This document shows positions 1 to 36,264 of a stretch of DNA of 36,264 bases, in pieces. The position numbers were made by a program, and so were the translations under genes. Position 1 is the stretch's first letter, and each line of letters starts with the position of its first letter. Under the pieces are notes generated by a model that did no database searches, was not told the origin of the DNA, and saw nothing but the letters and a program-made list of their open reading frames with translations. The stretch spans positions 1-36,264 of the forward strand of contig JADGEZ010000022.1 of assembly GCA_016744115.1 (NCBI GenBank), given 5' to 3'. This DNA is from Sulfurimonas sp. Its GTDB lineage: Bacteria > Campylobacterota > Campylobacteria > Campylobacterales > Sulfurimonadaceae.

Positions 1-2
1 AC

Positions 3-629
3 ATAGTAAAAGACGAAAGGATGTTAAATAGTTTTGATGTTGATTATATAGAACTTGAAACTTTGATGTGGCAGACTGGGTATTTGACTATTACTGAGAC
101 TAAGACTGTGTTTGATGAGATAAGATATATACTCAATATTCCTAACAATGAAGTGAGAATATCTTTGATGGGGAGTATTGCTGATTTTATGACTAAGAGT
201 CAAAGTGTTCAACACAAGGACGCTATAAAAACATCTCTTTATACTCAAGACTTTAAGGCTTTAGAATTACATCTAAAATCTTTATATGCTTCTATCCCTT
301 ACAACTTATTTACAAAAAATGATATGCATACTAAAGAGGGATACTATGTAAGTGTGTTTTACTCTTATATGAAAGCTTTAGGATTTGATTTAGTAGGGGA
401 AGACTGTACTAACAAAGGAAGGATAGACCTTACTATAAAACTTGAAAATTCTATATATATCATAGAATTTAAGGTAGATGGTTCTTCTGCTTTGGCTCAG
501 ATAAAGCAGATGAACTATCAGGAGAAGTATCTCACTTGTAAGCTGCCTATTTATCTTGTGGGGATTGAGTTTGATGCTAAGCAGAGAAATATTTCTAAAG
601 TGGAGTTCGAAGAAAACTTTTCAATTTAA
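3..629 (+). CDS. AAA-ATPase-like / PD-(D/E)XK (DUF1703-type) protein, 5' partial
   Basis: This is the C-terminal part of a family in which an N-terminal AAA-ATPase-like domain is joined to a C-terminal PD-(D/E)XK nuclease-fold domain. The frame is open to the window edge, and the residues before the first ATG (position 21) read as family sequence, so that ATG is probably internal and the gene starts outside the window. Seen: ELETLMWQTGYLTI near the start, the linker after the ATPase domain. The nuclease-like core follows, with EGYYVSVFYSYMKALGF, then GRIDLTI (Asp), YIIEFKVD (Glu-x-Lys) and a QIKQMNYQEKY helix. The D...ExK residues look intact. The family is common and often multicopy in Bacteroidetes and Campylobacterota, and its cellular role is not established. 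The 3' end overlaps the convergent DUF218 gene by 35 bp. Confidence 0.8.
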   Translation: MVKDERMLNSFDVDYIELETLMWQTGYLTITETKTVFDEIRYILNIPNNEVRISLMGSIADFMTKSQSVQHKDAIKTSLYTQDFKALELHLKSLYASIPYNLFTKNDMHTKEGYYVSVFYSYMKALGFDLVGEDCTNKGRIDLTIKLENSIYIIEFKVDGSSALAQIKQMNYQEKYLTCKLPIYLVGIEFDAKQRNISKVEFEENFSI

Positions 630-1359
630 CCCATAAAATTCCAATATATTCATGGATTGCAACTTGTGAGACTTTAAAACTATCAATACTTGGTGCTTCA
701 AAATAAGTACTATCCTTATCTTTATAAAAATCTGTTGGGGCTGGGATAGGATTTAAGCCAAGAGATTGAAAAATCATCATAGATCGTGGCATGTGACTTG
801 CAGATGTTACTAATACAAAAGCTTCATTTGCAATAATACTTTTAGTAAATACAGCTTCTTCTCTTGTATCTTTTGGATCTCCGTTTACAATAATATTTTT
901 TACATCTACGCCTAAGGCAAGAGCTAATTTTGCGTTCATCTTTGCTGTAGTAATATTTGTAGTACCTGCATAACCTGTAAATATTATTTTAGAATTTTTT
1001 GAATTTAAATGAATGATAATTCCCTCTAAGTCTCTTTTAATACTAGCCCTGCCTACTTGGGATGTTAAAGGTTGCGTGACATCATCATTATGTCCACTGC
1101 CTAGAACATGGATATATTTTATATCACTTTTGTAATCATATTTTGGATATTTATTTTCTAAATTTTGTATCAAAAAGTTTGAAAACGGTGGATAAGAAAA
1201 CAAAAGTAGCAAGACAAAAGAGAGACTTATATAAAATTTAGAATGAGATGATTTATTTGAAAATAGATAATATATACCTATGAAAAACAAGATAAGAAGC
1301 ATTCCAAAAGGTTCTAAAAAATAAGATATGACTTTTTTCAGATAAAAACCTAGTTCCAT
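595..1359 (-). CDS. ElyC/SanA/YdcF-type DUF218 membrane protein
   Basis: The 254-residue protein has two N-terminal membrane segments (about residues 10-30 and 42-60) followed by a DUF218 domain. Motifs seen: YIHVLGSGHNDD at the first strand, KIIFTGYAGT, DTREEAVFTKSII, and VLVTSASHMPRSMMIFQSLG. These fit the ElyC branch, which has two membrane helices and in E. coli is linked to peptidoglycan assembly and lipid-carrier metabolism. The start ATG at 1359 is preceded by GGAG at good spacing. The gene converges on the nuclease-like gene with a 35-bp overlap and is separated from the rightward gene by the first folded element. The family is confident; the exact role is inferred. Confidence 0.85.
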   Translation of the reverse strand: MELGFYLKKVISYFLEPFGMLLILFFIGIYYLFSNKSSHSKFYISLSFVLLLLFSYPPFSNFLIQNLENKYPKYDYKSDIKYIHVLGSGHNDDVTQPLTSQVGRASIKRDLEGIIIHLNSKNSKIIFTGYAGTTNITTAKMNAKLALALGVDVKNIIVNGDPKDTREEAVFTKSIIANEAFVLVTSASHMPRSMMIFQSLGLNPIPAPTDFYKDKDSTYFEAPSIDSFKVSQVAIHEYIGILWVKLKSFLRTPL

Positions 1360-1408
1360 TGTCTGTTCTCCGTGATATTTTTTAAGAATTATAGTACAAT
1401 TACAGTAA

Positions 1409-1676
1409 TAAGTAAGAGGGCATAAATAGTTTCATAACAAACATCATTTAAAAGGTTTAGATTCAAGGCAAACTTTATTTGGCGATACTAGTATCGTTGA
1501 ATGAAGTTTAACGCAGGAGATGAGCCTTTTAAGTGATGCCCTACGGGTAAGAAGATAAGACACAATCTACTTCGTTAAAATCCCTTGAAGCTACTAGTAG
1601 CTCCTACGGAATTTCGCCTTGTATCTCGTATCTTCTCTTCTTATTTGTTATGAAATTATTTATGCCCTCTTACTTA
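1409..1676 (+). mobile_element. 268-bp folded MITE-like element, copy 1
   Basis: This fills most of the 1360-1692 gap. The ends are about 32-bp inverted repeats (TAAGTAAGAGGGCATAAAT... against ...ATTTATGCCCTCTTACTTA). Inside are two arms. Arm 1 (about 1442-1535) has CATCATTTAAAAGG pairing with its complement, and a hairpin capped by GATACTAGTATC at 1484-1495. Arm 2 (about 1545-1645) is capped by GCTACTAGTAGC at 1590-1601. The whole can fold as a three-way junction. No ORF of note is inside. Copy 2 lies at 10449-10718 and a lone right end at 3514-3548. If the ends are AGTAA...TTACT, both full copies are flanked by TA, as expected of Tc1/IS630-type insertion, but TA may equally belong to the inverted repeat. 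It could be a non-autonomous transposon, a structured RNA, or both. Confidence 0.75.
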
Positions 1677-1692
1677 ATTATAGGAAAAATAA

Positions 1693-2442
1693 ATGCAAAC
1701 ATTTGGAATATTTTCAACAAACTTTGACCACGAATACTTAACAAAACATTACATCTACATCAATGAAAAAGATGAGGTAAGAGAAGATATAAAAATCTCT
1801 CTGGATGATTTAAAAAAACTACTTAAAAAAAAGAGTAAAAATATTGCTGGAACTATTTTTTTATATAACCCTGCTATCAGCCCTGTAGGTTACGATGCCA
1901 ACACTCCGCTTCTTGAACAAGGTTTTGAATTTTCAAATGATTTTCATGAATTAAACTTTAATGATATTATAAACCTCTTCTCAAAGGCTATCAGAGATGG
2001 ATACCGAGGTAAACTTATAGAGATAAAATACCTCTTTAATCTTAACAAAGCAGATATAGAACCCACACCTATACTAGAAGAACTTGATTCAGACCTAGAT
2101 AGATATAGCTCCAAGCAACTCACTCGTTATGACAAAAATTTAAACTATCAAGACTATTTAACTATGGGTTTAAATGGGAAGTTTGTATATTTTGGAAGTG
2201 GGCACAAATATGATAGACATCATAAGGAGATTATTTCTTATGCTAGAAATATTTCTACTCAAGCAGTAAAATTAGGCAAAGAGATATATTTCACTCACGA
2301 TAACAATTATGACCCTGATGAGTGTATAAATCTAGCCTACTTTTTATCTCCCCTAGCTGCTGGAAAAATAAAAGAGAGACGCATAAACGCTTTTAAAAAT
2401 GCCTTTAGAACAAATCCTCCAACTATTCAAAAGTTGGCTTAA
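1693..2442 (+). CDS. Uncharacterised 249-aa protein
   Basis: I do not recognise this protein. It is soluble, with no signal peptide or membrane segment, and is rich in Asp, Asn and Tyr. Visible stretches include NIAGTIFLYNPAISPVGYDA, DGYRGKLIEIKYLF, YFGSGHKYDRHHKEII and FTHDNNYDPDECINLAYFL. The His/Asp/Cys-containing C-terminal part could bind metal, but no named motif is present. The ATG at 1693 follows AGGAAAAATAA, an acceptable ribosome site. The amidohydrolase starts 1 nt after its stop, so the two are almost certainly co-transcribed and possibly functionally linked. The folded element ends 16 bp upstream of the start, so any promoter is in or upstream of that element. Confidence 0.7.
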   Translation: MQTFGIFSTNFDHEYLTKHYIYINEKDEVREDIKISLDDLKKLLKKKSKNIAGTIFLYNPAISPVGYDANTPLLEQGFEFSNDFHELNFNDIINLFSKAIRDGYRGKLIEIKYLFNLNKADIEPTPILEELDSDLDRYSSKQLTRYDKNLNYQDYLTMGLNGKFVYFGSGHKYDRHHKEIISYARNISTQAVKLGKEIYFTHDNNYDPDECINLAYFLSPLAAGKIKERRINAFKNAFRTNPPTIQKLA

Positions 2443-2443
2443 G

Positions 2444-3424
2444 ATGCAAACAGTAGATATACACATGCACCTCTTAAATAGCGAAGTGCAGTTTAATCGC
2501 TTTTATGACAAGATAGCCATTAAAATCTTTGGCAAAAAAATGGGTATTGATCCAAAACAATTAATTGAAAATCCTTATAAAGCATATACAGATGCCCTAG
2601 TAAATAATGTAAGAGATTCTAAATATTTAACTAAAACAGTATTGTTTGGTGTTGATGCCAAAGTTGATAATACAGGAAAAGTAATACACAAAGACATCAC
2701 AGTTTGTGCTTCTAATGAGGATCTTTTAAAACTGTATCAAGAAAATAAGGATGTAATAATTCCATTTTTTTCTATAAATCCCATGCGTCCAGATGCACTA
2801 GATTTAATTGATAAGTACAGTGAACTCGGCTTTAAGGGAGCAAAGTTTCTGCAAAACTATTGGGGAGTTGATACAAGGGATAAAAAATATAGAGCTTACT
2901 TTGAAAAACTAAAAGAAAAAAAACTTCCACTTATTGTACATATTGGTAGTGAAAGTAGCATACATTCTGTAAAAGAGTGTGAAAAGATTGAAATGCTTGA
3001 TCATCCATTAGAAATTGGTGTTAGTGTTATCGCGGCACATATGGCACTCAGCTATGAACCATTAAAAATATTTAAAGCACTTTCAACAAATCCGAAAAAT
3101 TTTAATGAGGGGTATTTTACTTTATTAGAGATGTTAAACAAACATGACAATCTTTACGCTGACATTTCAGCAATACTTACTCCAGTAAGAGCAAAAGTAT
3201 TAAGACATTTAAGCCAACAGCACGATGTCCATGAAAAATTATTATTTGGTACTGATTACCCTGTACCCTTTAGTACGGTGTTTAATAGTTATGATTTAAC
3301 ATATCAAAAACGGCTTGAACTCTCAAAAATAATGAATTCTTTTGATCGTTATACGCAAACAATACTTGAGTATTTTGACGAAGATAATCCAATATTTAGT
3401 AATTATCAAAAAGTATTGTTCTAA
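2444..3424 (+). CDS. Amidohydrolase-family (TIM-barrel metal-dependent) protein
   Basis: The protein is about 326 residues from the ATG at 2444, which lies 1 nt after the preceding stop and gives MQTVDIHMHLLNSEV. An upstream in-frame ATG at 2399 would overlap the previous gene and precede the conserved start. The metal-binding HxH is DIHMH at the N-terminus. Further barrel signatures are GFKGAKFLQNYWGVD, LPLIVHIGSES (metal His at strand 5), VIAAHMA (strand 6 His), and LLFGTDYPVP (strand 8 Asp). These match the amidohydrolase_2 (ACMSD/TIM-barrel) superfamily. The substrate cannot be read from the sequence. It sits in a two-gene operon with the unknown 249-aa gene. Just downstream begins a region of attC and repeat debris. 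Confidence 0.85.
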   Translation: MQTVDIHMHLLNSEVQFNRFYDKIAIKIFGKKMGIDPKQLIENPYKAYTDALVNNVRDSKYLTKTVLFGVDAKVDNTGKVIHKDITVCASNEDLLKLYQENKDVIIPFFSINPMRPDALDLIDKYSELGFKGAKFLQNYWGVDTRDKKYRAYFEKLKEKKLPLIVHIGSESSIHSVKECEKIEMLDHPLEIGVSVIAAHMALSYEPLKIFKALSTNPKNFNEGYFTLLEMLNKHDNLYADISAILTPVRAKVLRHLSQQHDVHEKLLFGTDYPVPFSTVFNSYDLTYQKRLELSKIMNSFDRYTQTILEYFDEDNPIFSNYQKVLF

Positions 3425-3456
3425 AAGAGTTAATAAAAATAAAAGGAAGGATTTTT

Positions 3457-3579
3457 ATGAAAGATGATACATATATTGTTTTATATGCTGATGAATTTAA
3501 AATTGATGTTTGGATTAGATATGAAGTTATTTATGCCCTATTACTTAACAAGTACGAGGAGACCAATAATTTACCCTAG
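3457..3579 (+). CDS. Short ORF running into a repeat end and an attC site
   Basis: This 40-codon ORF starts MKDDTYIVLYADEFKIDVWI and is preceded by AAGGAAGG with 6-nt spacing, a strong ribosome site. Its second half is translated from the right end of the folded element and from the first half of the attC site, and it stops at TAG inside the attC loop. It therefore looks like the start of a cassette gene whose remainder was replaced by repeat sequence. It resembles no family I know. It may be translated, but probably as a relic. Confidence 0.35.
   Translation: MKDDTYIVLYADEFKIDVWIRYEVIYALLLNKYEETNNLP
3514..3548 (+). repeat. Isolated right end of the folded element (copy 3)
   Basis: The 35 bp ending TTTATGCCCTATTACTTAA match the right terminus of copy 2 (10684-10718) with one difference. 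The left half and both arms are absent. The repeat runs directly into the R'' box of the attC site at 3543, sharing the bases ACTTAA, so the two elements meet exactly at their ends. Confidence 0.8.
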
Positions 3580-3612
3580 CGGGAAAATTATTGCTCACGA
3601 CAGTCGTTAGCA
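3543..3612 (+). other. Integron attC site, isolated (about 29 kb from intI)
   Basis: The R'' box ACTTAAC (RYYYAAC) is at 3543-3549 and the R' box GTTAGCA at 3606-3612, 70 bp end to end. Between them is the palindrome AATAATTTACCC-TAGC-GGGAAAATTATT, and outer L boxes around CGAG and CTCACG carry an extra unpaired base, as is typical of attC. It differs from the attC of cassette 1 (35052-35121) at about five positions. No integrase is adjacent. A possible upstream cassette edge is GTTAATA at 3429, which would make a cassette of about 177 bp holding the short ORF above. Confidence 0.85.
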
Positions 3613-3894
3613 TCACAAGAAGTAGGAATAAAATTTGATTTATCAAATGCCAAAAATAAAAGATTAATTTAAAGAGCAGATAGAAAAGACAGAAAAGAGC
3701 TTAGTAAATTACCTAAAGAAAATTCAAGTGGACATATAGAAACTGTTAAAAGATTAGAAAAAGAAGTATTACCAAAACTTGAAGAGGATATTTCAAAATA
3801 AATTTCAAATATAAAAAAAGATGCTTTAAGTTGCAGTCCTAAACAAATTTTAGATTACTTTGCTTCTTTAAAACTAGGGTTTTTAAAAGCTTAA
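3613..3894 (+). pseudogene. Decayed unknown gene with two in-frame TAA codons
   Basis: One frame of 94 codons runs from the attC R' box to TAA at 3892, with internal TAA codons after KNKRLI and after LEEDISK. The text is coherent: SQEVGIKFDLSNAKNKRLI, RADRKDRKELSKLPKENSSG, HIETVKRLEKEVLPKLEED, CSPKQILDYFASLKLGFLKA. Both stops are one C-to-T change from CAA. The middle is Lys/Glu-rich and probably helical. I do not recognise the family. Being directly 3' of an attC, it may be the remains of the next cassette. Confidence 0.5.
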
Positions 3895-3905
3895 ATCTCG
3901 CCAAT

Positions 3906-3918
3906 GGGGACATTATAC
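3906..3918 (+). mobile_element. Probable IS3-type inverted-repeat end
   Basis: GGGGACATTATAC here nearly equals CTAGGGACATTATACA at 20652-20667, which borders an IS3-family OrfA remnant. It is likely the terminal scar of the same insertion sequence. The rest of 3895-4044 holds nothing else I can identify. Confidence 0.35.
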
Positions 3919-4044
3919 TTTTGCTTTGGCTAGTGAAAATCCTGATGTTTTTATGTTTGAAGTTATCATGTTGATTCTTTGTTCATATTATAACATCATA
4001 TTATCGTGAGTTCTAGTCTTTCTGAACCATTTACCACTCTTTGT

Positions 4045-4050
4045 TATAAT
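4045..4050 (+). promoter_or_regulatory. Predicted -10 box of the bat operon
   Basis: TATAAT at 4045-4050 lies 30 bp before the MoxR start and is preceded by T-rich sequence. Campylobacterota sigma-70 promoters often lack a recognisable -35, and none is obvious here. It is the best promoter for the six-gene operon. Confidence 0.55.
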
Positions 4051-4079
4051 CCGCCTAATTTATAACAAGGTTATTTTAT

Positions 4080-5027
4080 ATGATTTCTAAGATACAAGAG
4101 ATAAAAAAAGAAGTTGCTAAAGTAGTGGTAGGACAAGAGAGAATGATAGATGGTCTTCTTATCGCTCTATTGTGTGATGGGCATATTCTTATAGAGGGTG
4201 TTCCAGGACTTGCAAAAACGACAACGGTAAATGCACTTGCATCAGCCTTAGGTTTAGACTTTAAGCGTGCTCAATTTACTCCTGACTTACTTCCAGCAGA
4301 CATCTTAGGTGCAGAGATTTACGACCCTCAAAACAATAGCTTTAAGATTAAAAAAGGTCCAGTATTTACAAACTTACTCTTAGCAGATGAGATTAACCGA
4401 GCTCCAGCAAAAGTTCAATCAGCCTTACTTGAAGTGATGCAAGAAAGACAAGTTACCTTAGGCGACACTACATTTAAACTTGACCCTCCATTTTTTGTTA
4501 TGGCTACGCAAAATCCAGTTGAGCAAGAGGGTGTTTACCAACTCCCAGAAGCACAACTTGACCGTTTTATGTTCAAACTTGTTGTTGATTATAACACTAC
4601 ACAAGAAGAACTTGAAATTGCAAGACGCATCTCAAGTGGAAGCTCTGGAACTATAGAAGCTGTAGTGGATACAAAAGATTTATTAGAGATAAAGCAAGAG
4701 ATAAAAAAAGTCCATGTAGATGCTGAGGTTGAAAAGTATATGATAGAACTTGTAAACGCTACAAGAAACCCTAGTGATTATGGACTAGAAGAGTTACAAG
4801 ACTTTATCCAGTTTGGAGCATCTCCTCGTGTAAGCATAGATATGTTCAAAGCAGTAAAAGCCATGGCTTTCATGAGAGGTAAAGACTTTGTAACTCCTGT
4901 TGATGTAGCCTATATAGCAAAAGAGATTATGCGTCATCGTATAGTTCTAAGTTATGAAGCTGAGGCTGAAGGAATTACTACGGATGAGATTATTCAGAAA
5001 GTTTTAGAGACTATAGCGATTCCTTAG
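4080..5027 (+). CDS. MoxR-family AAA+ ATPase
   Basis: This 315-residue MoxR AAA+ ATPase is a chaperone-like enzyme that usually acts with von Willebrand factor A proteins encoded beside it. Seen: Walker A GVPGLAKTT (about residues 40-48), Walker B LLLADEINRAPAKVQSALLEV, sensor 1 FFVMATQNPVEQEG, the arginine-finger region LPEAQLDRFMF, and a sensor-2 region near FGASPRVSIDMFKAVKAMAF. The length is normal for the family. It leads a tight operon: 3 nt separate it from the DUF58 gene and all later junctions touch or overlap. The Bat operons of Bacteroides, Leptospira and Francisella have been linked to envelope stress tolerance. The exact substrate here is unknown. Confidence 0.95.
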   Translation: MISKIQEIKKEVAKVVVGQERMIDGLLIALLCDGHILIEGVPGLAKTTTVNALASALGLDFKRAQFTPDLLPADILGAEIYDPQNNSFKIKKGPVFTNLLLADEINRAPAKVQSALLEVMQERQVTLGDTTFKLDPPFFVMATQNPVEQEGVYQLPEAQLDRFMFKLVVDYNTTQEELEIARRISSGSSGTIEAVVDTKDLLEIKQEIKKVHVDAEVEKYMIELVNATRNPSDYGLEELQDFIQFGASPRVSIDMFKAVKAMAFMRGKDFVTPVDVAYIAKEIMRHRIVLSYEAEAEGITTDEIIQKVLETIAIP

Positions 5028-5030
5028 TCA

Positions 5031-5861
5031 ATGTCTAAACTACAAAAAATATTAGTTCGAGCTAGACGGCAAGTCTTTTCAGAAATGCTTGGAAATAATC
5101 CCTCTATATTTCATGGAGAGGGTTATGACTTTATAGAACTTCGTGAATATACGCCAGGTGATGATATTCGTCATATTGATTGGAATATTACTGCAAAAAT
5201 GCAGAAGCCTTTTATCAAGATATTTCGTGAAGAAAGAGAGTTGAATGTTGTTACTGTATCTGTATTAAACGGAAGTGTTCACTTTGGTTCTAAAAAATTT
5301 AAACAAGAAACTATTGCAGAGATTATTGCACTTTTGAGTTTCTCAACACTTAAAAATGGAGACTTGTTAAGCTCCTATATCTTTACAGATGAGATGATTT
5401 CAAACTCAAAACCCAGTAAAAAACTCCAACAAGTTCAAAAAAATGTAGAGGAAGTTTTAAGCTTTAATGCACTCAATAAAAAAGTAGATTTTAAAGTGAT
5501 AGCAGATACCTTATATAAAAGATTAAAAAGAAAGTCACTTATCTTAGTCATAGGTGATTTTTTTGAAATACCTGATTTTAAACTTTTGGCTAAAAAGCAT
5601 GAAGTTATAGCAATTATCGTTCGTGATCACTTAGAAGAAAATCCACCAATTATGGGTTATTCATCTTTAGTGGATCCACAGAGTGGAGCAACTTTAGAGG
5701 GTGACTTTAACAAGTCTAGTGTAAAAGCCTATACAAAAAAAGTACATGAACATGATCATAAACTCTACGAAACATTGAGAAAGCATCAGGTGCGTTTTAC
5801 AAAAGTATATACAGATTCTAGTGCAGCAGTTGCTCTTCGTCGCTTGTTTGAGGGTAGATAA
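5031..5861 (+). CDS. DUF58 domain protein of the bat operon
   Basis: The 276-residue cytoplasmic protein has the DUF58 signature FIELREYTPGDDIRHIDWN (about residues 30-48), followed by a VWA-like fold in which SLILVIGDFFEIPDFKLLAK is a typical strand. DUF58 proteins nearly always accompany MoxR ATPases and VWA proteins and are thought to be adaptors or partners of the ATPase. It begins 3 nt after moxR and ends directly against the next gene. No membrane segment is visible, whereas some DUF58 proteins carry two N-terminal helices, so this is the short form. Confidence 0.92.
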   Translation: MSKLQKILVRARRQVFSEMLGNNPSIFHGEGYDFIELREYTPGDDIRHIDWNITAKMQKPFIKIFREERELNVVTVSVLNGSVHFGSKKFKQETIAEIIALLSFSTLKNGDLLSSYIFTDEMISNSKPSKKLQQVQKNVEEVLSFNALNKKVDFKVIADTLYKRLKRKSLILVIGDFFEIPDFKLLAKKHEVIAIIVRDHLEENPPIMGYSSLVDPQSGATLEGDFNKSSVKAYTKKVHEHDHKLYETLRKHQVRFTKVYTDSSAAVALRRLFEGR

Positions 5862-6269
5862 ATGAAAGAAGCTTTAAAACAACCATACGATATTCCTTTA
5901 CATGATATAAAACCTATTATTGAGGTGCAAGAGTATTCATTTTATTATTTTCTTGGCTCTCTTGGGCTTGGAATTTTACTTATATCAGCGATAATGTATC
6001 TTTTATATAGATGGTATAAAAAGTTAAAATCTTTTAATTTAAGAGTTGAGTATAAAAAACAACTAGATGCTTTAGATATAAGCGATACTAAAAATGCAGC
6101 CTATGCACTCAGTCATTATGGCGAAATATTTGAAGATGATACACACCAGCATAAAGAGGTTTACACTGAGCTAAGTGTTTTACTACAAGAATACAAGTAC
6201 AAAAAAAGTGTTGCTAATTTTGAAGATGAAACAATAGTACTTATTGACAAATATAGGAGTATGCTTTAA
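5862..6269 (+). CDS. DUF4381-like single-pass membrane protein
   Basis: The protein is 135 residues. An N-terminal stretch PYDIPLHDIKPIIEV is followed by one membrane helix (about residues 27-48, YYFLGSLGLGILLISAIMYL), then a positively charged cytoplasmic part and a helical C-terminal domain. The proline-rich IPLHDIKPI lead and the position between DUF58 and the first VWA gene are those of DUF4381 proteins in bat operons. It starts immediately after the DUF58 stop, and its stop overlaps the next start as TAATG, implying translational coupling. Function is unknown beyond membership of the putative Bat complex. Confidence 0.8.
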   Translation: MKEALKQPYDIPLHDIKPIIEVQEYSFYYFLGSLGLGILLISAIMYLLYRWYKKLKSFNLRVEYKKQLDALDISDTKNAAYALSHYGEIFEDDTHQHKEVYTELSVLLQEYKYKKSVANFEDETIVLIDKYRSML

Positions 6270-7198
6270 TGTACGAGGGTTTATATTTGGAGTTTCCTGA
6301 GTTACTTTTAGTTTTAGTGATTTTTATTATTTGTGCTGTTTTTTGTAAAATGAAACTACCCTCTTTGTATTTTCCTCACGCTGCAAAATTTATGCAAACT
6401 ACGCATCAATCAACAAAACTACTTACTCTTTTAAAATGGCTAGGAATTTTAATGCTTATCATAAGTGTGGCATCACCAGTAAAGGATGAACCTTATGAGC
6501 TAGAACCAAAAGATGGCTATGAGATAGTACTTATCCTTGATGCTTCAAATTCTATGAGAGCGCAAGGATTTGATAAAGATGATAGACAAAAAAATAGGTT
6601 TGAAGCAGTTAAGAGTATTGTAAGTGACTTTATAGATGAGAGAAAAAATGACAACATTGGACTTGTTGTATTTGGGGCTTACTCGTTCATAGCATCTCCT
6701 CTTACCTATGATGAAAATATCTTAAAGCGTATAGTTTCACAACTCCAAATTGGAATAGCTGGTAAATACACAGCGCTTTATGAGTCTTTAGCTCAAGGGG
6801 TAAACCTTTTAAAGATGAGTGAATCAAAGTCTAAGATAGCTATTTTACTCACAGATGGGCATTCTACAGTTGGTGTAGATAAAATTCCACTTGATGTAGC
6901 CTTAGATTTGGCAAAAAAAGAGGGTATTAAAGTATATCCTATCGGTATTGGTGGGCAAGGTGACTACAATACAAAAGTCCTCATGCAGATTGCTAAAGCT
7001 ACTGGTGGTGTTACTTTTGGTGCATCAAACTCAAGTCAATTAGCTGATATATATAAAGAGATAGACGCACTAGAAAAATCAGAAATAAAGAGTGAGACTT
7101 TTACATATTTAAAATATTATTATATGTATCCGCTTTTTATTGCTTTTTTATCTTTGCTTTTTTACGCTTTCTTGAGAAATAAAAGAGGCTTAGTATGA
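6269..7198 (+). CDS. batA: BatA-type VWA membrane protein
   Basis: This 309-residue protein has two N-terminal membrane segments (about residues 8-27 and 50-66), a periplasmic von Willebrand factor A domain, and a C-terminal helix (about 284-303, YYMYPLFIAFLSLLFYAFLR). The MIDAS metal site is intact: DASNS (DxSxS) in LILDASNSMRAQGF, Thr in GKYTALYESL, and Asp in ILLTDGHSTVG. Start and stop overlap the neighbouring genes (TAATG and ATGA), so expression is coupled. Together with the following gene it should form the membrane VWA core on which the MoxR ATPase acts. Confidence 0.92.
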   Translation: MYEGLYLEFPELLLVLVIFIICAVFCKMKLPSLYFPHAAKFMQTTHQSTKLLTLLKWLGILMLIISVASPVKDEPYELEPKDGYEIVLILDASNSMRAQGFDKDDRQKNRFEAVKSIVSDFIDERKNDNIGLVVFGAYSFIASPLTYDENILKRIVSQLQIGIAGKYTALYESLAQGVNLLKMSESKSKIAILLTDGHSTVGVDKIPLDVALDLAKKEGIKVYPIGIGGQGDYNTKVLMQIAKATGGVTFGASNSSQLADIYKEIDALEKSEIKSETFTYLKYYYMYPLFIAFLSLLFYAFLRNKRGLV

Positions 7199-8997
7199 GT
7201 TTTTTACATCCAGAATATTTTTATTATTTATTACCCTTTTTATTTATTGTTTTGGGATTACTTTTAATTAGAAAAGAGCCACAAGAGGAGTTTTTTTCCA
7301 AAGAAGTGATGGATAAGTTGAGAGTAACTGCAAATACTTTAAGTTTAAAGACAAGAAACAAACTATTTTTTCTTATAAGTGTTTTAATCATAATTGCTTT
7401 AGCCCAACCAGTGATAAAAGATGGAGTAATTGAGATAAAATCTAAAAGTGCTGATATTATGATAGCCTTAGATATATCGGATTCTATGCTAGCAGAAGAT
7501 GTGTATCCAAATAGATTAAAATTTGCAAAACAAAAAGCCATAGACTTACTTAAACTAGCTCCTCGTGAAAGAGTGGGAGTCATAGCATTTGCAAGAAATT
7601 CTTACCTTGTTTCTCCTATGAGTTTTGATCATGACGCTGTTAGATTTTTACTTAGTAAACTTAGTACAAATTCTATCACAGAAAAAGGTACAGACTTGAT
7701 GGCACTTTTAAATGTACTAGCAAAAACTGTAAAAAAAGAGGGGAAAAAGCATCTTCTTATTTTAAGTGATGGTGGAGATAAAAATGACTTCTCTAGGGAG
7801 ATAGAATTTGCCAAAGAGAACAATATAATCATCTATATTTTAGGAATTGGCACACAAAAAGGTGCTCCAATTAAAAATAAAGATGGAAGTTTTATAAAAC
7901 ATAAAGGCAAGATAATTGTTTCAAAATTAAATGAAAATATAGCAAAACTAGCAACTTCAAGTGCTGGTGTATATATACAAAGTGTAAAATCAAATGCAGA
8001 TGTAAAAGCGATGTTAAGTGAGATAAGTAATTCAAGTAAGAAAAAAGAACTTCAAGTTCAAGAGGTGCAAAAGTTTATACCCTTGTTTTATTATCCCCTT
8101 TATTTAGCGATCTTTATTTTACTCATAGCTACGAGTTCTTTAGCTAGAAAAAACTCTAATCTTGGAGCTTTATTCATTTGTATTTTTCTAATAAGCCCTG
8201 ATGCTAATGCTGGTTTATTAGATTTTTTAGATTTAAAAGAAGCCAAAGAAGCTTATGAAGCAGAAGATTATGAGAAATCTGCAAAAATTTATGCTAAACA
8301 TGCCAAAGATACAAACAACAGTGAAAGCTTTTATAATAAAGGGAACTCTCTTTATAAACAAGAAAATTTTGATGCAGCTATCAAATCTTACAAGCAGGCA
8401 AAATTTGATGACAATCGTTCTAAAGCTAGTACTTTGGCAAATATTGGAAATTCATATATTAAACAAGCTAAAGAAAAAAGTTTAGAAGAAGCTCTCAAAG
8501 CTTATGAGGAATCTTTAAAATATAAAGAAGATAAAGAGGTTAGAGAAAATCTAGAAGCAGTAAAAAAAGAGCTTGAAAAACAAAAACAAGAAAATAAACA
8601 AAAGAAAGATGATAAATCACAAGAGAACAAAGATAAAAAAGAGGGCAAAGATAAAGAGGAAAATAAAGACTCTCAAGAGAGTGATAAATCAGACAAAAAT
8701 TCTAATAAGAATAAAGACTCAAAAGATAAAAAACAAGACAGTGATAAAAAAGATGATGAAAAGTCTAATGAACAAAAAAAAGAAGAAAAGAAAAATAAGA
8801 AAAAAGATGACTTAGATAAACTAGATGCTTCCGATGAAAAAGCACAAGCATCTCAAAGTGAAAAAAAAGGTCAAATGAGTGATGAAGAACAGATGAAATG
8901 GCTCAATAAACTAAACGCAGAGCAAAACACTTTCATGTATATGTTAAATGAAAACGATAAATCAAATGAGGAAAATTCTGATGAAAAACCTTGGTAG
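7195..8997 (+). CDS. batB: BatB-BatC fusion: VWA plus TPR with charged tail
   Basis: This 600-residue protein combines BatB and BatC. N-terminal membrane segments are at about 8-25 and 58-73, then a VWA domain with intact MIDAS: DISDS in IALDISDSMLAEDV, Thr in EKGTDLMALL, Asp in LILSDGGDKND. Membrane helices follow (about 297-315 and 322-340). A TPR region covers about 350-455 (FYNKGNSLYKQENFDAAIKS, ANIGNSYIKQAKEKSLEEAL). Residues about 460-570 are an extreme low-complexity Lys/Glu/Asp/Gln/Ser tail. The C-terminus is DEEQMKWLNKLNAEQNTFMY, a conserved-looking patch. It overlaps batA by 4 nt and batD by 17 nt. Confidence 0.92.
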   Translation: MSFLHPEYFYYLLPFLFIVLGLLLIRKEPQEEFFSKEVMDKLRVTANTLSLKTRNKLFFLISVLIIIALAQPVIKDGVIEIKSKSADIMIALDISDSMLAEDVYPNRLKFAKQKAIDLLKLAPRERVGVIAFARNSYLVSPMSFDHDAVRFLLSKLSTNSITEKGTDLMALLNVLAKTVKKEGKKHLLILSDGGDKNDFSREIEFAKENNIIIYILGIGTQKGAPIKNKDGSFIKHKGKIIVSKLNENIAKLATSSAGVYIQSVKSNADVKAMLSEISNSSKKKELQVQEVQKFIPLFYYPLYLAIFILLIATSSLARKNSNLGALFICIFLISPDANAGLLDFLDLKEAKEAYEAEDYEKSAKIYAKHAKDTNNSESFYNKGNSLYKQENFDAAIKSYKQAKFDDNRSKASTLANIGNSYIKQAKEKSLEEALKAYEESLKYKEDKEVRENLEAVKKELEKQKQENKQKKDDKSQENKDKKEGKDKEENKDSQESDKSDKNSNKNKDSKDKKQDSDKKDDEKSNEQKKEEKKNKKKDDLDKLDASDEKAQASQSEKKGQMSDEEQMKWLNKLNAEQNTFMYMLNENDKSNEENSDEKPW

Positions 8998-10408
8998 AAT
9001 ATTTTTACTATTATTTTTAATTTCAAACACTTTATATGCAGGTGTGATAGCTAGTGTAGATTCTCAAAAAGTGCAACGCGGGGATGTAGTAACTCTTAGC
9101 TTAAAACTTATAGGAGAAGATATACAAAGACCTAATATTTATGATCTTTGTGGAGCTGATGTTATCTCAACAAGTGAAGCAAGAAGCATCCAAATGACGA
9201 ACAATACTACACAGACTGATTATATCTTAACATATAAATTTGAACCTAAAAAAACTTGTACGATAGAGCCTCTTGAAGTCCTTATAGATGGAAAAAAAGA
9301 AAAAACTAAGGCTATTGATATAGTAGTTCAAAAAGTTGTTCCATCCAAAGATGATGATTTTTCACTACAATTATATCTAACAAAAAAAGAGGTCTTTGTA
9401 GGGGAGACTTTTGAGCTAATCCTTATGTTAAAACAAAAAAAATCTGCCAGTATGCTTGATAATAAATTTGTAGAACCAAATTTAAAAGGTTTTTGGAAAA
9501 AAGGCGATCCTAAGCAAGAAAGAGGCGAAGATGATGAGTTTATTGTTACTAAAGTAACTTACTCTTTAGCAGCTCAAAGAGAAGGTATTTTAGATATTTC
9601 AGTAGCTCAAATGAAGATAGCGTCAAGAAAAAAAGCAAGAAATTTTTTCGGAGGTTTTTTTCCAGAAGTGAAATGGAAAAGTTACTTTTCTAATGAACTT
9701 AGCATTAAGGTAAAAGCACTTCCCTCTGGTGTGACTTTAGTAGGAGATTTTAAGATTGAGGCATCCGCAGATAAAACGCTAGCCAATGCAAATGAGGCTG
9801 TCAATATCAGCATCAAAGTATATGGTGATGGCAATTTAGAAGATATTAGAAGTTTTAAACCTTATATAGATGGTGTAAGTATATTTGATGAAAAAATTGT
9901 GATTGATAAGAACAAACTAAGTCAAGAGATAGCCTTTGTTGGAGATGAAAGTTTTATCGTTGAAGCATTTGTTTTAAAGTACTTTGATATTAAAACAAAT
10001 ACAATAAAATCTATCTCTACACAGCCCATACATATAGAGATAAAAAATGTGAAAGTAAAACAAGAACTCACAATAAAAAGAGATAATAACGAGACTGTAA
10101 TAGTTCCACGGCAAGAAAATATTTCTAAAGAGATTGATAGATTATCACTTATTTTTACCTTTATCCTTGGTTTAGGACTTGGAATACTTATAATGTTTTT
10201 AAAACAAAAAAATTTATTTACTAGAAAAAAATCTTTTGATATAAATAATCATAAAATACTTCTAGTAAAACTGATACCATACAAAGAAAATGAGGATGTA
10301 AAAGAGATAGTTAGTATTTTAGAATCTAATCTTTACTCTTCATCACAAGAAAAGATAGATATAAAAGTGATAAAAGAGATTGTTAAAAAGTATAAAATTT
10401 CGGCTTAA
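8981..10408 (+). CDS. batD: BatD-type oxygen-tolerance-like membrane protein
   Basis: I place the start at the ATG at 8981, giving MKNLGRIFLLLFLISNTLYA, a clear signal peptide. The in-frame ATG at 8948 would add 11 residues before it. The mature protein has BatD immunoglobulin-like beta domains (ASVDSQKVQRGDVVTLSLKL, then LYLTKKEVFVGETFELILML) and a membrane helix near the C-terminus (LIFTFILGLGLGILIMFL). A short cytoplasmic tail follows. Length is about 475 residues. The gene overlaps the VWA-TPR gene by 17 nt. Its stop overlaps an ATG (TAATG) that opens an 11-codon ORF ending next to the second folded element, which suggests that the operon once continued. Confidence 0.9.
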   Translation: MKNLGRIFLLLFLISNTLYAGVIASVDSQKVQRGDVVTLSLKLIGEDIQRPNIYDLCGADVISTSEARSIQMTNNTTQTDYILTYKFEPKKTCTIEPLEVLIDGKKEKTKAIDIVVQKVVPSKDDDFSLQLYLTKKEVFVGETFELILMLKQKKSASMLDNKFVEPNLKGFWKKGDPKQERGEDDEFIVTKVTYSLAAQREGILDISVAQMKIASRKKARNFFGGFFPEVKWKSYFSNELSIKVKALPSGVTLVGDFKIEASADKTLANANEAVNISIKVYGDGNLEDIRSFKPYIDGVSIFDEKIVIDKNKLSQEIAFVGDESFIVEAFVLKYFDIKTNTIKSISTQPIHIEIKNVKVKQELTIKRDNNETVIVPRQENISKEIDRLSLIFTFILGLGLGILIMFLKQKNLFTRKKSFDINNHKILLVKLIPYKENEDVKEIVSILESNLYSSSQEKIDIKVIKEIVKKYKISA

Positions 10409-10443
10409 TGATAAAGTTACTTATTTTAGCTTTTGGTTTCTAA
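10408..10443 (+). pseudogene. 11-codon remnant of a lost last bat-operon gene
   Basis: The TAATG junction with batD is the same coupling seen elsewhere in this operon. The ORF reads MIKLLILAFGF then stops, a typical beginning of a signal peptide. The folded element starts 5 bp later. I infer that a downstream gene was lost when the element arrived or rearranged. It might have been a BatE-like TPR gene, but nothing in the sequence identifies it. Confidence 0.4.
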
Positions 10444-10448
10444 GTTTA

Positions 10449-10718
10449 TTAAGTAATAGGGCATAAATAACTTCATAGCTAACATCATTTAAAAGGTTTA
10501 GTTTCAAGGCGAATTTGACTTGGCGATACTAGTATCGTTAAGTTAAGTTCAACGAAGAAGATAATCCTTTTAAATGATGCCCATAGGGTGAAAAGATACA
10601 CTACAATCTAGTGCGTTAAAAGTTCTTAAAGCTACTAGTAGCTCCTGCGAACTTTCGCCTTGTACCTTGCAGTGTATCTTTTCATTAGCTATGAAGTTAT
10701 TTATGCCCTATTACTTAA
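10449..10718 (+). mobile_element. Folded MITE-like element, copy 2
   Basis: This 270-bp copy has the same plan as the one at 1409-1676: inverted ends (TTAAGTAATAGGGCATAAAT... against ...ATTTATGCCCTATTACTTAA) and two arms capped by GATACTAGTATC (10525-10536) and GCTACTAGTAGC (10631-10642). Differences from copy 1 occur on both sides of stems. Copy 1 TAAGAGGG/CCCTCTTA is TAATAGGG/CCCTATTA here, and copy 1 ATAACAAA/TTTGTTAT is ATAGCTAA/TTAGCTAT here. It lies in the same orientation as copy 1. Its right end contains the last codons and stop of lpxK. Confidence 0.8.
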
Positions 10719-11600
10719 GTAATTGTCTAATCTTTCTCCAATCTCAACATGTAAATCAAGCAAGGATAAAGGAAGTCCAAAAGATTCTATTTTGACATAA
10801 TCTTTATAGGTTACTAAGAGTGAATCTGATCTATCTTTTAGGAGTATTTTTTCTAACTCCTGTTTTGTAAATGTGTGATGATCTTCAAAGTAATTTTTAC
10901 TTATAACTTTAGGTAAATATTTATCAAGTCTTTGTGGTCTTGCGATTGCAGTTACTAATGACATTTTTTTAGTTTTATTTTTAAGTTCCACTATTCTTGT
11001 AAAATCTATCCCCTCTTCAACCGTAAGTACCTCTTTATCTGCCCAAAGTCTTTCTCTAAAAGCACCAGATGGCAGGCAAGATTTATTTTTTATCTTTACA
11101 TTTATGAGTATATCTAGTTTTTTTATATCATGTTTTGAATAAGCATCATCTAAAAAAACAATTTTTGCTCCCATCTCCTTAGCTTTTAATATTCCTTTTT
11201 TTCTATCTTCACTTACTATTACTATGGCTGAGGAGAGTTTTTTTGCGTATATCATAGCTTCATCACCACTTACGGATATATCAAATAAAATTTTTTTTGT
11301 ATCTTTAATAACATAAAGACCCCTGCTCTCCCTTCCGTATCCACGAAGGACTATAGCAACATTTTCATATCTTAAAGCTAAAGCACATACTAACGGTGTT
11401 TTACCACTTCCTCCGACATTAAGGTTACCTATTCCTATAATATTTATACCAAAATCTTGGGCTGTCTTACTTTTAAAGAGTAGATACATAACAAAACAGT
11501 AAAGCCAAGAAAGAGGTAAAAGAAAAAAAGAGATTATTTTTTGTATAAAATTTGGATTGTAGAAATATTCTTCAACCCAAAAGACTAGAGATTTTTTCAA
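10701..11600 (-). CDS. lpxK: Tetraacyldisaccharide 4'-kinase LpxK
   Basis: LpxK phosphorylates the 4' position of the lipid A disaccharide at the inner membrane. The 299-residue protein begins with the amphipathic/membrane N-terminus (FYNPNFIQKIISFFLLPLSW) and carries the P-loop GNLNVGGSGKTP (about residues 58-69). Also seen are VAIVLRGYGRESRG, VIVSEDRKKG and IVFLDDAYSKHDI, which carries the catalytic Asp-Asp region. The start is TTG at 11600; no ATG lies near the conserved N-terminus. The last residues SNRA and the stop are encoded inside the folded element (10701-10718), so the natural C-terminus has been replaced or trimmed. The neighbouring aminotransferase ends 13 bp upstream, so the two are probably one operon. 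Confidence 0.92.
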   Translation of the reverse strand: MKKSLVFWVEEYFYNPNFIQKIISFFLLPLSWLYCFVMYLLFKSKTAQDFGINIIGIGNLNVGGSGKTPLVCALALRYENVAIVLRGYGRESRGLYVIKDTKKILFDISVSGDEAMIYAKKLSSAIVIVSEDRKKGILKAKEMGAKIVFLDDAYSKHDIKKLDILINVKIKNKSCLPSGAFRERLWADKEVLTVEEGIDFTRIVELKNKTKKMSLVTAIARPQRLDKYLPKVISKNYFEDHHTFTKQELEKILLKDRSDSLLVTYKDYVKIESFGLPLSLLDLHVEIGERLDNYLSNRA

Positions 11601-11613
11601 AATAACTTTTGTC

Positions 11614-12747
11614 TTAAACTCTGGATAATGCTATTTTTTTGATTTTATCGCAAACAAATTTAACATCTTTATCGCTCATACTTGTATATATTGGTAAAGA
11701 TAGAACCTGTTGATATGTACGAAGTGCTACTGGAAAATCATTTACCCGTAAAGAGTACTTTGACTTATAATAACTAAGAAGATGGAGAGGAATATAATGT
11801 AAACCTGTCTCTATCCCCTCTTTTTTCATCTCAACAGCAAAAGAATCCCGATTTTTATCTATTTTAAGCACATACAAAGAAAATGGGTGTTCATCATTTT
11901 CTACCTGAGGTACTGTTATATGATCTACACCCGATAAATTACTTGTATACATGTGTGCTATCTCTCTTTGCCTGGTAATAGTTGAGTCTTGTAGCACTAG
12001 CTGCGCTCTTATGTAAGCAGCATTTAATTCACTTAAACAATAATCATTTCCAATATCTACAAGTTCATAGATATATTCTAATACACCTTCACCTTGTACT
12101 ATTCCGTGATTATGCAAAAGTTTCGCACGCTTAATGATTTCTTCATCATTTGTTACTAGCATACCACCATTACAAACATTTTTTTTAAGATGTGAAGAAA
12201 AATCAAAACAAGTAATATCTGCACCTGTTGAACCGATTTTTTCTCCCCTATAGCTAGCACCTAAGGCATCACAAGCATCTTCAACAATTCTAACATTATA
12301 TATTTTTGCCATAGAATAAAGTCTATCTAAATCAACAGTATTACCTGCTATGTGTGTAATAATAACAGCTTTTAATTTTTTTGATTGGTTATCTTCGAGA
12401 TAATTTTCTAATAAATCAAGATCAATATTGTAAGTATCTGCATCTATATCTATAAAAATAGGTTCAGCATCAAAATGGCGAACTACTTCAGGAACATTTG
12501 GATGAGCATTTACAGAACATACTACTTTATCCCCTCTTTTTAGATCAAAGGCAAGCATTGATAAGTGAAGAGCATCGGTTCCATGTGAGGTTGATAAAGC
12601 ATATTTTACTCCAATATATTGAGCAAATTCATCCTCTAGTTCTTTAACTTGATTGATTTTTTCACCATCTAAAACATCACTTACATTTGAGTGAGTTTTC
12701 AAGCTATTTTCGAACTTAGAAAATGGTATCTTAATTTTAGTTTTCAT
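11614..12747 (-). CDS. DegT/DnrJ/EryC1/StrS-family PLP aminotransferase
   Basis: This 377-residue pyridoxal-phosphate enzyme belongs to the sugar aminotransferase family. Seen: YALSTSHGTDALHLSMLAF (phosphate binding), VIITHIAGNTVDLDRL, RIVEDACDALGASYRGEKIG (Asp of the cofactor pocket), DITCFDFSSHLKKN with the Schiff-base Lys, and NDYCLSELNAAYIRAQL. It probably aminates a nucleotide-linked keto-sugar. The substrate cannot be assigned. It is not obviously the flagellin pathway enzyme PseC, and the lpxK/nadE context gives no clear answer. ATG with AAGGAAAATACAA upstream. It sits 14 bp after nadE on the same strand. Confidence 0.9.
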   Translation of the reverse strand: MKTKIKIPFSKFENSLKTHSNVSDVLDGEKINQVKELEDEFAQYIGVKYALSTSHGTDALHLSMLAFDLKRGDKVVCSVNAHPNVPEVVRHFDAEPIFIDIDADTYNIDLDLLENYLEDNQSKKLKAVIITHIAGNTVDLDRLYSMAKIYNVRIVEDACDALGASYRGEKIGSTGADITCFDFSSHLKKNVCNGGMLVTNDEEIIKRAKLLHNHGIVQGEGVLEYIYELVDIGNDYCLSELNAAYIRAQLVLQDSTITRQREIAHMYTSNLSGVDHITVPQVENDEHPFSLYVLKIDKNRDSFAVEMKKEGIETGLHYIPLHLLSYYKSKYSLRVNDFPVALRTYQQVLSLPIYTSMSDKDVKFVCDKIKKIALSRV

Positions 12748-12761
12748 TTGTATTTTCCTTA

Positions 12762-13568
12762 CTAAAGTCTTATATCTCTAGGGTAGTTAAAATCATGGTT
12801 AAGGGTTCTTGATGTAAGTTTTGCTATTATTGGCATCTTTCTTTTAAAATGATGGCGATAAATCCTTTGGATAATCATCTCAAGCATCTCTTCATCATAG
12901 CCTTTTTTAATAATCTCTTTTTGAGTTAATCTCTCTTGAACATATAGCATCATAACCTCATCTAACTCTGCGTAAGTATACCCTAAATCGTCCTCATCGC
13001 TTTGTCCATCCCATAAATCAGCTGATGGTGGCTTATCTATGATACTCTTCGTTACACCTAAATACCTAGCTAATTCAAAAATCTCACTTTTATATAAATC
13101 TCCTATGGGATTAATAGCACTAGATAAATCTCCATATAGAGTTCCATAACCTAACATTAATTCACTTTTATTACTAGTTCCTAAAACTAAAGCATTCTCA
13201 CGAGCGGAAATATCAAAAAGTATAGACATTCTTATGCGAGAAGAAAAATTACCCTTTCTCAAATTATTCATATCTGGATTCATATCTTCATATGCTTTTA
13301 ACATAGGTTCTATAGATACCGTTTGTGAGTTAAGATTAAAATCTTTACATAAAGCAGCCGCATCATCAAGAGAATTTTGCGAAGAGTAGTGAGACGGCAT
13401 TTTTATGCAAAGTAAATCATCTTTAAAAACATGGTAGGCTAAAACTGCAACAACAGCAGAGTCAAGTCCACCACTTAAGCCAATAAGAACTTTTTTTATA
13501 CCAGTCTTACGAACTTCATTATCTAAAAAGTACTCTAAGTATTGCGTTATTTGAGAATATTTACTCAT
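12762..13568 (-). CDS. nadE: NAD+ synthetase (NH3-dependent type)
   Basis: NadE adenylates nicotinic acid adenine dinucleotide and amidates it to NAD+. The 268-residue protein lacks a glutaminase domain, so it is the ammonia-dependent form. The PP-loop VLIGLSGGLDSAVVAVLAY is near residues 26-44. Also visible are LVLGTSNKSELMLGYGTLYG with the following DLSSAINPIGDLYKSEIF, and KPPSADLWDGQSDEDDLG, all family hallmarks. The ATG at 13568 is preceded by AAAAGG at a rather long spacing. It heads the leftward group nadE-aminotransferase-lpxK. Confidence 0.95.
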   Translation of the reverse strand: MSKYSQITQYLEYFLDNEVRKTGIKKVLIGLSGGLDSAVVAVLAYHVFKDDLLCIKMPSHYSSQNSLDDAAALCKDFNLNSQTVSIEPMLKAYEDMNPDMNNLRKGNFSSRIRMSILFDISARENALVLGTSNKSELMLGYGTLYGDLSSAINPIGDLYKSEIFELARYLGVTKSIIDKPPSADLWDGQSDEDDLGYTYAELDEVMMLYVQERLTQKEIIKKGYDEEMLEMIIQRIYRHHFKRKMPIIAKLTSRTLNHDFNYPRDIRL

Positions 13569-13604
13569 ATTTTATAAACCTTTTAGCAGTAAATATACGC
13601 ATAT

Positions 13605-13610
13605 ATTATA
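13605..13610 (-). promoter_or_regulatory. Predicted -10 box for nadE
   Basis: On the minus strand TATAAT occupies 13610-13605, 37 bp before the nadE ATG, in very A+T-rich sequence. No clear -35 is seen. Confidence 0.45.
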
Positions 13611-13674
13611 TCAAATATTTGTAACTACTTTTAAATTATTTCAAGTATTTATACTTTTATTAAATTCAATCGGA

Positions 13675-13680
13675 TATAAT
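13675..13680 (+). promoter_or_regulatory. Predicted -10 box for the rightward 13711 gene
   Basis: TATAAT (within GGATATAAT) lies 30 bp before the ATG at 13711. Together with the nadE box it makes the 136-bp gap a divergent promoter region. Confidence 0.5.
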
Positions 13681-13710
13681 AAAGATACTATTTACCTTAA
13701 AGAGATGTCT

Positions 13711-14937
13711 ATGAAAAAAATGTTTTTACCTATCGTGTTATTGCCTGTTTTATTATTTGCACAAAGTTTTCTTATTTCAAATATTCCTGTACCAAAGACA
13801 TATATACAAAACCTAGATCCTTATTTATGTGATGAAGAGTGTTTACAAACATTTATAGACAATGATATGATTTTTTCATTTCTTGCACATACACCAACTA
13901 AACTAGAAAATGAAACACAAAACCAATTTAGAATTATGAATATATCAATTTTAAATATTGGTTCATTGATTAACAATGAAAAAGTCAGAATAGCTATGTT
14001 ATTACCCACTAAAAAAATAGGGAAATATGCCTCATCAACCACAAATGCTGCCTTAGCTTACCTTATAACAAAAAATCAATCTTTTGAGCTAAAAAGTTAT
14101 AAAATTAAAACTGAAAGTATAGAGGATATAACAATAGCACTTGATAATATTATGAAAGATGGTTTTTCTCATATTATTGCTCCTTTAACATCCAAGGGGG
14201 CTGATACGATGATAGAAATAGATCCTCAAATTAATATTTTTTTTCCTACAATACATAAATCAGATACTAATGCCATTTCATCAAAATTATTTTTTGGAGG
14301 TATTGATTACAAAGCACAAAGTGATTTATTATTGAACAAAGCAGTATCACCATTAGTGATTTTTTATGACGATTCATCAATCGGAGAAAAATTAACTTTT
14401 TATGAAGAAAATAAATTTAAATATATAGATCAATTCAATAAAAGTATAAAATATTCTATATCAAGACAAAGAACAAACTTACAAGATGAGATGAAAAATA
14501 ATGAAGATATTAACGCTTCAACATGCTTTATAAATACACCAATAATCAAAACAAGTATGATTATGTCTCAACTCACTCTTTATGATGCAAATGTTACAAA
14601 TATTTTATCTACACAAATAAATTATGATCCACTTATTCTCTCTATGACACAGTACGCAGATAGAGAAAAGATGTTGATTGCAAACTCAATTACACAAGAC
14701 AATAATATACTTATTCAAACAAATGCTCTTTTAAGTAATGACATTAAATATGACTGGATAAACTATACAACGACTGTAGCTATTGATTATTTTTTCAGTC
14801 TTTTAACAAATGATGATAGAGAATATAATATTCAACTCATAGATAATCAAATGCTTTATCCTATAGAAATTTTACAACCTTCCCTCTCTAGGTTCATATT
14901 AAATACACCTGCAACATTAAAAAAGGCTCCGTATTAA
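13711..14937 (+). CDS. Exported periplasmic-binding-fold (type I, LpoA-like) protein
   Basis: I prefer the ATG at 13711 (MKKMFLPIVLLPVLLFAQ, a signal peptide) over that at 13705, because AAAGAG is six bases upstream of the former. The mature protein has about 390 residues. The middle reads like a type-I periplasmic-binding fold: VRIAMLLPTKKIGKYASSTT, then an alternation of strands and helices ending MKDGFSHIIAPLTSKGADTM, and later SPLVIFYDDSSIGEKLTF. That is the plan of LpoA/ABC-type ligand-binding proteins, but sequence similarity is faint and no partner gene is adjacent. The 3' end overlaps the convergent thioesterase by 21 bp. Role unknown; fold assignment is inference. Confidence 0.7.
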   Translation: MKKMFLPIVLLPVLLFAQSFLISNIPVPKTYIQNLDPYLCDEECLQTFIDNDMIFSFLAHTPTKLENETQNQFRIMNISILNIGSLINNEKVRIAMLLPTKKIGKYASSTTNAALAYLITKNQSFELKSYKIKTESIEDITIALDNIMKDGFSHIIAPLTSKGADTMIEIDPQINIFFPTIHKSDTNAISSKLFFGGIDYKAQSDLLLNKAVSPLVIFYDDSSIGEKLTFYEENKFKYIDQFNKSIKYSISRQRTNLQDEMKNNEDINASTCFINTPIIKTSMIMSQLTLYDANVTNILSTQINYDPLILSMTQYADREKMLIANSITQDNNILIQTNALLSNDIKYDWINYTTTVAIDYFFSLLTNDDREYNIQLIDNQMLYPIEILQPSLSRFILNTPATLKKAPY

Positions 14938-15291
14938 CTCTTTTGTTTGGGAATCTAATCTTTGAGGTTTTCCCTCAAAATTAATATAAGCAAGTGTGAT
15001 TTTAAGAGAAAATATTTTTTCTTCTTCTTTATAGATAAACTGGGTGAGACTAAAAGAAGCAGCTCCCATCTTAAACAATTGACTCTTGATCTTAAGTAAA
15101 TCACCTAACTTAGCACTAGAAAAGTATTCAGCTTCTAGTTTCTTAGCCACAAAATGACCTTTTTCTAGCTTAGGAGTAATACCAAGTTTAAAAAAGCAAT
15201 CACTTCTAGCGCGTTCACAAAAGTTTAAATAATTCGAATGGTAAACAATACCCCCAGTATCGGTATCTTCATAATAAACTCTTACTTGCAA
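14917..15291 (-). CDS. ybgC: YbgC/FadM-type acyl-CoA thioesterase
   Basis: This 124-residue hot-dog-fold thioesterase carries the 4-hydroxybenzoyl-CoA thioesterase signature VYYEDTDTGGIVYHSNYLNF, with the catalytic Asp in YEDTD and the following CERARSDCF. YbgC enzymes hydrolyse short or long acyl-CoA or acyl-ACP and in many proteobacteria are encoded with tol-pal, which is not present here. The start is TTG at 15291, supported by AAGGAG seven bases upstream. The next gene upstream ends 15 bp away, so it probably closes a leftward operon of coiled-coil protein, HAD, hemH and DUF2461. Confidence 0.9.
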   Translation of the reverse strand: MQVRVYYEDTDTGGIVYHSNYLNFCERARSDCFFKLGITPKLEKGHFVAKKLEAEYFSSAKLGDLLKIKSQLFKMGAASFSLTQFIYKEEEKIFSLKITLAYINFEGKPQRLDSQTKELIRSLF

Positions 15292-15306
15292 TAAAATCTC
15301 CTTCTA

Positions 15307-16554
15307 TTAAGATACAACATCTTTATATCCTTTTTGTTGTTGTGCTTTTTTTGCTAAAATTTGTACACTTTGAGTAATGTTATCTTCTGCTATATGGTAA
15401 TGCTCATGTAATTTACTTAGAGATTCTTCTATACCCTTTGTAAGATTTACTCCTAATATTTCTATTTGATGTTTCATTGTATCAATTTGTTCATTTTCAG
15501 ATGATTGTAATTCACTTGAAATAATACTTAGTTGTGCCTGAGATTTGACATAATCAGCTTTTATGGCTTCCATCTCTTGCATCAATTCTTTTATCATAGT
15601 ATAGACATCCTGAAGACCCGTATTTTTTTCTTGAAGTTCATTCATCTTGTTTGCTGATAAAACCATTTGATTCATTATCATTTCACTTTTTTCTCGAATG
15701 GTGGATAAAGTACTTTCACTCTCAACAAGAGATCTCCTAATCCCCTTTGAATGAGACTCAAGAGATACAATCTCACCTTCAAATGACTTTGTAACACCTG
15801 AGAGTTGGCTCAAGGTATTTTTTGTTATGGCTTTGGCTATTTCAGTAGCAATATTATTCATTCCAAGAAGATTTTTTTTAACCTTATTTATATCTTGTAC
15901 TATTTCATCTCTGCTATTTCCTGTTTCTTCAAGAATATTTTTAATCTTATTGTAATGATCATGTTCGCTAGTCTTAAGTATGTCTATATACTCATGTATG
16001 ATAGTATCAAGGCGTAGCATTTGTATCGCTGAGGAACTATCAAACTCCTTAGAAATACTTTGATGCCACTGTTCAATATCCTCAAATTTTTTTATAAAAA
16101 CATCTTGATTGAGTTGGATAGTGTCAAGTGCTTTAATGTCATTTATAAACTGCAATCGCAAATCCTTTTGAGTTTGACGATCTTTTAACTGGCATTCATT
16201 CATTCTATTTTCTAAATCACTCATAAACTCTTTTAATTGAGTTACTTGGTCTACCATAACCCTGCTATATTCATCATGGGCTTTTGAATTTTCACTCATT
16301 CGTGTTTGATGCATTATATTCATAATAATATAAAGAAATAATGCAACAAGTAATGGGAGAAAAGATTCCCTAAGTAGGAGTATTAAATCTTGTGTATCTG
16401 GATGAATAATAAAATGGATTAATGAACTGATAATACCAATAGCTAGCATTAAAGGAGCGTAATTAATTTTGTTATAATCTTTTAAAATTGATATTTGTCT
16501 TAAAAAAAGAATTGTCATTAAGAAAAAAGATAATAAAAAATCATTTGCATACAT
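15307..16554 (-). CDS. Membrane-anchored coiled-coil protein, unknown function
   Basis: The likely start is the ATG at 16554 (MYANDFLLSFFLMTILFL), with GGAG six bases upstream. An ATG at 16590 exists but has no ribosome site. The protein has about 415 residues, with three N-terminal membrane helices (roughly 7-20, 32-50, 58-78) and then about 330 residues of nearly continuous helix rich in Gln, Glu, Lys, Ile and Ser. Heptad-like stretches include VDQVTQLKEFMSDLENRMNE and MVLSANKMNELQEKNTGLQD. It recalls the signalling helices of chemoreceptors or ZorA-like tails, but no HAMP, signalling hairpin tip or MotA motif is seen. I do not recognise the family. It lies in the leftward operon with HAD, hemH and ybgC. 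Confidence 0.75.
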   Translation of the reverse strand: MYANDFLLSFFLMTILFLRQISILKDYNKINYAPLMLAIGIISSLIHFIIHPDTQDLILLLRESFLPLLVALFLYIIMNIMHQTRMSENSKAHDEYSRVMVDQVTQLKEFMSDLENRMNECQLKDRQTQKDLRLQFINDIKALDTIQLNQDVFIKKFEDIEQWHQSISKEFDSSSAIQMLRLDTIIHEYIDILKTSEHDHYNKIKNILEETGNSRDEIVQDINKVKKNLLGMNNIATEIAKAITKNTLSQLSGVTKSFEGEIVSLESHSKGIRRSLVESESTLSTIREKSEMIMNQMVLSANKMNELQEKNTGLQDVYTMIKELMQEMEAIKADYVKSQAQLSIISSELQSSENEQIDTMKHQIEILGVNLTKGIEESLSKLHEHYHIAEDNITQSVQILAKKAQQQKGYKDVVS

Positions 16555-16596
16555 TTTTAACTCCATAAGAGGCTTTAAGTATTTTATCATAAAAAA

Positions 16597-17226
16597 TTAT
16601 AAAATAAAGTCTAATATCTCTTTAGGATGGGTAATTATAATCTCATGTTCTGCTCGAGAGGTAAAACCCCAAACAGCAAACATAGAATCTATTCCTGCAT
16701 TTTTAGCACTTAAAATATCTTTTGAATTATCCCCTATCATCCACGCCTTGTGATGGTGTTTATCAAAACTATAAAAGTCTAAAATCTCATTTATCATCTG
16801 AGGATCTGGTTTTGAGGCACTTACTCTATCTGCACCGATAATCATATCAAATAAATAATCCACCTCTAAGTGTTTTAATATTTTTTTCGCAAAAGGTGTT
16901 GGTGCATTTGTTGCAACCGAAAGTTTAATTCCGTTTGAATGTAATGTTTTAAGTAGCTCTTTAACCCCATCGTAAAGATAAGGATTTTTAACACACTGTT
17001 TAGCATAATGAACTTCAAATATTTTTCTATCTTTTTCTTCATACGTTGAAGTACCATAAAACATTTTTGGAAGGTTTCTTGCATCCATATTTATAGCATT
17101 GACAACAAACTCTTCGCTCAAAGGTGCAAGCTTATAATGCAAACTTCTAATATGATTTATTGAGATAGTTATATCTTTTTTAGAATCTATTAAAGTTCCA
17201 TCCATATCAAAAATTACTACTTTCAT
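16597..17226 (-). CDS. HAD-superfamily phosphatase (phosphoglycolate phosphatase-like)
   Basis: This 209-residue HAD hydrolase has all four motifs: VIFDMDGTLIDSKKDI (nucleophile and acid/base Asp), LSVATNAPTPFAKKIL (motif II; Thr where Ser/Thr is expected), the Lys in ASKPDP, and WMIGDNSKDILSAKNAGID (motif IV acidic pair). The small helical cap between about residues 15 and 85 puts it in the subfamily containing Gph and PPi-phosphatases, so phosphoglycolate phosphatase is plausible, but substrate cannot be fixed from sequence. ATG at 17226 follows AGGACAATT. It lies 11 bp after hemH in the same operon. Confidence 0.88.
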   Translation of the reverse strand: MKVVIFDMDGTLIDSKKDITISINHIRSLHYKLAPLSEEFVVNAINMDARNLPKMFYGTSTYEEKDRKIFEVHYAKQCVKNPYLYDGVKELLKTLHSNGIKLSVATNAPTPFAKKILKHLEVDYLFDMIIGADRVSASKPDPQMINEILDFYSFDKHHHKAWMIGDNSKDILSAKNAGIDSMFAVWGFTSRAEHEIIITHPKEILDFIL

Positions 17227-17237
17227 AATTGTCCTGT

Positions 17238-18191
17238 TTATTTCATTTTTTTATGTATCTCTACTAAGGCATCAACAAATAACTCACTATCATTTGGACA
17301 TCTGCATACTCTATAGTCTCTAAAACCAAGCTCTTGTGCGATTTCTCTATACTCTATTTCAAGCTCAAAATCTGTTTCAGAATTATCTATCGTAAAGGCT
17401 ATAGGAAAGATGACAATTCCTCTATTTCTAACCGTTTTCATCTTTTGCTCAAGCGATGGTTTAAGCCAAGCAAGGGGTCCGACTTTTGACTGATAGGCTA
17501 AATGTGTTTCATGAAAATTCATTTTTTCTTTTTTTAACATCTCTTTTAAGATTTCAACATGACGAATGACATGCTTCTCATATACATCACCAGCATCAAC
17601 GATTTTTTGAGGAAGACCATGTGCTGAAAAAATAATATCAAAATCTCGATAATCATCATCTTCTACTGTATCTTTTATGCTTTGGATAATTGATTTGTTA
17701 TAGCTTTTATTTTCAAAATAATGTTTAATCTCAACAAGTAAGGATTGCCCATCTGATTTGTGATAAAAATCTTCAAAATCTTCCAATGATGACTTTGTAG
17801 TGGTTGTAGAAAAATGTGGATACATAGGGATTAGGTAGATTTTATCTATATCTTCTTTATTGAGTTTTTTTATAACTTCATTTGCATACGGAGGTGTATA
17901 TCTCATTGCAAAATCAACTATCACTTTTGCACCTAATCTCTTTTGAAGTTTTTTTACAAGACTTTGAGTATGTCCAACTATTGGTGATTTCCCACCTAAT
18001 TGACGGTAAATCTCTTGCGAGCTTTCAGTCCGAGAAAAAGTAATCATCCCACCAACAAACTTACGCATCAAGTCACTTTTCATAGTCAAAATATTTTTAT
18101 CATTAAACATATTTTTTAAAAAAACTTCAACCTCGTCAAGGTTATTAGGTCCACCCATATTTAACAATACTATCGCTTCTTTTTTCGCCAT
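17238..18191 (-). CDS. hemH: Ferrochelatase HemH
   Basis: Ferrochelatase inserts Fe2+ into protoporphyrin IX, the last step of haem synthesis. I choose the ATG at 18191 (MAKKEAIVLLNMGGP), because GAGGA lies six bases upstream. The in-frame TTG at 18197 would overlap the DUF2461 stop. Length is about 317 residues. Hallmarks: LLNMGGPNNLDEVEVFLKNM, YRQLGGKSPIVGHTQ, MRYTPPYANEVI, IIFSAHGLPQKIVDAGD with the catalytic His, AYQSKVGPLAWLKPS and the closing Glu-rich DNSETDFELEIEY. No Fe-S-binding C-terminal extension is apparent, although an RVCRCPND stretch carries two Cys. It starts 3 bp past the end of the DUF2461 gene. Confidence 0.95.
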   Translation of the reverse strand: MAKKEAIVLLNMGGPNNLDEVEVFLKNMFNDKNILTMKSDLMRKFVGGMITFSRTESSQEIYRQLGGKSPIVGHTQSLVKKLQKRLGAKVIVDFAMRYTPPYANEVIKKLNKEDIDKIYLIPMYPHFSTTTTKSSLEDFEDFYHKSDGQSLLVEIKHYFENKSYNKSIIQSIKDTVEDDDYRDFDIIFSAHGLPQKIVDAGDVYEKHVIRHVEILKEMLKKEKMNFHETHLAYQSKVGPLAWLKPSLEQKMKTVRNRGIVIFPIAFTIDNSETDFELEIEYREIAQELGFRDYRVCRCPNDSELFVDALVEIHKKMK

Positions 18192-18193
18192 TT

Positions 18194-18898
18194 TCAATCC
18201 TCTTTTACTCTCAAACTCACTTCATACATCAACTTTTGCAAAGGAAGCATATCTTCATAAATTTTATAGAGTGTGCTTATAAATTTTTCCCCATCTTCAA
18301 TGAGATGTGGATCTAGGAGCTTATAAGTAGCCATTCCCTTATAAAGTGCTAAATCTGCACTAGTCATCTCTTTAGTGAAACCACGAGGAAAACGCTTATA
18401 ACCTTTTTCTAAGTGTGTATAGCCCTTATCTTTTACTTTTATATTTTTGAGTACATTTTCCAGCTCAACTCTTTTACTCTCATCACCTATATACTCTCTA
18501 TAAGCATCAAGCATAGGTTTTTCAAACCACCTAACACCAACAGCTACATAAAGTTCTTCTGGCGAAAAATGTAAGTAAAAAGAGGAACTTTGCATTCTTT
18601 TATTGTTTCCTTGCCAAAAGATTATACCTATTCTATGTTTGATAGGTTCTTTATTCGCACCCATTCTCCTTGTATCTCTATAGATTCTATAAAGGGACTT
18701 GTTGATTTTTGGTACTGCATGGATAGTAGGCTCAAGTGCTTGGAGATGTTCACCCATCTCAACAACAAAGAGGCGAGATGGATTTAAAATCAGCTCTTCA
18801 TAGTCTGATTTATGAGATTCAAACCATTCTTTATTATTATTTTTTCGTATTGATGCTAAAAAAGAAAGCGTTTTTTTAGAAAATCCTTTAAATTCCAT
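18194..18898 (-). CDS. DUF2461 (TIGR02453) family protein
   Basis: The 234-residue protein belongs to a widespread bacterial and fungal family without an assigned reaction. Seen: FSKKTLSFLASIRKNNNKEW with FESHKSDYEELI (the family's helical lead), YRIYRDTRRMGANKEPIKHR (the most conserved segment), SSFYLHFSPEELYVAVGVRW, and KRFPRGF. Length is typical. It is the first gene of the leftward group with hemH, HAD, coiled-coil protein and ybgC. The upstream region holds IS and toxin-antitoxin debris, so the original promoter may be near the 18900-18960 A+T-rich stretch, where I see no confident box. Confidence 0.85.
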   Translation of the reverse strand: MEFKGFSKKTLSFLASIRKNNNKEWFESHKSDYEELILNPSRLFVVEMGEHLQALEPTIHAVPKINKSLYRIYRDTRRMGANKEPIKHRIGIIFWQGNNKRMQSSSFYLHFSPEELYVAVGVRWFEKPMLDAYREYIGDESKRVELENVLKNIKVKDKGYTHLEKGYKRFPRGFTKEMTSADLALYKGMATYKLLDPHLIEDGEKFISTLYKIYEDMLPLQKLMYEVSLRVKED

Positions 18899-19015
18899 AC
18901 AAACTCAATAAGTCTGGTTCTGTTTGAAGTTTTTCATTAGACTTTACTCTATTGCTAAGAATACATTTCAAAGTAATTAAAAAGTTTATCTGAAATTTAT
19001 TTGAACGAATTATTT

Positions 19016-19144
19016 TCATATTATATTAAGTTTTAAAAAATGTTCTAACTTTCTCTCATTAGGAATTGTTATGTTTGAATGGCTATCTTTTACAAACTTC
19101 ATAAACTCTTGTATATAACTATCATCTATTGACAAAGTTTGCAT
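19016..19144 (-). pseudogene. Antitoxin-like fragment, 42 aa
   Basis: The ORF reads MQTLSIDDSYIQEFMKFVKD, then HSNITIPNERKLEHFLK, and stops. This is the opening of small antitoxins seen in Campylobacterota (a DNA-binding arm followed by a toxin-binding helix), which normally run to about 65-75 residues. The second half and any toxin are missing. I judge it a truncated antitoxin; the exact family is not assigned. Confidence 0.4.
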
Positions 19145-19281
19145 TTCATAATCCTTAATTTAGATTTTTATTATATCAAAAATCAAGTCAAAAAAATATT
19201 ATAATGGTTCATATAATCTGATAAGTAATAGCAAAAAGTGTTCCATTTTTGAAATTGTATTTGGCTTAGTACTTACTTAGT

Positions 19282-19416
19282 ATAGTCAAGAGAGCATACT
19301 TGAACCAATACAATACAATCAAAGAATTAAAAGAAGATGTTATTGATTATATGCAGTTTTACAATTACAGGAGATTCCATGAAACACTTGATTATAAAAA
19401 ACTAATGAGAGTTTGA
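19282..19416 (+). pseudogene. IS3-family OrfB C-terminal remnant
   Basis: The frame reads IVKRAYLNQYNTIKELKEDV, IDYMQFYNYRRFHETLDYKK, LMRV, stop. The FYN-x-x-RxHETLDYK motif closes the catalytic domain of IS3-family transposases and contains the region after the third acidic residue. The rest of the transposase is absent. 19145-19281 holds nothing I can identify. Downstream, 19417-19589 has a G-rich stretch near 19494-19520 that could be an IS end. Confidence 0.75.
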
Positions 19417-19589
19417 AAATTAACAAGGAAATTTTTAACACTCAGGAGAAAAGTGTAGCGTAAAGTTACAGAATAAGGATTTTGGAAAAGTTGTCTTGAC
19501 ATATCGGGGTAGTGTAGTTACGATAGCAAGTTTTTCAAACAAGTTGAATTTTTTTCGCCTGAAAGAACATATTTTCTTGCTATGTTTTG

Positions 19590-19685
19590 TTAGGTTTTTA
19601 AGTTACTATGTTTAATAGAGTCATTAGCCACTATACCAAATCCAATTATCATAATTATAAATATTGCTACTACAAATAATTCCAT
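19590..19685 (-). CDS. Tiny membrane protein, 31 aa
   Basis: MELFVVAIFIIMIIGFGIVA is one membrane helix, followed by NDSIKHSNLKT. It starts 1 nt after the stop of the ORF at 19687-19794, so the three ORFs here form a coupled unit. Its TAA lies within ACCTAAC, which resembles an attC R'' box (RYYYAAC), as do the cassette stops elsewhere in the window. Function unknown. Confidence 0.4.
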   Translation of the reverse strand: MELFVVAIFIIMIIGFGIVANDSIKHSNLKT

Positions 19686-19686
19686 T

Positions 19687-19794
19687 TTATAATTCTCCTA
19701 TCTCATCAATTTTTTTATAAGCTTTTTTATTTACCATTACGATTATTATGGTAACTAAAATTATTGCACATCCATTCACTATTGAAAAAATCAT
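19687..19794 (-). CDS. Small membrane ORF, 35 aa (possibly second half of a split gene)
   Basis: One membrane helix (SIVNGCAIILVTIIIVMV) is followed by NKKAYKKIDEIGEL. This end is familiar as the C-terminus of about 75-residue two-helix proteins in Campylobacterota whose N-terminus resembles the next ORF. The two overlap by 4 nt (ATGA), so either they are coupled small proteins or a one-base change split one gene. Confidence 0.45.
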   Translation of the reverse strand: MIFSIVNGCAIILVTIIIVMVNKKAYKKIDEIGEL

Positions 19795-19913
19795 CTCTTG
19801 CTTTTATAATTTTGGGCTAAATATGCCATTAAAGATAAATTAGTTGCTACAGCAATTGCAAAAATTATCTTCAACCATCCTAACTCTTCTTTTACTTTAT
19901 CTAATTTAGGCAT
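19791..19913 (-). CDS. Small membrane ORF, 40 aa (possibly first half of a split gene)
   Basis: MPKLDKVKEELGWLKIIFAI is a charged lead and first part of a helix, continuing AVATNLSLMAYLAQNYKSKR. ATG at 19913 with AGGA upstream. Shifting frame at the end would join it to the 35-aa ORF, giving a two-helix protein of about 75 residues. Such proteins are widespread but uncharacterised, often beside toxin-antitoxin or cassette genes. Confidence 0.45.
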   Translation of the reverse strand: MPKLDKVKEELGWLKIIFAIAVATNLSLMAYLAQNYKSKR

Positions 19914-19982
19914 AGAGTGAGTCCTTTTATAATTTTATGTATATTAACATAAATTTAATTAAAACTATAAAATTGAGATGGA

Positions 19983-20095
19983 ACCTAACGATCGAGTATA
20001 GGTAAATCCCATGAAAAATAAAACAAATCTTAATAAATGATTTTTAAAACAGGAAGGGATCTTGCTTATACTCCTAACAAAAGGAGTTTATTATC
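19983..20095 (-). other. Imperfect inverted repeat with an attC-like GTTAGGT box
   Basis: On the minus strand GAGTATAAGCAAGATCCC pairs imperfectly with GGGATTTACCTATACTC, followed by GTTAGGT (19989-19983), which fits the R' consensus GTTRRRY. It could be a divergent attC ahead of the three tiny ORFs, but no R'' box is visible and the sequence differs from the four clear sites. 20096-20162 shows nothing recognisable. Confidence 0.25.
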
Positions 20096-20272
20096 AAACA
20101 CATAAGAACACGGGAGCTTTTAAGATCACTTAAAACTATTCCAGAGTACGGAGTAGACACAGGAGACCAAGCTTACGAGCTTTCCCTCTAAAAACTCTTT
20201 CTCTACTATTGTTTCACCAAGTTTCTTAGCTATCAAATCTTTATCTTTTAGTAACTCTTCTATATCTTTTTT

Positions 20273-20306
20273 GCACCCCAAGGGCACTTTGTCGCTACGC
20301 TAGGGC
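20273..20306. repeat. 34-bp GC-rich insert inside the OrfA remnant
   Basis: Removing these 34 bases restores KEY-KKDIEELL in the OrfA remnant, so the insertion limits can be inferred. It contains ACCCCAAGGGCA (20275-20286), which recurs at 20501-20512, and is far more G+C rich than its surroundings. The length is not a multiple of three, so it broke the frame. Confidence 0.5.
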
Positions 20307-20468
20307 GTATTCTTTTACGACAGTACTTGTATCAAAGGCTAGTAACATGTTCTCTAAAAACTGCTTCTTCGAGTTTTTTAAACTTACTGGTAAAACTCCA
20401 TATTGACTTGCTATCTCGTTTTATAGTTTTATTAGCATCTAAAACTTCAAGAACTAATTGAGATTTAT

Positions 20469-20546
20469 ACCCTCAAGGGGCAGCTAAAAATCTGCACTAT
20501 ACCCCAAGGGCATTTCCTCACTTCGTTCACGGCATATGTTTTACCC
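20469..20546. repeat. Cluster of short CCCTCAAGGGG / CCCCAAGGG repeats
   Basis: TACCCTCAAGGGGCA occurs exactly at 20468-20482 and again at 20532-20546, with ACCCCAAGGGCA (20501-20512) between them. The cluster lies near the start of OrfA, before the YKSQLVLEV segment. These look like successive insertions of one or two small palindromic elements. Confidence 0.5.
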
Positions 20547-20651
20547 TCAAGGGGCATCCCATCTCTTTGTACTCATAATTATTTATCCCTATTTTTTGTA
20601 TTCTTATTCTATCATTTGGAATAAGAATACTTGGTTAATTGGTTTGTTTTT

Positions 20652-20667
20652 CTAGGGACATTATACA
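20652..20667 (-). mobile_element. Outer inverted-repeat end of the IS3 remnant
   Basis: On the minus strand this reads TGTATAATGTCCCTAG, a TG-starting IS3-type terminus 76 bp before the OrfA start. The related GGGGACATTATAC at 3906-3918 supports it being a repeated IS end. Confidence 0.45.
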
Positions 20668-20699
20668 GTGAGTAGTGACACAGAGCAATTGAATTTTGA

Positions 20700-20705
20700 T
20701 ATAAT
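20700..20705 (+). promoter_or_regulatory. Predicted -10 box for the DUF4160/DUF2442 pair
   Basis: TATAAT lies 31 bp before the ATG at 20737. No convincing -35 is visible. Confidence 0.4.
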
Positions 20706-20736
20706 TAATCAAACGATTAAAATAGGTGCAAAATAA

Positions 20737-20993
20737 ATGCCTGAAATAAGTAGATTTTATGGAATAGCAATTACAATGAATTTTAGAGAACATAACCCAC
20801 CACATTTTCATGCGACTTATCAAGACTATGAAATATCTGTAGATATAAGACAGGATTGGTAAACGGCAAAATGTCGAAGAGAGCTTTAAAAATGCTTTTT
20901 GAGTGGCTAGACCTACATAAAGATGAATTAATGGAAGATTGGAACTTAGCTCAAGATAGAAAAACCTTATTAAAAATTGAACCATTATCATAA
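20737..20993 (+). pseudogene. DUF4160 gene with a frameshift
   Basis: The first frame reads MPEISRFYGIAITMNFREHN, PPHFHATYQDYEISVDI, then meets a stop. A shift of one base near 20850 continues KTGLVNGKMSKRALKMLFEW, LDLHKDELMEDWNLAQDRKT, LLKIEPLS. Together these match the full DUF4160 fold (HNPPHFHA is the family signature). DUF4160 genes usually sit directly before a DUF2442 gene, as here, and the pair is suspected to act as a toxin-antitoxin or regulatory module and is common in integron cassettes. A sequencing error could also explain the shift. Confidence 0.7.
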
Positions 20994-21002
20994 GGAGACA
21001 AA

Positions 21003-21239
21003 ATGTTTTTACATGTAGATGAAGCAAACTATATTACTGATTATAAATTAAAATTAAAGTTTAATAACAATGAAGTTAGAACAGTAGATTTAAAAGATGA
21101 ACTTTTTGGAGAAGTTTTTGAACCTCTGAAAGATAAGCAGTTCTTTAAAGATTTTTTTATATCTCATAATACGATAGAATGGAAAAATGGGGCAGACTTT
21201 GCACCAGAATTTTTATTTGAAATTGGGCAAAAAGTATAA
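21003..21239 (+). CDS. DUF2442 protein (partner of DUF4160)
   Basis: This 78-residue protein is an intact DUF2442 member: FLHVDEANYITDYKLKLKFN, then VDLKDELFGEVFEPLKDKQF and IEWKNGADFAPEFLF, with the conserved (I/V)-x-W-x-x-GAD-x-xPE. It starts 9 nt after the DUF4160 stop with AAGGAG upstream. Its TAA lies within the R'' box of the attC at 21234, so the two genes plausibly form one integron cassette. With the DUF4160 gene frameshifted, the pair may no longer work. Confidence 0.8.
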   Translation: MFLHVDEANYITDYKLKLKFNNNEVRTVDLKDELFGEVFEPLKDKQFFKDFFISHNTIEWKNGADFAPEFLFEIGQKV

Positions 21240-21300
21240 CAAAAACGAGGAACGAATAATTTACCTAAAGGAAAATTATCGCTCACGATAGCCGTTAGGA
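21234..21300 (+). other. Integron attC site, isolated (about 12 kb from intI)
   Basis: The R''-like box GTATAAC is at 21234-21240 and R' GTTAGGA at 21294-21300, 67 bp in all. The core AATAATTTACC-TAAA-GGAAAATTAT and the flank GCTCACGATAGCC are the same design as the sites in the intI-linked array, especially attC2 at 36107 (AACAAAAACGAGG in both). Orientation is the same as the array. No integrase is adjacent. Confidence 0.8.
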
Positions 21301-21307
21301 TAAATAC

Positions 21308-21778
21308 TTGGAAGACTATCTCATTAAAATATCAATTTGATTTGTAATAGCAATCACATCTTCATTAATAAGAACAAAAATTGCATTAAATAAATTTTAC
21401 TCAGAGAAGTGGTGGACACGAAAAGAAAATGTTTATATTGAAATTATAGATGCTCTATATGACTTAATCTAATTTTCCGAAATAAAGAAAGAAGACTATG
21501 GGCAAGGAACAGATATTCATCCTGATAAAATGACAGAACTTGCACAAAAATACACTGAAGCATACTGGAAAATTAAAAAATCTACAGATATAGGTTCATT
21601 TGTAATATCAGATGAAGCAACATCTGTTTTAACTGATTTAAAAGAGAAACCAAAACTAGATTGGAATGAAAATCCATCATTTGATATTTTCAAAGCTGAC
21701 TACAATTTTTACCAAGAAGCTTTATATACTACCCCAATAAGTCAAGACAACATTTACAAATTCCTTATTAACCTTTAA
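21308..21778 (+). pseudogene. Unknown membrane-anchored protein gene with two internal stops
   Basis: One frame of 157 codons starts at TTG 21308 and is broken by TGA at 21338 and TAA at 21470. Text: EDYLIKISI, FVIAITSSLIRTKIALNKFY, SEKWWTRKENVYIEIIDALY, DLI, FSEIKKEDYGQGTDIHPDKM, then TELAQKYTEAYWKIKKSTDI and GSFVISDEATSVL. The layout (short N-terminal helix, then FYSEKWWxRK) is that of small hypothetical proteins common in accessory regions; function unknown. It begins right after an attC, so it is probably a decayed cassette. The part from ATG 21530 could still be translated as 82 residues. Confidence 0.6.
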
Positions 21779-21788
21779 TCCTGTTACG

Positions 21789-21880
21789 TTATGTAACTGC
21801 TACTACATTTTTAGTATAGTTCTCATCATTTATTTGTAAACTCTCAAAGTAAACATTCATTAAGCCATTTACCAATGCTA
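21789..21880 (-). pseudogene. Second IS3 OrfB C-terminal remnant
   Basis: The minus strand reads NGLMNVYFESLQINDENYTK, NVVAVT, stop: the usual final residues of IS3-family OrfB (MNVYFESL). Nothing upstream of it on this strand is readable transposase. 21881-22016 shows no gene. Confidence 0.65.
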
Positions 21881-22016
21881 TGACACCAAACAAAGAATAA
21901 AGCTATCAATGTATCTATAATATGTGACTTAATTAAAAATATGAGTGAATAGAGCAGCACTTAAATTTTTGATTTTCTTTGGGTAGTATAGTTTAAGGGT
22001 TCATTTAGTATAGAAA

Positions 22017-23813
22017 CTATTTCATATATTTTTTATCAATGTAACCTAGTTCTAAAAGTTTATTATAAATATCAGAAGACATTTTACCTGCGGCTGAACC
22101 TCCATGACCACCATGTTCTACCATAATCATCACAACATATTTAGGATCTTCATAAGGTCCATAAGAGGTAAACCAAGCATGAGAACGGTTATAATAGGCA
22201 AGTTCATGTTCTAGTTTTCTTTTTTTAATATTTTGTTTAATGGCTACAACTTGAGCAGTACCTGTTTTGCCAGCTAAAGTTATTTTAGCACTAACATGAC
22301 GATATGCAGTACCTGAGGGTTTATTACAAACTTCAAACATTGCATTTTGAATGAGTGGCAATTTTTCTTTTTCATTTTTACTAAGTACATCTTTTAAAAT
22401 AGTTTCATACTTTTTAGACCCAACAGATTTTGCAAAATGTGGTGTAGGAAGCATTCCTGTTGCCATTAAAGCAGTAAATCTAGCTATTTGCAAGGGTGTA
22501 ACTAAAAAATACCCTTGTCCGATAGAAGTGTTTGCAGTTTCACCTAGACTCCATCGTTTATTATATTTTTTCATTTTCCATTTACGCGAAGGTACAATAC
22601 CTATAAATTCATTTGGTAAATCAACTCCAGTTTTCTTTCCTAAACCTAAATTTTTAAATCCGTTACTCATTTTTTCATTACCAACGATTAAACTACCTTT
22701 ATAAAAATAGTCATCACAACTTTCTCTAATAGCCTTCGTTATACCAGTCTTTTTATGTCCCCTTTTCTTCCAACATCGAAAAATTCGTCCACCTAAAGGA
22801 AGATGAGATTTACAGTTAACTGAGAAATTTTCTTTTAATTCTGTTGTTAAATAAATAAGCCCAAGCCCTGTTTTAATCACTGAACCAGGGGGATATAAGC
22901 CATTGATGAATTTATTTGTAAATGGATGCTCAATATCATCAGCGAGTTTATTATACACTGGGTGAGACATGCCTGCAACAAATAAATTTAAATCATACCC
23001 AGGAAAACTACTAGCAGAAAGTATAGCACCATTCATATCCATAACAATAGCTGCACCAGCTTTATAAGTAAACATAGAACTTATATATTTTTGAAGTTCG
23101 ATATCTATCTCAAGAATGAGTTTTTTATGCTCAATTGCTTCTTGATAAGAAATTTCTTCTATCTCTTGGTTACTAGCATTAATTTTAATTTCCCTAAAGC
23201 CTGGCTTACCTTGTAAAAATTTATTATATTGCTTTTCCATACCGGTCTTACCTACATAGCCGATTAAATCAAGTAAAGAGTCCTCTTTAACTTCTTTTTT
23301 ATTAGCACGAGCGACATAACCAATAACATGAGCACCAATATCTTTATAAGGATAGTATCTTTTTGGAGCAGAAACTATTTTTAAATTTTCCCTTAAATTT
23401 AATTTTACATATACTGGTATAATCTTTTCATAAGAGATAAAATCAACTATATCAATATAATTGTGATTATAATAAGAATCTTTCTTTTTATAATTTTTTA
23501 TAATTTTTTGTTTGTCTAAATTTGGTATTAAATCTATGAGATATTTAATCTCTTCATTAAAGGTTTTAGTATTATTTTTATACAATAGATGAGGTTTTAA
23601 TTGGATTTTAAAACCCAACTTATTGATAGCAATTGGTCTGTTATGAACATCTAATATCTCACCACGAATTGGCGTAATTTTTTCTTTTTTAATTGTATTG
23701 TTAATTGATAATTTTTCGTAATATGTGTTAGATTTAATCGCAAGAAAAAAGACTCTCACAATTAAAATACTCCAGATAGAAATAAATACAAATAATATAA
23801 ACTTTATTTTCAT
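22017..23813 (-). CDS. mrdA: Penicillin-binding protein 2 (peptidoglycan transpeptidase)
   Basis: PBP2 cross-links side-wall peptidoglycan with RodA and the MreBCD complex. The 598-residue protein has one N-terminal membrane anchor (KFILFVFISIWSILIVRVFF), then the dimerisation domain (TPIRGEILDVHNRPIA, GAHVIGYVARANKKE, GYVGKTGMEKQYNKFLQGKP), and a C-terminal transpeptidase domain. Catalytic motifs: SVIK within YPPGSVIKTG (SxxK), SCD in RESCDDYFY (SxD, usual in PBP2), and KTG in LAGKTGTAQV. It starts 4 nt inside the end of the MreD-like gene (ATGA), so the two are translationally coupled and are the last genes of the long leftward envelope block. Confidence 0.96.
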   Translation of the reverse strand: MKIKFILFVFISIWSILIVRVFFLAIKSNTYYEKLSINNTIKKEKITPIRGEILDVHNRPIAINKLGFKIQLKPHLLYKNNTKTFNEEIKYLIDLIPNLDKQKIIKNYKKKDSYYNHNYIDIVDFISYEKIIPVYVKLNLRENLKIVSAPKRYYPYKDIGAHVIGYVARANKKEVKEDSLLDLIGYVGKTGMEKQYNKFLQGKPGFREIKINASNQEIEEISYQEAIEHKKLILEIDIELQKYISSMFTYKAGAAIVMDMNGAILSASSFPGYDLNLFVAGMSHPVYNKLADDIEHPFTNKFINGLYPPGSVIKTGLGLIYLTTELKENFSVNCKSHLPLGGRIFRCWKKRGHKKTGITKAIRESCDDYFYKGSLIVGNEKMSNGFKNLGLGKKTGVDLPNEFIGIVPSRKWKMKKYNKRWSLGETANTSIGQGYFLVTPLQIARFTALMATGMLPTPHFAKSVGSKKYETILKDVLSKNEKEKLPLIQNAMFEVCNKPSGTAYRHVSAKITLAGKTGTAQVVAIKQNIKKRKLEHELAYYNRSHAWFTSYGPYEDPKYVVMIMVEHGGHGGSAAGKMSSDIYNKLLELGYIDKKYMK

Positions 23814-24265
23814 AATACACTCACAATAAGAAATTCAATAATTATATAATAAATAATATAGTATGTAAAGTTTGGTATTGCTAGAAAGAAAATATTAGCA
23901 AAGAGTAAATTAAAAAAATAAAAACCTATATAGGCAACGAGTATATATAAAAATTTCACACAGGTATGACAATTGACATTTTGAATAATTTTTGGCAATA
24001 AGAACTTATAACTTAGGAGTAAAAAAATCACTGAAGAAAATAAAATATAGCTTTTATTAGCTTCAAAAATAACTAAGTAAAAAATGATAACAAAGGCAAA
24101 AATAGTATCGTCATTATCTAATGATTTTATTAAAAAAACGAATAATAAGCCCAGTAAAGGGGGTAAAAAAAGATAAATGCTACTTAAGCTTTGATAAATA
24201 ATAAATAGAAAAATGTAAAAAAATAATTTTTTTACAGATTTTTTATGAGTGATACTTCGTTGCAT
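23810..24265 (-). CDS. Small polytopic membrane protein, MreD-like
   Basis: The protein is 151 residues, nearly all hydrophobic, with about five membrane helices and many Phe, Tyr and Ile. Topology, length and position directly before mrdA match MreD, the rod-complex membrane protein, whose sequence is poorly conserved. Distinctive motifs: YLFLPPLLGLLFVFLIKS, FYLVIFEANKSYILFSSVIF. MreB and MreC are not adjacent. The ATG at 24265 overlaps the end of the acetyltransferase gene by 34 nt, and the stop overlaps mrdA by 4 nt. The assignment rests mainly on context. Confidence 0.6.
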   Translation of the reverse strand: MQRSITHKKSVKKLFFYIFLFIIYQSLSSIYLFLPPLLGLLFVFLIKSLDNDDTIFAFVIIFYLVIFEANKSYILFSSVIFLLLSYKFLLPKIIQNVNCHTCVKFLYILVAYIGFYFFNLLFANIFFLAIPNFTYYIIYYIIIEFLIVSVL

Positions 24266-24693
24266 ATTGGAAAATGTTTACATTTGATACAATCAGCCCA
24301 AATTTTATGCTCAGGAAGTGATTCTTTTTGTATTTCTACAAAACCAAGCTTTTCAAAAAAAGACTGTTTATATGTTAGGGATAAAAGTTTTTGCAAACCT
24401 AGACTTCTTGCTTCATCAACACATCTGTGTATAAGATTTTCTCCTATTTTATTTCCTCTAAATTTTTCTTCTACTATGAGTGAGCGTATTTCTGCTAAGG
24501 AAGTGGTATGAATATGTAAGGCACAAAAACCAGACAATACACCATCTATATAAGCTAAAGTATATGATCTAATATTTGTCGCCATTTCATCGGAGCTTCT
24601 TTGTAAAATAGTTCCAATTTCAACTTCAAAATGAACTAGTTTTTGCATAGCTACTATATCTGATAAAGAAGCCTTTATGTATTCAATCTTCAT
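24232..24693 (-). CDS. GNAT acetyltransferase, short N-acetylglutamate synthase type
   Basis: This 153-residue GNAT enzyme has the acetyl-CoA pyrophosphate loop RGNKIG after the strand IRSLIVEEKF, and the partner segment LLSLTYKQSFFEKLGFVEI. The C-terminus ESLPEHKIWADCIKC with HFPICNE (a Cys pair) is characteristic of the stand-alone short N-acetylglutamate synthases known from Geobacter-like bacteria and Campylobacterota, which start arginine synthesis. That substrate is an inference; other amino-acid acetyl acceptors are possible. It overlaps engB by 11 nt upstream and the MreD-like gene downstream. Confidence 0.75.
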   Translation of the reverse strand: MKIEYIKASLSDIVAMQKLVHFEVEIGTILQRSSDEMATNIRSYTLAYIDGVLSGFCALHIHTTSLAEIRSLIVEEKFRGNKIGENLIHRCVDEARSLGLQKLLSLTYKQSFFEKLGFVEIQKESLPEHKIWADCIKCKHFPICNEVSLIKNL

Positions 24694-25300
24694 CTATCTT
24701 TTCATGCAAAATATCATAAATAACTTTTATTGCCTTTTGCATTCCACTTTTTTTAGAACTTGAAACCATCATTGCATGAGGAAACTCACGCCTTAAAGCA
24801 CTTTGCTCCTTTTGGTTTAGTTTGTCTATTTTTGTAAATATTTGTAATATATATTGTGACTCATTACAATTACTTTGTAAAAAATCATTCACATCAGTAT
24901 CTATATCTAAATGGGGGTGTCGGCAATCCACAAGATGAATAAATAGCTTTATTTGTTCTCTTTGAGAGATGTAATCAGTTAGGTTTTTTTCCCATCCATG
25001 TTTGAGTGATTTAGAAACTTTAGCATAACCAAAACCTGGAAGATCTACAAACTTCGCTACACTTTTACTAGAATTTTCTCTATCCATAAAGGTGACATCA
25101 AAATAATTTATTAACTTTGTTTTACCTGGAGTGGAAGAAACTTTAGCTAGTCCTTTGTGATTTGTCAGAGCATTAAGAAGTGAACTTTTACCAACATTTG
25201 AGCGAGCCATAAATACAACTTCATCTTGTAATTCAGACTCAGGAGAGGAGGTAACATTAGGTGCAGAAGTTATAAATCTAGCATCAACAATATCAATCAT
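24683..25300 (-). CDS. engB: Ribosome-biogenesis GTPase EngB/YihA/YsxC
   Basis: EngB is an essential GTPase for assembly of the large ribosomal subunit. The 205-residue protein has G1 ARSNVGKSSLLNAL, G2 around STPGKTKLINYF, G3 DLPGFGYAKVSKS, G4 TKIDKL and G5 near MVSSSKKSG. N-terminal ARFITSAPNVTSSPESELQ is typical. It begins 1 bp past the lptA stop and its 3' end overlaps the acetyltransferase. Its place after lptC-lptA is the usual Campylobacterota order. Confidence 0.96.
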   Translation of the reverse strand: MIDIVDARFITSAPNVTSSPESELQDEVVFMARSNVGKSSLLNALTNHKGLAKVSSTPGKTKLINYFDVTFMDRENSSKSVAKFVDLPGFGYAKVSKSLKHGWEKNLTDYISQREQIKLFIHLVDCRHPHLDIDTDVNDFLQSNCNESQYILQIFTKIDKLNQKEQSALRREFPHAMMVSSSKKSGMQKAIKVIYDILHEKIDED

Positions 25301-25301
25301 A

Positions 25302-25781
25302 CTATTGGCTCTTTTCTTTTGGTATATTAAAAATCATAATGACGGGTTCACTTTTTGCACCCTTGGCATAAGCTTTTCCATCAATAGTTTTAAGTACAAC
25401 TTCTTCACCGAGAATCTCTTTTTTTTCATCAATTTGTTTTAAATGAACATCTTTATAAAAATAGTACTCTTTAGTTTTTGGAAAATAAATTACCTTGTGT
25501 GCTTTTCCTGTGTAAATAGAATTTTCCTTTGTTTTTATAGAAAAGGATGAATTACCTTCCATAAGAAATTTTATGGGTTGATTTGTTTTATTTGTATAAA
25601 TTGTTACTTTTGAAGCATTGAGTTCATCAAAACCTTTTATTATATTTACATGACCGGTAAAAACTGAAATACCTTTTTTTTCATCAGCATAAAAAGACTC
25701 AGCTTTTACTTGTAACTCTTCTGCGATAGAGTTTGAATATAAAATCATAAAAATCATAAAAATCATAAAAATGTATTTCAT
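25302..25781 (-). CDS. lptA: LPS-transport periplasmic protein LptA
   Basis: LptA bridges inner and outer membranes in lipopolysaccharide export. The 159-residue protein has a signal peptide followed by an OstA/LptA beta-jellyroll: VKAESFYADEKKGISVFTGH, VNIIKGFDELNASKVTIYT, KAHKVIYFPKTKEYYFYKDV, ILGEEVVLKTIDGKAYAKGA. The signal peptide is encoded by a 9-bp in-frame tandem repeat (about 25741-25768), giving repeated Met-Ile-Phe. The gene follows lptC by 1 bp, as expected for the LptC-LptA pair. Confidence 0.92.
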   Translation of the reverse strand: MKYIFMIFMIFMILYSNSIAEELQVKAESFYADEKKGISVFTGHVNIIKGFDELNASKVTIYTNKTNQPIKFLMEGNSSFSIKTKENSIYTGKAHKVIYFPKTKEYYFYKDVHLKQIDEKKEILGEEVVLKTIDGKAYAKGAKSEPVIMIFNIPKEKSQ

Positions 25782-25782
25782 T

Positions 25783-26298
25783 TTATCTCTCTTTTACTTT
25801 GTAGTTTAGCATAATGTTTTGTGATTCCATTACTCTTGTTTTGCTATTATACATTAATGAAGTTCCAATAGCCTTATTTTTACCTATATATGCTATATAT
25901 TTCTCAGCAGAAGTTATAATCTTTGTATTTTTGTTATAGTTTGCTTTTTGTGTTTGAAAAATCACACCATCTTCTCTAAAATAGCTAACATTTCCATCTA
26001 AGCTCAAGTGACCATTTATATATAAAGCTCTATCTGATTGTATATTTGTAGTATATTTCTCATCACTATCTGTAAAGCTAAGTTTTTGAAGTATATACCT
26101 GTCTTTATATTTAAATCCAACACTACTTACTAAAATACTAGATAAACCATTTAAATCCAACTCTGTAAGTTTAAAGTCTTTTAATTCTAGTAAAGGAATC
26201 TCATTAAACATATATTTTTTTTTCTCTAATGGCTCAAAAAGAAAAAAAATCATAAATAAACCAGTAAATATAAATATAAAAAATAAGTTTATATTCAC
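25783..26298 (-). CDS. lptC: LPS-export protein LptC
   Basis: LptC is the membrane-anchored protein that passes LPS from LptBFG to LptA. One N-terminal helix (NLFFIFIFTGLFMIFFLFEP) is followed by a periplasmic LptC/DUF1239 domain with LELKDFKLTELDLNGLSSIL, DRALYINGHLSLDGNVSYFR and SAEKYIAYIGKNKAIGTS. Start choice: a GTG at 26298 has GGA seven bases upstream and overlaps the kdsC stop as TAGTG. A TTG at 26310 would add four residues. About 171 residues. Confidence 0.85.
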   Translation of the reverse strand: MNINLFFIFIFTGLFMIFFLFEPLEKKKYMFNEIPLLELKDFKLTELDLNGLSSILVSSVGFKYKDRYILQKLSFTDSDEKYTTNIQSDRALYINGHLSLDGNVSYFREDGVIFQTQKANYNKNTKIITSAEKYIAYIGKNKAIGTSLMYNSKTRVMESQNIMLNYKVKER

Positions 26299-26795
26299 TA
26301 AATATTCCAAATAGCTAAAAACTCATCTCTTTGATCATTTTCATCCACTAATATATCTATCATTTCTCTTACAGCACCATCCCCACCTTTTTTAGCTAGG
26401 ACAGTATTTACGAGTTCTTTAATCTCTTTAACTCCATTGTTTGGAGTAAAGCTTCTGCCAACAAGGCTAAGCATATTATAATCATTTAAATCATCACCAA
26501 TTGCCCCTATCTCATTGTATTTCAAGTTTAAAGATTGAACTAATTCCTTAAGGATTCTATCTTTATCACTGATACCTTGAAAAAGATGCTGTATTCCTAA
26601 TTCATCAGCTCTTTTTTTAACTATAATAGAGTCTCGACCTGTGATAATAGCAACTTGATTACCCATTTTAATCCAAGTTGTTATGCCTAAACCATCTTTA
26701 ACATTAAAATTTTTACTCTCAATTAAGTCCGCTGAATACATTAATTTAGCATCGCTTAAACAACCATCAACATCTAATATAAGTAATTTAATCAT
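26298..26795 (-). CDS. kdsC: KDO-8-phosphate phosphatase KdsC
   Basis: KdsC removes phosphate from 3-deoxy-D-manno-octulosonate 8-phosphate, a step in making the LPS inner core. The 165-residue class C0 HAD protein has LLILDVDGCLSDAKLMYS (catalytic Asp pair), FNVKDGLGITTWIKMGNQVA, IITGRDSIIVKKRADELG, and GAIGDDLNDYNMLSLVGRSF (motif IV). Its start overlaps the hisB stop as ATGA and it is followed by lptC, so LPS synthesis and export genes are joined here with hisB. Confidence 0.95.
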   Translation of the reverse strand: MIKLLILDVDGCLSDAKLMYSADLIESKNFNVKDGLGITTWIKMGNQVAIITGRDSIIVKKRADELGIQHLFQGISDKDRILKELVQSLNLKYNEIGAIGDDLNDYNMLSLVGRSFTPNNGVKEIKELVNTVLAKKGGDGAVREMIDILVDENDQRDEFLAIWNI

Positions 26796-27364
26796 AAAAC
26801 ATCTTTAGTACTAGGTATTCCAACTCTCGCATTTTTTGTTGTTGCTCTACGAATTGCAACAGCGAGAGATTTAAAAGCAGCTTCTATTATATGATGTTTA
26901 TTTCTACCACGGAGTTGTATGATATGTGTGCTAATTCTAGCATTGAGAACAAAAGCCCTAAAAAATTCTTCTACAAGTTCTGTATCAAACTGTCCAACTT
27001 TTCCTGTAACACTCAAATCATAGACTAAAAACGGACGATTGCTTAAATCCAAATCACAAGAGACACAGGCTTCATCCATGACAATATTGGCACTTCCAAA
27101 TCGCTCCATAGCTTGTACTGGATATATTGCATCAGCTATAAGTGATCCAAGAACAATACCAATATCTTCAACACTATGATGATCATCTATATGTGTATCA
27201 CCTTTACAAGAAATATCTAAGTCAATAAGAGAGTGTTTAGAAAAACTCTCAAGCATATGATCTAGAAAACTTACACCAGTGCTGATATTGCTATCACCTT
27301 TGCCATTGAGATTGAGTGAGATTGTTATGTCTGTTTCTTTTGTTTTTCTTGTTTTCGTTTTCAT
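26792..27364 (-). CDS. hisB: Imidazoleglycerol-phosphate dehydratase HisB
   Basis: HisB dehydrates imidazoleglycerol phosphate in histidine synthesis. The 190-residue monofunctional enzyme has both metal-binding repeats: THIDDHHSVEDIGIVLG and GRNKHHIIEAAFKSLAVAIR, plus GVSFLDHMLESFSKHSLIDL. No phosphatase domain is attached. It is the only histidine gene in the window, placed between rlpA and kdsC as is common in this phylum. ATG at 27364; rlpA ends 10 bp upstream. Confidence 0.97.
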   Translation of the reverse strand: MKTKTRKTKETDITISLNLNGKGDSNISTGVSFLDHMLESFSKHSLIDLDISCKGDTHIDDHHSVEDIGIVLGSLIADAIYPVQAMERFGSANIVMDEACVSCDLDLSNRPFLVYDLSVTGKVGQFDTELVEEFFRAFVLNARISTHIIQLRGRNKHHIIEAAFKSLAVAIRRATTKNARVGIPSTKDVL

Positions 27365-27374
27365 CAGTTTTCCT

Positions 27375-28157
27375 CTATTGTTTTACTATAAAAGCATTAG
27401 GAAAGTTGCTATTAGCTTTATAATTTCTAATCTCTTTTTGTGTTTTAAAACCTTTTAAATAAACTTTAAAAACTCTAATATTATCCTTTTGTATATCTTT
27501 AATAATAGTCTGATACCCATCTATTCCATCAAATTTTTCTTGCATGAGCATAGCCCTATCTATATTTGAAAAAGAAGCAATTTGTAAAGCATATTTTGTA
27601 GGTTTCTTTTTTTCTTTTTTACTTATAATTTGAGTTTTATTTTTAGAATAATATCCAAGTATTTCTAAAGTTACGGGTGCAGTTCCTGTACCAATCATAT
27701 TTATTTTTTTTGCTGCAGTGTTTGATAAGTCAATTATTCTTGTCTGTATAAAAGGTCCTCTATCATTGATTCTAACAATAGTACTTAAACCATTATTTTG
27801 ATTGGTAACTTTTACTATGGTATTCATTGGAAAAGTTTTATGTGCTGCAGTATTATCATACATATTGTATTGCTCACCATTGGCTGTTAGTTTTCCATGA
27901 AAATCAGGTCCATACCAACTTGCATTACCAAAAAAGTTTTCTCCAACACTAACTTCTAAAGGATAATATTTTATTCCTCTTACTATGTAAGGATTCATCT
28001 TTGCACTTTTATATTCTTTAGAGTTTAAACTTCTTGCATAGTTGCTTTTTGAAGAGGAATATGATTGAGGTTTAGAATAATTATATTGAGATTTTTGACT
28101 ACAAGAAGAAAAGAACAAGCCTATTGTTATGAAGCATAAAATAAATAAATTATTCAT
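27375..28157 (-). CDS. rlpA: RlpA septal-ring lipoprotein / lytic transglycosylase with SPOR domain
   Basis: I place the start at ATG 28157 (MNNLFILCFITIGLFFSSC), because this gives a proper lipoprotein signal with lipobox FFSSC. The TTG at 28178 would add seven residues inside mltD. After a Ser/Tyr-rich linker comes the double-psi beta-barrel: FGNASWYGPDFHGKLTANGE, HKTFPMNTIVKVTNQNNGLS, VRINDRGPFIQTRIIDLS, with the Asp of NDRGP. A C-terminal SPOR domain (YALQIASFSNIDRAMLMQEK) binds denuded glycan. It overlaps the end of mltD by 8 nt, so the two wall-cleaving enzymes are co-translated. Confidence 0.93.
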   Translation of the reverse strand: MNNLFILCFITIGLFFSSCSQKSQYNYSKPQSYSSSKSNYARSLNSKEYKSAKMNPYIVRGIKYYPLEVSVGENFFGNASWYGPDFHGKLTANGEQYNMYDNTAAHKTFPMNTIVKVTNQNNGLSTIVRINDRGPFIQTRIIDLSNTAAKKINMIGTGTAPVTLEILGYYSKNKTQIISKKEKKKPTKYALQIASFSNIDRAMLMQEKFDGIDGYQTIIKDIQKDNIRVFKVYLKGFKTQKEIRNYKANSNFPNAFIVKQ

Positions 28158-29367
28158 AAAGCTTAAGCCTATCGCCAACTTTTATAAGAGTGCCTCTTAT
28201 ATGGTTATAGTGTTGAAGGTTTTTTACGCTAATCTTATGGCTTTGTGCAATTGAGCCTAAAGAATCCCCTCTCTTGACCATATAATGAAATCTTCTTTTT
28301 ATCTTTTTTGTTGAGCCAATTGGTATAATTAACTTCTGTTTTAATTTTAATTTAGAATTTTTCAGTTTGTTAAAATCCATTATTCGCTTATAAGGCATAC
28401 CATACAAGCGACCAATGTAAGATAAATTATCTCCATTACTAACTATATGAACTTTATAAATATTTTTTATTTTTGCTGGGGTATAATTTCTTTTAAATTC
28501 CGCAAGCTTAATATAGGGGATATAAACATCATAGTTCTTCTCATAAGGAGGAACAAAGTCATATTTTAAATGTCGGTTTAATTCTTGTAAGTCTTCTAGG
28601 GGCATTTTTAAGATACTCGCTACTCTTTTTAATGACTCACCACCTGATAACTTGATAGTAACTATTGAGTATGCATTAGCACGATTCAACAAATAATCAT
28701 ACTCACTTTTTAATAAAAACTGTTCATCACTACCAATAAGTGCTAGAGCTACAATTTTTCTTATATAATTACGGCTTTCTCTTGGGATGTATTTTTTTTC
28801 ACTATCCAATAAAACTGACAAGCTATCAGAACCAGCTTTTTCAATAGCACGACTTAACCTACTTCCACCACAGTTATAAGCAATAGCAGCAAGATACCAT
28901 TTACCAAATCGCTTATGAAGAGATGTTAAGTATTTAGAAGCAGCTTTAGTCGCTTTAATGAGATCTCTTCTCTCATCAACATAAGAATTAATTTCTAATT
29001 TATAACTTGCTCCAGTTCTCGGCATAAACTGCCATAAACCTGATGCTTTTTTAAGTGAGTATGCTTTTGTTTTAAAGTTTGACTCAGCCATAGATAAGTA
29101 AAGAAACTCTTGAGGAATATTGTTTTGGTTAAGTATACTTTTAATTGAGGGTATAAATGTATAAGCTTTATCCATCGCAGAAAAAAACTGACGATTTTTT
29201 GATACATGTATTTTTTTACTACGAATTTCATTCATTATAGGATCATGCAAAAAAGATGATTCTATATCAAAAGATTCTAATACCTCAAGTTCTTTGTTAT
29301 GGTTTGATTCGTATCTTAAGTTTGCAAACAGTGTAAATGGAATTAAAAGTAATAATAAGTATTTCAA
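28150..29367 (-). CDS. mltD: Membrane-bound lytic transglycosylase MltD with two LysM domains
   Basis: MltD cleaves peptidoglycan glycan strands in the periplasm. The 405-residue protein has an N-terminal signal (KYLLLLLIPFTLFANLRYES) and a goose-lysozyme-like SLT domain at about 95-230 (LYLSMAESNFKTKAYSLKKA, catalytic Glu in AESNF, then SGLWQFMPRTG and AAIAYNCGG). Two LysM domains follow (YKVHIVSNGDNLSYIGRLYG; FHYMVKRGDSLGSIAQSHKI), with a third degenerate one before them. No lipobox is clear, so it may be exported rather than lipid-anchored. The start is TTG at 29367 with weak AAAGATTAG upstream. Confidence 0.93.
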   Translation of the reverse strand: MKYLLLLLIPFTLFANLRYESNHNKELEVLESFDIESSFLHDPIMNEIRSKKIHVSKNRQFFSAMDKAYTFIPSIKSILNQNNIPQEFLYLSMAESNFKTKAYSLKKASGLWQFMPRTGASYKLEINSYVDERRDLIKATKAASKYLTSLHKRFGKWYLAAIAYNCGGSRLSRAIEKAGSDSLSVLLDSEKKYIPRESRNYIRKIVALALIGSDEQFLLKSEYDYLLNRANAYSIVTIKLSGGESLKRVASILKMPLEDLQELNRHLKYDFVPPYEKNYDVYIPYIKLAEFKRNYTPAKIKNIYKVHIVSNGDNLSYIGRLYGMPYKRIMDFNKLKNSKLKLKQKLIIPIGSTKKIKRRFHYMVKRGDSLGSIAQSHKISVKNLQHYNHIRGTLIKVGDRLKLYE

Positions 29368-29424
29368 TATCTAATCTTTATGTGTAATTTTCAACAGCCA
29401 TGATTTTAGCGAAAAAACTATTAA

Positions 29425-30204
29425 TTATTTTCCAATATTAAATAGATCGTGAGCGTTAGCACTTGTCAATTCTTTTATTTTATTGAGTTTCTCTTCCAAA
29501 ACTTCTGACATTTTATCTGCAACATAAGTTGTATATAGAGGTTCATTCCTTTCTCCTCTATGTGGAGCTGGGGTAAGATAAGGACCATCAGTTTCGATGA
29601 GTAATTTTTCTTTTGGTATCTTAGGAAGTATTGTAAGTAATTTTTTAGCATTTTTAAAAGTAAGGACACCCCCTATACCAAAGTAAAAACCATCATTTGC
29701 AAGACATAGAAGTTCATCATCTGCATTAAAGCAGTGAAGTACACCTCCAACTTCTGAGGCATTGTTTGCAAGAAGCAAGTCTTTAGCATCTCTTGAGGCA
29801 TCTCGTATATGTATTATAAGTGGTTTTTTATATTTTTTTGCAAGGTTTATTTGTGCGACAAAGACCTCTTTTTGTCTTTTTTTTTCAAGTAATTTCCCCT
29901 CATCGCTACCTTCGAGTCTAAAATAATCAAGACCGCATTCCCCTATAGCAACGCATTTCTCATGATATACATACTTTTGAAAATCCAAGTCATCAAATAA
30001 CTTCATGTCATAAGGATGAACTCCCACCGCAAAATAAACATCATCATACATTTCTGCTATTTCAACGGCTCTAGGTAGGCTTAAAGGATCTGCTCCGGGA
30101 ATAATAAATCCATTTACTCCACCCTCTCTCGCACGAGATAGGACTTCATCTAAATCATCTGCGTACCTTGCATCATCTAAGTGGATATGAGTATCAATTA
30201 TCAT
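29425..30204 (-). CDS. tatD: TatD-family metal-dependent deoxyribonuclease
   Basis: TatD proteins are TIM-barrel nucleases acting on DNA (3'-5' exonuclease) and have also been linked to D-aminoacyl-tRNA editing. The 259-residue protein has the metal ligands: MIIDTHIHLDDARY (HxH), AIGECGLDYFRLE (Glu), PLIIHIRDASRDAK (His), GVLHCFN (His) and LLIETDGPYLTP (Asp). Its ATG overlaps the stop of the small membrane protein gene at 30201-30365 (ATGA), so it is coupled to recN through that gene. It is 57 bp upstream of mltD. Confidence 0.94.
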   Translation of the reverse strand: MIIDTHIHLDDARYADDLDEVLSRAREGGVNGFIIPGADPLSLPRAVEIAEMYDDVYFAVGVHPYDMKLFDDLDFQKYVYHEKCVAIGECGLDYFRLEGSDEGKLLEKKRQKEVFVAQINLAKKYKKPLIIHIRDASRDAKDLLLANNASEVGGVLHCFNADDELLCLANDGFYFGIGGVLTFKNAKKLLTILPKIPKEKLLIETDGPYLTPAPHRGERNEPLYTTYVADKMSEVLEEKLNKIKELTSANAHDLFNIGK

Positions 30205-30365
30205 CTTTTCTCTTTTTTTAGTTTTTTAACATGAAGTATATTTTTTATCATAAGAAGTATAAACCCTAAGGCAACTACCAACGAACCTATAGATTCTAAG
30301 TAATTTTCATATAAAAAATAGTTATAGCTAAGACCTAAGGCAATTATAGCGATAATTACACACAT
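30201..30365 (-). CDS. Small membrane protein, 54 aa, between recN and tatD
   Basis: The ORF reads MCVIIAIIALGLSYNYFLYE, NYLESIGSLVVALGFILLMI, KNILHVKKLKKEKR. It has two membrane helices (about residues 2-18 and 26-43) with a basic tail facing the cytoplasm. Its ATG overlaps the last codons and stop of recN and its TGA overlaps the tatD ATG, the tightest possible operon packing and good evidence that it is real. I do not recognise it; a DUF-type accessory of the RecN/TatD locus is all that can be said. Confidence 0.7.
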   Translation of the reverse strand: MCVIIAIIALGLSYNYFLYENYLESIGSLVVALGFILLMIKNILHVKKLKKEKR

Positions 30366-31897
30366 TTGTTTACCTCTAAAAGCTCTTTAGCAAACTCTTT
30401 TGCTTCACTACTAACATTTTCACCACTGATAATTCTTGCTATTTCTTGTATCTTACCCTCAGTATGGAGTTCTTTTACTTTGGACTCATCCCCATCCTTA
30501 TAAACCAAAAAATGTTGATTACCCATAGATGTAAGCTGTGGTTGATGGGAAATTACATATATTTGAAAATGTTTTGATAATTCTCTTAGTACCTTAGCCA
30601 CACTCATAGATTCTTCTCCACTAAGATTTGCATCAATCTCATCTAGCATCAGTACACCACCATCTTGATTCATAAACTCTGATTTTAAGACTAAAATTGC
30701 TAGTCTTAAGCGGTTAAACTCTCCTGTACTTACTTTTTGTAACAGGGTAGAGTTTAACTTAATATTTAGTTTATCTTTTCCAAAGTATTCAAATTCCACC
30801 TCTTGCAAATCAACTTGTGCATCACGGAGGTAGAGTTCTTTTAAGTACTTGTTTAAGTCCTTTGTAAATGGTTTTATCTCGGAGTGTCTTAGTTTTGACA
30901 TCTCATCTGCTAATGTTTGTACCCTTTTTTTTAACTCTTGAACTTTAAGGGCTAAATCACCTTTTGTTATCTCGATATTTTCATATTTTTGCAATTCTAT
31001 TTTTTTCTTCTCTTTATACTTTAAAGCTTCTTCTATGCTTCCATAACGCCGTTTAAGCCCGCTTAGTTCTTCTATCCGATTTAAAACTTCTTCTATATCG
31101 ACATCCTCAAGTGCGTAAAATCTATCTTGCGCATTATCTAAAATAGCACGCAATTCATTGATAGCATCATCAAAAAAAGCAGTATTTATATCTAAAGATT
31201 CTAAAGCACTAGAAACTTTATACTCATACTCAAAAATAACATTAGCAGATTCTATATTTTCTAAAACTTTTTCTTTTTTTGAGAGTTCTTTTTTGATTTT
31301 TATTAGCTCTTCATCTTCTAATAAAGTGGGGTTAATATCTTCTATTTTTTGTATTTCAAAGGCTGCAAATTCTTTAAGTTCTATAATTTTCTTTTCTTCT
31401 TCTTCAATCACTTGCAACTCTTTTTTAACTTCTTTGTAAAGACTTAAAGAGTTTTGATAATTAAGTTTAATCTTTTGAATTTCCCCTACATTATTTTGTA
31501 CTCTAGCATCAAGGATAGAGAGTAGATTTTCATTTTCAAAATCACTAAAATCTTTTAAACTAAGATGGCGTATATATTTAGAACCAAGGGATTTCATAGA
31601 CTTTTTTGAAACAGTCTGATTGTTTATAAAATAACGAGATTTTTCTTTTTTAATATGTTTAAATACATTGATATCATCATTTTCTATCCCTATCTCCTCA
31701 GCATCAAGTTGCCAAGTGACACTAGACTCACATAAGGATGCCTCACAAGAACTCACTCCAAGAGATGAGAGAATAGAGTTCATAAGTATAGATTTACCAC
31801 TACCACTAGGGCCTGAAAAAACTATAAGCCCATTGTTTAAGTTTAACTCAACTTCTTTGAAACTCAAAAAATTCTTTAAATAAAATCTTTCTATCAT
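30356..31897 (-). CDS. recN: DNA repair SMC-like ATPase RecN
   Basis: RecN is a cohesin-like ATPase recruited to double-strand breaks. The 513-residue protein has Walker A SGPSGSGKSILMNSILSS and a long split coiled coil (about residues 145-345, for example EEKKIIELKEFAAFEIQKIE). The ABC signature is LLQKVSTGEFNRLRLAILVL, followed by Walker B GGVLMLDEIDANLSGEES and the switch His in IYVISHQPQLTSMG. It is shorter than E. coli RecN (about 550), as usual in this phylum. The integron integrase stops 12 bp upstream on the same strand, so the normal upstream neighbour of recN has been displaced. Confidence 0.95.
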   Translation of the reverse strand: MIERFYLKNFLSFKEVELNLNNGLIVFSGPSGSGKSILMNSILSSLGVSSCEASLCESSVTWQLDAEEIGIENDDINVFKHIKKEKSRYFINNQTVSKKSMKSLGSKYIRHLSLKDFSDFENENLLSILDARVQNNVGEIQKIKLNYQNSLSLYKEVKKELQVIEEEEKKIIELKEFAAFEIQKIEDINPTLLEDEELIKIKKELSKKEKVLENIESANVIFEYEYKVSSALESLDINTAFFDDAINELRAILDNAQDRFYALEDVDIEEVLNRIEELSGLKRRYGSIEEALKYKEKKKIELQKYENIEITKGDLALKVQELKKRVQTLADEMSKLRHSEIKPFTKDLNKYLKELYLRDAQVDLQEVEFEYFGKDKLNIKLNSTLLQKVSTGEFNRLRLAILVLKSEFMNQDGGVLMLDEIDANLSGEESMSVAKVLRELSKHFQIYVISHQPQLTSMGNQHFLVYKDGDESKVKELHTEGKIQEIARIISGENVSSEAKEFAKELLEVNKCV

Positions 31898-31908
31898 CGT
31901 TTAACCTT

Positions 31909-32877
31909 TTAAAAATCTAATGGACTGATAACTTTAGCCTTGTTAATCTCAGAAACCACATGTGTATAAATCATAGTAGTTTCAACAGATTTATGCCCTA
32001 ATAGTTCTTGAATACTTCTTAAATCAATCCCAGCTTGAAGTAAATGAGTAGCATAGGAGTGTCTAAAGGTATGCGATGATATTCTTTTGTTTAAGTTTGT
32101 CTTTTGAGATGCCACTTTTATGTTTCGCCCTAGAGTATTTGCAAGTATATGATGTCTTCTTTTTATCTTTGTTCGTGGGTCTGTTGATATATTTGTAGCA
32201 GGAAAAAGATATTGCCATTTAGTTTCAAATTGAGAATTTTTATATTTTTTCTCCAAAGCGTAAGGCAAATAAACAGCACCAAATCCATCTTTTATATCTT
32301 TATCATGTAACTCTCTTGTCTCCTCTAACTGAAGAGCTATTCTCTTCTTTATTTTCAAAGGCAAAGGCACTACCCTATCTTGCAAGGACTTAGAATCCCA
32401 AATATATACCTTATCAAATCCTAAATCAATATCTTTTACTCTGAGTTTAATTACCTCATTCATTCTCAAACCACAACCATACATAAGCATTGTGATAAGC
32501 TTATACACCCCTTTTAAATTCTCCATAACTAATTTCACTTCATCCTTTGTCAAGACAACAGGTATTCTTTTTCTCTCTTGAGCTCTCAAAGATTGGATAT
32601 TCCACTCACTTGTATCAATCCCTAGTACCTCTTTATAAAGAAACAATAAAGCACTAAAAGCTTGGTTTTGTGTACTCGATGCAACTCTATTTTCAATAGC
32701 CAATGATGTTAAATATTCTTCAATTTCTTCTTTAGCCATATCCTTTGGATGCTTCTTGTTGTGAAAAAATATATACTGCTTTATCCAGTGTATATAAGTC
32801 CGCTCAGTAGATAAACTATAATGCTTAAACCGTATAGTATCTCGTACAATATCAAGTAATTTTTTTTTAACTTCCAT
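31909..32877 (-). CDS. intI: Integron integrase IntI (tyrosine recombinase)
   Basis: IntI recombines attC sites with attI. I choose ATG 32877 ([20 protein letters not shown]), because GAGGGG lies about seven bases upstream; a TTG at 32892 would add five residues. Catalytic set: Arg in [18 protein letters not shown] in [17 protein letters not shown], His in [10 protein letters not shown], nucleophile Tyr in MIYTHV. Between them is the insertion unique to integron integrases, [20 protein letters not shown] followed by [11 protein letters not shown] and RRHH. The N-terminus [20 protein letters not shown] is also typical. About 322 residues, apparently intact. Orientation away from the cassette array and a neighbouring attC series confirm it. 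Confidence 0.97.
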
Positions 32878-33040
32878 AATTTTTCCCCTCAAATTTTAAG
32901 CTAAAGTATGCTCTTTTAATGGAATATCTACAATTAACACACCACTTATGCCTCAATAACGGCGATAAATGTATAAACAGCACACTCTTTCTTTAAGGAT
33001 AATAGTTAAAAAACTGTAAATATCTTAAAAATATTGCATT

Positions 33041-33046
33041 TTGACA
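33041..33046 (+). promoter_or_regulatory. Possible -35-like box (TTGACA) in the intI-attI gap
   Basis: TTGACA at 33041-33046 has only weak -10 candidates about 16-19 bp downstream. It may contribute to cassette expression, but less convincingly than the TATAAT at 33133. Confidence 0.3.
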
Positions 33047-33132
33047 TATAATTTACTAAATTTAGTGTTATTTCTTCTTTTATTGGTGCATAATTGTCGC
33101 TTGTTAATACCGTTTATTAAGGTTGAAGCAAC

Positions 33133-33138
33133 TATAAT
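33133..33138 (+). promoter_or_regulatory. Predicted cassette promoter (Pc) -10 box
   Basis: TATAAT lies 16 bp before the predicted attI crossover and 69 bp before the first cassette gene, pointing into the array. This is the expected job of an integron Pc promoter. No clear -35 accompanies it. Confidence 0.5.
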
Positions 33139-33160
33139 GGTAATGAATAAATAGTTAAGC
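33139..33160 (+). other. Predicted attI insertion point
   Basis: GTTAAGC at 33154-33160 matches the core-site consensus GTTRRRY exactly and lies where the intI leader meets the first cassette, with crossover expected after G33154. The extent of the full attI site upstream cannot be read from sequence. The remaining 32878-33132 gap shows no ORF; its minus strand carries the intI ribosome site. Confidence 0.65.
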
Positions 33161-35115
33161 ATCAAAAAAAGTCATTACACCAATAATAAATTTCAAGGAA
33201 AATTAAATGATTAAATTGCAAAAAATTTCTATCACTGGATACAAGGGCATATCTGAAAGAGTAGATATACCTACAAATGACTTTAATGTTATCGTTGGTA
33301 AAAATGATGCTGGAAAATCAACAATTCTTAAAGCTTTAGATTTGTTCTTAAATAATAAACAGTATATCTCTGAAAATCTTAATAATCAGACAGGACAATT
33401 CACTCAAATAGAACTTTTCTTTTCACCGAATAATACAGTTATAACAATTGATGAAAATTCTACTACAACATTTGAACAAGAAGATATTATTAATGAAGAT
33501 GGGCTCATCCATCTAATTAAACGATGGGATGGCACAAGAATTGGAAAAATATCACCTGAATACTTTATAGTTAGAAAGTCATTTGGTGAATTAGATTATT
33601 TTTCTTTAACAGAACCAAAGCTGATAAAATTATGTAGAGACAATGGACTCGATGCTGAGATAGGATTAATGACAAACCCATTAAGCGGCGAAGAACATAA
33701 CAATGTTGAAAAAAGACAAAGACTAAAAGAAATATATATTGAACGAAACTTTGAATTTGAATTTATTGAGGAAAAATTACCAACATCTGGACAAACAAGA
33801 TTAAAAAAGACTGAACTTGCACTTAAAACATGTTTACCAAGATTTGAATACTTCCTTGCTGACTCACCTTTGTCAGAAAGTGATTCAACTATACAAAAAT
33901 ATTTTAAAGACATGGCATTTAATGTAATTAAAGATGGAGTCGATACTGATGAATTAGAAGATATGGTTAAAGTGAAACTACAAACAGTATTAAATTCCAT
34001 TACTGGAAAAATAAATTCTGTTGTTCCTGAAAATGAACAAGTGAATGCAAAAATAAATTTTGATTGGAGTAAATTAATTACTACAAGTTTTGAAAGTGAT
34101 GGTCAACAAGGATCGGTACCGTTATCTGCTAGAGGTGATGGTTTTAGAAGAATTACAATGATGTCTTATTTTGAACATCTAGCTGAAGAAAGAAACACAG
34201 ATCATCAAAATATAATTTTTGGATTTGAAGAACCAGAAACATTTTTACATCCATCCGCTCAAGAAAACTTATTCCAAAAGTTAGCTGATATATCAAGTGC
34301 AGGCTATCAAGTATTTATAACAACCCATTCTCCTGTATTAGTTTCAAAAAGTCAAAAAGAAGACTTACATCATGTTGCAAAAGTGAATGGAGTATATCAG
34401 TATAACCATAGTGTAGAAAACTATAATGAAATTGCTGAAGACTTAGGAATTACAGTAGATAACCAATTTATCTCTTTATTTGATAGTTCAAAATGCTTGT
34501 TACTGCTAGAAGGTATAGACGATTGTAATGCATTTATTCATATATCAAATATGTATTTTGATAATGCTGAAATACCAAATAAACTTGAAGATATGGGTAT
34601 CGCTCTTGTACCTGTAGGTGGATGTGGAAGTATTAAGCATTGGGTATCTTTAGACTTACTTAGTACTTTAGATAAAGCTTTTTATATATTCTTGGATTCT
34701 GACAAAACAAATGAAAGTGAACCTTCAAAAAATACTGAAAACTTAATTGAGTATGGTTTTATAGAAGGCTCTCAATTTTCAGTCTCTAGAAAGAGAGAGA
34801 TTGAAAACTATATGCTACCTACTGCTTTAGAAAGAATTATTCCAGACTGTTCAATAACATTTACTGATTGGTGTGATGTAAAAAAAGTTGCAAAAGAGAA
34901 TCCTAAGATGAGAGCATTAGGGGCATCAAAAATTGCTAACAAACATTTTTCTTCACTTACTTATAGAGATTTAAAAGCAACTTTTGACCCTACAGGTGAA
35001 GACGATGAATTTCTTGAACTCTATGAAAAATTAGTTGGATTGACAAATGAAGCTTAACAAGTACGAGGAGACCAATAATTTACCCTAGCGGGGAAATTAT
35101 TGCTCACGACAAACG
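33155..35115 (+). mobile_element. Integron cassette 1 (OLD nuclease)
   Basis: The cassette is 1,961 bp between the attI crossover and the attC1 crossover. It contains a single ORF whose stop lies in the attC R'' box, with about 50 bp of leader. For a cassette it is long. The gene's codon use looks A+T-rich like the host, so nothing marks it as a recent arrival. Confidence 0.8.
33207..35057 (+). CDS. OLD-family ATP-dependent nuclease (AAA plus TOPRIM)
   Basis: OLD proteins couple an ABC-type ATPase to a TOPRIM nuclease; P2 Old and GajA are anti-phage examples. The 616-residue protein begins KISITGYKGISERVDIPTND with Walker A VIVGKNDAGKSTILKALDLF. A long helical insert covers about 140-280. 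The ABC signature region is SVPLSARGDGFRRITMMSYF, Walker B IIFGFEEPETFLHPSAQ, and the switch His VFITTHSPVLVSKS. The TOPRIM part starts CLLLLEGIDDCNAFIHISNM (Glu) and continues YIFLDSDKTNE (DxD) and SRKREIENYM (Glu). All key residues appear present. No GajB-like helicase follows, so it is closer to stand-alone class 1. ATG 33207 has AAGGAAAATTAA upstream. Confidence 0.92.
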   Translation: MIKLQKISITGYKGISERVDIPTNDFNVIVGKNDAGKSTILKALDLFLNNKQYISENLNNQTGQFTQIELFFSPNNTVITIDENSTTTFEQEDIINEDGLIHLIKRWDGTRIGKISPEYFIVRKSFGELDYFSLTEPKLIKLCRDNGLDAEIGLMTNPLSGEEHNNVEKRQRLKEIYIERNFEFEFIEEKLPTSGQTRLKKTELALKTCLPRFEYFLADSPLSESDSTIQKYFKDMAFNVIKDGVDTDELEDMVKVKLQTVLNSITGKINSVVPENEQVNAKINFDWSKLITTSFESDGQQGSVPLSARGDGFRRITMMSYFEHLAEERNTDHQNIIFGFEEPETFLHPSAQENLFQKLADISSAGYQVFITTHSPVLVSKSQKEDLHHVAKVNGVYQYNHSVENYNEIAEDLGITVDNQFISLFDSSKCLLLLEGIDDCNAFIHISNMYFDNAEIPNKLEDMGIALVPVGGCGSIKHWVSLDLLSTLDKAFYIFLDSDKTNESEPSKNTENLIEYGFIEGSQFSVSRKREIENYMLPTALERIIPDCSITFTDWCDVKKVAKENPKMRALGASKIANKHFSSLTYRDLKATFDPTGEDDEFLELYEKLVGLTNEA

Positions 35116-35121
35116 TTAGGA
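35052..35121 (+). other. attC1, recombination site of cassette 1
   Basis: R'' GCTTAAC at 35052-35058 (perfect RYYYAAC) contains the stop codon of the OLD gene, and R' GTTAGGA is at 35115-35121. The 70-bp palindrome core is AATAATTTACCC-TAGC-GGGGAAATTATT, with the CGAG/CTCACG outer stem. The fold may also act as a transcription attenuator between cassettes. Confidence 0.93.
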
Positions 35122-36170
35122 GCACAGCATGTACATTTTAGAACAATCTATGCTAATGAAAGCAGATATAATTTTAACTTCTAGTAAAAGTTTAACCAGT
35201 AAAGGGATTAGGTTTGGTACTAAAGGTGACTTCTCTCATGCAATTTTATATGTTGGTGGAAGTAGTTATATTCATTCAGATAGTACAGGTGTACATTCTG
35301 GAAATATTCAAAGATTATTATTTGATAAAAGATCTGAAGTAGTAATTTTAAGAAATATCAATTTATCTGAAAATGAGAAAAATTCAATTTGTAATTATGC
35401 TAGAAATAATATTGGTAAAGAATATTCACTAAAAGAAGCGATAAAAACTGTAATACCAAAATTGAAAATTAATTTAGACAGGCAGTTTTGTTCAAGATTA
35501 GTTGCACAGTCGTACAATAAGAGTCATAATAATATTGTTAAAGATGTAAATTATTGTTCTCCTCAAGAAATATATGAATCTAAACAGTTAATAATTATTA
35601 AAGACATTGTTAGAAAGGCTTCCGAAATAGAAATTGAATTTACTAAAAGTGACAATCCAATTGAAAAACAAGAAAATATTACAAATAGTTTGCTTGCTGA
35701 AATAAGGAAAATTACATCAAGTGATATTCAAACTATGGATGAAATATCAACTTTTCTAATTAGTAATAATGAATATGATTTAGCTATAACAGATATAATT
35801 CAGAAATCTGGTTATTTAATAATGTATGAGTATGAAATGGGAAAAAATTTGTGGAGATATGATAAAAATAAATTCTTAGCATTACCAATGTCAAAAATTG
35901 AACTTTCTAATTTAGCGAAGAAGGAATTATACTTATTTAATGATAACGAAGCTAGGTATACAAATATGTTTCAAAGCTATTTTAATTTATTTAAAATACA
36001 TAATTTAACTTATTTTAAAGTAAGTTTAGATTTGTATACAAATTTACTTAATAGTGTATTTACACAAAAAAGTACTATGAAAGAAGTTATACTTGAACTT
36101 GAAAACTCCTAACAAAAACGAGGAGACCAATAATTTACCCTAGCGGGAAAATTATCGCTCACGATAACCG
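35116..36170 (+). mobile_element. Integron cassette 2 (YiiX-like hydrolase)
   Basis: The cassette is 1,055 bp from the attC1 crossover to the attC2 crossover, with one ORF. The leader is only 13 bp, so translation may depend on transcripts from upstream. Confidence 0.85.
35129..36112 (+). CDS. Permuted NlpC/P60 (YiiX/YaeF-like) cysteine hydrolase with unknown C-terminal domain
   Basis: Residues about 10-150 look like the circularly permuted papain-like fold of the YiiX/YebB family: MKADIILTSSKSLTSKGIRF, the catalytic His in DFSHAILYVGGSSYIHSD, IGKEYSLKEAIKTVIP, then the catalytic Cys in DRQFCSRLVAQSYNKS. Such enzymes cleave or transfer acyl or peptide bonds. The C-terminal half (about 175-327) is helical, rich in Asn, Lys and Tyr, and resembles nothing I know (KITSSDIQTMDEISTFLISN; YLIMYEYEMGKNLWRYDKNK). 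No signal peptide, so it acts in the cytoplasm. An alternative start is the Met at residue 9 (35153). Its stop sits in the attC2 R'' box. Confidence 0.75.
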   Translation: MYILEQSMLMKADIILTSSKSLTSKGIRFGTKGDFSHAILYVGGSSYIHSDSTGVHSGNIQRLLFDKRSEVVILRNINLSENEKNSICNYARNNIGKEYSLKEAIKTVIPKLKINLDRQFCSRLVAQSYNKSHNNIVKDVNYCSPQEIYESKQLIIIKDIVRKASEIEIEFTKSDNPIEKQENITNSLLAEIRKITSSDIQTMDEISTFLISNNEYDLAITDIIQKSGYLIMYEYEMGKNLWRYDKNKFLALPMSKIELSNLAKKELYLFNDNEARYTNMFQSYFNLFKIHNLTYFKVSLDLYTNLLNSVFTQKSTMKEVILELENS

Positions 36171-36176
36171 TTATGT
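36107..36176 (+). other. attC2, recombination site of cassette 2
   Basis: R''-like TCCTAAC at 36107-36113 carries the stop codon of the hydrolase gene, and R' GTTATGT is at 36170-36176. Core AATAATTTACCC-TAGC-GGGAAAATTAT and GCTCACGATAACC match the other sites. Confidence 0.92.
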
Positions 36177-36182
36177 ACCAAA

Positions 36183-36263
36183 CTAAATTACAGCATCTAC
36201 AAAAGAAAAAGTTCTAAGATTTTCAAACTCTACAAATAGAGTCTGAAACTTTAAAAAGTTACA
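36183..36263 (-). CDS. Possible reverse-oriented ORF of cassette 3, partial
   Basis: After attC2 the minus strand is open from the window edge to TAG at 36183 (CNFLKFQTLFVEFENLRTFS, FVDAVI). It could be the end of a gene lying backwards in the third cassette. Too short to be sure. Confidence 0.25.
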   Translation of the reverse strand, partial: CNFLKFQTLFVEFENLRTFSFVDAVI

Positions 36264-36264
36264 T

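Follow-up and report, generated by a model that had tools for sequence, protein, structure and literature searches.

Miniature transposons usually have conserved ends and a free middle, and the attC site of integrons is a folded single strand that is recognized by the integrase within a cassette array. Unlike attC sites in their arrays, the copies of the element analyzed here are dispersed. The RUP element of Streptococcus pneumoniae is about 107 bp long. RUP, ERIC, YPAL and Correia (Delihas 2007, PMC2229807) are MITEs whose anatomy our element shares. Mobilization of RUP by IS630-Spn1 has been proposed, and RUP is likewise short, gene-less and dispersed, with TA at its ends and IS630-like terminal repeats; it differs in that its description in the part of PMC2229807 consulted reports no two-arm core kept across genera or under the ends of different IS families. 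ERIC, YPAL and Correia/NEMIS are also palindromic dispersed MITEs with stable stem-loops predicted in their transcripts, and ERIC and Correia have TA at their termini (PMC2229807); in our element the terminal repeats are replaced outright, and what persists throughout an order is the core fold with its loop bases and its length. CIR of Caulobacter and Brucella similarly forms a long stem-loop from each of its 5′ and 3′ sections, but is described as having no terminal inverted repeats (PMC2229807). REPIN/BIME elements with RAYT (Y1) share with it the two inverted imperfect hairpins (PMC2817692); our element differs in having no Y1 partner gene, DDE-type ends and a length of 268 bp. No earlier description of an element with a conserved two-arm core was found in the open-access literature.

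The window, the whole 36,264-nucleotide stretch of Sulfurimonas sp. DNA that was analyzed, contains two complete copies of the element and a solitary terminal repeat (Table 1). A sequence-only reading had described copy 1 as a three-way-junction element with paired changes between copies. The 268-bp element is real, has exactly the coordinates given there and has a second complete copy, the paired outer-stem differences are present in the sequence, and both arms end in the same palindrome, TACTAGTA (GATACTAGTATC, GCTACTAGTAGC). The folded junction was retained and its helix count was revised, since four helices (outer stem, arm A, mini-hairpin and arm B) describe it better. Folding of copy 1 with DNA parameters gave -56.6 kcal/mol, compared with -22.6 ± 3.5 for shuffled sequences (z = -9.8). 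The core plan is two inward-facing hairpin arms around a CCCnnnGGG mini-hairpin; arm B is related to arm A in inverted orientation, and the core consists of a single structured hairpin in inverted duplicate, set round the mini-hairpin. Because the loop of the mini-hairpin was found both as TTC or TAC and as the complements GAA or GTA, the argument that a UUCG tetraloop proves an RNA was rejected.

Table 1. Features of the element copies and the solitary repeat in the window. E values are from R2, the general covariance model of the arm, whose sequence set included the L001 arms.
Feature	Coordinates	Strand	Details
Complete element, copy 1	1409-1676	.	268 bp, terminal TA on both sides included; divergent copy; site empty in three relatives
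Left terminal inverted repeat / outer stem, copy 1	1409-1441	+	First two bases TA; pairs with 1644-1676
Right terminal inverted repeat, copy 1	1644-1676	-	Last two bases TA
Arm A, copy 1	1442-1538	+	Inward strand is plus; R2 match 1448-1532 (+), E = 2.3e-17
Arm A conserved bases, copy 1	AAGGC 1465-1469; AACG 1510-1513	+	
Central mini-hairpin CCCTACGGG, copy 1	1539-1547	.	Alignment helix 5, never varies
Arm B, copy 1	1548-1643	-	Inward strand is minus; R2 match 1554-1637 (-), E = 1.3e-20
Arm B conserved bases, copy 1	1616-1620; 1573-1576		AAGGC is the complement of 1616-1620, AACG that of 1573-1576
Solitary terminal repeat (remnant)	3514-3547	-	Same family as the window copies; terminal-repeat matches
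Complete element, copy 2	10450-10717	.	268 bp, TA at each end; young-family member
Arm A, copy 2	10483-10579	+	R2 match 10489-10573 (+), E = 4e-17
Mini-hairpin CCCATAGGG, copy 2	10580-10588		
Arm B, copy 2	10589-10684	-	R2 match 10595-10678 (-), E = 2.5e-18

In the 2.05-Mb genome that contains the window, a search recovered about 15 copies of full length, along with several partial copies and numerous shorter fragments. All full copies start with TAAGT and finish with ACTTA, and their flanks are unrelated, which is the dispersal expected of a bacterial MITE; neither window copy contains an ORF of at least 80 amino acids, as expected of a gene-less MITE. Copy 1 is the divergent member, with about 82% identity to the others, and copy 2 is one of a young family whose members are about 97% identical and lie in both orientations. 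The terminal-repeat pattern had 91 matches in the genome, compared with 0 for the reversed pattern. About half of the 91 are solitary (for example L110:517, L121:619, L122:675, L124:713, L129:705 and the one in the window), and several of these read TAAGTAATAGGGCATAAATAACTTA, a fusion of left and right ends at the direct repeat ACTT, as would result if slippage had removed the hairpin. Within the right terminal repeat of copy 2, at 10701-10717, an LpxK gene (10701-11600, minus strand) has its last residues and its stop codon. Elsewhere in the genome, a direct repeat AACAAGCTCCTCTAATTTTCTCA... flanks a stretch that holds an IS630 remnant and copy L006 (L137 1101-1160 and 2967-3030).

Empty target sites, which the sequence-only reading had suggested looking for, were found for copy 1. 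Its flanks, when joined, matched three relatives contiguously across the junction with small gaps only, and copy 1 is therefore an insertion of about 266 bp. None of these three relatives has TA as the junction dinucleotide (it is TT or CA wherever the alignment is clear), a difference that later change could account for; because TA flanks both sides of all copies in their own genome, we infer that TA is the target and is duplicated. The terminal repeats of close relatives of the element match IS630-family ends: in G195, IS630 ends (TA followed by AGTGCCTAACCAAAATTAATGTCATATT) correspond to MITE ends (TA followed by AGTGACTGACCATAATAAATATCATATT) of the same genome, and the IS630 ends of G137 (TA followed by AGTACCTATCCAAAAATAAAACCAATTAA) to AGTACCTATCCAAAAATAAAATCAATTAA of the G039 element. 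Ends in common with an autonomous IS, as expected of a MITE, were found for relatives (IS630, and an IS5-type for a sister family). For the window copies' full repeat AGTAAKAGGGC (AGTAATAGGGC) no autonomous IS was found, related ends only, and their genome has only an IS630 remnant; the IS630-family transposons with which close relatives of the element have their ends in common are of the DDE_3 type and come from the same genus. The element is a MITE by anatomy, with TA ends, terminal inverted repeats, no genes and dispersed copies, and the earlier proposal of a DNA-transposition substrate, going beyond an inverted repeat, is upheld by the empty sites, the TA at both ends and the repeats related to IS630 ends. 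We consider it probable (roughly 80%) that it is a non-autonomous DNA transposon with a conserved two-arm core, moved in trans.

The window genome also carries a second set of elements, 265-270 bp long, with ends TAGACTTCTTGCAAAACTC. These ends bound another repeat with a different interior, which breaks contigs in this genome; in relatives, the TAGACTTCTTGCAAAACTC-ended repeat encodes pieces of HTH_Tnp_4 and DDE_Tnp_4, that is, an IS5-type transposase, and the window genome contains no assembled copy of this interior. Many contigs (C1, C13, C16, C21, C27, C34, C56, C61, C64, C68, C73) end, judged by their first 100 bases, approximately 80-100 bases inside TAGACTTCTTGCAAAACTC-ended repeats, which are either the IS5-type transposon or its MITE. 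When R2, which had been built without the second set, was applied to it as a held-out test, the arms of the TAGACTTCTTGCAAAACTC set were detected with E values down to 3e-13. Within a single genome, one and the same core is thus bounded by ends of two transposase families. R2 had zero matches in the IS loci, no autonomous IS630 bearing the arm was found, and an autonomous IS for the TAACTGA..TTACGCA end was absent from 30 loci. Pattern searches of plasmid and phage collections and of IMG/VR gave no match. The element differs from known MITEs in that an order-wide conservation of core fold, loop bases and length goes together with changing ends, and in that those ends belong to different transposase families.

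Among 200 genomes of the family, 65 had a match, which in many cases covered no more than a 57-bp piece of arm B. When 20 such places were fetched, nearly all proved to contain a complete element, 260-271 nt long and built to the same plan, with unrelated stems and minimum free energies of about -103 to -144 kcal/mol. The covariance model of arm B extended to further families of the order, again mostly to complete elements, two of which are GC-rich, and with R2 the arm was detected in 28 of the 68 sampled genera of the phylum (74 of 397 genomes). That copies are nested in one genome with random changes is thereby refuted. Chance, or an ordinary inverted repeat of a single genome, is hardly credible: the AT-rich composition alone speaks for it, against the fold z-score of -9.8, the 91 terminal-repeat matches versus 0 for the reversed pattern and the 74 genomes with the arm.

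Lengths of 104 elements ranged from 258 to 291 nt (81 between 265 and 274), and some ten kinds of ends were found (AGTnnn, CCAAATCC, GACTTCTTGC, ACTGACCTTACGC, ATCACCGCACC, TTGAGACC and others). In relatives across one order, the four-stem fold and length are kept and nearly every stem base is altered in matched pairs. In all modelled arms, aligned with the few second-type arms omitted, the inward strand carries AAGGC...AACG within internal loops, and the helices between them vary. In the second arm type, TGAGATTRTG...GCAAGATCGC replaces AAGGC...AACG, and such an arm is paired with a usual one (L168 left, L199 left, L204 right, L197 right, L241 left). Shorter elements with the same ends, about 129-184 bp, also occur (L217:1359-1519; L244, L245, L255); the one at L217 has one arm, and the arm is therefore a module. 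Elements with TACCAAATCC-type ends (L164-L167, L173, L174, L181, L183) have an outward TTGGTATAAT-like, promoter-like -10 box at the border, and at L198 a lone arm lies immediately upstream of a tRNA gene.

The sequence-only reading had called for a covariation test on more copies, and in 47 sequences (alignment A1) covariation was far above background. Of the 85 predicted pairs, 73 had compensated changes; when cells were counted on the given structure, 94.0% were paired compared with 69.0% after shuffling, 890 cells were altered on both sides compared with 228, and the covariation score was 0.638 compared with 0.176 (0.10-0.16 with partners slid by 1-3 columns). Because the A1 sequences share ancestry and the same alignment yielded the structure, these numbers are not probabilities. 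The covariation is overwhelming, with three or four Watson-Crick types at single pairs.

In young copies, stem substitutions were compensated in 2 of 42 cells (family 1) and 4 of 37 (the other family). Compensation is thus so rare that, once a copy has inserted, there is no sign of selection in place or of fast palindrome correction, and the fold would therefore be kept in the transposing lineage rather than in place: it seems to be maintained in copies that keep transposing, which points more towards a role in the spread of the element than towards a host function. The same counts bear on a neutral MITE with a functionless core, in which template switching or gene conversion within palindromes, together with co-varying terminal repeats, would account for the paired changes. 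The few paired changes in young copies and the covariation of the outer stem with no strand preference (below) fit such an account, and the fixed fold could in part reflect neutral palindrome correction. However, nearly all stem changes in young copies are uncorrected, so that this correction must be slow, the arms retain their length and the internal-loop bases AAGGC and AACG amid the turnover of the stems, and their wobble pairs are asymmetric; we regard the neutral account as unlikely.

Wobble pairs of the outer stem had no strand preference (one strand versus the other 20:24; G.T 50 versus A.C 69; 15:20). This symmetry is expected of terminal repeats recognized as duplex DNA and gives a single-strand role of this stem no support; its paired changes are accounted for by terminal repeats changing together. 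In the arms of 86 elements, isolated wobble pairs were G.T on the inward strand (5′ to 3′ from the nearer end) in 192 cases versus 48. The inward strand was preferred in 65 elements versus 7 and in 16 sequence clusters versus 5 (p = 0.027), an asymmetry that is strong in the main cluster and modest over independent clusters. It explains why arm 1 was read earlier as having only G-U-compatible mismatches on the plus strand, which was confirmed, and arm 2 as less clean: arm 2 is related to arm 1 in inverted orientation, and its mismatches are therefore G-U-compatible mainly on the minus strand. A single functional strand for the whole element was rejected, as plus and minus minimum free energies do not differ over the relatives and the arms have opposite wobble polarity. 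The earlier suggestion of a selected single-strand structure accordingly holds for the arms, with their strand-specific wobble, AAGGC...AACG loops and covarying helices, and fails for the outer stem. Constant loop bases between freely covarying helices indicate that what is recognized is a folded single strand, whether RNA or ssDNA, rather than a duplex.

One possibility is that the element carries a structured regulatory RNA from place to place: in transcripts that come in from either side, the first arm would fold and serve neighbouring genes as a terminator, leader or processing site. Copy 1 has a promoter-like TATAGTACAAT on one side and a gene start, at 1693, on the other, none of 72 elements falls within a long ORF, wobble favours the inward strand, and the conserved loops are purine-rich on that strand. 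By crude ORF calls there was no bias towards convergent genes (9 convergent, 29 divergent, 34 tandem). We find this reading doubtful: Rfam, searched at gathering and loose thresholds, gave no credible family and no score above a gathering threshold, no conserved neighbour gene was seen, and the uncompensated changes in resident copies argue against a host function kept in place. Transposition as ssDNA by a Y1/HUH enzyme, as in REP/REPIN or IS200/IS605, would account for the strand-specific arms and for the inverted pair of imperfect hairpins known from REPINs, but is very improbable given the empty sites and the perfect terminal inverted repeats with TA, which are similar to DDE transposon ends. 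A Y1/REP transposase was also rejected as partner, as the genome has just two weak, distant Y1 (PF01797) matches, neither beside an element.

For a MITE with a two-arm core moved in trans, the following course can be proposed. IS630 (DDE_3) and IS5-type (DDE_Tnp_4) transposases would move the element by cut-and-paste into TA. One strand would become single, either as RNA read in from either side or as DNA at a fork or after excision, and the arm nearest its 5′ end would be the wobble-optimized, sense one, so that the element could work in either orientation. The fold would be selected in copies that go on transposing and not in resident copies. The step served may be survival or mobility of the element, and our guesses include single-strand folding, end pairing or a harmless structured leader in transcripts. 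More tentatively, the folded core of approximately 260 nt may be a unit of selection of its own, an ancient hitch-hiker that swaps ends according to the DDE transposase available (IS630, IS5-type or others) and whose arms, as folded RNA or ssDNA, act in proliferation.

The usual pattern of miniature transposons is reversed here: throughout an order of bacteria it is the folded middle that persists and the ends that are replaced. If mobility depends on the arms, Tc1/mariner-like or IS5-like transposition would have an unrecognized requirement; should the arms work as RNA, a structured RNA family would be spread by transposons. The arm model gives a direct handle on these alternatives, with helices that can be broken and restored and a wobble polarity that predicts the relevant strand. 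If the core is indeed the unit of selection, it would be a mobile structured nucleic acid of a kind so far undescribed.
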